From the NCBI GenBank assembly GCA_021234155.1, contig JAJEKV010000041.1:6069249-6133248 (forward strand): a DNA stretch of 64,000 nt, read 5' to 3'. Each line of letters starts with the position of its first letter. Position 1 is the stretch's first letter. This document shows positions 1 to 64,000 of the stretch, one piece after another. The notes beneath the pieces were generated by a model. That model was given only the letters and a program-made list of their open reading frames with translations, made no database searches and was not told where the DNA came from. The DNA comes from Isoetes taiwanensis. Lineage: Eukaryota > Streptophyta > Lycopodiopsida > Isoetales > Isoetaceae. The position numbers and the translations under genes were made by a program.

Positions 1-1600
1 TTATTGTACTTCGTTCAGTTACATTATTGCTAGAAACCTTTGGGTAGATCTTGAGGTTTAGCATTGAAGTTGAAGCTCAACATGTTCATTAGACCCCATG
101 CTTCTAAACCTTGCGGAACTTTTCAATATTGTTGGGGTTCTCTAACAATACTCTATGTAGTGCTAGGCAAGGTCTGGAGGTGACCATTGTATCCATTTTC
201 ATAGTTTCTCTCAAACACCTATTTAATGTCTTTAATATGAAAATCTGGACGCTCACTCGACTCGAAAACTAGGAAATAGCCACAGTAGGTTTGATTACTT
301 ACATACCAAGATTACTGATCATTGGAATCTGTAAAAGGGTATACGTCTCCCTTGACTTTGGTATGTATAGATGTGATCTTTGCTTTGTCCATCTTGTCAT
401 GTATAATACATAAATGAACCAGGTTTCCAATCTGGATGATCCTCCACATCCAATAACATGATCTACGATGATTCGGTCGTATAGTTCTTCATATGCGCTC
501 CCATCAACCCAACCTGGGCTGCGGTTGCAGGTCTTATCAAAGTGTCGCTTCAACTGCCGCGTAAATTGCACTTTGCAAAGTTGTTTGAAGTTGCTATGGT
601 GACGTTAATGCTTCTTCACCAACACCACTAAAGGTAGGTTGGGATATTAGAAGAATTCTTAATTCTCAGTAGAATTCACTTCTTCAAAAATACTCTTTTG
701 AGTACGATAGCGACCTTTTCTCAACAATTTCAGCTTTAAATCTATACGCTTTTGTGTGGCATAGACTACGCATTGAAATCGTATATTTTCAAATAATATC
801 TCCCACGGCGACGGGGTCCCTGAAATTTGTTAGTCTCGACAAACCATTGTGGCTAATGTAAGCGATCTGTTCTTCTGTTTTTGCCAATTATGCCATGAAA
901 AGTTGGAATTGCATGGATGCACGCCATGCTTTTACACGTATCATTTACTTTAGCAAAGAGTATCTTTTGGGTTTTCTTTCTATCTTTGAAGTGCATGCTC
1001 TAGAAAGATTGTGTACATGTAGGTCCTCTCATCAGCAGTTGCTCTTGAAAAGTGGCTCTTACTTCCATGGTGTTCTATTGGCAGAATTGCATACAATCAC
1101 TCGACAACAATGGGCCCATTGTCTCACGTTTGAAACGTGTTTGCTAGGATAATGTTTGATACTTCTCCCCTTTACTGAGTTTAGAGTTCCAAGCGCCAAT
1201 GGATCAATATCAAGACAGTATTTTAACCTCAGACTCTGGAAAATGCACAGTATCACCACAAATTTGAACCTGCTTTATAGGCCGTACCATGATGCAAGGA
1301 ACCTCCAATTGCTTGACCTAATAAAACGTTCCTTGTCACCCAAACCTTTACCTTTCAGGTTGTCTTCCAACATGAAATTGCAATACCAATATTGTCTTCC
1401 CAACCTTTCATCGTACCAGTATTCCCGGGATGCGCTAGCACAATGACTCCTTCCCTTGTGCACTTGTGCATGATTCTCCATATGCTGTTCTCATTTCTGC
1501 ACCTATATAGAGGGACTAATTGTTTTCTTCAACATTCTGCTGGGAGTTGGTTTTCATTGATATTCTTTCATCTTGAGTTGGAGGGGCACCATTAACCTGA
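1..1600. other. AT-rich region with weak minus-strand coding remnants
   Basis: Short open frames on the minus strand (about 1480-1275, 1259-1059, 571-299) follow one another with stops and frame changes between them. Together they could be a decayed gene or transposon, but I recognise no domain. The longest piece, 90 codons at 299-571, contains several Cys and Trp residues without a clear zinc-finger spacing. No start context, splice pattern or terminal repeat supports a functional gene. I treat this as unassigned relic sequence. Confidence 0.3.
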
Positions 1601-2162
1601 GCAAATTGCACCCTTTTTGGTCAATGATGAAAAATTATTACACCATAAGATAAAAAGAATGCGTTATTTATGGAATATGGAACTAAATCAAATTTTTAAA
1701 GCGAAATTCGCTTGGAAAGGTTTAATAATAACAATGGTAAAGCGAAATCATTTAAAACAAAATTTTCGTAGCAACAACAGAAGGAAATGACATTTATATA
1801 AATATGTCCAGAATTTTGGTGAAAATTTGGATATGAATCTAGAAAACTATATAACTGCCTAATAGGCGATGAAATTTATTATCCATAATAATACCCTAAA
1901 TGAATAATATACTGGAAATGCGCTGGCGTTGTTATTTGAGCAATAAATTATTCGCTAAGAGCTAATTAACCTATATAAATCCCGGTTCATCTCAGACCTC
2001 CATTACGTCCCCGATTTTTTACGCATGCATGAAGCGTTGACCTATTTCGACCTTCCATCGAAGCAGAAGGTCTCCTGAAGCGATACTTGGTTGGAAACAT
2101 ATTCCCCTCCCCTCATTGATTTTCAATTCTCTCGATTAGATTGAGAGGAGTGATTGTTCGTT

Positions 2163-2291
2163 ATGGAAGAGAAGGGAGGAGTTGAGCTCTCAATTCCTCT
2201 GATCCCCGAAGAGGAGGAGAGGAAGAGGGAGGAAGGGAGATGTCTCAGAGCACATGACCGCTCTGCCCGGGGTTGGCCTGAAGCAGAATGA
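2163..2291 (+). CDS. possible acidic N-terminal exon in a purine-rich tract
   Basis: An ATG at 2163 opens a short frame beginning MEEKGGVELSIPLIPEEEER that ends at a stop near 2290. It lies in a strongly purine-rich stretch (2150-2350, repeated GGAGGAGGGA). Acidic starts of this style occur in plant membrane transporters, but no downstream exon could be joined to it and no transmembrane segment is visible. It may simply be a low-complexity GA tract with an open frame by chance. The minus-strand frames here are Ser/Pro-rich shadows of the same tract. Confidence 0.15.
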   Translation: MEEKGGVELSIPLIPEEEERKREEGRCLRAHDRSARGWPEAE

Positions 2292-2399
2292 AATCGGGAG
2301 GAGGAGGGAGGAGGGAGAGGAGGGAGGGAGGAGGAGGACTGGGAAGAAGATTGACAGTGAGCCGGTTTTTGGAGTGATTGCAAGAATGAACGAGGTTTG

Positions 2400-5300
2400 C
2401 ATGTGATTTCTTTTGTTTTGTTTTTGCACCTTTCGCTACCTTTCTTTCTTCTTTGTTGCGGTATTGGAAAGAGTGATAAAGGTCAAGGCTGACTACGTTT
2501 CAGAACAACACGAAGTTTTTGGTGCGCCCTCCAGAGACATTTTTTAAGCAAATTGTAACGAAGAAACAACAAGACCTTTGCTGGCTGCTGAGACGCCAAT
2601 ACACGCCTGGTTTTTAATGAAATCAAGCAGTTTTCTTCATAACTTTGTCTTCAAGCGGTTTTCTTCAAGCAGTTTTACGTACGCAAATTTTTTTGGATAA
2701 AAATCAAGCTATATTCTCCCAGTATTTTGGCTCTTGCTCTAAAATTTTTGTACCTAGGAATTTTGTATGCATTTTGTCTCAATAAAGTCGGGAACACTAT
2801 AAATCAACCACATGAAATCTCACGATTAGATCCACGGTAACCATAGGAAATTTTCTATGCAGACTACTGTAATTCCCGACCTGAAGTCATTTTTATGGGC
2901 GCTTTAAAATAAATTTTATTGACATATGAAAGGTACCATTCTATTTTTCGAATGCAATAAATGGAAGTAAAATCTTGGTAATTTATTTTAACAAATCGAT
3001 ATTCTCCATATATACCATATACATATGCGGCGGAAGGCCAGATGCGCCCGGTGTTAATTCAAGCTTAATCAATTATTCACACTAACTTTTTCTAATTGTA
3101 CCTATATAAATCCATTTCACGGCTCTCAAAAGTTCTACATTTTTCTTCCTTCCTTCTACATACGGATTTCTGGGTTAAACCTGCTGTGTTTGGATCCATG
3201 AATCCGAAATCTTGGTGGCAGTTATATTCTGTCAATGTTAGATGTTTGGTTTAAGGCAATTTCTAACTAAAGACTTCAGCCTTTTGTTACGCTGGCATGC
3301 AGCAGCGAGAAATTGGCAATTCGATTAAAACAAAAGAAGAGGGACCAGATTGCGATCAGAAAACCTAGAATTAAAACCTGAAACATAATCCTCAGTTCTT
3401 CGAATCCTTCCATTCAGGAGACTCAAGGTTGGATTTCATTAGTTTTAAGTTGCATCTCGGCAGGTTAATCAAGGGAACAAGCTTTGCTGCATTTGCTGAA
3501 GGCGGAGAAGATGATGTTTATGAGAAAACCGAATAGTTTTTATATACTTTAAATACGCTGCTTTCATTCCGGTAAATTCTTGAGTTTCTTCTGGATGTGA
3601 AATCATCGCGTGCATCACTGAAGTTTCTAACGAACCGTGTGGTAGAAAGCATTAGAAAATGCGAAAGATAAACATTTGAAACATGCTAAAGCGTGTTTTT
3701 AGGGTAACAACCTTCAACATGAATACGCATTTCGGTGCATTCAATGAGGAGGGCAATACAGATGAATAAGTATTAAATAGATAGAATGAGACAATTATTT
3801 ACATTTTAATAACTGAATACTATGCGGCGTTATAGTTTTCTCTCGCGATTTACGGCGAAACAATTAACATCACTGCAACTTTTACGCTCGCTCTGTAGAG
3901 GTGTCTGGATTTCTAAGTTTATAAATAAAGAGTATAACCACATGAGGCGTGAATAAATACTAAGCTCACTTCCTATTGATAGATGCGGGTTACATTTAAT
4001 CACCCGATTTGTGGTAGCCGAAGATGGATTGGAATTACATTTAGACGTGATCCTTGCAGCCAGCTCGTTTGGCTCCAATCTCGGTCAGGTTGGCAGCGTA
4101 GAACACTGATTAGAACTTTTGATCTTACAACCACAGGTACTTGGGTCAAGTAGTGATGGCAATGACGCGGGGCAATGATAGATCTAGACTCTGGGGCCTT
4201 ACACGGCCCATACGGAATTTCATCCTCTTATCTAATCACTTGAGAATCACGGTACATGCATTGATGAGAGTGAATCATCCGTCATTTCGAGAGATTCAAA
4301 ATGAGGGGCTAACGTTTCTTAGTGGTTAGCCTCTGTGCCCGGATGCCCCAACCGCGAACCACTACCACCGAGGCGGTATCACGATGCAATGGAGATGGCT
4401 CAACCAATGGAACCACTACAGCGGGCTGCTCCTATGATGCGTGGAGGTTCAACCAATGGAGGCGGAGGTGGACCAGGAGGAGGAGGCGGGAGGTGGAGGT
4501 GGAGGCGGCGGGGGTGGTGGAAACTAGAGCACGGTGTTTTTCTTTGGGAGGTTTTACGGAAAAATTCACTATGCCACAATGGAAATGGGATGTCGATAGC
4601 CCGGCTACTCGATGGGCCCAGGGCTTGAAAGCGATAGTCACAGGATTTTATACGGTTTATCCAGTTTATCCAGATTATATACAATTGTAATCTTTTCCAA
4701 TGAATACAACAAATTTTGTCTACTTCTATGTTCTACAATGTAATATTGTACATACCTTTTTAAAAGCGGTTTCTTGGCCATGCAACAAATGTTCCAACAC
4801 TTTCTCCAATAGTATCCCCAAAAGGTGTCTGCGAGTAAAAGCTTCATCCATAAGCGTGATTAATTAATCGCTTCGGACATACTTATCCCAAGGCGGAATT
4901 CCATGGGTTTACATCCGGATCGATGGAGTCGATCTTGCATAATCCTACTTTCCTTTTTTGATTTGTAGTTAACATGAAACATTCATCTTCGACCTTTGCG
5001 GAAAAATTGCTATTCAACACCTACTATTGGAAATTAATGTTCAAGCTATTGGAATGAGATGAGTACGAAATTACGTAGCCATTCTTGAGAAGATTTTGAG
5101 TCTCTGAAGGCTGATTTGAGAAGCTGAAGGGCGCTATGGAAACTCTGGCGGTCGGGAAAATTCAATTAGAAGAAAGATTAGGTTAACTACGTTTAAGGGG
5201 ATAAATTTGGCGGGATTTTAAAACTTAATGAAAAAGTCGGTAGGAGGGTCTTCGTCATTATTATTTGTATATGTCAAGAATATTTGGCTTTGCATTTTGT

Positions 5301-5400
5301 GTTTTCTTGAAATTCAAATTTCTCTATTTCTAAATCTACAGTGAAAAAAGCTATTTCTTGAAACAGCTCGGTAGCGTGTCAGAGCGACCTTCGACTCTGT
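2400..5400. other. gene-poor AT-rich stretch
   Basis: This stretch has only short open frames without recognisable domains. A Gly/Arg-rich frame at about 4335-4628 is driven by a GGA/GGT-rich segment (4440-4520) and is not convincing as a protein. I see no LTR, terminal inverted repeat or tRNA-like structure. One line (4320-4690) carries GC-rich sequence distinct from its AT-rich flanks and may be a fragment from elsewhere. Confidence 0.3.
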
Positions 5401-5418
5401 TACTAGGCGACTCGGGAG

Positions 5419-5549
5419 ATGTCTTCTAAATCGGATCGAGGTCGGGCGGGACGCGGCGGAAGCGGTGGAAGAGGAATCTCTAAACCCGGCTCTTCTCAAG
5501 TTTGGAGGGGCGTTGATCGGAATACGGAATACACGAACCCTATTCAAGG
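5419..5549 (+). CDS. possible first exon, Gly/Arg/Ser-rich start
   Basis: ATG at 5419 opens a 43-codon segment starting MSSKSDRGRAGRGGSGGRG that ends at a plausible donor (CAAG/GTATTT near 5549). The composition (RGG-like run, then a Trp-containing stretch) differs sharply from the AT-rich flanks. No second exon could be identified. It could be the captured 5' end of an RNA-binding or chromatin protein, but there is no domain to name. Three loose copies of a TTTGCATGAATTTGA motif follow at 5590-5680. Confidence 0.25.
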
Positions 5550-5879
5550 TATTTAATTTGCCACAGAATACACCTTTGTGTGGAGATTATTATGCTTGCA
5601 TGAATTTGAGATATTTCCTTTCCTTGAGATTAATATACTTTGCATGAGTTTGAGTTATTATGCTTTGCATGAATTTTAAATATTAACATCGATTAATGCT
5701 CACGATTGTCCCGTTACGTAGAACATAATTTTGCTCTGTTTTATATATAGAATATAGCGGTGTTAGGCATTGGAGATAGCAATGTTCAATGAGGTTAAAT
5801 AGTGTGAAATATGGATTCATGAAGGGTATGTAGCTTAAAATGTGGATGCAAAATAATTTAGTTTCAAATTAGCATAGCA

Positions 5880-6060
5880 TGGTCAATAATAGGAGATACC
5901 AACCACGTAAGCGTGATTTGTACTAATTTAGGTTTAAATGCCGTGGCGTGATCTCTTGTTCTGAAAAGTACTCTAAAAAGTGCTCATCTTCATTTGCGGT
6001 GCTCAAGAGAAAAACCCCTACTAATTCGGGTTCTAATCACGCCAAAAAGCAAGGGCGGGC
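5880..6060. repeat. GCGTGATTT motif cluster, left outlier
   Basis: GCGTGATTTG is at 5911, GGCGTGAT at about 5944 and the inverted form AATCACGCC at about 6036. The same motif recurs in dense arrays at 7165-7440 and 9555-9690 and once near 10653. Such short motifs in both orientations resemble the subterminal transposase-binding repeats of plant DNA transposons, but no terminal inverted repeat was found. Confidence 0.5.
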
Positions 6061-6263
6061 GACCGGATGCGGTACCATATGATCTCACCTTAGATGATGA
6101 AGGGCCGATTCTTATAGCAACCATGACCACGCACCTTTTTGAAGAGGAAATGGAGAGGGGTGCGAGGTGGTACGTTGACCTTGCCAAGACAAATGGCAAG
6201 CTCGACTTAACTCTCTTCTCGGGAAAAGGAAGCGAGACAAGATGGCCAAACAAGGGATCCTAA
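5994..6263 (+). pseudogene. open-frame remnant, unknown
   Basis: An 89-codon open frame starting at 5994 contains a stretch of plausible coding character (YDLTLDDEGPILIATMTTHL and a following charged helix). It begins inside the GCGTGATTT motif cluster. Downstream, between 6264 and 7100, short frames with interspersed stops suggest that a longer gene once continued here. No domain is recognised. It could belong to a transposon or a captured host gene. Confidence 0.25.
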
Positions 6264-7164
6264 TCTCTTGTGAGGAAGAGGATGACACCCAGCACCAAAT
6301 TGCTCTTGGAGATTACGGAAGCGGAAGAAAGATGCTGCTCGGACTTACTCCTTTGTGAAACTCTGCATACAAGGATCGTTCATGAAGACCGGATGTGAGC
6401 GGTGAGACATGTTTTAAAGTATGGTTGGCCAACCAATGTGTGATTCGCCAATATCTATTTGCCAAGGGTTCACGGTATGCGTAGAGGCATGTTCACTAAA
6501 CCGACACCAAGTCACTATTTTGCGACAAGCTAGGGGGAATTAGGCGGACTTGAAAGCTTCTAAAAGGGTCCTAGATCTAGGAAGAATGTTCAACTGCGAT
6601 TTATCGAAGGCATGGAGGCTTGTTTTTTGAGAATGAGCAGGGGACAGTGGGCGCGACTAGAGGCCATGAACAAGGCGGAATAAATAAGTCTGACCATTAT
6701 CCATTGGGTCTTAAGGAAACTTTGCGATCCATGTAAAAGTCCCTCATCCAGTTCACCAAGCTCCATTTATGTTAGCGGGAGATATGATCCGACACATGCC
6801 ATGGAATTGTTCGAGCATGATTAGTAATCGGTCAAATGCCTATGCCCGGTGGATGTGCTACCTTGGGATATGATCTCGAACAAGCTGCTTTATGTGGGCC
6901 GACGTCCGGGAGCTATTATCAAATGATGATATTAAATATGTCATCATCGGCCAGGCAACATTAGTTGAGGCACAAAAGGCCATCATCGAGGCAGGGCCAT
7001 GAACAAAGCAGGCCAAAAAGTGTTCTACAATCACTATGCGTTATAGGAGGTGTCGTATCTTGGATGCCAATACTTCACTGCGATTTGGGTGAGATTAGTG
7101 CAACTTTGAATGAAATGGGAAGACATTTCTATACAAAATGGTAATCAACACGGTTTCATAAATT

Positions 7165-7440
7165 GTATTCACGCCCGTGCTTTCAAATCAAACCAATTCC
7201 GCCGGGCGTGTTTTGAAATCAATCAATTCACGCCCGGGCGTGTTTTCAAATCAACCAATTGATTTGAAAACACGCTGGCGATGTTTCGATTGATTAAAAC
7301 TACTTTGGCGTGAAATTTTGATTAACTGCGCCTTTGTGAATTGGTTTTGATAAAGCCATTAATAACTTTATTCATTTCACGCCGGGCGTGATTTTCTCTT
7401 CATCAATTCTATTCAAATCGCTTTAGCGTGTTTCTATTCT
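7165..7440. repeat. dense GCGTG/CACGC array with perfect hairpin
   Basis: About eight copies of GGGCGTGTTTT, TCACGCC or close variants occur in both orientations. They include a 14-bp perfect palindrome CACGCCCGGGCGTG at 7229-7242 and a hairpin with 15-bp perfect arms (GTGTTTTCAAATCAA at 7240-7254 and its complement at 7259-7273) around a 4-nt loop. Similar arrays lie at 9555-9690. This is typical of subterminal repeats or of a protein-binding array, but no element ends were located. Confidence 0.6.
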
Positions 7441-7691
7441 GTAATCTTGATTCAATTATACGTACTATTCTGGTCATACGTTGAACAAGCTGCATACGGA
7501 TCATACGAAAGCTCATCCGATGGGTGGAATATGGTACCCCCATTGCCCACCTAAAGACCTAAATTCGAGTAGGTCAAAGTCTAATGTGAGCATTCAAATT
7601 TCTTTGGAATTGGACTGATAGCAATGAGACAATTATCACGAGGTGGAATCAGCCTTAAGAAAAATCTGGCAAAGAAAATCAAAAGAAAAAG

Positions 7692-9358
7692 GTGGTGATG
7701 ACATTGCGTTATCATTTTGACGGGAATAAGCTCATCCAAAGCAAATTGTCGGGACCAACAGACTCGTATAAGATTGTGTTTTGTAAGGAGGCAGTATGGC
7801 TCAAGTGGAATGAATGCAGGGGCGGCTTATGCACAAGGAAGCTGCGGATACTATGGGTAGGAGTGCCTCTGTTGATGTAAGCATCTTTGACTTGAATGTA
7901 GCGAGATGAGAAAGACTCGGGGGCTGGGCGTGCAATGAGACCATTTGGGTTTTAAACCCGATTAGCTGAAGGAAGTCTTATACAAGAAGGTGCTTTCACC
8001 AAGGATAGGATGTCCTTCGTTGAGTGCTGCATCATGTAAAGGATGTACGTTACATGAAGTCAATTTGTGGGAGCTGAGTTACAAAAACTATCGGGGATGT
8101 GGCATTATCTTGAAATTGGATTCTTTGGACAAATACAAAGGTCGATTAATGATGACATCAAGAAGTTTAACATTACGGTCAAAGGACTTCCTAAAAATTG
8201 GAAGGCTAAAAATACAAAACATAAGGAGACTCTACCCCTAAAGGTCTTGCTGGCTGAGTTGAGAAGAAAAAGTGGCCCTTGTGAAGAAGATTCTTTGGAG
8301 AAAGGCGACAACATCCGATTATTCGATCTCCATTGGGTACAAAGGTCTCTTGCAGTTCAACCGGCCTTAAAAATATATCACTCTTTGTGTTGGACAGCGG
8401 GGGTGGGAGAGGAGATATGGGCATGAACCGGGAGGGACTACGGTAGCTTCTTTACCAGTACATAGGATTGACAAGCGAGAGGTCCTTCACTATTGTCATC
8501 GTTTGTCCTTGGTGAGTCACATGCATGCACTATCTCTGCTCATGATGGGAGTGCCTCAAAGTTATTAGGGAGGGATGCCTAATATATGATGTTAAGGATA
8601 ATGAGGCTTCGCGAGCGGAAGATGGCACATGTGATCTTTATTATGATATCCATCTTTGTCGGACGAGGAATATGATATTGCTAAGGCCAAAGGGTGACAA
8701 TAGCGGTGCATGGGAATGTTTTCTTCTAGATGATCCAGACTTAAGAACTATATTCTTTCATACGGATCCAGGATCGATCAGAACAGGATGAGTCGAGAAG
8801 AGGATGAGGATGGGACCCCCTCTAAGTGGGAAATCAAGTCTGAGCTACAAACTAAGGAGAAGGGCCCCTAAAATAAAAATGGATTTCCCCCGTCTATGGC
8901 TGCTTACCTCGTCGAGGCATTTGCTCAATTGATACAACACTGCTTGGAGCTTCATGTTGGAGGTTATATTGCCGGAGGAGGCTCTTATGGGTGCAAGAAG
9001 ATGTCAACTTGCTTTGTGAGTGATGAGGCGGGGCCAAAAGACTTTCTTGAACCATTCCTCATGCATGTGCTTGCCAAGTCTCTAAAAGGCCCTTATGGCA
9101 ACCTGAAATCATCAACAATCAAAAGTCTAAGTAGACTTGTCCAATTCGAAAGTGGGCGTTGCTCACGGAGAGGAACTAATGTCTGCAGACGATAAGGAAA
9201 GCGATAATGAACAAATAAATTTGCTAAACTGGTTGCTCAAAGTCTTTGTGATGGCGGCGAACTTAGGGAATATCCTTGCCCACATTGCGGGTGATGCAAG
9301 CAACAATAGAAATAATTCACGGGTTAACAATGAAATAATTGGCGAAACCAGAAAATGA
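7692..9358 (+). pseudogene. decayed coding tract between motif arrays, unknown
   Basis: Several plus-strand frames (7692-7880, 8067-8426, 8896-9195, 9137-9358) show coding-like composition, for example a Lys-rich amphipathic stretch at 8130-8280. They are separated by stops and frame changes. None matches a domain I know. The tract lies between the motif arrays at 7165-7440 and 9555-9690, so it may be the cargo or transposase of a degraded mobile element. I cannot choose between these. Confidence 0.3.
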
Positions 9359-9554
9359 AGGCGAAGGCGGCTCTAGTGATTCACAGGTTTGCCAAATCAA
9401 TAGTAAAATAATGTCGAGTTGTGAAGGGCCTTGCGGAACTAATAGAAAATAACAATTCTAACGATCGGAAGAAGAGCGAAGATTAAGGGTGGCGGAGGGA
9501 GAATGGCCTTGGCGATGGCCGAAAGATGATAGGTATGGCCTTGCCCACGAAATA

Positions 9555-9690
9555 GCGCCAGCGTGATTTAATTTGTATTACCTTTGAATTAAATCGCGCC
9601 AAGCGTCTTTGATTATTTTTTCGTTGTCAAACTAAATCACGCCGAAGCGCGATTTGGTTATGACTATTTCAAATCACGCTTGGCGTTTGT
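9555..9690. repeat. AAATCACGCC/GCGTGATTT array, right side
   Basis: Copies are at 9561 (GCGTGATTTA), about 9587 (AAATCGCGCC), about 9640 (AAATCACGCCGAAGCGCGATTT, an imperfect palindrome) and 9671 (AAATCACGCTTGGCG). They are the same family as the array at 7165-7440. The two arrays bracket about 2.1 kb, and the phosphatase relic begins just outside this one. Confidence 0.6.
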
Positions 9691-9762
9691 ATTGTTTGTG
9701 TTATAATTATCTTGCTGACCGGATACATGTTTGATGTTTCGACTTCCATTGCGTTTCTAAGA

Positions 9763-10357
9763 AGGTTGTGGTGTTAGGCCTAAGCGGTCCTTTGCAAGAC
9801 TTTTCGAAAAATAAAGTGGCTGAAACGGTTTCATCGGACACCGGTAGAATCAAACACCAAGTGGATCTATCCAGCCGCGCTTGAAGGAGATGCTAGGCGA
9901 GGCATTCGGGTTATTTCGAGTTGGTATTTGGTCATCCATGGAACTAGGAACATCAAGGATACTTTGGAGCCTTTGGGAAATCGTGAAATTGGTTGACCCT
10001 TTGGGATCGGAACAAATGTGTGAAGTTCACTAATCCCAAGGATCCAACGGGCAAGCCTATCTTCATCAAACACTTGAGTAACATGATGGGCGAACTTGGT
10101 ATCGAGAATAAGGATGATATAATCATAGTGGATGATGATGCTCTCAAATGCTTCTACAATCAAACACAGGGCCGCAGATCCACCATCTTCGATCCAAAAA
10201 CTTTGGGATGGATGATTTTACGGTGAAGTTTGTGTCTATTATGCATAATTTGGCTATGGGGATGACGGTGGGTGAAGTGTTAGATTCGTACCCAGAAGCG
10301 GATAGAGCGGTGACATGGAACCACACCTTGTTAAATCATTGGAAAAACATGGATTGA
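9763..10357 (+). pseudogene. NIF/FCP1-type (CTD small phosphatase-like) HAD phosphatase relic
   Basis: Read across frames, this segment follows the order of plant NLI-interacting-factor-like HAD phosphatases. A Lys-Lys-hydrophobic start (KKVVVLGLSGPL) corresponds to the family KKLLVLDLNG motif. It is followed by a segment resembling FEVGIWSS, then WDRNKCVKFTNP, FIKHLSNMMGE, IIIVDDDALKC for the second acidic motif, and a C-terminal MTVGEVLDSYPE. The nucleophile motif DxDG/DLNG reads GLSG, so the catalytic Asp is gone. At least two frame changes (near 9880-9990 and at about 10200) break the reading frame. No upstream exon was found. The family assignment rests on motif order, not on a search. 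Confidence 0.6.
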
Positions 10358-10899
10358 TCCTTAATGTTTTATTGGAATATATGATATTTTTGTATGATAT
10401 TTGTGCCATGTATCGATAATTTCGAAGTGCGGAATTGCCTACAAAATAATGCAATTTGTTATTATCAAACCTAATATTATCATCTATTGAGCAAGCAATA
10501 TTTGTCTCATCTATGTTAACAACTTGCTCTTCATTTTACGCATATTTCAATTCGCATATGAAAAGTCACCGTGAATCGCAACCTTATGTTATTTTTGAAG
10601 TCCAAAAAAAAAAGATTAAAAAACAAAAACCCCTAGAAGACAATAGCAGGTTGGCGTGATTTTGGAGTTGACATAATCCCAATTTAATTGGATGATGGTT
10701 AATTCAATTCATAAGCATTCATTACAAGACAAACATGAAGTAAATTACAGAAGCCAATTCATATTAAGGAAGCCAGTTCAAAACAATATTTCAGATTACA
10801 AGTGTCTCACAAAACAATGCTTCAAAACAGAGTTTCAAACTTAAAATCTGGCATCAAACGGTAAAGTACAGTGATCATTTTCCTACACAATCATTTTTG

Positions 10900-12400
10900 C
10901 TCAGTTTTCTCTTCTTCCTTCAAGGTTTCTTTGTCTTAATTTCTTTAATGCCACAACAATCTTACATGCACCTTGCTGATCTTGTACAGTAAAATCAAAA
11001 ACACAATTCTGCATGCTCGCACCTAGGAAACAAGGACCACCGACATTCTGCACATGATTGTCCTTCAGCACGTGATTGTCATTCAGAATAATAACCTTGC
11101 TTTTAGGAATTGGCATCTGAAGCAACTCATTATCAAAGAACATTTGTTATGGATTATTTTCTTTATTCCACTGTTTCTGAACAATTCCTGGCTGAACACC
11201 AACTAATGCAAGATTCTCAGATAATGCAACATTCTTACCTTTACCTTCTGCACTTGTTACAGAACTAAGAGAATTTAAATCAACCTCATGCAAGACACCT
11301 ATTTTCTTATCAGTAGCAACTACCACATTATCCGAAACATCAGGCTTCTCATTATCAATGTGCAGTGATCTACTCTGATTTGAAACTCCAAATTCCAGCA
11401 ACTTTTTCTTCTCAACTTCCTTAGACAGTATAGACTCGCATGTCTTCAACGAGCCATCATCATTAATAGGGTTTGAAATAATATTCATTGCAGCCTTCAT
11501 CTGCAAGTCCTTGGTTCTGCCATACCTAGCAAATAAGATAACATATAATTTACTTTTCATAGGCTTCTACCAATCTATGATCCGTAATGCGCATACCTTC
11601 TTCTGCTGGAACATTGCAAGTCTAGTAACTACTGAAACACGGCCAGACTTATTGCAGAATGCTAGGTTGATTTATAATAGTCCCCATAACTTTGATCCAA
11701 CCCTTTATCATTTTCACACCCACTCTTGTAGTAAAATACCAAGCCTGATACAAATAGAATTAGTAACTAATACAAGATAAAAAAAAAAAGATAAAAGAAA
11801 TAAAGATAAAAAGAGAAAACTTACATTACCAGATGGTCGCCATATTGACATCAGAAAGAAGCTTCGAGATTTAGTATTATCCTTTTTCAGGTAGGTGATG
11901 CATATACTACCTATAGATAAGTACAAAATATGTCTCTTGAGTGAAAACAAGATCTCTAAAATGAGAATTATCAAATCGAATCGCAAACACTTGATAATTC
12001 TTAGTCTCTCGCTCAGTGAAGCAGATAAACTCCCCATCAGCATCAATATCAACATTGAAATTATGGTCAATGTCTGCAAGCAAGTCTACCTCAACTGTAA
12101 ACTGATTGCAGGTGCCTTAACAGACTTGATACCAAAATCCTAGAGCATCTAGCAGCAAGAATAAATGCATATGTCGCCTTCTTAAACACATCTGAGCCAT
12201 CCAATGTAAGCATCGCGGCCACCACTACCACTCTGCTTCATCAACTCGTCATCCAAAGGTAAGAAATCTTGTACATCACTTGCATGCTCCTGTCCATACT
12301 ACTCACTGCCTTCAACTTCTTCAGCAAAGGAATCAAACTCAGCTTTATAATTCTCCTCTGCAAATTTAATCATTGGCTAAGAAGTCAGGCATCTGATCAA
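10900..12400 (-). pseudogene. minus-strand multi-segment gene remnant, unknown
   Basis: Coding-like blocks occur on the minus strand. They are an acidic block (about 12370-12220, including GQEHASDVQDFLPLDDELMK), a second block at about 12080-11890, a 137-codon open frame at 11147-11560 and an 80-codon frame at 10901-11143. Stops and frame changes separate them, though some gaps could be introns. I do not recognise the protein. The AT-rich pyrimidine tract at 11780-11815 looks like intron sequence. It could be a broken host gene. Confidence 0.3.
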
Positions 12401-13447
12401 CTACTTGCTCAAAATCTCTGTCTTGTGTGATCTGTGCAAAATTATGCTAGGTTTTCATAGTAGAATTGGCCATTATCTCATGTCTTAAATACAAACACAA
12501 ACAACAGACATAATACAATTTATGTCTCCTAATAATCGTGATTACAACCATCATGATTACAGCCCGCTCAAATAACCTGCTCAAATAATGCATGTGGATG
12601 TCCATTGCTCCAGAATTAATGATGATATATAAAGGCTAAATTTTGCCAAAAACTGAATCCCAGTTTAGGGATTGCGGATAGTGAAATGGGACATTAAGAT
12701 CAATGAAAAAAGATTGGTTATGCGATATTTGTATGCATTGTTGTTTGAGAGAGTTGCATTTACAACACACTATAAATTGGAAGAGTTCAGGGTTTTTCCA
12801 TTGGATAAATAATTAAGCTTTTTAATCTTGACAATTATACAATTTTTTCATATACAAAGAATATATTTTCTGTGTTTGACCAGTCATTTCTGATGTGTAG
12901 TGTGCCTCTGAAAAGCACATTCTTAAGTGGGCATGATGATACCTATAGATTAAGGATAGAAGTTATGTTTTTTTGGTCAATGTGCAGTATTTAGGCTGTA
13001 GGAAGCCATCTAGTTATTAGACATCATATTAAACACTTAACAATATTATGCAAATATGCAGGTGATGCGAGACTGGTATTACATATGGATAGGAGGAAGG
13101 TAAGCACTTTTGATGATCAACTGTTGATTTTTACTACTTGTTTCTTATGGAGAAAGCTTAAAATCTTGTACTACTTTGGTTTTGCAGAATAGTCCAATGA
13201 TTCCTCCTCCTCATAGACAAGAACCTATTCAATATTTATCACAAGTGCAATATTCATCTCCTAGTATCGTTCCACAAAATGGAATAGCATATTCATCGTA
13301 TCCCCCATATTATGATGACCCTTTATGCCTTCAATCCATACCATACCCCCCATCATCAGCATCTACTCAATCTTATCCTCCTTATAGTTACTATCCGCCA
13401 CTATCATCATCTACACAATCATATCCTCCTCAGCCATTGTCACGTCA

Positions 13448-16400
13448 GCACGGACAGTCGGGACGAGGAGGCCGACTCAGATCACCTCCCACTCTATGTG
13501 AGGCTGGCACGCCCGCCCTTCTGCGGCCCCTCATAGCGATACCTTGCCGACCTGGGCTGGCGCTTGGATTATGAGCAGGCGGAGGGTTACGCTGACATGC
13601 TCGCAGAAGCCCTCCCGACAGTTCTGCGGGCCCACATGCTGGAGCAGCAAACCGACCAGCTGGTTGAGCTCCTCAGAGCAGTGGCAGACAGGTGCTTTGG
13701 GAGACCTCCCCCATGCCAGAGATCAGAGGCCGCAACCTTCCCGCGTAATAGATGGTTTGATGCTGAGTGTAAGAAACGCAAATGCGCACTCCGTCTCATC
13801 GTGGATCAGGACACGCGAGCTCAGGCCACCAGCCATTACCGTGCCTTCCTCAAGGAAACAAAGGCAAGGTACCCGGCAAGGCACCAAGGAGAAATGTTCG
13901 ACCTACTTGGGCCCCACCCGAACTTTGTGGCGCAGGTACTCTGCAGCCAACCACGAACCTACGGGAACATCACGGGCAAAGGTAATGGGAGCGATATCGC
14001 GAACAGCCTTTATGATCCCCGAACACGGACGATGTACCCCCTCAAGAATATGGCTCAATCACCGGTGATCACGTAAGAAGATGTCGAAGAGGGTCGCAGC
14101 GCCGGCTAATGGGAAGGTAGCGGACTTGGGCGGCACGCAAACGGAAGTTGCTCAAGTGGGCGGGACAGCCCATGGTGCCCGCCCTTGCTGGACCGCTCAA
14201 CGAGGCACCGCAAGAGGGTTTTCCCTGGCCATGGACCACAAGCGTGGGTTGTTCCGTTCCGATTTACAAGGGGGGACCCACACTATCCAACCAATTACCA
14301 ACCATCATGGTCGCATTTCGGTGTTTGGCAAGCCGTGGCGTGGGCATTCTTGAACAAAGAAAATAAACGGGATGGGGCAGAGGAAGTCGTGGCACTTACC
14401 CGGCGGGCTTAGATCCCGACATTCGACCATTGATCACATCTTCACACTCGGGCCCACAGTCGAGGACAGCGAACCGTCGGAGGACCTCATCGCTGTTTTA
14501 TGGACTTTGCAAAAGCTTTTCGACCACGCATTACCGAAAAGTTGTGGGCGAGATTGCACCATCTGGGGCTCCCTATGGATTTGCAGAACGCAGTGTACAG
14601 ACTGTATGAGAGCTGCACAGGCCGCATGCAACCGGAAGGACGGTCATTTGCCACTAACATTGGAGTTAGGCAAGGTTGTCCTCTCTCACCCATACTCTTT
14701 GGACTTTACATTGACCAGTTGGAAGCCTGGCTTGCTGTCAATGGGGGGGACAGTATACAACTCTTGCACCAGGTCATCCTGCAGCTCATCTATGCGGATG
14801 ATGTAGACCTCTTGGCCCATACACCAGAGGGCATGTAGGCACACCTAAATGCCCTGGATACATTATGCCCGGCGACGGACATGCGTGTCAACCTGGCCAA
14901 GACTAAGGTGGTCCTCATATCCTCCTCACGTCATCCAGCACCTCCGGCGCTCACTTATCAGGGGCAGATGGTAGAGGTCACACCCAGCTACAAGTACCTG
15001 GGGGTGGAATTTCCGTCCTCAATGTATTGGGATGCATCTATTCGCCTTTAGGTGACCGCAGGTTGGAAGGCGTTGTACGCAATGCAAAACAATAGTCCGC
15101 AGGGCGGGCGAGTCATGGGGACCACTAGTCACATTTGTTCCCGCACCGGGGTGGAGCCAGTTCTTACGTATGGGGGTCGAGGTGTGGGGCCCAAAGTGGT
15201 GTCTTTGGCGACTTAGAACGACTTAGAGCAGGTCCAAAAGGCATTTTTTGACGCGCACTTGGGGTCAAGCCCTCGCCCATATCGGATCTTGTTGCGGGAG
15301 ACAGATTCATGCCCCTGCAAAGATGCCCCTCGATAGACACATTGTTTGTTTCCGGAAGGTGGCCAAAGATGTGGCTTACACTCGGCCCCGCGACTTGGCT
15401 TACGCTGTGGCGATGAGCCCGCAACGTCTCAGGGCTTGTTGGAAGGACAAGAGAGCCCAGTGGCTGGCACGCTGGAATGTAGATGCACATAGGTGCGTCC
15501 AGGCGCACACAGACGCCGGCCGGGATAGGCTGAGGGGGTACTTGGACTCTTGTTTCCTGGGGAAGCTCTGGGACCACCACACATGGAAAAAATTAGTGGC
15601 TATTAATAGCCAAATGGCGATTTTTTAGGGGGTCTAGACAATTTTTGCGGCGAATTTTATGAAGAGAGATTTCTTTAAAAAAAAATAAAAAATAGCCATA
15701 GCTAAAACTAGTACTCCATTATTTTTTTAAGATTAGTCAAACTATTTTCCCCCTTTTCTTTAAGGAAAAAGGGATTAGCCTTTCTTTATATTACAGTAAT
15801 TACATATTAAATCATTAATAGCCAAACCAAAATGAATTACTATTATAGACTTTTACATATCCCCACCTACCATTATCAGTGATAGTTTTTCAAACTATGC
15901 ATTTCTATTACATATACCATATATGCATCTTCAAAAAGGAATTGTAAGAGATGGCCAATCTCTTTCTAGATGCCCGAATTGGTTGCATAACAACTTCCCT
16001 CAAGGGTTAAAGATAAATGCAATTTGATCACCATATCTAGAAGGTGTTATTGCATTGAATGTTGTTCAGATCATGGATATTATAAGCTATGTTGTGAGCT
16101 TTTGTTAAAAGTTTTTTAATATTATTGTATATTTCTTGATTGTTGATTATAATTTGTAATTGCAGTACATATAGCTAAAGCTACAGAATTTACATTTTTT
16201 TGCTTTTTCCAGTTAGAAAAATAGTCAAGTGAAAGTTTATAGTACTTAATTCAAAGTTTTGCCAAGTCCAAGTACATACAAATGTAATGGTAATAATAAC
16301 TTTAGCCAAATGTATATCATAAAGTACTGTAAAATTTTCAAAATTGCCAAAGTATTTTTTATGGAAAAATATATAGCATGCTTAATTTTTTCCCTACCAC

Positions 16401-16811
16401 CATGCTCTGGAACAGGTAAAGGTGGCACACTACAAACAGCACATAAACCCCACCCTAGTTCGAGGCCCACAACTCTACCTGCGTTCTCAGTTGCCTATGA
16501 AGAAGCGCAGGATCATCGCGTCCATTCGAACAGGGGCCCACCATCTTCGGCTTGAGATGGGTCGGTGGGTTGGAGAGCCGCGCCAGGACAGGCTTTGTCA
16601 GTGTTGCCCGCTGGGGGTTGTTGAGGATGAAATGCCTTCCAGAGCTGTCCAGCCTATAGTCGATCGATTCGCTCGCTACATTCTCTTGGTGCGACTGGTG
16701 CGCCTCCGCACGAAGCTACTCGAAGACAGCCGGTCGGTTCGATCCCTTGGCTCCTACCTCCAGGAGGTTTTGGATCTGCGGACTCACCTCTGCCCACGGG
16801 CGCCTACCTGA
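13448..16811 (+). pseudogene. LINE ORF2 polyprotein (endonuclease end, reverse transcriptase, C-terminal zinc motif)
   Basis: Frames 13564-14076, 14500-14838, 15248-15628 and 16422-16811 together follow LINE ORF2. They give an endonuclease C-terminus, a WFDAECKKRKCALR linker, and the RT block FVDFAKAF-like at about 14500. GVRQGCPLSPILF is at about 14655 and the catalytic YADD at about 14795. A C-terminal segment carries CQCC and HLRLEMGRW motifs. Stops and frameshifts (about 14080, 14470, 14838, 15050, 15215) make it inactive. The split at about 15597 is caused by a later insertion, since coding resumes at about 16412. Confidence 0.7.
15597..16410. mobile_element. AT-rich insertion inside the LINE
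   Basis: About 0.8 kb of AT-rich DNA separates LINE coding up to about 15595 (GKLWDHHTW) from coding after about 16412. The base composition changes abruptly from GC-rich to AT-rich at both edges. A small palindrome, GGCTATTAATAGCC, lies at the left edge (15599-15612), and the half-site TTAATAGCC recurs near 15816. ACCACC occurs at both flanks (about 15575 and 16398) and might be a target duplication. I found no open frame of note and no clear terminal inverted repeat. Confidence 0.45.
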
Positions 16812-16987
16812 GGTGCCGGGAATTCATGTGTATATGTATATTTGTACAGCTGCCAACATGCTTGTTGCTGCGACGGTTTTTCCCTCCTAAGGGGGGGTTT
16901 TTTAATCCGGGTAGCAACGGGCTTGCTGCACCCGTGTAATTTGGGTCCCATAGGCCGATTGGCCTCCGCGGACGATAAAAGAACCTT

Positions 16988-17153
16988 CCTTCCTTCCTTC
17001 CTTCCTCAAAGTTACTATCCTCCACTGCTGCCATCTACAATTCATAGTTGCTATTTACCTCTCAACTATGCCTTCCTTCCTTCCTTCCTCAAAGTTACTA
17101 TCCTCCACTGCTGCCATCTACAACTCATAGTTGCTATTTACCTCTCAACTATG
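16988..17153 (+). repeat. 83-bp tandem duplication containing the LINE tail
   Basis: An 83-bp unit (TTCC run plus TCAAAGTTACTATCCTCCAC through CTCAACTATG) occurs twice in tandem, at 16988-17070 and 17071-17153, with a single visible difference (ATTCAT versus ACTCAT). Because the repeat carries both the LINE's TTCC tail and downstream exon sequence, the duplication happened after the LINE inserted, probably by unequal exchange or slippage at the TTCC run. Confidence 0.8.
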
Positions 17154-17564
17154 TGTACAATCCACAACTATATCCACTAATTTGCCAACAATAAAGAAAA
17201 AGAAGCACTTTATAATGTATTGAGGATCAGAATTTGGAATTCTCATGGAGGATGCGGATTATGTAGCCAATAGTGGACAATTCTATTCCTTGTGAGTTTA
17301 CTTGTAATCTTATTTCAAGGCAAAAATAATGGAAAAGAAAAAAAGGGGGGACTAGACTTTAAAAAACTCAGAAATTTGTTTAAAAAAAAAAAAAAAAACT
17401 TTTCTTTTCTCTGGCTCCCCATGTTTAGATAAGGGAATAGGCAAAAAAAATATGTCCACGGTGGCTGTCACGAACTCTCTTTTTACCAACTCTTATTGGT
17501 TTGAATTGTTTCAGTTGGGGGCTACCAACCACGTGCACCTTCAATCTAATAAAAGACATTCTTG

Positions 17565-17690
17565 ATGTTTTTTTTTTCTTTTTGAAGGACGTCAACTTTT
17601 ATTGGAAATCTAAGCTAAAAGACAGATACGACATGCAAAGGCAGGATTAAAATCTCACAGGAATTTTGATCACTGAGTAGGACCACCAGC
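17565..17690 (-). mobile_element. possible SINE or LINE 3' end with A-rich tail
   Basis: Read on the minus strand, the segment ends TTTCCAATAAAAGTTGACG and then TCCTTCAAAAAGAAAAAAAA, the look of a short retroelement 3' end. A GTGAGATTTTAATCCTG stretch upstream resembles a degenerate tRNA B box. No target duplication was identified. A truncated mRNA-derived copy is equally possible. Confidence 0.3.
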
Positions 17691-17743
17691 CTATGCATAA
17701 GATGATACATTCAAATATATATCAAAGATTACTGGGGTTTCAA

Positions 17744-19293
17744 TTACCGAAAAAGCAGATGGACCTCCTGAGGGGAGCCAATGCCATTGCGATTGCGATT
17801 AGGGACATGGACACCGTATAGTGAGTAGCCATACATATTTGTTTTGAATGTTGAATCCATAGTCCAACCCCTGTTCGGACTATATTTCATCGCTTGTTCC
17901 AGCATCCACCTGTCTTGAATGACCACAATCCAGGGCCGCAATGCTGGGCCATCGTGGGTGGGTGCATAAGATTGATGATAAATGATCTTACTGGACCTCA
18001 TCCAAGCATCCATACCACTCTCAACGGCATCCCAATCTGGACCAAGAAATGCTCCTGCATGAGACGTGACACTTTGTATAGAAGGAACCAAGGCTAAACA
18101 ATCAAAACAATTTCGTCTTTCCAAAGTAAACGAGTGAACATATCTTTGAGTCGCAAGTGGTAACCAAAACGCCATATGTCCTCGTGTGCCAGTTTGAATC
18201 GGTAAGTGGCTCTTTCAATAGGTCTCATGGTATTACACATCTCTTTTCCCCTCTCCATCATATTACTCCATACAGCCTAGAAGTCTCTTGTGTCCAGTAG
18301 CATGTTTGCTGCCTCTTCTGCAATAGAGGGATGTAAGGGACGAGACCATTCCTCATTTTTAGACAATGGATTGTGGCCATCATGTCCTTCACGTATGTAT
18401 ATGCTGGCAAAACCATCTTTGCTATGGTTGCTTGGCATCATTGTACGGAGGCGAAATCCACATCTACTTTTGAAGCTTCTTCTCGTCTGCCTTCCATCCC
18501 GTATGCCACACCTTCAGGCATCATCCCCCCCGGATGACAAATGTAATCTACACATGTTGTGCTATCTCTCCAGCTTCTGATATGACGTGGAACCAATCTC
18601 GAAGCAATCTCACCATGTGCTCCACCTGCAACTGCTCCACCCGGCTCTCTAGTAAGTCACATGGAACTTTCTCCTCACATGTAAATAGGCTTTCTCTACT
18701 GATGGGATTCACGTGACGGACATTATATTTACATGCTGCTATGCATTGCCTCACATAATCTTCTGGAATGCCATGAAACTTGGCTCCAAAATGCCATGTT
18801 TTTTTTATGTTCTCCAGGGTAGGGCATATAGGCAGGTGCTCTAAATATGGATCAACATGGCCTTTAAAAATAATCTCCTTCCACATCCATAACGGGGGGA
18901 TATAGAGCCACTGTCCAAAAGTCATGCATATGAGAAGATTAGTTTCTGGATCAACTTCTAGTTTTTTTTCTGGAAACTCAACCACCTTTCGATTATCTGT
19001 GTGCTTTGTGGCTTCTGCGACTGCCGAACATACCCAGCAGGGAATCTTGGATCAGCGCCTAGGATATCTTCGATAGAGGATTGGACATGAGTTTTGACGC
19101 ATTGCACCATCAAAGAGTATGATGCTTCCTTGAAAATGTAACCTTCCTTTGAGTTGATTGAAGGTATAGGTGAATATGATCCAACGGAGTCTCCCTCATT
19201 CAAATGATTATCATAATCACCACTCGGTGTTACATGGTCTTCATCATCTAGGTCCTCATATTTATCAAAAAAAATAGTAATTAATTTTGGCAA
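17744..19293 (-). pseudogene. mutator-like (MULE) DDE transposase relic
   Basis: Minus-strand frames 19293-18958 and 18985-18548 (acidic N-terminal region and a Cys/His-containing segment with CPTLENIKKTWHF and CIAACKYNV) are followed, after a frame-broken stretch, by 18175-17744. That last frame includes GWTMDSTFKTNMYGYSLYG, which fits the first catalytic Asp block of MULE-type transposases (DxTF/Y-K-T-N-x-Y/G). The remaining catalytic residues are not present, because the gene stops at 17744. Several stops occur between 18548 and 18175. It was probably derived from a MULE or from a domesticated FAR1/SWIM-type relative. Confidence 0.5.
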
Positions 19294-19377
19294 CCACCGA
19301 GGGATGGCGCCTCCTCATTAAGATGCACGAGGATCGAGATGCACGGGAGGGCAAATCTTGGTCTTTGTGCAAATTTA

Positions 19378-19520
19378 GAGAGGTTTTTTTTTTTTTTTTT
19401 AAACCTCCCCACATTTCCGTGGAAACCTCCCCTGTTTTCTTAATTTAAAACCTCCCCAGGCCATGTCAGAAAGTTGGAGAGGTTTCTACGAAAAGAAGGG
19501 GAGGTTTAAACCTCCCCTGT
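19378..19520. repeat. AAACCTCCCC/GGGGAGGTTT array, downstream of the GH51 gene
   Basis: AAACCTCCCC occurs at 19401, 19423 and 19448. GAGAGGTTT occurs at 19476, and a perfect 20-bp palindrome GGGGAGGTTTAAACCTCCCC lies at 19498-19517. A 20-base T run precedes the array. The same motif forms a second array at 23356-23500 on the other side of the arabinofuranosidase gene. Short motif arrays in both orientations resemble subterminal repeats of DNA transposons. Confidence 0.75.
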
Positions 19521-19544
19521 TTGCTAGTGTTTTCTACTAGGGGT

Positions 19545-19682
19545 TATATTAATTCTACAGATAGTATGTGAAACTTGATCACATCGTCGATTGCATATTA
19601 GTGTTTTCTACACACAACACACTTTAAATATTGGTTGGTTATTTTAATTCTACAGATAGTATGTGAAACCTGATCACATCAA
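19545..19682. repeat. approximately 93-bp imperfect direct repeat
   Basis: The string TTAATTCTACAGATAGTATG with following GTGAAAC(T/C)TGATCACATC appears at about 19549 and again about 93 bases later, preceded in both cases by TAGTGTTTTCTAC. It lies between the GGGGAGGTTT array and the GH51 stop codon. Confidence 0.7.
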
Positions 19683-19835
19683 TGTACAACTTGGTCTTTT
19701 ATATATCAACATTACATAAAGGATAAAAGTTTGTAGCAAGAAAAGGTAAGCTAATGTTCTTTTATCAGCGTTAGATTATCTGATAATAAGATTTTGGAGT
19801 CTACTAATAAGTTGATCGAGCAAGTTTGTTTGTGT

Positions 19836-22800
19836 TCACTCGGTCATTGAAAATAGATTCAATTTTAATGTAACCGCCACAAAGGAATGAGACGGTAGGT
19901 TAACTTCTATATTTGGAACGATGCTTGGTATATCTTGTTTGAAGACATTTAAGGACTTTATCTGTGGGACAACCTGACAAAAAATACAGATTAGTGAAAC
20001 ATATATCCGCTGTATTTCATGAACGTAATGAGTTGCCGAGAAGCGCACCTTATTTGGAGAAGCGAACGAATTTTCATCCATAACATTAGAAGAAGAGAGT
20101 ACCGTGATTGTTGAAGTCGACGTATCAATAACGTGAGATAAACTACGGATCACTATTTCAAGTAGTACATCATGCTTCCCAAAGTTTACTGCCTATGTTA
20201 AATAAAGGCCAGCGACCTCGTCAAGATAAATAAATCCTTCTCATCAAATGCATATGTAGTTTACCTTAACAATTAGATTTTCGGATGCCCGCACAGCCGA
20301 CATTACTACCATAGGGGCTGTGCCATTGAAAGCTTCAATGGAAAAGGAAAGGATTTTTGCACCGCTTGAATGCTTAAAAAAGTGCTGAACCCAATAACTA
20401 GGAGTCCCGTACTGTTGCCATGAATCGAAAACAATGCTATCTGGATTCCATCTGCCAAAATATCAAGTGACTTGTGAGTCTAGCATATTCAGATTACGGA
20501 GCACAGGTTACCTTCGATCATTGTTGTTGACGAAAAGTGGTGCATAACTTGCCATTTCCACAATGTCGCTGGATATCAAGGATTCAAAATCAGGTTAGTT
20601 AGCTAGCTTCTCCTCGTGTGTCTATTTCCTTACCTATTTAATTCTAGGCCAATAAGAAATGCGCCTTCTGCTAATGCAGCTAACAGACTCCCTTGCCCCG
20701 CATCCCCTCCTGTTACTGCATATTCACTCACAAATGCCTGCAAGAAGATGAGTAGAAGATTGCATACTAAATGGATATAATCCTTTTCATTTATACCCTC
20801 ACCTTTGGACCATCTCTGCTTATATAATCAAATTGATGAGCCATTGAAAATAGAGTGGATGCAGATGTATAAATCTGACACAAGAAAAACATTGGATAAA
20901 TTAAATGTGATTGTCTATTTATGTCCTTATCAGGATGTTACATACATGAAAGTCATAGAGATCTGCTGGATGGTCAAGTTGTTTTGATGACCCATCGCAG
21001 TTGGAAATCAATTTGATGTCAGGATAGCTCAACTTAATAGCTTTATAAAACTTCATATAATTATCTGATTGAATAAACAGAGTTTTAATGAATACAACTG
21101 CTAGGAAGTAACTAGGAGCAGAGATACAAAGCCAGACATTCAAACCTCGATAATATTGCTTTCCACAGTCCTCATTTCCTATAGCAATGTGGTTCAGTTT
21201 AAATGGGTCGGGGTGTCCCATACTTGCACGCAATGCTCCCCATTTTGTATTGGTAGGGCCTTTGGCAAATTCGATACCGTCAAGTATGTCCTATGCAAAA
21301 GTTTTAGTTATATCTATATCTATATTCAGCACATAAAATTCTAAAAAGATGCTACCTGAACAAATGGTCCTATAAGACTCGGAGAAACCTCATCTGTATG
21401 ACTAATGCCTGCACAAGATTGCATATATGGCTTTCCAGATTACACACTATACATGATACAAACAGGGCATGTTTGGTTCATCAGACCATTGTTGAAAACC
21501 CAAACTGGAGTAGCCCGCAAATCCTCAGCAAGCTGCAATTGGAAGACCAATATCAACAGGGATGCGCATGTGATAAAAAGCGGGTGATCATAGTTAAATA
21601 TATCACTTCTCATTTACCTGCAGCAGCTCATAGAAGCCAAGGCCATCATCAGACCAATAACTCCACACATCACCAAAATGACCAGGCCGTTCCTCCCAGG
21701 GTCCTACTGAATCTCGCCATCTCCATGCATTTGCTAGCCTGACACCCTCAACATAGCAGCCGCCTGCCTCATAACAAATCCAATCTCCAACAGTTACTAA
21801 GATATATGAAAATGTGTTTGAAGGTACCTAACCTGGGAAGCGTATAAATCTGGGATTCAGATCTTCAAGCATAAGGGCCAGCTCTTTACGAAATCCATGT
21901 CCCTGCATAGAGGGTTCAATTTATTACCATTTACAGGATCTTATTTCCATGCAAATGATAACAAATATAAAGGAATCTAAAACAAGTTGAGAAAACATCT
22001 TAACAAAGACTATCAGCAGGTATACCTTATACGTATCCACTGGCATGACCGAAATTTGATCAAGCCAAATTACTCCTTTCTTTGAGCTAGTTAATACTAG
22101 TCTTCCATAGTGGTCAGTCAAATTTGCCTCCACCACCAGTGTCTGCTTGCTCCATTCTTGACTATTAGATTCATCTATACTGCATGTCAAGAAATAAGCC
22201 TGAAAGGAGAGTTTCTCAAAGATTTGAACACATATATGCACACATCTGATACTCACAAAATGTTTGCTTCAGCCAATTTCCATAGTCCATCACCAGAAAC
22301 AAACGAAACAGAAAGAGATACTGAGTTTGTGGATTGGAGCCAAAAGGTAACCAAATACTGTGCTCCAGCTATGATATTCTGAAATAATTCAGAAAATCTG
22401 AGTTATTCCTACATTCCTGAAATCTCAAACTAATATCACTTACCATGCCCCAAAAACCAGGATTGGCGACACCTGCACCACCATGAGGACATTCTTCACA
22501 GAGTACCTCCATTTTCAGAGCAACCGGATTGCGGACAAAGCATGAGGATCTTTCAGTCGATAAGCGCACTTGGGACTCATTACCTATTGGATACCATGGA
22601 TCAATGCTGGAGGGAGTATTTAGACCCCCTGCCTCAAAACCTGCATTCAATTTTACGGCAGACATTCAAATTTGCAGTTTTTTATTCTTGAAATGGCCTA
22701 CAATCAAGTACCTCGATTGCTCACGAGTTCAGCCCACAGTCCACCGGTTCCCGCATGATTTATTTCCTGCGCTAAGAGAATCGTTCAAATTCTAAAAGAA

Positions 22801-22968
22801 GATATGAGAAAAGAAATATACCTCAAAGAAAATGCCGAAGAGTGTAGATGGTATTAAGCGGCCTGGACGGCTAATGTCCACATGCAGTGCCAATTTCGAA
22901 CCTGCTTCAGCATTGGCTGCACTGCAACATAGTAACACGGACACGAGAAAGAATGATGTTACCCCCAT
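19836..22968 (-). CDS. ASD1-like: alpha-L-arabinofuranosidase, GH51, 17 exons
   Basis: The enzyme releases terminal alpha-L-arabinofuranosyl residues from cell-wall arabinoxylan and arabinan. The start at 22968 gives a signal peptide (MGVTSFFLVSVLLCC then Ala-rich). The 17 exons all join in frame: 22968-22822, 22766-22712, 22640-22444, 22378-22257, 22179-22026, 21902-21833, 21763-21618, 21532-21487, 21408-21356, 21290-21146, 21064-20946, 20874-20803, 20737-20634, 20568-20512, 20451-20265, 20192-20049 and 19973-19836. They encode 651 aa, close to plant GH51 enzymes. FFEEINHAGTGGLWAELVSN, GFWGM, FIRFPGGCYVEG, acid/base Glu in AIGNEDCG and nucleophile Glu in FVSEYA are present. All introns are GT-AG; the exon 8 donor (GTCTGA) is weak. 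No stop or frameshift was seen. Confidence 0.93.
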
Positions 22969-23355
22969 TTTTTCTCAAAATTTCTGCCTGCTTCTTAAGA
23001 CCCTGCAAACGGCTGGACAAAATAAAAGCATTTGCAATTTTTTCGCAAGAACTGGTTCTTTTTTGCGGAAACGGGCCTGCCCCATTGTACAAACTGGATA
23101 GGAACGAATATACAATAGGAAATTTAAAATAGCCACGTACCGATTCAACTCACTCACCACGTTGCAAACTTGGGTCCAAGATTACCCTGCACTTTGCACT
23201 TGGGGTTCTCGTCAGGGCTCGGGGTTCTGGTCAGGGCTCAAATTTGATGGCTTTCATGCCTAGGTAGCCAATGGCCAAATGCCTGTCATACAGAAGGGCC
23301 ATCAAAATACGATCAAATTATATACTCCCGAATGTGGTTAGGGTCCCAAGAAACG

Positions 23356-23500
23356 GAAACCTCCCAAATTTTCCTACTTGGAAACCTCCCCAGCTTTCCT
23401 GCAAAGCCTGGGGAGGTTTCCACTTCTGCTAACTTGGGGAGGTTTCCAGGCAAACTAACCTGGGGAGGTTTCCAACTTTGTTAACTTGGGGAGGTTTCAC
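23356..23500. repeat. GGGGAGGTTTCC array, upstream of the GH51 gene
   Basis: One AAACCTCCCA and one AAACCTCCCC (about 23357-23390) are followed by four GGGGAGGTTTC copies (about 23410, 23436, 23462, 23488), spaced roughly 26 bases apart. Each is followed by CTAACTTGG-like spacer sequence. It is the counterpart of the array at 19378-19520. The two arrays together frame about 3.8 kb containing exactly one intact gene. Confidence 0.75.
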
Positions 23501-23869
23501 AAATCTATTATTATTTATGATATTTTTTGATCTACGGATAACAGCCATTCATAATAACCTAAAATTAATGTGAGCGTCTACAATTAATTCTTTCCTCTTT
23601 TCGTATGCAGTTCTATTTTTGTTGCATGTTTTCCTTTTCATTACATTCTTGAAGCTAGAGGAGGAGCGCACAGATCGGATGAGGCCGATTTTGAAGAGCA
23701 CTTCCAATCTTCTACTGTTGTTTGTTTCTCTGATTGTTCTTGGATACTAGCGCCTGATTTCGTGGGTTTCCATTTTTTTGCTGATCAAACCCATAGAATC
23801 CAGCAGAGGCAAGGAATCCAGGGAACATCCGGCTTCCAGCCAGCAGACCCATCCGGCTTCCAGTCCATC

Positions 23870-24190
23870 TAGCTTCTAGTCCAAAATCCGGTTCCGTGAA
23901 GCTTGCAAGAGGTTTTAAATCCGGTTCTGTGAAGCTTTCGGCAGCAAAAAATCCGGTTCTGTGAAGCTTTCGGCAGCAAGGATTTGAAAGCAGGTTCTGA
24001 AGCAGGTTCTGAAGCAAAACGTACCACAGGGTCTCCCATTTTGCCGCTGTCGCTGTTTTCTTTCATTTGGGTCTTCACGAAAACCTGAAGCAGGTTCTGA
24101 AGCAGGTTCTAAAGCAACACGTACCACAGGGTTTCCCATTTTGCCGCTGCCGCTGTTTGCTTTCATTTTTGGGTCTTCACAAAAACCTTC
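23870..24190 (-). repeat. nested tandem repeats, 100-bp unit and GGTTCTG motifs
   Basis: A 100-bp unit (GAAGCAGGTTCTGAAGCA through GTCTTCAC) is present twice at about 23990-24089 and 24090-24190; GTACCACAGG recurs exactly 100 bases apart (24021 and 24121). Left of it, ATCCGGTTCTGTGAAGCTTT repeats at about 23920 and 23950, with a shorter copy at 23887. The minus strand is open through much of this in two frames, giving Ser/Glu/Pro repeats, probably because the unit lacks stops and not because a gene is present. Confidence 0.65.
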
Positions 24191-24804
24191 ACGTTGATGC
24201 AACTCTAGTTTTGCACAAATTTCGGCAGCAAAATCGTGACAGTGATTTTTTTTTGGCGATCCAGCTTCCAGAAACATGGCTTATTGACTGCTCAGGTATA
24301 ATATTTCCTAATACAATTTTTGTTTCTGCTTGCATCTTTGATTCAAGTTTGAATATGCAGGGAGTAACTGGCTAGCTGATGGCTGGCTGATTCAAGGCAC
24401 AAGCTCAAGATTTAAAAGAAAAAAACCAAGAAGATGTAGAAGATCTTGAATCTGTCATTGTTTATTTCTGAGTTCTCCTGTTGCAAGTTTGCCTTCTTAA
24501 AAGGTAAAATAATCTTATCTACTACTATTTTTTTCTTAAAAAATGAGAGAGCAGATTTTGTTTGAAGATTATTTTATAGCTGGAAACACTGGAAATACAC
24601 TGGTCTGTAAAAAGGGATTTTTCATTTCAAGAAACTTTCCCACTTGAAAATGCTGTAAACAGGGATTTGTTTTGTCCAAAATTTGTTATACACAGGAATT
24701 ACCTATTTTGTTTTTTGAGGAACCTTTCCAAAGTTGCAATACAAAGGGAAATTATCCATTCTTGTAAATTTTGTGAATAGTTATCTTTTGCTAGTATGAC
24801 TTTT

Positions 24805-24935
24805 GCAATCCTAATGAATAGTGTTCATTCCTAATCCCAGTGTTTTCCGCAATCTCGAATGAGTAGTGTTTATTCTCAATCCCAAATGAATAGTGCTTTC
24901 CACAAGTTCGAATAACCGCAAATGAATAGTGTTTT
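24805..24935 (-). repeat. AATGAATAGTGTTT motif array
   Basis: AATGAATAGTG(T/C)(T/C)(T/C) or the variant AATGAGTAGTGTTT occurs four times (about 24815, 24858, 24886 and 24918), with a T run after the last. Read on the minus strand this gives repeated HYSF peptides. It is a third independent short-motif array just upstream of the orphan two-exon gene. Confidence 0.6.
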
Positions 24936-25204
24936 TTTTTTTTCCAATGGGGTATTGTCTTTCTTTCTCTCTTTTTGTATTTTTGTCGAAACAAAGATCT
25001 AAAGTACTAGTTTATCCCGAATTCATGATAGCAAATTGATGCTTGAAGAATTCAAACTATCTTTATCGTTTACCATGATAGTTCTAAAATCATAGTCGCA
25101 AATTGGTAAATGACCTATGATTTTGTGTTTAATTATGCTACTTCGTTTAGTATTCGCTAATATTCTACAATGCTAATGCTTCTTCTTCTTATGGCTTACC
25201 TTAG

Positions 25205-26481
25205 GTATGGATAGGGAGGACGTGCCTCGAGAGGCCGAGGGCGTCATGCCACCACCACCACACGCACCACAGATTAGGACCTTTGCGCCTGACGGGTAAG
25301 TGTCGTGTACCTAGGATCTTAGAGTTCGTCATGCATATATTTTCTAGACTATAATGTTAGGTACATAGACTTAGGACTCAAGTTTATTAATTTAGGGATG
25401 TGCTCCACGGATGTTGGAGGATCGGGCGGTTGTTGACAACCATCCCCGGGTTGCCAACCCGAGCGAGGATAGGTGGTTTTGTGTGCACGGGGTTGTTCAC
25501 ACACCCTCACCGTGGAGAGGGTTATATGGGTTCATTGTTGAATGGTGCAATGAAGCACCCCGCAAGACCAAGCATCCTGAGGTTCCTTGGGTTGCTCGTA
25601 GGCCAGGTGCACGCAGGACACGACCACTTGAGGATGAGGTTGCACAGGAGAGGGAGAGGGAGAGGCGTCGAGCTCGCGGGCAGGCGAGGTGCGCTAGGCC
25701 AGAGTATCTTGTCTGCCAGCAGGATAGCCATTACAGGGCGAGGATACAGAGACAGGTCGTGGCCGAGTGGGAGAGGAACACGAGGGTGTACTCTCCTCAG
25801 GAGTTAGCTCAGAGATACCCACAGGGGGGCTCACAGTGGATAGCGGACCGTATTCAGGCTCTAGTGCAGATACGAGACGAGGATGCAGAGGCTCGTTTTT
25901 GTGAGACCCAGAGTAGACTCTTGGCCCGTGATGGCCATATTGATGCAGAGGAGGGAGAGGCTCCACACGAGAGACATGCATGGCAGGTTGAGGATTTACA
26001 CAGGAGAGATGGAGTAGTAGTTGGAGCAGCAGTTAGTGGCGCATGTGAGCCTGGTGTGATTGATTTGGGAGCCACGGTGGATCTTGCGTCACACGTAGGG
26101 ATAGGGCTTCAGATACGTCCATTTGATTCTTGCACCTCCACTGTCCCACCTGTTGATGTAGACCTCCACACCGGGACGCTGCCCAGTGAGGTTGAGGGCC
26201 CTTCATTACCCACTTCTCGTATTCCCATTCTACCGTTTACCCTTCGTACCACCTCCCTCCCTGACACGCCTCCTAGACCACCTTCCCATGCCACGTCTTC
26301 ACATGTCCCTCCACCTTCCACGGCCCCCATAGCTAGTCCACCTCTCCGTTGGAGCCCAACCCAAATCGGGCGTAGAAAAAACCATCGATCAAAATACATA
26401 TTTGTCATTCGAAAGGCTAGAAATTTAAATTGTCCTGTCATTTTTTTGGCACGTTTGCACAAACGCAAGTGGACACTTTGA
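25205..26481 (+). CDS. two-exon orphan gene, Arg/Glu-rich protein
   Basis: A short exon starts at ATG 25205 (MDREDVPREAEGVMPPPPHA) and reaches a good donor at about 25297 (GACGG/GTAAGT). The second exon begins after TTTAG at about 25395 and contains an open frame from 25411 to 26481 (356 codons). A WFCVHGVVHTPSPWRGLYG block comes first, then a highly charged helical stretch (residues 70-100), then a Pro/Ser/Thr-rich C-terminal region. Joining the exons with the obvious splice gives a different frame from the 356-codon ORF. Either the acceptor differs by a base or two, or the gene has a frameshift. No known domain is recognised. It could be a transposon-borne protein. Confidence 0.4.
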
Positions 26482-26500
26482 AGCAATTTTAGAGTGTCCA
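26468..26500. repeat. short inverted repeat after the orphan ORF
   Basis: GTGGACACT at about 26470 and its complement AGTGTCCAC at about 26491 form a 9-bp stem with an approximately 12-base loop. The stem lies across and just beyond the stop codon of the 356-codon ORF. It may be a chance structure or part of a transposon end. Confidence 0.35.
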
Positions 26501-26606
26501 CGTTGCTGCCAACTAGGACTTTTTTCCACGTGGATGCAATTTCCATCGTTAGATTTAATCGACGGTCACAAGAAAATTAAGGGAAATTCCAGCGTGTATT
26601 GGCGCG

Positions 26607-28260
26607 TTGGGGAGAATACTTGCCTGCGTTCCACATGCCGGAATGGCGACTTTTCCTCTCGATGTCGATGGTGCTGGGGTTAGGTTCGACCTTTGTTTTA
26701 AGGTTTTTCAAGCATCATACGGCCATTTCGGATTTGTGCCTTCTCATTTCGTGAGGCATGACCAGCGGAAGGCTAATGATGGCAACGAAAGAGTCATGAC
26801 CAATGGATGGCCGTCTGCTGCAAATGGATTTCTTCAGCAATTTGATTCTTTGCCATATTCAGACCCTTGTTTCCTGTCCGCTGCAATTTCTTCTGCAATT
26901 TCTTCTACGAGGGTTTAAATGTGAGTAATTTGATTTTTTGATTTCTTTTGCAACTGGGTTTCTTCTGCAATTTGATTTGTGTTTGCATGCACAGGAGTTT
27001 TGAGCCCATCATTTGGCAACATGGATCTCCAGTGAGCCCGAGCAGCTGGATCAGGGTATGTTTATTTGGGTACAGAGCATTCTGCTATAAAATAGGCTAG
27101 AGTAGTTTTAGATGAAGAAACGACGCTTCTGGAGTACATTGAATTGATGTAAAAATATGTTATCCCTTGGAGATAAGATTCGGACAAATTATCTTGAAGC
27201 GTCCTTAGGGGGCACCTCAACCAAGATTACATCGATTTGGTTATTTGGCGCACCGTCTTGCAGTTGGTAGCTAGCAATTGACTTGGTTGCAAATAAAACG
27301 TAATACAGTTGAATCGGTGGAGCCATGAATTTGCAAAGAAGGGAAGTTGACACAGTTTGAACATACAGAGATGATCTGGTAACATTATATTTTTTTTGCA
27401 GTAATCTCTGAGGCAATTTTGTGCCTAGTTGCTTTAATATCCTTCAAATCCTACCAAGACAGGAGCTCATAAATTTAATCAAGGGAGCTGGACTTGATCT
27501 CGTGACTGTGCAAAAGGCAAGGGGGAAAACATACAGAGCCTAGCAAGCAGTTCTTGTTGAAGATTGTGGACAAATACAAGTTAAATACTCCACCAAAGGC
27601 TAAAAAGTATGCTTGTATAGGCAAATATGTCTCTCAAAATCTTTGGCGCCAGGGCAACTATGGAGCAAGGCATGCAGTATGTGGCAAATTCATCTGCAGA
27701 CCAGAAACAAGAGCACTCAACTGACGAAGAATTTGATGAGGAGTTGAAACTAAATCAGGTTTTTAACTGGTTTTGTTGGTATATTAAATGTTAGTACTAG
27801 TTTCACCAGTATTGTGTACTAAAAACTACTTATAGTAGCATCAACCATTGTTTCTGCAGCACTCTAGAAGGATGAATGCATTGTTTCCTGTAATTTTGTA
27901 CAGAAGAGGCAGGGTATTTCTGTTTCAGTGCTAAAAGACTAGTTTCCATCTTTACCCATCCCTAGGCTTGCCGAAATTTGAATGGGGCCATATATCCGGA
28001 GGTGAGTGCTTCCTGAACTCTACAAAATCAAACAAAGGGTTTTATTTTTGCATCGTAACATCTTTTTACTATCGGGAGTTATAAAGGAAGGTTTTGTTCT
28101 GCTACCATTTTGCTAGAGGTAAGTAATTATCATGGCCATCATGGTGTTCTTTGTTTTACGTATCTTTGTTAATGTTAGAAAGACAAGTACATTTGTATAG
28201 AAAAATGCTTACAAAAAGATTGTGATTGGCTATTTCTACAAAATGGCATGCTCAGCCATA
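26607..28260 (+). other. exon-like fragments without a model
   Basis: Open stretches occur at 26607-26918 and about 27430-27766; the latter ends in an acidic block STDEEFDEELKLNQ before GGTTTT. They may be 5' exons or UTR of the RPA32 gene downstream, or unrelated fragments. I could not find the N-terminal OB-fold exons expected for RPA32. FLQQFDS and AISSAISS reflect a repeated CAATTTCTTCTGC motif (26820-26990). Confidence 0.25.
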
Positions 28261-28264
28261 CTTT

Positions 28265-28645
28265 TATCCCAAATAATATGCTTGAAAATGCTGCCAAATA
28301 GAGACATGATATCATGGAGTCCAATGATAGCAGGATATGCAACATGGCCAAGGTGCATGTGCCCTAGTACTTTTTAAGCAAATGCAAGAAGAGCACGTGA
28401 AGCTTAATAATGTTATCTTTTCAAGTGCCTTAAAAGCTTGTGGTTCCATAGAAGACATAAATCAGGGTCGGACCATTCATGATCAGATGGCTAAAAGTGG
28501 GCCTACATTTGATGATGTTGCTGAGACTGCACTTGTACATCTTCAACTTTTTGAAAACATGCAAGGAGGAGGGTTAAAACTAAACCGAGTTATCTATTCG
28601 AGTGTGCTGAAAGCATGTGGTATTATAGCGGCATGTGCTTGCAGG
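28265..28645 (+). pseudogene. PLS-class pentatricopeptide repeat fragment
   Basis: Reading from about 28270, a block resembling MPNRDMISWSPMIAGYA runs (with one frame change at about 28337) into QHGQGACALVLFKQMQEE. Then come VIFSSALKACGSI, INQGRTIHDQMAKSG and a second NRVIYSSVLKACG unit. This is the repeat pattern of land-plant PLS-type PPR proteins, which act in organelle RNA processing. Only about 2.5 repeats remain, with no start, targeting peptide or E/DYW domain. The fragment lies directly before the first recognisable RPA32 exon, probably within its intron. Confidence 0.65.
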
Positions 28646-29615
28646 GTTGATGCTCCAGATGCTACTGACAGTATTGAACTGCTTCAGATACCGTAATATG
28701 TTTTTTTTTTTTTTTCCCCTAGATTTAGATAAATTCAGTCATGTGATGCTTATACATGCCGTGACAGTGTAGGCCTGGTGCGTATGTACGAGTCCATGGC
28801 CATCTTAGGACATTTCAAGGAAAGCGCAACATTGTGGCATTTGCTGTGAGGTAAACATTTTTTATTTATGAGAACAGCCTCATTACTTCTTTATCTTATT
28901 GTGTAGGGCCATAACAGATTTCAACAAAGTTACCTTCCATTTCTTAGAATGCATTTTTGTTCACCTCTATAACATAAAGTCCTAGGTACCTATAGACCCT
29001 GCATTATGTTTCTAGCTTATTTATCTATGCAGGCACTCATTTGTTAATTTCCTGAGACAGGGAGGTGGTTCTAAGCCACAAATGACCTCAGGCAATGGGT
29101 CTATATCGCAAATTGCTCCAAGTAACCAAATGCATGTACTTGCATATAACTATAACCAGGTAAGTATACATGATTCCCTTGTGAGGATGAGGATGAATTC
29201 TGGTTAACCTGCTTTTTTGCTTATGCAGTATGGGGGCCACGTTCTGTGGCAAATGGATCTGCAGATGATTGTCAGAGACGAGTCCATGCAATATTTCAAG
29301 ATCCTGCTGCCCAGTATGCACTCTGCCAACACATTTGCTTGTTTTTATTCTGTTGACTGGTAATATGTTCATCTGCCTCTAGATCAATTGAGCAGGGTCT
29401 TCACATTGACGAAGTGGCTCGTAGAATGGTTGGATACACCAAGAAACAAGTCAGGTACCGACATATAATGGTCGTGTTTTTTATCGTATACTTGAGAAAT
29501 ATCTTTTATAGTTTGGCTTGGTCGTGATTTTCCCAGGGATGCTGTCGAATTCCTAGTGAATGAGGGATACATATATTCCACTATTGATGATGACCATTTC
29601 AAGTCAACTTCATGA
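28645..29615 (+). pseudogene. RPA2: replication protein A 32-kDa subunit, C-terminal exons
   Basis: RPA32 is part of the nuclear single-strand DNA-binding complex. Exons seen are 28645-28692 (VDAPDATDSIELLQIP), 28773-28850 (VRVHGHLRTFQGKRNIVAF), 28907 to about 28985 (ITDFNKVTFHFLECIFVHL), 29061-29159 (Gly/Ser/Gln linker), 29229-29313 (DDCQRRVHAIFQDPAA), 29383-29454 (SIEQGLHIDEVARRMVGYT) and 29537-29615. The last encodes [14 protein letters not shown] and stop, the typical RPA32 winged-helix end. The N-terminal half of the OB fold is missing. An in-frame TAG sits at the end of the third exon, and the phase between the linker exon and the next does not fit. The locus looks truncated or broken, although unusual splicing cannot be excluded. 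Confidence 0.7.
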
Positions 29616-29619
29616 CTCA

Positions 29620-31920
29620 ATATACAAGCAATAGCTGTAGAACAAGATATTACTCTTCATAGTTGCAATGCGGATTCCAAGTTTGAACGTCATACTTTTT
29701 GAAAGTGTCGTTGTGAAACAAGCTTCTCATCAGAATAATCCAGCATGCACATTTCTTCATACCATAAGATGGCAAGTTGTTAGTTACTCAAAGCTAATAT
29801 GAAAATGGGCAAAAGTTTGAAGACAATATTCTCTATCTTTATTCTCTTGTACATACTTACCAGGGCTATTTAGTATGCCAAAAACATGAAAATGGTTATG
29901 CTAAAAGAAAGTTTCTTATATCTTTGTTACTGGCCGTTAATTTTGAAAAGTCATGTATGACAAATTGTGGCGTTTAATCTTTCATAATTGTGCCATCCAA
30001 TCAGATATTTCTATTTTTGTTTCTCTAAAATTCCTTATTCTATTCTCCCTCATTTTGACTTAGAGGTGTAATAGATAGATTTTGAACAAATTTGGAGTTA
30101 GATTTCAGCACAAGATATTTTATGCAGCTTGGACACTGCGTCGTTAACGTGGCTTCTTCCAAACATTGAATATTAATAGGATAAGACTTCAGCTAGATAT
30201 GAGAAAATGACTTTGTTTAATGTCTAATCTAGTGTAAGCTTTGAAGGAAGCCCTGTAAATGGTGGCAGGACAATTGATTCATTTGTAAGCATGTTGAAAA
30301 GAACATTACAGGAGCAAGAAGAGTTTTCATTGGTTAAACATGGTTTTGTTTTGAGGGCAATCCTTTGTTGCATTAGCAACCTAGCATTGTTGGCTTCTTC
30401 CATTATTGAGAGATGAAATTCATTCAATATCAAATTGCATATTAATATAGAGGCGATAAAGGATAACTACACTATAAAACACTTATCCAAACTTCATGTC
30501 CTTGATTCTTATTTCTTTCAAAAGAAACTCTCTTCCTTGTTAACTTAGTTGTAATGAATGGCTTAAGATATTAGTGGCTTGGTTGCGGTGATTCCAATGG
30601 TGGGATTTTGGCAGACGATATCACAACTCGCAACCACATTCCCTGCGTAGTCAAAATGACTACGTTTGCTTCTTAGAGGAATTTGAATGTTTTTTCTGCT
30701 GGATGATTTCTCCTCAGTAGGCAACCATTCCAAAGCGTAGTGAATTGGAATGGGATGCTGCATGAGAACAGGTACGAGCAAAGAAAAAATGCACTGTAGC
30801 GCTTCCTGCCACGTCAACTGATTTTGATCTCAACCATTAGATCTCTTAATTTCGCATTTGTTAGATGAATATCTAGCCTTGGGAAATCAATATGCAAAAT
30901 AACATGAAATAGAGTCATTCATATTGATACCAGGAGCTCCTAAATGCTAGAAACACCCCATAAGAAAAGTTTGTTGCAACTTCAATCAAGTAGCCATGTA
31001 GCTACCATATCACCACTTCAAACTTGTACAAGCTTGTCATGTGACTTTGGCTGTTTCATTCCCATGATCCCGTGCCTTATATTTGCTGAACTATGATTTT
31101 GGTGCTAAATCCATTTGCATCCCATGGCATTTTTCTTTGTAAGTCCCAAGTATGGTTGTATTGTGCAGCATAAACCGTGCTGTTTGTGATTCTCCTTTCT
31201 GTTCTATGTTCTTCAGTACCAATTTTGCTAATAAGTATGCTAGAAAAACAATTTGACTCCTCCTTCCCTTGGTATATGGTTGACATTCATGATGTGTCAT
31301 AGAAACACATCAATACGAATCTGGCCATCTGGTAATAATAAAAGCAAATCCACAGCTTAGCTTAGGTATAGAGGAGATTTTTTGTAGGATGAGATCTCCT
31401 GATCATACCAAACTTGTTCTTCCCTCTTGGTTTTCTTTAGATTTTATTTCTCATTTTTCAAGACTTATGATGGCGTAAACCGCTTTTATTAAATATGTGT
31501 CACATGATGCCTTTCTCAACTTTGCGGTGTTTTGTGGGCCGAGTAAAGTTTGCATATTTTTACCTGTTGTGGTGGTTCTTCGATTAGGCCAAGAATTATG
31601 AGAATTTAAGTCAAATATAAACTCCATTGTTCTGAATGTGTTTGAAAATCCAATGATAAACTGTTAGTCTTTGTACCGGGACTCAGTTTTGTAGAAGGCA
31701 ATGCTAATTATTGTTTCCAAATGTAAACACTGATTACGAAAGAAGCATTATGTTGACCTACCTATATAAAGAAGCATTGTGTTGCCATGAACATTATGCT
31801 TATTGGCCTTTTGCTTGTAAAACTTAGGTTACGTGATGGACCTAGAAACCCTTTTTCTTGTAAAACTTACATTATATGATGAATCTAGAAACTTAAAACA
31901 AAATAAACATCATAATTAAC
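29620..31920. other. no recognisable gene
   Basis: This AT-rich stretch contains only short frames without domains. I see no LTR, terminal repeat, tRNA or motif array. It may be intergenic DNA or old, decayed repeat sequence. Confidence 0.4.
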
Positions 31921-31949
31921 ATTTATCACTACATATATAATGTAGTCTT

Positions 31950-32760
31950 GAATTTTTCATTGTATTTGTCCCTTTGGAATTTTTCTGCGCCGCAATCTAA
32001 TTGCGTATTTACCTGCCACGTTTTTGTTCTCCTCGCAGAAGCCGACGCCTGGCTGTGGGCGATGGCAGGGACCCAAGACCCAGATCTTAGCGGACCTGAA
32101 AGATGTGGCAATGGCAGAGCCTAGGCATCGGAACTGAGAGTGGAACATGAAATATATCCCTTTGCATGCCAAAATCCGAGGAAGATGAAGCTTTATTCTG
32201 TTTGGGGTCCTACATCTGTGATGAATCTGCTCCTCTGGAGCTGAGAATTTGCTGAGAATTTGTTGCATTCTGGCTCTCCAACTCCGGCAGATCCTTTTCA
32301 AGATTACATAGATTCAAGCATTTTATATTGCTCGCATGAATCAACCAAGTTGTCGGATGATCTGGGAAAAGAAAATAGACAATCGTCACCAAAAACTTGG
32401 CTCCAACGAGCCGATCTTGAAGAGGAAGAAGAACCCATTTCTTCCGAATCCACCATTTGGTTCCAAACTGCCAGATTGGAAGCGAAACCCCTGTTTCTGC
32501 TTGAAGAAAGGAACAACAAATTCTTCTCTAGATTCTTGAAAAGGGTCCTCGCTACTAAACAGATAATTTTCCCTTTCCCAAGCGCCGGAGCAACCTTCAA
32601 AGCTAGAAGCAACAGAAGAAGTACTCAATCGATACCCATAACCATAGCCATAGCCAAGCTCTGCTCCGTCTAAAGACGAACCCATATCCAGATTCTTGCG
32701 CTGTCTCAAAATTACCTCTTTTTTACCACGTTCCCGCTCTGCCAAAACAGCCCAAGATTC
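31950..32760 (-). CDS. possible minus-strand gene, Ser/Gly/Tyr-rich, uncertain
   Basis: Minus-strand frames starting at 32745 (internal MGSSLDGAELGYGYGYGYRL), 32612 and 32301 overlap in succession. They could be one gene with frame changes, or exons. The second frame contains a serine run and SQVFGDDCLFSFPRSS; the third is Arg-rich. The plus strand over 32260-32673 is also open (137 codons), so strand choice is uncertain. No domain is recognised. GC content is higher than in the flanks, which favours some coding origin. Confidence 0.25.
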
Positions 32761-33439
32761 CTTAGTTTTTCACCCATCCCTGTCAGATTTAGCCCTCCAA
32801 TTCTGCTTCTTCCTTTGTTCCGGCGACCCAGGTCGAGGTAAATCCCCTCCCTTTCAGATTTACAGGGGATGGGCAAAACTGATTGCAACCTCTAACTGAA
32901 AAAGGTGCGCTTTCGCCTTCAGAACCAGCCCAGAGAGCCCAGGGAGCCCGTCAAATGTAACAGCTACGAGGCCCTTCATATGCAAGACCTTAGGCTAACC
33001 AAAAACCGAGAAATTTTGAAGATTAATCATGCTCACGTTACACTGCCCAGGCCTTGCTATTTATGGTGCAAGTTTTTTTTTTTTTAATAAAATGGCTTTT
33101 ACACCACTAATAATTAATAACTTAGACTTTTAAGATCTTTTAAATGGTTATATAAATCATTTCGACTATTTGGAGTGTATTGTGTGCCATGGCAAAGATG
33201 AACCAAAGTAGTATTTTTTTAGCATGTATGATATCCATATTCAATTAGACAAAACCCATGTCCTCAACCTTCCCATATTAATTCTTCAATATCAAGTCCA
33301 GGAACATACTTATCCATCTACGCAATTGGGGAAGAGAAATGTTCGCGGCGGCGCCGCGATAAATTTCTTGTATACATAGTTCTTCTACTTGATTAGGTTC
33401 ATTCTCTATCAATTTGTGTTGCCTACCCTTTTGCCCCAA

Positions 33440-33616
33440 GCCTCATCCACAAGAACCATCGAATTTGATCATTTATTTAAGATCTTATTAATTGGTGACT
33501 CTGGTGTTAGCAAAACTAGCCTTCTCTTACGATTTACAACAGATACTTTTGATGATAGGACCCACACCAGATCCTACAATTTACTATGCAAGGTAATCAA
33601 ACGTGCTTTTGACTAG
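33440..33616 (+). pseudogene. Rab GTPase (RabC/Rab18-like) first-exon fragment
   Basis: The frame contains [16 protein letters not shown], then [16 protein letters not shown], matching the N-terminus of plant RabC/Rab18 proteins up to switch I. The P-loop GDSGVGKS reads GDSGVSKT, losing the invariant Gly before Lys. The switch-I Thr-Ile-Gly segment after FDD is replaced by unrelated residues, although a GT donor follows CTATGCAAG. No later Rab exon is present nearby. This is a captured or retained fragment, not a working GTPase. Confidence 0.7.
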
Positions 33617-33619
33617 TTA

Positions 33620-34490
33620 TTTTCTTATCTTTTTGTAAATAAAATGATATAATATATGGACCTATATACAAAAATATATGATCCATCCAAACAACCTTTA
33701 AGGTATTGAATTTAGAAACACTTCATGGGCATAGCAAATTAGACACCATCCGACCATTGAAAAAAGGGAACACTAGCTTGCATCGGACAGGAAATTGCCA
33801 AGGAATCGACCATGAATCGCCAAGAAATCAGTAGGGAATTGGCCATGAAATCGGCCAGGGAATCCTAACTTCCATCGATTTAGATTCAAGAGCCCTCTTG
33901 AGCTTACTCCTCGACAAACAGCTACAGGGCTCTTGGGCTCATACTACAATCTATACTTGGGCTCTCTGATATGCTCCACTGCACCGAGATTTTTGAAGCC
34001 CCAGAATATTTAATTCAGACCCATAGAATATTTATGGACAAACAACATATTTCTAAAACCTCTACTTCAACAAACCCACAGAATACTTAGATTCGGGGCT
34101 TTCTTGGGCTCATACTTGGGCTTATGCTTGGCAAACAATACCGCCATTCTTGGGCTTACACTTGGGCTCTCTGATTGTTCTGCATCAAGACTTTTGAAAC
34201 CACCACTTCTACAAACCTATCTTATCTACTCATTCATGGAGCAAGATAAAGATAACGTAAGTACGTTCAGATTTAGATCATTTGCTCTATATTATTGTGA
34301 TTCTTGCTTTTTCTTGCTCCTTGCATTTCCGTAGTTTTCAAATTTTTATTATAGCGGTGGCTTCTTTAAGCTAAAAAAATGAAGAAAGGCCAATCAATGT
34401 AGATCTATGCTTTTTTTCTGCAAATTTTCTAATAACATAGTTGCAAGCTCAGCTCTCAAACGCAGCAGCCCGATTTTAGGGGCCGGAAAC
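33620..34490. other. no recognisable gene
   Basis: AT-rich sequence with short internal repeats: a TTGGGCTCATACTTGGGCTT motif recurs at about 33925, 34108 and 34155, and a GAATCGGCCA motif at 33800-33860. No open frame with domain character is present. The local repeats suggest small tandem duplications. Confidence 0.4.
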
Positions 34491-34499
34491 AACTTTTAT

Positions 34500-34984
34500 G
34501 CCCTCATTTGCAGGCTGCCTGGGATTGGGTTAGGGCTCTGTTTCAGGTGAGATTGACTAGCCAGCAGTTGCTGCTTCATGTGTATCCTGGTGCTTGGCCG
34601 CTCTTGCGGCAGCAAGCCTTGCATCTGTGCGTGGCTTGGTTGGTGTGGCTGATTTGGAAGGGCGACGGTTGTGGATCTTTCAGGGGATTCAGCAGCCTGC
34701 AGCCTCTCTGATTCATCGACTCAGATACAAGCTATTTCAAAGCTTTCTGATGTTCCCGGGATTAGTAGAGCGGAAGTTTGCCATTTGGCGGGACTTCTTG
34801 GGTGTTGTAGATGGTGATGGTCAGTTTGTACAGCAGTAGAGTTGCAGTTTTTCTGTGAGTTTGTTGTGGAGTGTCGAGGTATCGCTGTCTCTTTGGGGCA
34901 GTTCTCCTTCCTCCTCACTTGTTTTGTAACATTACCATTCTTTTAATATATTGATGACACAGTTCTTCAAAAAAAAAAAAAAAA
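34500..34984 (+). mobile_element. retroelement 3' end with poly(A)
   Basis: A GC-richer segment of about 460 bases ends with TTTTGTAACATTACCATTC, then TTTAATATATTGATGACACA and a poly(A) run at about 34967-34984. This is the usual look of the 3' end of plant L1-type LINEs. No reverse transcriptase remains. The plus strand shows a few open frames (34508-34711, 34594-34839) that are probably remnants of the ORF2 C-terminus or 3' UTR. A target duplication was not found. Confidence 0.5.
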
Positions 34985-34999
34985 GTAGGTGACAACTAG

Positions 35000-37245
35000 A
35001 TGTAAATGCTTAAGAGGTTTCTAAACAAAGTTATGGTGTATCGTTCTTTCATGGCTTAAATCAGCAAGAAGGGCTTCTTTGCACAGGTTTTTTGCTGAAT
35101 CTAATCACATTTACCATTGTTTTAAAATTATGAACATCATCTTAAAAAAGTGCTCCACAATATTAAATGTTGTGAATTGAATATGATGTTCATTGTTATC
35201 AATGCTAAAGACAGGGCCTGAGTTTCTCTCATTAGCTTTCATTTACTTGCACGATATTTGTTTCTATATAGTTATTTAAAGTAATGCAATGGTTTCTATC
35301 AAACTTTGAATTGAAAGTTTTCTTTCTGCTTGGGTTATACAGCATCAGCATGGTTACGAGACTTTTGGAGATTGGATTCTAACAAAAATCAAGATGAGTG
35401 TCCAAGGAAAACGGCAATAGTATTTGTGTATGCAGTTGCCACAGACCATCTTATATGTCAAGTGATGAAGCAAGCCATAAGATTTTACGAGAACTTCGTA
35501 TCGACTAGCCTGCATACTCCACAATGTTGTTCTTACTAAGCGAAGTTCAGATACCATTACTGTTGTATTGATATATGCAACCATTTGTCATCCAAATGAG
35601 TTGGCTCTTCATCAAGTGCATCAAGCTGCAGAAATTTAGGAATTCATCTCTCATTACAGTTCGCTTGGAATGGCTTGGCTCAAACTTTGTTGGATAAAAT
35701 CGTGCTGATGCTACCATTTCTTCCTCCAGTTCATGGTTTAAACAGTGAGATAAGCAAAGACATTATAGGTAATGCATCTTCTGAGTTTATTGGTTTAAGC
35801 AGTTTAGTCCTATTGTTTGTTGTTGTTCCATATGACCTCTGTGTCTGTGGTCATTGAATAATCTTAAAATCATTGAAATCAAAGCCAAATTATTTTGTGG
35901 ATTTGGGCTCTTACATAATAAGACCATGCTGCAACAGAGTTTCAAGGCAAAAGAAGAAATATCTGTATTCGCAAGGTCATGTAGATCCGACAATCGTGCT
36001 CAAGCCAGCATCTCTATCTGTACATTATTTATCGACCAGTCCCTGTGGCATATTTTCAGCCTTCGCTCGCCTCTTTAATGGGCTGGGAGCAAGTCCGTCA
36101 CTTCTAAAGAGGTATACATCCATTTTTTCTTTCTGCGCATTAGTCTTCATTTTCCAGCACCCTCTCTTACATGATACTCCTCCCTGCACAATGGTAAAAA
36201 CTTGCAGGGCTTCTTTAGGGCTGGGGAGCAGGGCATTATTAGAGCCTAACTGGCAGAAGTTCAGGTGAAGGTATGTCGAACCAGAAGTTCAATCTCCTTA
36301 TAAAGGTGGTGTACCATTTGCTACACTGAGAATATTATGTAGCATATAATTTTGTTGGAGTTGGAATTGACTTATTTGACTGTCTCTCCATGCAGTAGAT
36401 GCTCAAAGCTTGAAGATGCAACCTCAGGGTATGCTCTATTATCTTGAGAAGGGATCTATGTGGAGACTACACAATGTTTGCTTGATAGGCATAAATATCG
36501 GAGTTTTTAGGGGTGACATATGTTGTTGAACAATAATCTTCACTCCTTGGTTTTTTACTATGGCTGGTCTCTTATGTGTTGAACAATAACCTTCATTCCT
36601 TGGTTTTTTACTATGGCTGGTCTCTTATTTGCAGACATGATGGCTAAGGGGACTAGACTTCACCTCTTGCGTGATGTTATGATCAAGATATTTATCAAAG
36701 CTATGAAGATCCAACATGAAGATCTCATGCCGACAAGGTGTGCAATCATTCATTTTGTTGCTTTAGTGATCTCTAATGCATTTAATTGTTTTAGTGTGCT
36801 TCATAATCCATCATTATGCTGATGCAGATGGTGCACAATGTATTGGCAATAAGAAGTGTCGTGGACAAGTGTTGGGACACCTTTTATGGATAATGTTACT
36901 ATATTTTCTGTTGGGCTTATGAATCCCTTCATTTGTATCTGTATTTCACGTGCAAGTAGAACCTACAAATTGGGACTACACAGTGGTAACTTGCTCTTTG
37001 CTTCTAATTCTTTGTTCCAACTGCGTTGGTTCTACAGGACAACTTGAATGCCCATATGCTAGAGGTCGGGTGCAGAGCCATTGATTTGACCTTCCCTGTT
37101 TCATATTCTTGGAAGACTTTGCAGAACAGAATGTCTTTCATGATATTTAGTTCTATTACAGAGTTGAATTAAGTTTATTAATAACACTATGATATTTGCA
37201 ATTCGTTTGCAGGCTCTGGATCACAACAACGACCCACAATAGGTA
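35000..37245 (+). other. plus-strand exon-like blocks, unknown gene
   Basis: Several blocks flanked by plausible AG/GT sites appear on the plus strand. One near 35342 includes GYETFGDWILTKIKMSV. One at 36635-36738 includes TRLHLLRDVMIKIFIKAMK, and one near 37037 includes DNLNAHMLEVGCRAIDLTF. A repeated segment around 36540-36640 (CTTCATTCCTTGGTTTTTTACTATGGC) is duplicated in tandem. I do not recognise the protein. It could be a multi-exon host gene disrupted by the Ty3/Gypsy element that abuts it at 37250. Confidence 0.3.
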
Positions 37246-39780
37246 TTATTTCTTAATGTCTGGATATTCTGGAGCTGTAATAACCCGTGGCATTCCGTGT
37301 AATCTGAAGATCTCCTTGGCAAATAGTAGAGCAGTATCGAAGGCTGTATCGGTGGTACGACATGGCAAGAAATGAGCCATTTTCGACAATTTGTCGACCA
37401 CTACCATTAATGCATCGTATCCACGGAGAGTACGGGGAAGGCCCACAATGAAATCCATGGTTATGACTTCCCACTTGGCGTTGGGCACATCCAGAGGTTG
37501 CAACTCGCCTGGAATCCTTAACTGCTCAGCTTTCGTTTGCTGACATACCTGACATTGCTTAATATATCGGGCAATATGTTTTTTCATAGAAGGCCAGAAA
37601 TAGCTGGAACGAATCTTAAAGTAGGTCTTCATGAAACCTGCGTGTCCAGCTATAGGGCTATTGTGTGTATCATGGAGAATGAGCTTACGTACTCCTGAAG
37701 TCTCAGGTACACACAACTTATCCTTGTAATATAACAAGTTGCCTTCTTTCTTATACGAACGGAAAGCTTCACGCTCCTTATCTGTTCGAGCTTCCTTAGT
37801 CAAGCTATCCCAAACTTCACAAAACTCGGGATCCGTGGCCAAGGTCCGTTCTATCTGTTTTCCAAACTCACTGGTGAGTGTAGAAATGGCATTACAATGG
37901 GTTCGGGTCACCAAGGGATGGCGTGACAATGCATCCGCAACCACATTGTGCTTGCCAGGTTTATACATAATTTCAAAATCATACTCCTCCAGAAATTCCA
38001 TCCATCTCCTCTGACGGAGGTTGAGATTCGGCTGGGTGGATAAATAACGGAGACTTTGATGATCCGTATCCAACTGGAATCTTCTACCAAGAAGGTAGTG
38101 TCTCCATATCCGCAGGGCACGGGCAACGGTAACAATTCCTGATCATGAGTAGGGTATCACTGCTCTGTCTCGTTCATTTTCTTCGAATCATAGGCAATAA
38201 CCCTCCCCTCCTGCATTAGGACTCCACCGGTGGCAATCTTACTGGCATCTGTTGCCACTAGTTTATCCTTCTCAGGATCAGGTAATGTGAGAACTGGTGC
38301 TGAAGTTAAGGCATCTTTAAGCTGCTGGAAACTTGTTTGAACCTTTGCCTTCCAGTGTTCTATCCAATCCTTCACCTTCTCATGCTTTGTAAGATTCGTA
38401 AGAGGTGCTGCAATTTTTGCAAAATCCTTTACAAATTTCCGATAATATCCTGCTAATCCCAAGAAACTTCGGACTTCGGAAACATTTCCGGGGATAGGCC
38501 ATTCCCTTACGGCCTCTATCTTCGCTGGATCTGTAGCAATTCCCTCTGCCGAAATGACATGGCCCAAATAGTCTACCTTCGGAGTGGCAAACTTGCACTT
38601 AGAGAACTTGGCAAAGAGCTGATGTCGTCTTAGCTTTTGTAGGGCTAATCTAAGATGTTTCTCATGCTCCTCTAGGGTCTTACTATAGATGAGAATGTCG
38701 TCAGAGAAGATAACAACAAAATCATCCAAGTATTGTCGGAAGACATCATTCATCAATCGCATGAAAGTTGCTGGGGCATTAGTTAATCCAAAAGGCATAA
38801 CTGTGAACTCATAATGCCCATATCTAGTGCGAAAAGCAGATTTATGAATGTCCTCCTCTTTAATCCTTATTTGATGGTATCCGGAGCGTAGATCAATCTT
38901 TGAGAAATACTTAGCCCCTTGCAACTGGTCCATTAGATCATGTGCTCGTGGCAAAGCATAGCGATTCTTGATGGTATGCTTGTTAAGTTGCCGATAATCA
39001 ATACACATCCTCAAGGAGCCGTCCTTTTTCTTAACAAAAAGAATAGGAGCGCCGAAAGGCGAAACGCTAGGTCGAATGAAACCTAGGTTTAATAACTCCT
39101 GAAGTTGCTTCTTAAGCTCTGCCAATTCTGGAGGACTCATACGGTACGGGGCCTTGCTGGTAGGCTTAGTACCTGGCTCCAAAGCTATCTCACATTCCAC
39201 CCCTCTAAAAGGAGGAAGTTTTTGGATTTCATCTGGAAAAAGATCACCGAATTCTCGGAGAAGATGAGCAATCCCCTCTGGCAAGGTATCGATTACTTGC
39301 TTTTGTTTAGCATCTGACTCAATGGAGGCAAGCCTAATGACGCAGAGGAGCTTTCCCTTGCGTATAGCTTTATCTAACTGCCTGATGGACATAGACTGCA
39401 TGATAGGGTTGAATAGTTCACCTTTTATAGTCACGCGGGCTCCATTAGTGGCGTTGAAGGTAACTTCCCTTTTCTCGCAGTCTATGTTGGCTTTTGCAGA
39501 TGCCAAGAATTCCATACCAACAATGAGGTCGTATTTGCCGATATCCATCAACTCGGCACCCAAAGCAACTGGTGCACCTGGCAACTGCATCTTGAGACCC
39601 GATCACGGCGGCCATGCGTGTGTCGACCTTACCAGCGGCTAGGGTGACAGGGCCTCGGTCGGGACCTTAATGTTTCAAGCTTTGTAAGACTTGGGCCATT
39701 CTAGGAGAAGCAAAATTATGTGTACTTCCCCGTATCCATAAAATTACAAAAGGCTTCTTGTCTACTTGACCTATGGTGGA
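37246..39780 (-). pseudogene. pol: Gypsy pol: protease, reverse transcriptase, RNase H, partial integrase
   Basis: Protease remnant at about 39760-39480: a D-T-G motif in one frame continues as STHNFASPR in the next, then [12 protein letters not shown] (about 39000-38400) carries [44 protein letters not shown], the catalytic block [17 protein letters not shown] and [12 protein letters not shown]. The frame stops at 38157 after NETEQ. RNase H C-terminus resumes at 38073 (TDHQSLRYLSTQ, KHNVVADALSR). Integrase has the HHCC zinc region (CQVCQQTKAEQ) and the first catalytic Asp (MDFIVGLP). It ends at HGMPRVIT, before the second Asp block. Inactive from truncation and frame breaks. Confidence 0.88.
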
Positions 39781-39859
39781 AATGACAGCCGGCGACTTTC
39801 AAAGATTGCCGGTTTCTATAGCTGCAAGAATATGAGACGCACCGTGAATGTATTCGGGA

Positions 39860-40115
39860 GCCTCCTCCTCGACAGGTTGTGTTGACTCAAGATCGTCCCA
39901 GTCGAGGTCGGCCATAGCCAGCTGGGCAGTCTGCGTGACATAAGGACAATTCTGCATGAAGTGTCCGGGCCGCATACACCTGTAGCATGCCTTATCTCGG
40001 CGGAGCTGTTCTCAGGCCTCTTTAGGAATAGACTGTAAGAGGTTCCGAACTTCCTTACCGACATTGTTCTGCTTATTGGCCATGCTGAAGGTGACTTTCT
40101 TTTCCTGGCGGCCAT
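39860..40115 (-). pseudogene. gag: Gag CCHC zinc-knuckle segment
   Basis: On the minus strand at about 39995-39955 the sequence CYRCMRPGHFMQNC fits the CX2CX4HX4C retroviral-type zinc knuckle that binds genomic RNA. It is followed by an acidic stretch (MADLDWDDLES) leading toward protease. The reading frame differs from that of the Gag core at 40383-41110, so a frameshift or stop separates them (around 40130-40380). Confidence 0.7.
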
Positions 40116-40382
40116 AAGAGTTCTGCTGAGAGGGCCCCGGACTTGGCGAGCGGGGTTTGTACGGCGGTGTGGGCGGCCGTGGGCTCATGAGTAAGGAGCA
40201 GGACGCGGATACTGGTTCTTTGGTGTGTCCTCCTCGAGGCTCAATGCCTTAGCCTCAGCCTCACGAATCGATTTGGTCTATGGCCTTAACCATCCGTTTG
40301 ATTGATGGGGCCAACCCTTCAATGTAACCCTCCACTGCCCTCTTTTCATTCATACACGGTACATGACCTCGGGCACATAAAT

Positions 40383-41110
40383 TCATCGATTAATGCGCTG
40401 AACCGACATACCCTTCTGCTCTAACCTATAGAAGGTCTGAATTTGCTGGCATTTGTGCGCACGGGGCACATAGTGCGATTTAAAAGCTTTAGCAAACTTT
40501 TTGAACTTGCACCTGCTTCTATCCAGATGCTTGGCTCTAGCATAGCCCTTCCACCAAATACGGGCAGCTCCTGTAAGGTTCGTGGTGGCAACCTTTCCTG
40601 TATCCTTTTCTGTCATGCCATAGGACTTCCCAAATTCCTTCATTTCGTCCAACCAGGATTCTGCATTCAAACCGCCTCTAGACTTCCCATCAAACTGGGC
40701 CAGTTTCCTATTCTTCCATATACTAGTTATGGCTGTATCGATCGTCTTGCGGTATTCCTTATCCCGGCACTTTGCATGGTCACCAGTTGATACCGATGAC
40801 TCAGAAGACACAGAAGTGGCTGATTGTGAGGAGGTGGCGCTATCCCTAGAGGAACTCCGACGACGTTTAGAATGAGGTCCCCTCTGTGCAGGTACAGGGC
40901 TGGTTTCAGGTGGAGATGGCTGCTGTGTAGGTGGACTTGGCGGTGGCGGAGGTAACTCCGGTCCGTCTTCTTGTATATGCTGGGGTGGGTTGGCATGCAA
41001 CACATAAGTTTGCAACTCGCCTAATTGCCTCTTCATTAGCATAAGTTCCTGTTCGGGTGTTAGCCTACTGGCATTTGAGGGCGTCTGCCAGGCGGCGTTG
41101 CGAGCGCCGT
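40383..41110 (-). pseudogene. gag: Gag core of the Gypsy element
   Basis: The segment contains a Pro/Ser-rich N-terminal part (PELPPPPPSPPTQQP, SKRRRSSSRDS). The retrotransposon Gag domain follows, with QFDGKSRGGLNAESWLDEM, AARIWWKGYA and FKSHYVPRAHK. The open frame extends upstream to 41321, but that part is hydrophobic and AT-rich. A TATAG acceptor at about 41117 suggests it is intron, with GARNAAWQTPSN as the first coded residues. The preceding coding segment would then be the block at 41563-41856. Confidence 0.75.
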
Positions 41111-41562
41111 CTATATCGAGCGTAAATAAAAGTATAAGCAGAATTATAATAACATAAAGTCTTACCTCAAATAGCATTGCGGATAAGGTAGAGAGAGAGT
41201 ACAAGAAAAAAAATACAGTACAATGGCACAGATCCTTGTTACAGGTGAAAACAGTCATTATATTAAAATTCCACACCTTAGTACTGCCAAAAGTTGATAC
41301 AAGAGTATGATACAAGGACAAACATGATACAGCGGAGACTTGAAGTTTAACTTACATACAACATACAGAAACGACAAAACCGAAGAGACCGGGCCTAGGG
41401 GTTCGCAAATGGGTACAAGATTGAGTAGCGAACACTTTCACATACAGCTCTAACGAGCTTGTAACGTGCCCAGGCCTGAACAATAACAGGTTGATATTCC
41501 AGCGTTGGGCTAATAATAAGGAGATTGAAAAGCCTCCTTAAAGCATAGAAGATTTGTCACAG

Positions 41563-41856
41563 GTGGTCGTTGGCGTCCTCGAAAGCTTCGTGCCTGGACA
41601 TGCTCCAATAGTCCCAGGTGCGGCGCAGAGTTTGCTTCAGGTCCTCGAAAGCTCTGTCTCTGAGGATATTAACTATCTCCATCCCCTTCTCTGGATCATA
41701 GGGCTCTCCTGGTGGCGGGGGTTCCATCTCATAACCTTCGTCCCATTCTGGATATTCCCCATATCTTTGGCCATAGTCCTGTTCGGGCGTCCCTGGATTA
41801 TCCCTCCTTATCAGGTCTGTAATCCTCTCTTCATATTCCAGAAGTGTCTCTTCTGC
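41563..41856 (-). CDS. exon-like accessory block upstream of gag
   Basis: On the minus strand, after a CTTGCAG acceptor at about 41857, an open stretch of about 97 codons begins EETLLEYEERITDLIRRDN. It includes an acidic/Pro-rich middle (MEPPPPGEPYDPEKG) and ends HEAFEDANDHL then TGA. It is absent from single-start ORF lists because it begins at a splice acceptor. The repeated AFEDLKQTL/AFEDANDHL segments are internal near-repeats. Function is unknown. Its position between the accessory ORFs and gag suggests a spliced element transcript. Confidence 0.4.
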
Positions 41857-42081
41857 AAGACAATGGAAATGAATATCGAGCGTTGCATAATTTCATTTTA
41901 CTCTAAACTCCAATAATTAGAAGAACACATCATGGAAAAGAACATTTTTTAATTGTATTCCTCAATACAATAATCACAGTCAATCAGAAAAAGGGTATAT
42001 TATATTGTAAAATGGCTAAAGAATTTTGCCAAACCAAAATTCTATAATCATATGCAATACAAAAATACGTAGTACAATTAT

Positions 42082-43471
42082 TTAAGAACTAGGTCCTCCC
42101 TCTTCATTTGTAGACCTAGGAGGTGGTGGCGGCGGTCGGTGTCGTAGCAGAGTCACCCCTGGGTCTACTGTGGCAGCCGCAATGGATGCAACCCCTGGCG
42201 GATAGGCAACAGCCAAGGGGGCTGCCGTAAGGAGCTTCATGCTCATCCAGGGTGCAATGTCTTGCCCCAAGGCTGTTAGGGCAAGGTCCCGGCGTACGAG
42301 TACATAGGTAAACGCACGATAGGGAAGCTTCTTATGCCCGGCCAATGTGGAAAGAGCACGGAGGGTCCACCATGAAGCTTCAGCCTCCGGCCCTAAGTCT
42401 CGGCTATAAAAAGAACTTGCCCCTGTCGAAAGGCTGATAAGAAGAAGCGGGTAAGGTGGTTTCCCAATACCTTCCCTTGTGGGGTCTCTGACGTGGCCAC
42501 CTCCTTGTCTAAATCCATAGGGACTTCTTCTTCCTTGAGTTCCTGCTGCTCTTCCTTCAAATGAGCAGGATTATGGTATAAATCCTCTCCTTCCTCATCC
42601 GAATCAGAGGGGACCTCAACCATATTAATGTTGGGAACATGAGGTCCCATAGCCGTAAATGCATCCGGTGAGGGTTGAGAGGCCGGTTCCTGCATCACCA
42701 GTTCTCGAAGCCGTAGCAAAGTCTCAGCCGGCTCTATGGTCTCCTGGTGGAACTGGAGTAGCTGCTGCACCTCCGGGGGAAGCTCAATAGGAGCGAAGTC
42801 GATGAAATCATCCATGCAATACTCCGCTAACTCATAAAGCACATGGTCCTTACGCCGGTGCTTAAATCCGGGCACCATGTGGTAAGTCCAGATGATATCA
42901 TCCAAGAGAAGATATTCTTGCCCTTGGTGATAAATAACTGGAAGGGCATCTAGCGTGCAGCTTGCTCCCGGCGGGGTGGCATCTCCTCTGCCAATTGCTG
43001 CCAACGGGCGAAGTCGCCCATACCTATATGCTCATCATCTCCCTCCTCGGGAGATTCAGGGAGTTTGCCTTTCTCTGCCGGCAAAGTCTCATCCTCAACA
43101 TATTGATCCATGAGGATGGCTAGGGCGAAGGCGACTTCAAGATATTGTCGCCCCTGATGCTGCACAACGGGCAGGTGTTTGCCCCATCTGAGCTTTCCCT
43201 TCAGCACATCATACGGATGGGTGTCGCCCCCTAACATCTCCCGGACTACCTCTCGCTCTAGATACAACTGGGGAGGATCCCCAAGAGGGATACACAAAGG
43301 AAGCATCTCCTCCATGTAAAAATCTAAGAACCCAGCATAATCCGGGTGCCGCTGCATATTGGTGATGAGATCAAGGCGCTGACATAGCAAGGGGCGCAAC
43401 AAATCAAAGGGCACTTGCGGATCCCACTGCTCTCCGTCTTGGTACCATGCAAGTAGGTCGGTGGCTGCCAT
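42082..43471 (-). pseudogene. accessory protein of the Gypsy element, three overlapping frames
   Basis: Frames 43471-42950, 43004-42393 and about 42410-42082 overlap end to start. They read as one protein of roughly 440-470 residues broken by two frameshifts (near 42960 and 42415). The first part begins MAATDLLAWYQDGEQWDPQV. HLPVVQHQGRQYLE and ALPVIYHQGQEYLL are two related motifs about 70 residues apart. They are followed by an acidic Glu-rich region (EEEVPMDLDKEVATSE) and a Pro-rich end (RHRPPPPPPRSTNEE). No known domain is recognised. It lies upstream of gag and in the same orientation. Confidence 0.5.
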
Positions 43472-43690
43472 GGCGCTGGAAGGGAGGAGGAAGCAAGAAA
43501 AACAGATATGACAAATGAAAGGAAACTTTGAAAGTCCCTTTTTAACCCTTTTTTCTTTTTCTTTTTTTTATTATTATTATGCTGATGTCAGCATTTTCGT
43601 ATTTAAAAAAAAAAAAGTTCTTAATATAAAACAAAAAGTTTTTATTAAATCTCAAAAAATATTTACAATGCGGAAACTCAGCAAAATATG

Positions 43691-44083
43691 CTAAGGATGC
43701 TCCCCCCGAATCCTGCGGGCGAGGGCTAAATCCTTAGGCATGATAGTGACCCTCTTTGTGTGGATCGCGCAAAGATTAGCGTCACCAAAAAGTGCCACCA
43801 GATAGGCCTCCGCGGCCTCTTGGAGTGCCAAAATAGCAAACGTCTGGAAGCGGAGGTCGGTCTTAAACTCCTGTGCAATCTCCCGTACCAACCTGCGGAA
43901 GGGCTTCCGTATCGAAGTTGGGTGGAAGCTTACGAAACTACGGATCTCCGTGAAGGCGACGATCGCGGTCGGTACCGATGGGGCTTCCTCGTGGGCGGGG
44001 TTTAGGCGGCCCCCCCTTTGCGAGTCTGATCTTGGCCCCAACAAGCTGAGGTGGGGCCCAGCGTCCACTGCGCTCCTGCCCAT
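43691..44083 (-). CDS. histone H3 core domain inside the retrotransposon
   Basis: The 130-codon frame ends with an almost complete histone H3 fold. [18 protein letters not shown] is the alphaN/alpha1 region and [20 protein letters not shown] is alpha2. [20 protein letters not shown] followed by RIRGEHP covers loop 2 to the C-terminus. Loop 1 is the short canonical form, not the longer one of CENH3. Cys110, His113 and Lys115 equivalents are kept. Upstream, [11 protein letters not shown] corresponds to TVALREIRKY, but the usual N-terminal tail is replaced by unrelated sequence. Another frame just upstream (about 44200-44130) is Lys/Arg-rich and might encode a tail through a splice or frameshift. 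It has the same orientation as gag-pol and lies between two accessory ORFs. AATAAA lies about 50 bases past the stop. Confidence 0.85.
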
Positions 44084-44417
44084 TTGGAGCTTCGCATTCT
44101 TCCCAAAAAACTCAGGCCCAGGTCTTTAGTTTTCCTTGTATTGGCTATTTGCGATTTGCGGGCCACGGCCTTCCTCCGGTGCTTAGCGGTCGTTGCTAAC
44201 CGATTAAAGGTATTGGGCCACCCCACCCGGGATATCACGCACCTGGCTGGTCGATTTTGCTCTGTCGGGCCTTCTCCGCTTTCTCCGTTCTATCCTATCT
44301 TGCTCTTCGAATTCCGGGCTCTCCTGAATCTTCTTCAACTTTGGCGAAATGTTGTCTTTGCTTCTGGCCGAAGAAGTTCACATGGTAATACCGTCGGGTC
44401 TCACGGTTATTAAATAA

Positions 44418-44933
44418 TCAATCGCGATGCTCGGGGATCAGCCCCCATATGAAGCTGCGAGAGTCTTCATCCCAACGGTATGGGGGAATCTCGATCGCCC
44501 TGTTGTCTATGACGGCAACTCCATCCCCTAAATACCGGTACTCCCTTCCCCGAGCCGCCGTACCAGCTCGCTCTATCTCCCGGCGGTCATCCTCCCTGGC
44601 CAGGTTTCTGATGCGGTCGGCCTCATCCCTTATGTCCCCCTCCTCGGTGTGTCCTTCACATTCGGGAGGGTAGAACTTAATCAGCATCATGACCAAGTCA
44701 GGTTGCTCGGCCATGGTGTAAGGGAGCTGGCGAAGGTTCAGCCGGATCAGGAATGGCTCCGAGAAGTGGTAAATGGGATAGGGAATCCTATCATTGTTCT
44801 CAAACCTGTTTACTAGCTCCTCTAGAAGTATGTCGATCAGAGCAGGGTCGGTAGCCATATTCCGAGCGATCAAAGCATAAATCTGAGCGATAGTAAGGTT
44901 AGTGGGGTCTGGAGCACTCTTGGTGTTGGCCAT
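44418..44933 (-). CDS. accessory ORF nearest the 5' LTR, unknown
   Basis: An intact 171-codon frame starts MANTKSAPDPTNLTIAQIY and ends WGLIPEHRD. The N-terminal half is predicted helical (ARNMATDPALIDILLEELVN), the middle is Glu/Arg-rich (RNLAREDDRREIERAG), and the C-terminus carries YRYLGDGVAVIDNRAIEI. No known domain is recognised. It is the first ORF after the primer site of the Gypsy element, about 0.77 kb downstream of it, and runs in the same direction as gag-pol. Confidence 0.5.
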   Translation of the reverse strand: MANTKSAPDPTNLTIAQIYALIARNMATDPALIDILLEELVNRFENNDRIPYPIYHFSEPFLIRLNLRQLPYTMAEQPDLVMMLIKFYPPECEGHTEEGDIRDEADRIRNLAREDDRREIERAGTAARGREYRYLGDGVAVIDNRAIEIPPYRWDEDSRSFIWGLIPEHRD

Positions 44934-45213
44934 GGCTTATGGCGCTAAGGTTTAGAAGAACAGGCGGTAGGGCGCTTGCGGCTAGGGAAGCAGGAGTGAG
45001 TGCGCTAGGGGTTAGCGAGGAACCAGGGCGAAGAAGCAAGGTCGGATCTGGCGGCTATGGCGGGCGTCGGATCCGGCGGACGGAGGCGCTGAAGCAAGGC
45101 GGAAATAAACAAACTTTAACGGCCAGTTAACTTTTGAAATTTTAAAATTTTCTTATTAACTTTTTATTTTCTTAATTATAAAAATTTTTACACGGCAGAA
45201 ATACGCGAAACAT

Positions 45214-45427
45214 ACGGTCGGGCACCGGCTGCATTCTACGCGCTCCCACCGCGACTGGGGTTCGATGAAAAGCAAGCGGCGCCCGGGTTGACTTTCGGGC
45301 CCGCGTTGACCCGCGGCGGTACGGTCGGGCGCCGGCTGCATTTTTGGCTCCCCCACCTCGACTGCAAGGCGATAAAATTCAAGCGGCGTCCGAGTTGACC
45401 TTCGGGCCTTCCGTTGACCATTTCTTC
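45214..45427. repeat. 107-bp tandem repeat in the element leader
   Basis: ACGGTCGGGC(A/G)CCGGCTGCAT starts at 45214 and again at 45321. The two units share CAAGCGGCG(C/T)CC, GTTGAC(T/C)TTCGGGCC and CGTTGACC elements. The unit is GC-rich within an AT-rich leader. Several TTGAC boxes resemble plant W-box sites, so this may be a promoter or enhancer repeat, but that is inference. Confidence 0.65.
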
Positions 45428-45698
45428 GCCAGGACGACTGTCCTAGGGTATTTGGGGTACGCCCGATCCAATGGAACCACTTTTTCCTTCATTTGAGCTA
45501 CCTATAAAAATTTATAATTCTTCCAAACTTGGGGCCTCCAGCCGCCCTAACTTCTTTAAACCTACAATTTCTTACTTTAACCTAACACAAAGCCAAACAT
45601 CAAAGAGGACTACCACACACTAACTTAGCCTCTTCCTAACTAACGAACTACGAATTAGTGTTTGGCCAGTGCTATGATTTCGAGCAACCGAAATCACG

Positions 45699-45710
45699 GC
45701 TCTGATACCA
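45699..45710 (-). other. primer-binding site for initiator Met tRNA
   Basis: The minus strand reads TGGTATCAGAGC one base after the LTR end (CGTCACA G). This complements the 3' end of plant initiator methionine tRNA, the usual primer for Ty3/Gypsy and copia minus-strand synthesis. It fixes the LTR boundary at 45712 and the direction of the element as right to left. Confidence 0.85.
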
Positions 45711-45711
45711 C

Positions 45712-47305
45712 TGTGACGCTCCCTGAGTATATACGACCCCCGGCCGTATACATACGGGGACTTTCCCCTCCCATGGCAACCAACTTGCCATGAGCAAGGC
45801 CCTCCGTCTGACCCGGGCCCTCTACGTAGAGATGCTCGGGTGAAGGACACGGAGGTGTCGTTCGGCCCACGCCTTCGATGGGCTCCTACGTCGCGGAAGC
45901 ATGAATACAAGGGTTAGCACACAGCATAAATCATATATAAATAACCACCACGAAGGGTGGCGCATCCATTCCCAATAACAACGGCAAAGAATATGCATCT
46001 AAAACTAAGAAAACACCCCAAACCTCAGGTTCTACCCCGGCTCAGACTCCAGTGAGGATCGACTGACGGGCCTCCTCAAGAGATCGGCGGGCCAGAGTCT
46101 TGGCATGGCGTTGGCTGGCATAGAACATCGGCTAGGGTTGTCCATTCCATCCGCCCCTCCTGTGCACACTTTGCAGATGGGTCGATTCACGCTATGGCTT
46201 CGCTATAGCCTTGCGGAGACGCAGACTCAAGGTATCACCCTTTTGAGTCTACTCCAGGGTTCATGACGCCCCGGTCCGATGAGGCAGGTCAGGGAAGCGT
46301 CCCCTTCCAGGATTACATTGGTTCCATGGGTGAGCTAGAGAATACGTGCCGCATCAGCGACCCCCGCATCCGTACCCAACTTACTCACCCTAAATTTACT
46401 CAAAGTGCAAGATGCTCCATACGGATCACACCTCTACACCCAGGGAGTGTCAGACCCATACCCGACCCTCGTGGGACCGGCTATCGGGCCCTAGCCCACC
46501 TGGGAGTCTCGGGGAGCCTTGTATGCTCGTGCAAGACCCCACCCCCACTTCACCACTGTGTCCCTTATCTGGTGCTAAGCCAGACCATAGCATCTACGAC
46601 CCGGTGGTCTCTTGTACACAGGCCGCATCTAATGGGACTATTACAGGACTCTATCTAGGAGCATACTATCATATATGAGCTCAGAGGTCTCTACCCACCC
46701 TTTAAACCCCTGTTTAATGGAACTACTGAACTACTCCATAGATTCATCCATCATTTTGTAACAGAGCACCATTCATAATTGAAATATAATCCTACTTACC
46801 AGAGGTTAATCTCAACAAAGGAAATCAGAAAAGAGTACTTGGAATACTATCCTACCATTCACAAGCTAAACTACTACTAACCAGTGTTTCTGCTGGAACC
46901 GTTATCGTGGGGTGCTTCCATGGTGACGTACGGAGGTGGCAGTAACAGCTAAAGGGTGTTTGGCGATTCGGGGACGATCAGCAACAGTTCTTGGGTGCTT
47001 AACTGCTTCTTGGCGCTCTGCTGGGTCGAATTTTTGGGTAAGAAGAGGGTGGCACTTCCCTTTGGTGGCTCAATTTAGCAATCCCCATGCTGACCACTCG
47101 GGTTTTGCCAAGTGGCACCTTCCCAACCCATTAGTTGACTTAATACATGTGTGTATATGATTATCCTTTATAATTAGATTAACATAGCTAATTAAATCCC
47201 TTTTGGTCAACCCCCTAGGTTACCGTGCCCCATGGTGGCGTACGTTCACTGGGTGACGTGTCAAAGTATTTATACATGTACCATATAAATACTTGGAACG
47301 TCACA
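45712..47305 (-). mobile_element. LTR of the Gypsy element (5' LTR in element orientation)
   Basis: The boundaries TGTGACGCTCC and GGAACGTCACA are short inverted repeats beginning TG and ending CA. The length is 1594 bases. The primer site directly abuts the lower edge. A second, related LTR in the opposite orientation lies at 49929-51508 (1580 bases); shared landmarks include CTGCAAAGTGTGCACAGGAG. Confidence 0.85.
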
Positions 47306-49928
47306 GTATAGGAACTCTGATCTTCATTATTTTCATATTCATCTAGACTGTGAACTAAAAGTTCTATTATACACCCTTTTACCATTAAATGGTCCTAGTA
47401 CGCATATACCAACGCGGAGCTACTCCTCGGGATACACACATGACACCAAGTCCAGAGCACATTCTCCTTGGTGAGATGTTCATTGGGCACCTACCTTGTT
47501 CATACTCCAGACCTTGGACAAATATTTGACGTTGTTTACAACAACTTTCAAGCTCCTCTTGTCTCACACTTGACGTATGGGTACATGACTTGCCTCCCTA
47601 ATGTATCATTAGTTGAAGGTCAACTCTCCTTCATAGTATAGCTTCACCAAAGCTCGAACATACCTTGCAGCTTTCAGACGATTGCACCTTCTGTAGCAAT
47701 TGTCGTCTTCCATTCCAACGATTTATTCCCGCCTTCGTTCAGTTTGACCTCGACTCTCTTGACCTTGTGTGGAAACTACGTTCCACACTATTGTCCAGTC
47801 TTTTATTCGGTGTCTCAATGCTCCCAGCGGAGATATAATGCGTCCATTTCCTTAACTTTCATGCATCAACTTAACTTTCATGCATCAGCTTAACGGTGCA
47901 CCATAGAATGTCTCTGTGAGATGTATCTGTGCGATGTAAATATAAGAATGTTTGTATGTCTGATAAATGCATCAACTTAACTTCCACACCATTGTCCAGT
48001 CTTTTATTCGATGTCTCAATGCTCCCAGCGGAGATATAATGCGTCCATTTCCTTAACTTTCATGCATCAACTTAACTTTCTTGCATCAACCTTAACTTTC
48101 ATGCATCAACTTAACGGTGCCCCATAGAATGTCTCTGTGAGATGTATCTGTGCGATGTAAATATAAGAATGCCTGTATGCCTGATAAATGTGTAGATATA
48201 ACTAATGAATTAACATATGTGCACATGTGCATGTAAAGTATTGTGGGTCTGGAAAGATGCGAGATAGTCAAAAGAAGAAAAATATTTATATGGTAGAAAG
48301 AAAATGTTGATATAATAAAGTGTAGAGTCAATGCAGTGTTAAATATAATAGAATGGGAAATATAATTATGTATGTATACAAACTATTGAAGGAACAACGA
48401 GACATAGAATATGAATATAAAAAGGTTATGAATAATATATGATGAAGAACGTGTGTGTGTGTGTGTAACTAATGTTAAAGTACATATGTAAAAATGTGAG
48501 ATACAGTGCAACATATGTAATTCTATTAAAGGATAAGAATAAATTTGATGCGCATGTAAAATAATGAGGATAGCAATATATGAGCTGTTAAAAACTGTAA
48601 CGAAATAAGAAAAAAAAAGAGATACAAAATTAAATTAGGCAGACTGTAATAAAACAAATTGTAAAGTGAACGGAGAGTATAATAGACATATAGACAGAAG
48701 TTAATATGATTGGAATAAGTTTGTAGTAAACAATGCGAGAATTATAAGTGTGTATCGTATTAAAAAAGGAAATAAAGTTGTCTATGTCTATGCCCTTGCT
48801 CTTGTATAATATATAATGAGCTACATGTGTCTGAAATAAAGAAGTGAGCAGTCATGGATTCCAGAAGAGTTCCAACAATTGCGGAACTCATCACCACGAA
48901 TGCAACAGTGGGACTTCCACAAATTGTCACCCATTGGACGTCTAATGGTCATGGTTGAACAAGGTCCAAAATCAGTCCTCAAGTAGAATTTTTGTTGAGG
49001 CTTACCTGGATTTCCTGCGGCAACGTCAAGCATGTGCCAACAGCGACGCCATCAACTCCAGCTTTGACGGAGTGGTGCGTGCTACAACCACCAGCCGATA
49101 TCTCGTGAGTCTCAAATCCGGCAGTGATCATGTAGGCCAACCTTCATACAGCGGGCTCGGGCTAGATGCATCCTAGGAATGGGGATGTGCATATAGGCAT
49201 AATAGGATGCCTTTGTCTACGGCTATAATGGGAACATTATTCCTTACGCCAGACGGATGGCAAGCCTTAGGCATGATAGGTTTCCTCTTTCTTCATTTTT
49301 CTTCTTCAAAGGGGGTGGTCCCTTCAACCACAACATATAAATTATTTTGTAAATATTGATGTCTTATGATTCTGCACGCCAGAAGTGCTTACCTTGGCGC
49401 CTGCAGCTTCTTCTAAAGGCCATTACAGGCCCATGTTCTTGTTGTGATATGTGCTTTCTAGTTGCATTGCTAGGCCCTATAGGCTACGGTCTACTGAGAA
49501 CCAATGTCGTGCCTGCTTATGTATTATATCTACAGTGTCGCTTTTTGACCGACTAGGGTCCTAAATGATGATCCTGTATGATCTATATATGTATCTTTTA
49601 TATCACCGATCTGAGTCCGCTCAATCTTCCTTTAACTCTCCTTGTATTTAACCATCTAATGTCGATGCTGAGGACAGCATAACTCGTTATGTTCCCTTCC
49701 ACATAACTTTGCTCAAACTAATTACTGTTCAACTGCCGTACAGTTGTGAATTGCACCTTGCGCATCATTTCAAACTTGATCACTTTGAACATGACAACTT
49801 TTGTATGACTTATAATTTCGCATTACCTCTTAAAGGTTGGGAGACTTGCCTCCGACATGCCATGTGTTGGCCCAAAGCAAGAACAATCTTAATGCTGAGG
49901 ACAACATCATTTTTCAAGGTGGGGAGGA
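47306..49928 (+). mobile_element. internal remnant of a second Gypsy element, with tandem repeats
   Basis: This segment precedes a plus-oriented LTR. Just before it, the plus strand encodes NLNAEDNIIFQGGEDV, like the C-terminal end of a Gypsy pol ORF, and then the polypurine tract AAGGTGGGGAGGA. Most of the rest is AT-rich without domains. A tandem duplication of about 203 bases (TTGTCCAGTCTTTTATTCG to CTGATAAATG) lies at about 47788-48190, and a short (GT)n at about 48452. No 5' LTR for this element lies in the window. Confidence 0.5.
49916..49928 (+). other. polypurine tract
   Basis: AAGGTGGGGAGGA immediately precedes the TGTGACG start of the LTR at 49929, as expected for the plus-strand priming site of an LTR retrotransposon. 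It shows this is the 3' LTR of a plus-oriented element. Confidence 0.75.
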
Positions 49929-51508
49929 TGTGACGTTCCACGTATTTATATGCCGTTTGGATATAAATACATGACACGTCACTATGAATAATTAATAGTG
50001 CATTAATTATTCATAAGCTAAGGGTAGTTATGTTAATCATTAATTATTAAGGTGGAAACCTAACCCTAAACCCTAATTCGAGTTTAGGGCTTAACCTAAT
50101 GTTAAAAGGGGTTAAAATATTAATTTAGTTAATATTAACCAACTAGAGTTGCCACCTGGCCCAAATCGATTGGGCAAGGCAGGCTTGCCAATTTGGGACA
50201 CCAAAATTGGGGCTTCCACCCCAATTTGCCCCAATTTGAATTGGAGGAGGGATTCGTGGAGGAGGGGCTGCTGTTCAACCCTGCCCCAGCCAAAAGGATG
50301 GAGAACCAGGGAGATAGTAGACCTAGCTATGACTCTGGTTAGTACGTAGATAGCTTGGATTCCTGAATAGTCATAGGATTCACCTTTGTATGCTTAGAAA
50401 ATAGCTAGGATTAACCCTTGTATGAATAGATGTATAATTAATCTCTATTTTATGTTCTATTCGAAGCTATGGATGGATGGATGTATAATGATAGTTCTCT
50501 TTCTGTTCCTCCAGTGTTTGTGGAGATTAAGGGGGGTAGAGACCTAAAGGCTATGTAGAAGTAGAGATGCCCCTAGTTAGAATCCCTTAAACCCCAATAT
50601 ATGCGGCCTGTGCACAAGAACCCATCTGGTTGTGGATGATATATCGTGATTCAACACCAGATAACGGGTACGATGGTGAAACGGGGGTAGGATCTTTCCT
50701 AGCGTGGCTACAGGACTCCTACAGTGTGCTAGCCTTATAGTCGGTCCTCGCGTTGGGGCCGGGTATGGGTCCGACACCTCCTGGGTCGCAAAAAACGTGC
50801 CTATATGGAAGTCTTGGGCTCGATGGGTGCGTCGAGCTGGCCCATGGATTTTGGGGGTTCAAGTCGTGTACGGCTGCAGGGGTCACTAAGGAGGCACGCA
50901 TTTTCTAGTACACCCAGGGATCCATTGTGCCCAGGAAGGAGATGCCTCCCTAACCTGCCTCATCGGAACCGGGAGATGTAATCCTGAGTAGTCTCATGGG
51001 GTGATTTCATCAGATTGCATCTCCGGAAGGCTAGGATCATGCCATAGCATGTTTCAGCCTATCTGCAAAGTGTGCACAGGAGGGACGAATGGAATGGACT
51101 ACCCTAGCCATTGTTCTATGCCAGCCAACGCCATGTTATACTTCTGTCTGCTATTATCTGTCGACCCCTATGAGTCTGATTCGGGGTAGAGCCCTTATTT
51201 ATGGCGCATTTTTGTTATGTTGGTATTCTTTTGTTAGTTGTATTGTTGATGATGGGCCACCCTTCATGGTGGTATATTATTTATTAGTATTGTTGCCAGG
51301 TGCTAGCATGTATGTCGCTTCCGCTATATAGGATTTCCATAGAGGACGTGGGACGAATGACACCTCCGTATTCGTCACCCGGACACTTGGCCATCTCAGG
51401 TGGTCCGAGTCAGACGGAGGGCCTTTCCGTGGTGATGTAGTCGCCATGGGAGGGGAATTCCCCGTATTTGTACGATGGGAGCATCGTATAGATTCTGGGA
51501 GCGTCACA
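49929..51508 (+). mobile_element. 3' LTR of a second Gypsy element
   Basis: The LTR starts TGTGACGTTCC and ends GGGAGCGTCACA, 1580 bases. It is the reverse complement relative of the LTR at 45712-47305. A polypurine tract lies directly upstream. It contains several short open frames that are not convincing genes. Outside the LTR at 51509 the sequence is unrelated. Confidence 0.8.
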
Positions 51509-51719
51509 AAAACATGCATGGCTATATTGCCGGGATTTGCAAAAAGTTGTTTGGAGAAAGCTCCTGCTCTACAGGGCCAGCTGGCATTTTACTACATATT
51601 GCTATGCAAACCAACATATTTGAGTCAATTTTTTGCCATTAATCTTCTCCAGGCTCGATAATAGGCTGCCATTCCAGCATATGTGGGGATGTAGCTCATT
51701 TGAATATTCTTGGTTTTGT

Positions 51720-52030
51720 AACCTCCCCTCCCTCCCCCCGAACGTGGCATATATATCTGCCCTTGATTTGCAGATTAGATGGTCTGGAATCTATGGCACA
51801 TTGCAACCGGGTGAGCGGGAGAGGGGGCAGGGGGTAAAACAAAGGTGTCCCAATGCCGAGCAGCCTTCGTTTTGCACTCCCCCCTCCCGTTTATATCTCA
51901 GCCCTTGATTTGCAGATTTGATGGTCTGGATCTATGCCACGTCAAGTGGGGGGAGGGGGCTGTAAAACGAAGGTTTTTTTTTTTTTTTTTGAGGGCAAGA
52001 TATTTTTATTTTTATTAATAATATATGTAT
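51720..52030. repeat. near-duplicate short segments and a minus-strand retroelement poly(A)
   Basis: The phrase CCCTTGATTTGCAGATT(A/T)GATGGTCTGGA occurs twice (about 51759 and 51903), each followed by a G-rich GGGAGAGGGGG tract and AAAACGAAGG or AAACAAAGG. At 51973-51991 a T run followed by GAGGGCAAGATATTTTTATT reads on the minus strand as the 3' end of a plant LINE (ATATCTTGCCCTC then A run). Confidence 0.5.
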
Positions 52031-52084
52031 GTAAATACGAAGGTTTCCTGCTCGCATTATATATTTCTTTCATCGATTTTATAC

Positions 52085-53216
52085 AGATAATATGTCCTTT
52101 GTCCTTTGCACCTTGGGCTTCGTCCTCTACCTATATTTCGCCTTGGCAATATCTGTGGCTGGCCCAAGCATTTGCAAATATTCCTGCGACAAGGTTCACG
52201 TTCCATACTTTAGTCATTCTGCTTAGTAGTTTGCAATTCCCAATGTTGAAGAGTTTTGCAGGTACATCAAATGATCGCAAATGTTACATCAGTTGGCCTG
52301 ATATGCACATTTGTTAAAAGATTCTTTAGCATCCATACATGTAAAATACTAGTAGATGGAAAGCTTTTTTAGATGGGCGAATTTGAAGAGGGAATGATGG
52401 AATGTAGTATGTGCAAAGTGGATTGTTTGCTATTTCAAAAGCATAACCTGAATTAATTTCTACAATATGCATCTTCTGTCTATTCTATTGATTCGAAAAG
52501 ACATCACAATTTATACCATGCAATGCTCAGGTGCAGAAATTGCCTGATAATAAGATTCGTTGTTGCATTTGTTTCGATAAATCGATAAGTGAAAAATTAT
52601 TTGCAGCAATATTTTTGTTGCATATGCACACAGAACCAATTGCCAGATAAAAAATCGAAGCTTGGTGTCTACATTATGACAAATTTGATCAAACTCTTCT
52701 TCCTTACCTAAATGAAAATGTCTAAACAAAAATAAAACATGTGATGCATATTGCGATTAAGTTCCTATCACGTTTGTGTTGAGGTTGAATGTTGGCAAAA
52801 ATAACCTTGAGAACAATGAAGTACATGTGGTGTACATGTCCTACATACCATGCTCACATTTCTTCCATTGATCTCACGTGTCCTTTGTCCTTTGCACCTT
52901 GGACTTGTTCCTCTACCTATATTTTGCCCTGGCAATATCATTTTTGTGGCTGGTCCTAGCATTTTCAAATATTCATGCGACAAAGTTCACATTCTATACT
53001 TTAGTCATTATGCTTAGTATTTGCAATTCTCAATAAAAATTCATCTTATCTAATATTGAAGAATGCTGCAATGCATAGAGATCACAAGTGTTACACCAGT
53101 TGGTCTTATATTCTCTAGTAACATTTGTTAAAAGATTCTTTAGCATCCACACGTGTAAAACACTAGTCGATGGAAAGCTTCTTTAGATGGGGAAATTTGA
53201 AGAGAAAATGATGGAA
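52085..53216. repeat. two-copy duplicated tract A-B-A'
   Basis: Segment A (about 52085-52440; CCTTTGTCCTTTGCACCTTG, CTCTACCTATATTT, TTTAGTCATT, GATGGAAAGCTT) recurs as A' at about 52865-53216 at roughly 85-90 percent by eye. Segment B (52410-52700; AAAGCATAACCTGAAT, ATGCTCAGGTGCAGAAATT) recurs as B' at 55806-56100. The order A-B, A'-B' shows a tandem duplication of about 0.8 kb, with a later LTR element inserted between A' and B'. No coding sequence is recognised in it. Confidence 0.75.
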
Positions 53217-53221
53217 TGTAG

Positions 53222-53427
53222 TGTTAGAATATAGGTTATATGATCATATAGATCAAGATAGATGACATGGCAAGTGTCATGTGTACACGCCAATGTGGCA
53301 GTCCTAGTCATATAGAGAGTCGTGACTTCAGATGAATAGACGTGTCCCATCCACTAGATATGTATATGCTACGTTGGGGGCTGTTCCCAATCTAATCCAT
53401 TCTATTCCAGCATTCTATATTTTATCA
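53222..53427 (+). repeat. 5' LTR, 206 bp
   Basis: It runs TGTTAGAATATAGG to ATTCTATATTTTATCA. The primer-binding site TGGTATCAGAGCC follows directly at 53428-53440. It appears identical to the copy at 55600-55805. Confidence 0.9.
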
Positions 53428-53473
53428 TGGTATCAGAGCCTGCTTGTTATTAATTCGATCCTGGGAATCAGAA

Positions 53474-53929
53474 ATGAGAGAGGAAGTTGGAGAGCCTCCT
53501 CCGTCAACAAAGAAGAAAATTTTTATAGGATTCAAGAAGCGCTTGAAGGTATTGAAATCTAAAACTAAAATCTGCATAACAGAATGTTTTTCTATTTCTT
53601 CCTATTGTATTGCGGAAGAGGAGAGGGATGATGCCAGGAGCACTTACGTGAAAGACGAGGCCGTGATGAAAGCCCCATTAGATTCCGTTGCAGTTGAAGA
53701 GAATAATCTAGAATGTAGAACATTTTTTGGAAGTGCCGTTGATGGATTACAGAAGGCTGTTGAAGACCAAGCACAAAGCCAAGAAAAGGAGATATTCTTG
53801 ATTCAACAAGCCAAACTTGGCTTTGCTCATAAAGCTCACAACAAAGGGGCTAATCTGTGGACTACTGCACCAATTGTAGCCGCAGGCGGCGGGTCCGTTT
53901 CGCATCATGCGCATCTAATGCGCCTATAA
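53474..53929 (+). CDS. ORF1 of the non-autonomous LTR element, unknown
   Basis: A frame of about 152 codons from ATG 53474 starts MREEVGEPPPSTKKK and shows a basic segment (FKKRLKVLKSKTK) followed by an acidic, Gln-rich one. The upstream ATG at 53444 is also in frame. It begins about 33 bases after the primer site, the usual place for gag, but no Gag or zinc-knuckle motif is visible. It ends at 53929 in a VAAGGGSVSHHAHLMRL tail. It may be transduced host sequence. Confidence 0.4.
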   Translation: MREEVGEPPPSTKKKIFIGFKKRLKVLKSKTKICITECFSISSYCIAEEERDDARSTYVKDEAVMKAPLDSVAVEENNLECRTFFGSAVDGLQKAVEDQAQSQEKEIFLIQQAKLGFAHKAHNKGANLWTTAPIVAAGGGSVSHHAHLMRL

Positions 53930-54277
53930 GCAAAAAAAACGAGTGGGGAGGCAAAGAAAAAAAAAGACCCACTGAGGCCCTGCGGCAAAGAAATCGTGCG
54001 ATGGAGACTATCACAGTGATGCCGCCTTTGAATGATGCCGCTAAAGCAAAGGATACTTGATTGGATTCTCGCCATTAAGGCAAAGGTTTCTCACGCCGAT
54101 GTTTCGTAGCGATTAGCATGGAGGATGAAGCTTATATTGCTTGGCTTGGAACCGGAAAAGAGCAAGGAATCTGCACAAAGAAGTGCCACCGTATTGAGTT
54201 ACCCGAGGGCTAAGGACTTGGAGTTAAGACATGTTCCCGATAACGAGCCAAGGCATCCAACCTATTAACAAAACCCC

Positions 54278-55375
54278 GTGATATTTGCTAAAGGGCCTTC
54301 CTTCAATGGGTCGAATGAGGAGCATAAATCGATAGCGAGATGGCGTAACGTTTGCCATCGAGTGGATGATCCAAGCACTAAGCATCATGGACTGGAAGAG
54401 CAGAATGACCATGATTCCTGTGCAACATGCAGAAATATAAATGAAAGAGCTAAGGGAATTACAGAGGATGCTCACAGCGCTAGGGAAACCACAGAAGATG
54501 CCCAAATCAGAAATTTTATTCCAGAAAGAAGCATTGTAGAAATTAACACGAACAAGCAAGAAATTGGTGCGGCTACAACGGCCTTGCAGGCCTTGACAGG
54601 AAACCTAAATGCCCCTGCACATGCCATTGCGCAACACCTGGAGATAGATAAAAATCAGAGATTGAAGCCTGCCTATCCCAGAAACCATGCAATAGATGAG
54701 AAGGCGTTTCGGATTTGTCCGAAACCTGTGGAAGCCCAGAAACAGCAACCGATGACAAAACAGGATGCAAAGCAGATGGAACTAATGAGCCCACTGGCAA
54801 AACAAAGACAAAAGGAGGATATTCGAGATGTCTTGGATCTATTTGGAGATGATCCAGAGATACTGCATGCCTTAATTCAAGATAATGGAGCAGCAGCACT
54901 AATGGATGAAATCCTATTCACAGAGCCAACCATTCTGACAGCAGAGCTCACGGATAGGGATGCCTTGTGTATAGCTCCAAAAATGAAGCTAGGAACAAAA
55001 GAATTTGTGTGCCCAACGGCAAGTAATGATGCTCCAACCAAAGCCAGAACCGAGATAGTATCGATGCCGAAAGAACCCTACATGCAGCAGATGCAGAAGG
55101 CCATTATTACACAAGCTTCGCCAATGCCGAAAACCGACGTGCAAATTTTTAAGAAAGAAAATATTTTAGTCAGCGTCACCGATACAGGAAAAGCGGTTGG
55201 AGCAGAAAAGCAACCCGCATATATGCAAAAGGTTTGTAGTAGCAAGAAAAATAACACAAGGGATAACACAACATATAAATTTCCACTCGAATACTATAAG
55301 GAGAAAATTTTAGTGTTACCCTTAGGAAATTCTATTCACGACGAAGGCCCATGTTTGTTGGGAAAAATACTATAA
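54278..55375 (+). CDS. ORF2 of the non-autonomous LTR element, unknown 365-aa protein
   Basis: This long uninterrupted frame is Lys/Glu/Ala-rich. It contains TTALQALTGNLNAPAHAIA and QKEDIRDVLDLFGDDPEIL, followed by HALIQDNGAAALMDEIL, then a low-complexity Lys/Thr/Pro region. It has no reverse transcriptase, protease or integrase motifs. The open frame in a very young element suggests it is either recently captured or maintained. The protein family is not recognised. Confidence 0.5.
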   Translation: MIFAKGPSFNGSNEEHKSIARWRNVCHRVDDPSTKHHGLEEQNDHDSCATCRNINERAKGITEDAHSARETTEDAQIRNFIPERSIVEINTNKQEIGAATTALQALTGNLNAPAHAIAQHLEIDKNQRLKPAYPRNHAIDEKAFRICPKPVEAQKQQPMTKQDAKQMELMSPLAKQRQKEDIRDVLDLFGDDPEILHALIQDNGAAALMDEILFTEPTILTAELTDRDALCIAPKMKLGTKEFVCPTASNDAPTKARTEIVSMPKEPYMQQMQKAIITQASPMPKTDVQIFKKENILVSVTDTGKAVGAEKQPAYMQKVCSSKKNNTRDNTTYKFPLEYYKEKILVLPLGNSIHDEGPCLLGKIL

Positions 55376-55599
55376 ACAAAAATATGTGAAGTATTCTAGA
55401 GTCATTTAGACGTCCTATAATTGAGGTCCCGTGTAATGGTTAAGCATAATGGATGCTTGATCAAGGGGGAGAAATATGCCTAATATATGTGATCAAGGCA
55501 TCCTCATAATAGTATAGTCTAGAGGAAACATTTTCAGTTCTTTTTTTTATTAAGGGGGAGAGAGTTCTAATCATTCTTGATCTATTGATCAAGGGGGAG

Positions 55600-55805
55600 T
55601 GTTAGAATATAGGTTATATGATCATATAGATCAAGATAGATGACATGGCAAGTGTCATGTGTACACGCCAATGTGGCAGTCCTAGTCATATAGAGAGTCG
55701 TGACTTCAGATGAATAGACGTGTCCCATCCACTAGATATGTATATGCTACGTTGGGGGCTGTTCCCAATCTAATCCATTCTATTCCAGCATTCTATATTT
55801 TATCA
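55600..55805 (+). repeat. 3' LTR, 206 bp
   Basis: It is preceded by the polypurine tract AAGGGGGAG and followed by target duplication TGTAG. The sequence appears identical to the 5' LTR, which indicates very recent insertion. Confidence 0.9.
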
Positions 55806-56099
55806 TGTAGTATATGCAAATCGGATTGATTACTACTCTAAAAGCATAACCTGAATCAATTTTTACAATATGCATCTTTTGTGTATTCTTTTGATCCGAG
55901 AAGGCATCACAATTTATGCCATGCAACGCTCAGGTGCGGAAATTGCCTCAATTGCCTGGAAATAGGATTCATTGTATTTATTGCATGAAGACATTTGCAG
56001 CAATATTTTTGCGACAGAATGCACACAAAACCAACCGCCAGATAAAAATCCAAGCTTGGTGTCTACATTGTGACAAATTTGATCAAACCCTTTTGCCAA

Positions 56100-58280
56100 A
56101 TTTGTTGTGCTAGTTTCTTCTCATTTCCAGCTTCTTCTGATGCATCCCACAGCTCCACGGCTTTCTCCCCATAGCTCGGTTTAGTCTTGACTGCAACCCA
56201 TCAAATTTGTCACTTTCTTTTTTTGCGACTGTTTTCAGGTTTCCATGATTTGGCAATGCCGCATCACCATGGCAGACACGTAGCCAGCTATCAAATCAGC
56301 CTACTAGCTGCTTACAATGCTGTTCACCTATTTCTTAAGCCATTAAGATATTATTTATCCTTCATCTTTAGAGGAGCTTTAAAGTAATGGTAGTTTTTAG
56401 TCAAATTGTGTAAGGATTAAAATAGATAAATTTGCAATTCCATAATATGGTTGTAACTCCAACTCTTATAATAGTTAAACTAGGTAGAATATGTTTGCAA
56501 CCATAATATCCATGCTGAATGGGAAAACCGAGTTCAATCACACTCATCTACACAGGAACACAAGACAATAGTGCAAGTTCAAATCTCGAGTGCACTCAAA
56601 TTGATACCAACACAAGACAATAGTGCCAGTTCAAATCTTAAGTGCGCTCAAATTGATATCACTCGCTGCCAGACAAAATTATAGCCAGTAAGTGAGTCGG
56701 CAAAGACAGCGGAGTTGGAAAAGAGAAATGTTTGCGGTGCTAAATCTTTTTTTGTACAGGTGACTAATTTATCCTTTTCTTTTCAATGAACCAATAGGGC
56801 TTGAACTAATTAGATTGGCCTTACCAGCATTTGTTTAGTTATCTTATGAGACATGTGCAGGTTTTGATATATCTATGAAACTCGTTATGGAAGTCTAGAA
56901 CCTTACACGGAATAATCCCCAAGGGCCATTCTACGAAGGTACCTTCTTTATGTGGGTGTGGGGCTGCAATAATCAGGAAAGTGGCAACCTCCTTAAAAAA
57001 GGATTTTCTACGGTAAAAAATGGATATCAAGGGCAACTAAATCAAGTAATTCTATGGCCATACGCCTTATGGTCTATATTTACGACCTGGCTAATAATGA
57101 AAAATAGAGTGCCATCTAAAACCATAAGAGGTCACCAGAGTCGCATTAACAACATACCTTGCATTTCAATTTCAAAATATCGTATCGAAGATCTTGATTT
57201 AGTTTCTCTGGCCAGAGTATCTTTCATGCCGAACTTGCATTTCCATTTCTCAAAAGATCATATGGGGGACCCCAATATTTCTCTGCCCATACACTTTATG
57301 TTCTATTATTTCTGACCTGGATTGATGCATCAGAGTTCAGAGTATGACAACAAGAAACCATTTAAGACCATAAGCGGTCACCAGAGTCGCATTAGCTTTT
57401 ATGCAGAACTTGCCATATGGATGATTAGATGCTGCCTTATGGCACCAACATCCTGCAAAAGCGTACTAACACCTAAGCAATTGGTTGAAACAAAGACATG
57501 CCCAAAGCTTCATCGAAAGTTCTAGCTGTGCCAACTATGATATAACATTTTCTTAGTCCCTTAGAGGCGTTACCGTCTTATGCCACACATTCATTGCATA
57601 GATTACCTAAGCAATCTACCGCTTCAGCAGCTTTTGCGCTCATACAATTCTAATACAAAAGATGACAATTTCGGCGCTTAACTAACCTTGAGAGTTTTTG
57701 CAACCACTCCAGTCTCCATCGCGTTTACCTACCACGATTATAAATACTCATCTGCAAGGAACAACATACGTGATAGCAATGCTTAGAGAAACATGGTAAT
57801 TTCACTGCCTTGACTTGATGGAAAATTCCCGTCCCTGATATATATGGGTGCACACCTTGGAGGCTTCAACATCAAAAGATAATGAAATTCATCTCGTTTC
57901 TTTCCTGACCTTGAACATAATTCTGAATGACTAAAGATGTAGCATTCAGATGCAGAGTCTGATGCCACTCAACACATAAGTAAAGAACGGATGAACTATA
58001 ACTTCTAAAGTAAATGAAAATTTTAAAATTTACTGGTAGGAACAGGAGAAACATATTTCCTTTGAAATAGTAAAATGATGATCTATACATTGCCTTTGCA
58101 ATATCGATAACAATAATTGATAAGCTTCTTTGAAACTCGTCAGCAAAATCAAGAGACATTACTTTCTGTTTGAACCTATCTCATCAAGTTATAATCTGGC
58201 AAGCACTAAGTAGCCTCTTTTCTAATAAGATTGTAACCAAGATGTTAAGCCATACTATGGCTACAAGAGAATATAAGAAA
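56100..58280. other. no recognisable gene; local repeats
   Basis: AT-rich sequence. A segment around 57046-57170 (CATACGCCTTATG, GACCTGG, ACCATAAGAGGTCACCAGAG) is repeated at about 57290-57410, a period of about 245 bases with divergence. A shorter repeat (ACAAGACAATAGTGC(A/C)AGTTC) lies at 56560-56620. Open frames here are short and unconvincing. Confidence 0.4.
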
Positions 58281-58288
58281 AGCAGAGA

Positions 58289-58699
58289 CTAACGAGTCTC
58301 GTCCATGAAGCTGTCTATATAAGCTTCAAGTTCATCCATGATAGTGTTCTGGACCCATTCCTTTGCCTTGGCCATGAGTGAGGGGCTAATTCTGAACATT
58401 AGAAGACAAAACTCGTTCTCATTTAGTGCTCCATCTCCATCCCGGTCTCCTTCCAAAACCATAGCCTCTAATTCTTCTTCTGATAGCTCTTCAAGTCCCA
58501 AAAGGCTTGCATTTTTTCTAAGACTGGCTGGGGTAATGGTGCCGGTAGTAGGATCCGCAAGAAGCTTGAAGCCCTTGCAAAGCTCCTCCATAAAATCCTG
58601 TTCGCCAAGCGCCTGTGCCATAATAGGAAGGTAATCCTCGAAGCATTCCATCTCTTGCCCTTCAAAGTTACAAGAATCTGCTCCCATTGTTTTCCGCAA
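58289..58699 (-). CDS. KIC/PBP1-like EF-hand calcium-binding protein
   Basis: This is a single-exon gene of 136 codons (start at 58699; a second Met at 58687 gives 132). ECFEDYLPIMAQALGEQDF and ELCKGFKLLADPTTGTITPA match the N-terminal half of plant KIC and PINOID-binding protein 1. One canonical EF-hand loop DRDGDGALNENE follows, then FCLLMFRISPSLM. Family members bind Ca2+ through this single loop. They regulate partners such as the kinesin-like KCBP or the PINOID kinase. The length and loop are intact. It is the only clearly complete intronless host gene in the window. Confidence 0.88.
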   Translation of the reverse strand: MRKTMGADSCNFEGQEMECFEDYLPIMAQALGEQDFMEELCKGFKLLADPTTGTITPASLRKNASLLGLEELSEEELEAMVLEGDRDGDGALNENEFCLLMFRISPSLMAKAKEWVQNTIMDELEAYIDSFMDETR

Positions 58700-58749
58700 C
58701 CTCGATAAAGGAAAAGGACGCCAATCCGGCAGCTAAATACACACAAATT

Positions 58750-59940
58750 CTACTGCCTTTTTCCTAAATTCTTCATTGACAAATGCCGGGGAGAGAAACA
58801 ACCTTTTAACCCAGAAAGTTAAGATGTTCACAGTACCTTTGATATGAGGCGAGAAGAGGCGGAAGGATCATATAGAACGCCATTGTTGCTCGCTTACCGT
58901 AGGCCACAAAAGCAAGGAAGAATCCTAACGCCAGCAATCGCATTCCTTCTTCGTTGTTCCTTCCTCCCACAGAATGAAGCGGGCAGATCGGACGGCTTCT
59001 ATCCTCAAACGTGGAGGGCTAAGATCGAACCCCTTTTCGCGGTAAACAAAGAAAATTTCTATCTTGTCCGCATATGAAGCTTCCTTTACCTTAGACAGAC
59101 ATGCAAGTCTTTTAATTTATTTTGAAGGAAGCTTCCCTCTTTATTTTTTATACAGCGCTCGCACCACCGACCCAGACTTGTTGCGTTCTTGAACGGGACG
59201 TGACACCTGCTTGTCTCTAAAATAACCACTATAATCCCACGATCTATGGCATTATGAAGTTGCTTCGTCTTTGGGTTTCGGGCCTGGCTCGCCGTTGTTG
59301 CTTTAATAGCTTGAACTTCGGATGAGAACAAGGTATCGCTTGTTTTCTGGTTAGACTAGACACAAGAATGCCGCTTGTCAACGGCACGTTCCCATGAAAC
59401 CGAACGATTGAAGCAAGGTGCGAAAAAATACCCAATAAGTAAGCCCCTTTAAAAATTGTGGTGGAAAGGTTTTGGTAGAACAAGATGCTAACGCATTAAA
59501 TAGGTTGCCATTTGGAAGTCTCGTTGATGCTTTCACAACTATGTACCATTATTATATTTTATATATTTTTCAATTTGCACTCTGATAGGACCCCCTAAAG
59601 CAAAATGCACTTCCGCTTACTTAAGTTGATTGTTCTACTTCATATTTGGCTATGAAATATTCCCTTCTTCAATTCTTAACAATTTATCCAGCAAGCTCTG
59701 GAGAAGTACAAAAAAAAAAAAAAAAAAAAAACTAGCAAAAGGCACACCTAGCCATTACATGTCATAGTTTTGATAAGTTTGGAAATGAACTTTGTTTAGC
59801 TATAAAGAAATGTTGATTTATAACATATGCAAATCCGCGAAGTTGTAGGTAATATTTTTTAATACAAAATCATTATGGCCTTGCCCAAAAAAATTCATTT
59901 ATTACAATCTATTCTTAAATCATATAATCTTCTACATATA
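58750..59940. other. no recognisable gene
   Basis: This is the region upstream of the EF-hand gene on its minus strand, and probably holds its promoter near 58750-59000. Beyond that, short frames at 58844-59077 and 59086-59483 lack domains. A 22-base A run lies at about 59710-59731. The flank 59940-59830 is AT-rich. Confidence 0.4.
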
Positions 59941-59947
59941 CAAGAAT

Positions 59948-60096
59948 TTGGCGCCGGCGGGGCCGGCGCCCTGTGCACCCCTGGGAGTCGAACCCAAGTG
60001 CGACCGTCGGTGCGGCGCCCATGGTGTAGAGGGAGCATCGATCTCCGAGGGGATCGATGCTCCATCTACATCCTGGGCATGAAATGGAGGGAGTGG
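59948..60096 (-). other. GC-rich hairpin segment with tRNA B-box-like sequence
   Basis: GGCGCCGGCGGGGCCGGCGCC (59949-59969) is a strong hairpin. GAGCATCGATC and GATCGATGCTC (about 60032-60062) form an 11-bp stem with an 8-base loop. Between them the minus strand reads TTGGGTTCGACTCCCA, a good match to a tRNA B box, but I found no clear A box. It may be a SINE head or a Helitron 3' region. Confidence 0.4.
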
Positions 60097-60118
60097 TTTT
60101 TTTTTTTTTTTTTTTTTT
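60097..60118 (-). repeat. 22-base poly(A) directly after the helicase stop
   Basis: The minus strand carries 22 A residues beginning 6 bases after the TAA of the Helitron helicase (stop at 60127-60125, then ACAAGG). No AATAAA signal lies between. This could be a retroposed transcript tail or simply an A tract. Confidence 0.6.
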
Positions 60119-60124
60119 CCTTGT

Positions 60125-63100
60125 TTATGGAAGTAGTTCTTTGTAGACGACGTTTGTTGTAGTCTTGTCCGTGTTTGACTCGTCGAGGAGGATTAGGACG
60201 TCTTCTTTCTTTCGTACGCGTGTGAGCGCCGTGTATAATTGTCCGTGTGTGAAGACTTCAGTTCGCAGGTCGAGGACTATTTTGTCGAGGGTTAGTCCCA
60301 GGCAACTGTGGAATGTTGTTGAGTAGGCGGGTCGTAGTGGGAGTTGTCGTCTGTGGATTGTCCAGGGCCAGTTGTCCGGCTGATGGAAGAAGTCGACTCG
60401 GGATATGGGGTGTATGTTTCCCACGTGCTGTGGTTGACCTGTTAGAAGTTTCACGGTTACGAATTTGGCATGCATTGAGCATACCATGACTCTGGCGTTC
60501 TTAACGAGTCCTCTGTCTTTGTCTAGTGTCTTTGTGATGTGGCATATGGTGTTGGGCTTCAGTTGGAGTTCGTGTTGTGGAAGCGCTGGGTGTTTGTAGC
60601 CGTTGAGGAAGTCTGTCGTTGCCATTGGATGGTCCTCGATGGTCTGGTCGTTTTCTGTGAGTCTGTCGACGCTAAAGTAGCTTCTGGAGTCTTCTAGGAT
60701 CATTCGTATGATTTCGTTGTTGAAGCTGTCGACGGGGACGTTCTTTGGAGATAGGAATGCTCTCTTTTCGCATATGGTGGGCGTTAGTAGTATGTATGCG
60801 TTGTATAAGAAGTTGACGGCATCCTCGATCTTCGTTGTTGTCTTGAACAGTGTCAGTGGAATGTTATTGAGCAGACGGCCTTCTCCGATGTCGTCGACGA
60901 ATTGTATGAGCTCTGGATCGGCTGCGTTCCTCACTGGTTCGTTAAGCTCTAGGACTTTGAAGTGTTTCCACAAATGTGAAGATATGATGGATGCGTTTAT
61001 TGTTGCTGTTTTTCCTCCTCGTTTGACGACGGGGGCAATCTGTCTGAAATCTCCGGCCGCTATGAATAGTTTTCCTCCGAATGGGCTCTTTTTGCCTGTT
61101 ATGTTTTGCAAGAGGATGTCGACTGCTTCTATGACTGCTCTGTTTGCCATGGGAAACTCATCCCATATGATTGCTGTTGGGGTGTTGATCAATGCGGCCC
61201 TTGGAGAATGTGGATCGAGTAGGGAATGGATTCCGATATTGTTTTCGACAATAGGTATTTGAAACAGGGAGTGCGCAGTTCTTCCGGCGGGATACTGTAG
61301 TGATGCCAATGCCGTGGTGGCACACGGTAAGATTATTTGGTTCAGTCCTCGTATGTAGAGGCAGATGGCATTGAGGACGTATGTTTTTCCGGTTCCTGCC
61401 TTTCCATACACGAAGATTGAGGATGGACAACTGTTGTTGTTGATAAGTTGGCATATGTGAGGTCTGGTTCTTGTTCATGGTTTGCGACATAGTTGAGCTC
61501 TTTATGAGGTATTCTTCGTGGTCGGGGAACTTTCCGAGTTCATTTTGTACTTCTTTGGATGGGATGTTTTGCATGGGCAGGCCGAAGGCTTCAGTGGTGG
61601 TGCCGTGTTGGATCAAGATGTTGTTGATGGCGACCAGGGTTTCATTGACGGCAATCGTTTGATTTCCTGGATATTGTTCTAAGAAGTCGGCTATCATGTG
61701 GTCTTGAAATGTCTTCCATAGCTGAAGTGCTGGTCCGGAATCTAGTATTAGGAGTGCAAATAAGAATCGCAGCTGTGATGGGGTCTGTAGACATGAGATT
61801 GCTTCTTGCATTACTGCTATTGCTTCAGTTGCTGGTGCGATCAGTCCGATGGCTTGAGCGGTTTCTTGGTACGTCTTGTACTGTCGTTGGTCGTGGGTCT
61901 TGAGTTCTTCCCAACATCGTGCTGCTTTGTGGAGCAGGATTAGTCTTAGATAGAATGCTTCTCCGACTTTTGGAAGTAATAGGCGTATCCTTCGTTCTCT
62001 CGTGGATGATATTCTGGATTACGCCTGCGTATTTTTGTTCTAGGTGGTCGGTTGGTTTGAGGATGGTGTTTGGCTTGTATGTGGTGGAGGTATACTGTTC
62101 ATTGTATTCGATGTAGGTCACGTGATCGAACTTGGGATCGAGTGGTCGTAGGAAGTATCTGTCTAGCAGAGAGATTCCAGTGTCTGTCGACGTGCTTCTT
62201 AAATGATGTCTGTTTTGTCCCTCTAGAGGCAAGGGGAGGCATTTGACAGAAGGGTGCTTTTCAGTCATGTGGTAAGACATAATTCTCCATGTCGCTTCCA
62301 TCGAGGATAGGTAGCGTGCAGATATATAGTCTTGGATTTCGTTTCTAGCGTAGCTCTGGTCGTTGCTGTTTATTGTGGCAGGTTGTGTGGAAGTATGTTT
62401 GGCGGAGTCGATGTGGAAGCGGGCCGTGTCGAAGCCTTTGTATATATAGCCGTAAAGGTATGCAAATATGTGCACGGTTGATGCGATGTCTGCATAGACA
62501 TGGCAATCCATTTCTCTTACTAAAAAAGGCATGTATGGAACGACATTTACGTCTGCCTCGGTTCGTCGTCTATACTGTACGTATCCCTTTTCATCGATGT
62601 ACGTTGTTGGGTTTATTGGCTTTGGGTACTTGTAGCAGCATCTATTGTTTTCTTTGAGGCAGCGTTTTGTATGTCTATGGATCATGTATTTCTCGACTTG
62701 TGCTCTTAGTACGGGGTCTTCTGGTAGTTCTGCAGAGATTAGACTATCGATTATGTCTATCGGAATCTCATGCTCTGTCTTTACGACCATGTGTGCGTGG
62801 GGTAATCCCCTCTGTTGGAATTCGATGACGTGCATCATTTAGGATATGGGTCCGAGATATTTTCGAATGATGTTCTTTGTATATTGGACTCTTTCGTGGC
62901 ATGCTCGAACGACAACCGTGGGGCTGTCAGATGCGTTTTGGCCGGTATGTAACTTTTGTTTTATTTCGGGCCACGTTGGATTCGTCGTCATAGTTATAAA
63001 GAAGCTGGGCCTTCCTTTAACTCTTGCGAGTGCCAGGGCATCTGCTACTTGAACGGCACACCATCGTCTGGAGCCCAGAAAAGATGCTGGTAGAGTTCTG

Positions 63101-64000
63101 TAATGAGCATCGGGATCGTCGTCGTCGATGAAGTCATCTTCATGTTGTGTAAAATTTCGTCGATAGCCCTCAGTTACGATATAATTGAGGCGCTCTTCTT
63201 CGACTCTCGAGTACATGTCAACGAGGTACTCACCACATAATCTGCCTAGCTGCGAGAAGCGAGGTTCGTGAAGTAGTCTAGTTCGATACCAATCTATTTG
63301 GGACATATTTTGGTCATTGCGTGGATGCCACCCTAGTGTTCCGTGTGGGAAGAACAACGGGTATTGAAGTGGCTCATATGTAGGGTCGAGGATACTTAAG
63401 AATACTGGGTCGTGGTCGTGCTGCATCCAAACCATTGCGGTTCTAGGTTTTATGGTAACGGAATTGTTGGCATGTACGATAGCAGCTATTTCATCTGATG
63501 TGGAGGAGTCTGCCAGGGTAAGCCTTGTAGGCACGGGATGTAATTCCTTTATTGTCTTCAATTGTTTAATATATGGATTGATCATATCTAGAGTTGCAGC
63601 AACTTGCATAATCCAAGTGGATGGTATTTGCATGTTGGCAGCAATAGTATGTCTCATTGAGCTGTCATATACGTACCAATGAAGGGTGCTAGTGGGGGCG
63701 CTTGCAGATAGGAGGCGGTGGTATGTGCAGCCCATAATTGCGACTGATGATGGCATTTTTAAGTCCATGAAATCACCGTCGACACCAAGAGCAGTGAAAC
63801 AAAATAAGTTGTTCACAACGCGTGAACTGTCAGAAAATTTGGGTATTGAATAAAGCTCTTCCAAGTTTCGGGGTAGAGGCTCAAGGAGTGGAAGTAAACG
63901 ACGTCCATTGTTGCAACAGAACGATACGTTTTCGGAGTTGAGCAAATCAATGTGACATATGTCACATCTTCCTGTTCATTTCAATGGTTCATGTTCTGCA
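60125..64000 (-). mobile_element. Helitron, Rep-helicase part, running off the right edge
   Basis: The minus strand encodes a zinc-finger N-terminal region, a HUH Rep domain and a PIF1-type helicase in Helitron order over 3.9 kb. The 5' end lies beyond the window. The 3' end was not pinned down: no clear CTRR terminus with the usual hairpin was recognised. The hairpin segment at 59948-60096 is a candidate. The element is only lightly decayed (one stop, two frameshifts). Confidence 0.8.
60125..64000 (-). pseudogene. RepHel: Helitron replication initiator-helicase
   Basis: The N-terminus, open past the edge, has CDICHIDLLNSENVSFCC, a Helitron zinc-binding pattern. The frame runs to an in-frame TAA at 62839 after KYLGPIS and continues in the same frame with HVIEFQQRGLPHAHM, the HUH metal-binding motif, then a YLYGYIYKG tyrosine block at about 62430. 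A frameshift near 61975 leads to WEELKTHDQRQYKTYQE, and a second near 61450 leads to the PIF1 helicase. Walker A GKAGTGKT is at about 61405, Walker B is IIWDEFPMANRA, then GDFRQIAPVV, and THGQLYTALTRVR is near the C-terminus. HUH nickases cut and join single strands during Helitron transposition. Confidence 0.85.

Follow-up and report, generated by a model that had tools for sequence, protein, structure and literature searches.

A hAT DNA transposon of the fungus Pyrenophora tritici-repentis is described as bearing an H3-like gene, H3L, in 26 very similar copies ascribed to a relatively recent expansion (PMC3538342), and the initial annotation of the locus considered here, which knew of no element bringing its own H3, was too broad in this respect. 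Single H3s have been reported from DNA viruses, namely xenomavirus, DSLPV1, Sylvanvirus and others (PMC9145170). In plants, an AlkB ORF in Phalaenopsis Gypsy elements has been proposed to act against host surveillance, and a screen of 121 angiosperm genomes returned 15 unusual domains, with no histone among those named in the passages on this screen (PMC9289625). Additional ORFs beside gag-pol are also on record in plant Ty3/Gypsy elements (PMC6317226) and in bdelloid LTR elements (PMC5408684); the extra-ORF text of the former contains no histone ORF, and the word 'histone' is absent from the available text of the latter and from that of a review of gene capture by plant transposable elements (PMC13317346). 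Among the open-licence PMC papers listed by literature searches, none was recognised as describing a retrotransposon with a histone gene. To our knowledge, there is no earlier case of a retrotransposon carrying a core histone.

The locus lies in a stretch of 64,000 nucleotides from the lycophyte Isoetes taiwanensis (contig JAJEKV010000041.1), referred to as the window. The published assembly is reported at 1658.30 Mb in 204 scaffolds and 909 contigs, with Gypsy elements at about 10.7% (PMC8566536); the genome searched here comprised 1,658,258,908 bases in 1110 contigs.

Architecture of the element and of its first ORF

The minus strand of the window carries a Ty3/Gypsy LTR retrotransposon, in which gag is followed by protease, reverse transcriptase (RT), RNase H and integrase (Pfam order in the window copy). 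Its features are as follows.

45712..47305, minus strand: 5' LTR of about 1.6 kb (TGTGACG...CGTCACA), 86.0-88.5% identical to the full-length LTRs before ORF1 in three other copies
45699..45710, minus strand: primer-binding site TGGTATCAGAGC, found by pattern search, 777-782 bp before the ORF1 ATG in 4/4 copies measured
44421..44933, minus strand: ORF1, 5' portion, which codes for the novel N-terminal part; its frame breaks after 171 codons but runs on into H3 in open copies
43694..44125, minus strand: 3' part of ORF1, H3-encoding (Pfam, PDB and frameshift-tolerant alignment)
42085..43468, minus strand: ORF2 (MAATDLLAWYQ...), three broken frames in the window copy
41557..41892, minus strand: ORF3, with the same position in copies A, B and C
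40386..41351, minus strand: gag (Pfam Retrotrans_gag, Ty3_capsid)
38160..39602, minus strand: protease remnant and reverse transcriptase (Pfam RVP_2, RVT_1)
37249..38142, minus strand: RNase H end and zinc-binding part of integrase (Pfam RT_RNaseH, Integrase_H2C2), after which the element is cut

The primer site TGGTATCAGAGC, which we take to be of the initiator-Met tRNA type, occurs twice in the window at up to one mismatch, a number reached in 0/100 shuffles. An LTR with the adjacent primer site TGGTATCAGAG is present in the window and in copies A, B and C, the latter three repeating the order LTR, primer site, ORF1, ORF2, ORF3, gag and all having an interrupted gag-pol; in copy A, gag to RNase H form a single frame of 1167 codons, and the integrase follows in a later frame past the interruption (by eye). 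The element as first delimited, at 37.2-47.3 kb, was confirmed in its LTR, primer site and gag-pol but proved to be 3'-truncated, stopping abruptly near 37.25 kb. Self-comparison of the window gave no second LTR copy in direct orientation, and a 3' LTR was found neither in the window copy nor in what was fetched of copies A, B and C. None of the 119 chromodomain places (of 150) lay 3-14 kb downstream of the 150 H3 places, the copies examined being without integrase ends. ORF2, whose frames are open up to 582 aa in relatives, and ORF3 gave no Pfam match, nor did the ORF2 profile match PDB.

The H3 segment is encoded in a minus-strand frame of 144 codons from stop to stop (44125..43694), the last ~95 residues of which match Pfam Histone (E 7.9e-28) and, against PDB, H3.3 (E 9.8e-35). 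Its presence inside a Ty3/Gypsy element is therefore real, and its orientation, that of gag-pol, and its distance of about 1.6 kb downstream of the primer site (45710-45699) were correctly annotated. In the window copy, frame breaks scramble the stretch covering tail and alphaN, and the segment runs without interruption from alpha1 to the C-terminus; frameshift-tolerant alignment finds H3-like sequence also 5' of the uninterrupted core. The segment is the 3' part of a longer ORF1 whose frame is broken here; the window copy is decayed, and its missing tail and odd alphaN are products of decay. Open copies elsewhere in the genome have an intact alphaN and a long tail. An H3 running from alphaN to the C-terminus, as initially described, hence exists in open copies but not in the window, where alphaN is frame-broken, and the accessory ORFs noted beside it are there (ORF2 and ORF3, downstream), but H3 is not a unit among them, being part of ORF1. 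The view that the H3 tail is missing had to be abandoned: open copies have a basic tail with a conserved ARKSG, and H3 is the C-terminal domain of a protein of ~420 aa.

No other long ORF lies between the primer site and ORF1. From its ATG, the ~420 aa encoded by open copies comprise an N-terminal part of ~250 aa, a basic tail (~67 aa) and, at the C-terminus, a nearly complete H3 core covering residues ~37-135 of H3 (Pfam Histone in copies L010, L066, L073 and L063, E 7.4e-41 to 5.3e-45; one open copy, 6.9e-41). The N-terminal part of the window copy had no relative in the protein database at E 0.001, the best PDB profile match of the ORF1 N-terminus (0.0065, Syn-F4-Link) was taken as chance, and structure models of the window ORF1 N-terminal part and ORF2 start had a mean pLDDT of 43 and 40, respectively. 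In place of the standard tail ARTKQTARKS..., there is a different tail, fused to the ~250-aa part; it carries the motif ARKSGSQYK in 26/34 frames reaching it and TPRKSGAQYK in copy L069 of a second subfamily described below. Comparison of the two subfamilies shows their tails to be related (z 7.6). That the element tail stems from that of H3 was considered but is not supported, the likeness between them lying within that of shuffles (z 0.9 and 0.4), so that descent of ARKSG from H3K9 is unsupported; the motif could be left over from H3, imitate it or resemble it by chance.

In the protein database, those opened among the best 120 of 7991 scored matches to the window H3 frame were H3 proteins, several of them tandem. 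For ORF1 of L010, the best 120 of 5067 hits covered 22-63% of the query (BLASTP), the widest (P0131) being a tandem H3 protein; these 120 reach down to 343 bits, and distant fusions could hide lower. A search of viral contigs gave no match.

Elsewhere in the window, two identical 210-bp direct repeats on the plus strand (53220-53429 and 55598-55807), the first of which is directly followed by an exact TGGTATCAGAGC (53428-53439), appear to delimit a short LTR element of recent origin, ~2.6 kb long (53220-55807, frames 53396-53926 and 54269-55372). Plus-strand positions 49929-51508 are LTR-like, starting TGTGACGTTCC, ending CGTCACA and showing 69% identity to the element LTR over ~1 kb; this segment lies in the opposite orientation, has no primer site directly behind it and may be a solo LTR from a related family. 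Near-identical direct repeats with ~200-bp spacing occupy 47781-48203, just upstream of the 5' LTR. On the minus strand, long frames at 60128-63975 are presumably a Helitron replicase-helicase, and a frame at 58292-58732 is presumably an EF-hand protein resembling a KIC-type calcium-binding regulator.

Copies, constraint and origin of the H3 domain

The window H3 frame matched the genome at 150/150 scored places, the window included (150 scored of 7878 first-look candidates), the 15 host H3 places being absent from these element rows. ORF1 of copy L006 matched at 104/104 scored places (of 12317 candidates), 59 having an open frame of at least 400 aa with no stop in the match and 39 a stop, and the first 160 residues of ORF2 matched at 150/150 (of 4093 candidates), none of these candidate and scored-place totals being copy counts. 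Among the first 60 of the 150 ORF2 places, the window included, no fewer than 44 are preceded on the same strand by H3, at a distance of 168-266 bp; five of the other 16 were fetched and all contained H3, with the core uninterrupted in one and frame-broken in four. Several elements with the same H3 at the same place, anticipated in the initial annotation, are thus present, and the alternatives that it had named, a unique insertion, a retrocopy or a nested host gene, do not apply, given that all scored places match and that the host H3 set is separate. With the same place in many copies and selection acting on it, H3 belongs to the element.

Selection was measured in 18 copies with ORF1 open over 400 codons (mean dS 0.50). 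Mean dN/dS (NG86) was lowest in the H3 core, at 0.032, against 0.124 in the N-terminal part and 0.243 in the tail; the bootstrap ranges of pooled pN/pS were 0.026-0.071, 0.156-0.233 and 0.208-0.442, respectively. As these copies had been selected on protein similarity, their dN is biased downwards, an effect that bears less on the contrast between ORF1 parts. Another set of 19 rows, with one place counted twice (L031 = L068), gave 0.023 for H3 over 97 codons. The 15 host H3 rows, which include three pairs that do not differ over the final 240 bases and might be duplicates or else haplotypes, gave 0.018 against each other. In the three pairs formed by the window and copies A and C, RT had a dN/dS of 0.044-0.050, and H3 from alpha1 to the C-terminus had dN 0.013-0.020 and dS 0.30-0.37, with ratios of 0.036, 0.067 and 0.066 resting on few changes; in these pairs, the constraint on H3 roughly equals, and does not exceed, that on RT. 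Copies with a broken ORF1 (26/29 used) had an H3 core dN/dS of 0.042 vs 0.033 in 19 open copies, a similarity expected if the constraint acted on source lineages. Six copies have identical H3 cores at a dS of 0.09-0.55 among them. The dN/dS below 1 expected of a functional acquisition was therefore found (0.032 for the H3 core of the 18 open copies), and the core is under strong purifying selection, with nearly histone-like constraint. Since selection has kept H3 almost unchanged, H3 probably serves the element in its dealings with host chromatin.

We took 22 distinct H3 sites to be DNA contacts (15), part of the H3-H3' bundle (7) or ASF1 contacts (7). Among 41 element copies, the host residue is the majority at all 22, and the 10 sites at which the majority differs from the host all fall among the other 75. 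The chaperone site at 87-90 reads HAIL or FAIL in the elements vs HAVL, SAVL or TAVL in the host.

Copies L063 and L069 represent a second subfamily (II) of H3-carrying elements. Between L063 and the main group, identity is 37% over 132 aa in the ORF1 N-terminus and 47% over 402 aa in ORF2, far above shuffles, and the H3 cores of L063 and L069 are 88.7-89.7% identical to those of the main group. Both subfamilies differ from host H3 by S86T, V89I, T107A, I124L and A135P, and subfamily II keeps the host-like Y54, H87 and Q125; its H3 is in places more host-like (HAIL, KDLQLARR), standing between host H3 and the main family. The element H3 is 90% identical to host H3 over 97 residues and 59% to CENH3 (a single one, from Arabidopsis), values on which a CENH3 origin was rejected and the element H3 is classed as ordinary H3. 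The suggested grouping of H3 in a tree was only partly achieved: identity places it with ordinary H3 over CENH3, but the tree is poorly resolved, with 0/17 inner branches of the H3 core tree starred and the two subfamilies not united. Synonymous differences in the core exceed the NG86 correction in element-host pairs. The host set (L045-L059, 15 rows among the matches listed) is 97-99% identical to standard H3 and has a normal tail. Subfamily II shares H87 and L90 with host gene L045 (HAVL), unlike the SAVL and TAVL host genes, which points to a donor of what we presume to be the H3.3 type. AQEF at position 77 is found in 15/15 listed host rows and 39/41 main-group copies, the residue at 77 in the reference H3s being Asp. 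That an H3.3-type host gene was captured once, in a common ancestor of both subfamilies, is supported, not proven; as the tree does not unite the subfamilies, this view rests on the shared residues.

Possible roles of the ORF1 protein

Histones are part of transposon silencing. The reading that we favour, with a probability of about 0.6, is that a host H3 was captured long ago and kept because the ORF1 protein enters host nucleosomes or chaperone complexes. The H3 domain of ORF1 would pair with host H4 and be handled by host H3 chaperones, and the protein, on entering nucleosomes, would carry its N-terminal ~320 residues (the novel part and the ARKSG tail) into chromatin. Incorporation would likely occur on the element's own cDNA or on new insertions, and the likely benefit would be that silencing is disturbed or escaped, the tail presenting the H3K9 machinery with an unusual substrate or a decoy; alternatively, the element might be tethered to chromatin. 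Judged from sequence, capture and nucleosome entry would be supported by the dN/dS of the H3 core (0.032), near those of host H3 (0.018) and RT (0.044-0.050), by an H3 identity of 89-90% between subfamilies against 37% in the ORF1 N-terminus and 47% in ORF2, and by the host-like majority at 22/22 contact sites. A stronger form, to be regarded as tentative, is that the retrotransposon H3 variant replaces host H3 on its own cDNA or new insertions, with the ARKSG tail as a false substrate of the H3K9 machinery, a counter-defence long kept in a lycophyte.

A conserved fold could also be demanded by DNA packaging, and it is conceivable, if unlikely, that the H3-ended ORF1 product acts in the manner of a nucleocapsid, binding element RNA or cDNA in the particle without ever entering nucleosomes. 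The retained basic tail and DNA-contact residues, and the position of ORF1 upstream of gag on the same strand, would suit such a role; however, gag appears to have a candidate zinc-knuckle region of its own (motif by eye), and the H3-H3' bundle and ASF1 sites are as conserved as the DNA sites, which DNA binding alone would not require. Equally improbable is a sink for chaperones, or dominant negative, in which the protein would occupy ASF1/HIRA/CAF-1 or H4 and weaken host chromatin assembly without stable incorporation: the ASF1-contact sites are unchanged in the majority, but so are the DNA-contact sites, for which this role has no need. The HAIL/FAIL of the elements at 87-90 is, in favour of the sink, close to the SAIL/TAIL reported for viral H3s (PMC9145170).

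Many copies are decayed, including the window copy, 39/104 ORF1 places with a stop and 4/5 copies fetched by ORF2 position, as would be expected of a functionless H3 fragment carried along by amplification; that only one of those five has an uninterrupted core also counts against nucleosome entry. A mere passenger is nevertheless very improbable, being contradicted by the dN/dS of 0.032 at a mean dS of 0.50 (18 copies) and the divergence of the two subfamilies, by six identical cores at dS 0.09-0.55 and by the presence of H3 at every ORF2 place examined. Nothing was found in favour of a nested host gene or a one-off retrocopy in the window element, a reading left with practically no probability by the 150/150 matching places and by 15 separate host rows with a normal tail and 97-99% identity to standard H3.

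Under the favoured reading, entry of the ORF1 protein into nucleosomes, the family would offer a naturally occurring H3 variant bearing a foreign tail, the effect of which on silencing is directly testable. In any case, a transposon family owns a histone and has kept it under nearly histone-like constraint, and the diverged subfamilies and decayed copies should make the evolution of this H3 datable.

Comparison with known systems

Like the fungal hAT transposon with H3L, the Isoetes element is a mobile element with an H3-like gene between its ends and many copies (PMC3538342). The fungal element is described as a DNA transposon in which H3L is an ORF of its own, whereas the Isoetes element is an LTR retrotransposon in whose ORF1 H3 is joined to a novel part; the hAT copies are reported as very similar, whereas those of Isoetes are diverged, with purifying selection measured. 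The viral H3s resemble the Isoetes H3 in having a host-like core without other histones, some with an altered or extended N-terminus and some with SAIL/TAIL, but are reported from DNA viruses, at 73-87% to possible host H3s and with no LTR element (PMC9145170). Unlike these, the Isoetes H3 is ~90% identical to that of its host and has been amplified within the host genome. The bracovirus histone CpBV-H4 is an H4 of a wasp polydnavirus (PMC5423620). The Phalaenopsis Gypsy lineage with an AlkB m6A demethylase ORF is, like the Isoetes family, a plant Gypsy lineage with a host-type domain fixed in an additional ORF, the cargo being an enzyme there and a histone in Isoetes (PMC9289625). The Isoetes family is a case of a captured host domain in a plant Gypsy extra ORF, the domain being under selection and occupying one and the same position in many copies. 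Capture of host genes into extra ORFs of Gypsy elements is known; what is unusual here is the histone cargo and its strong conservation.
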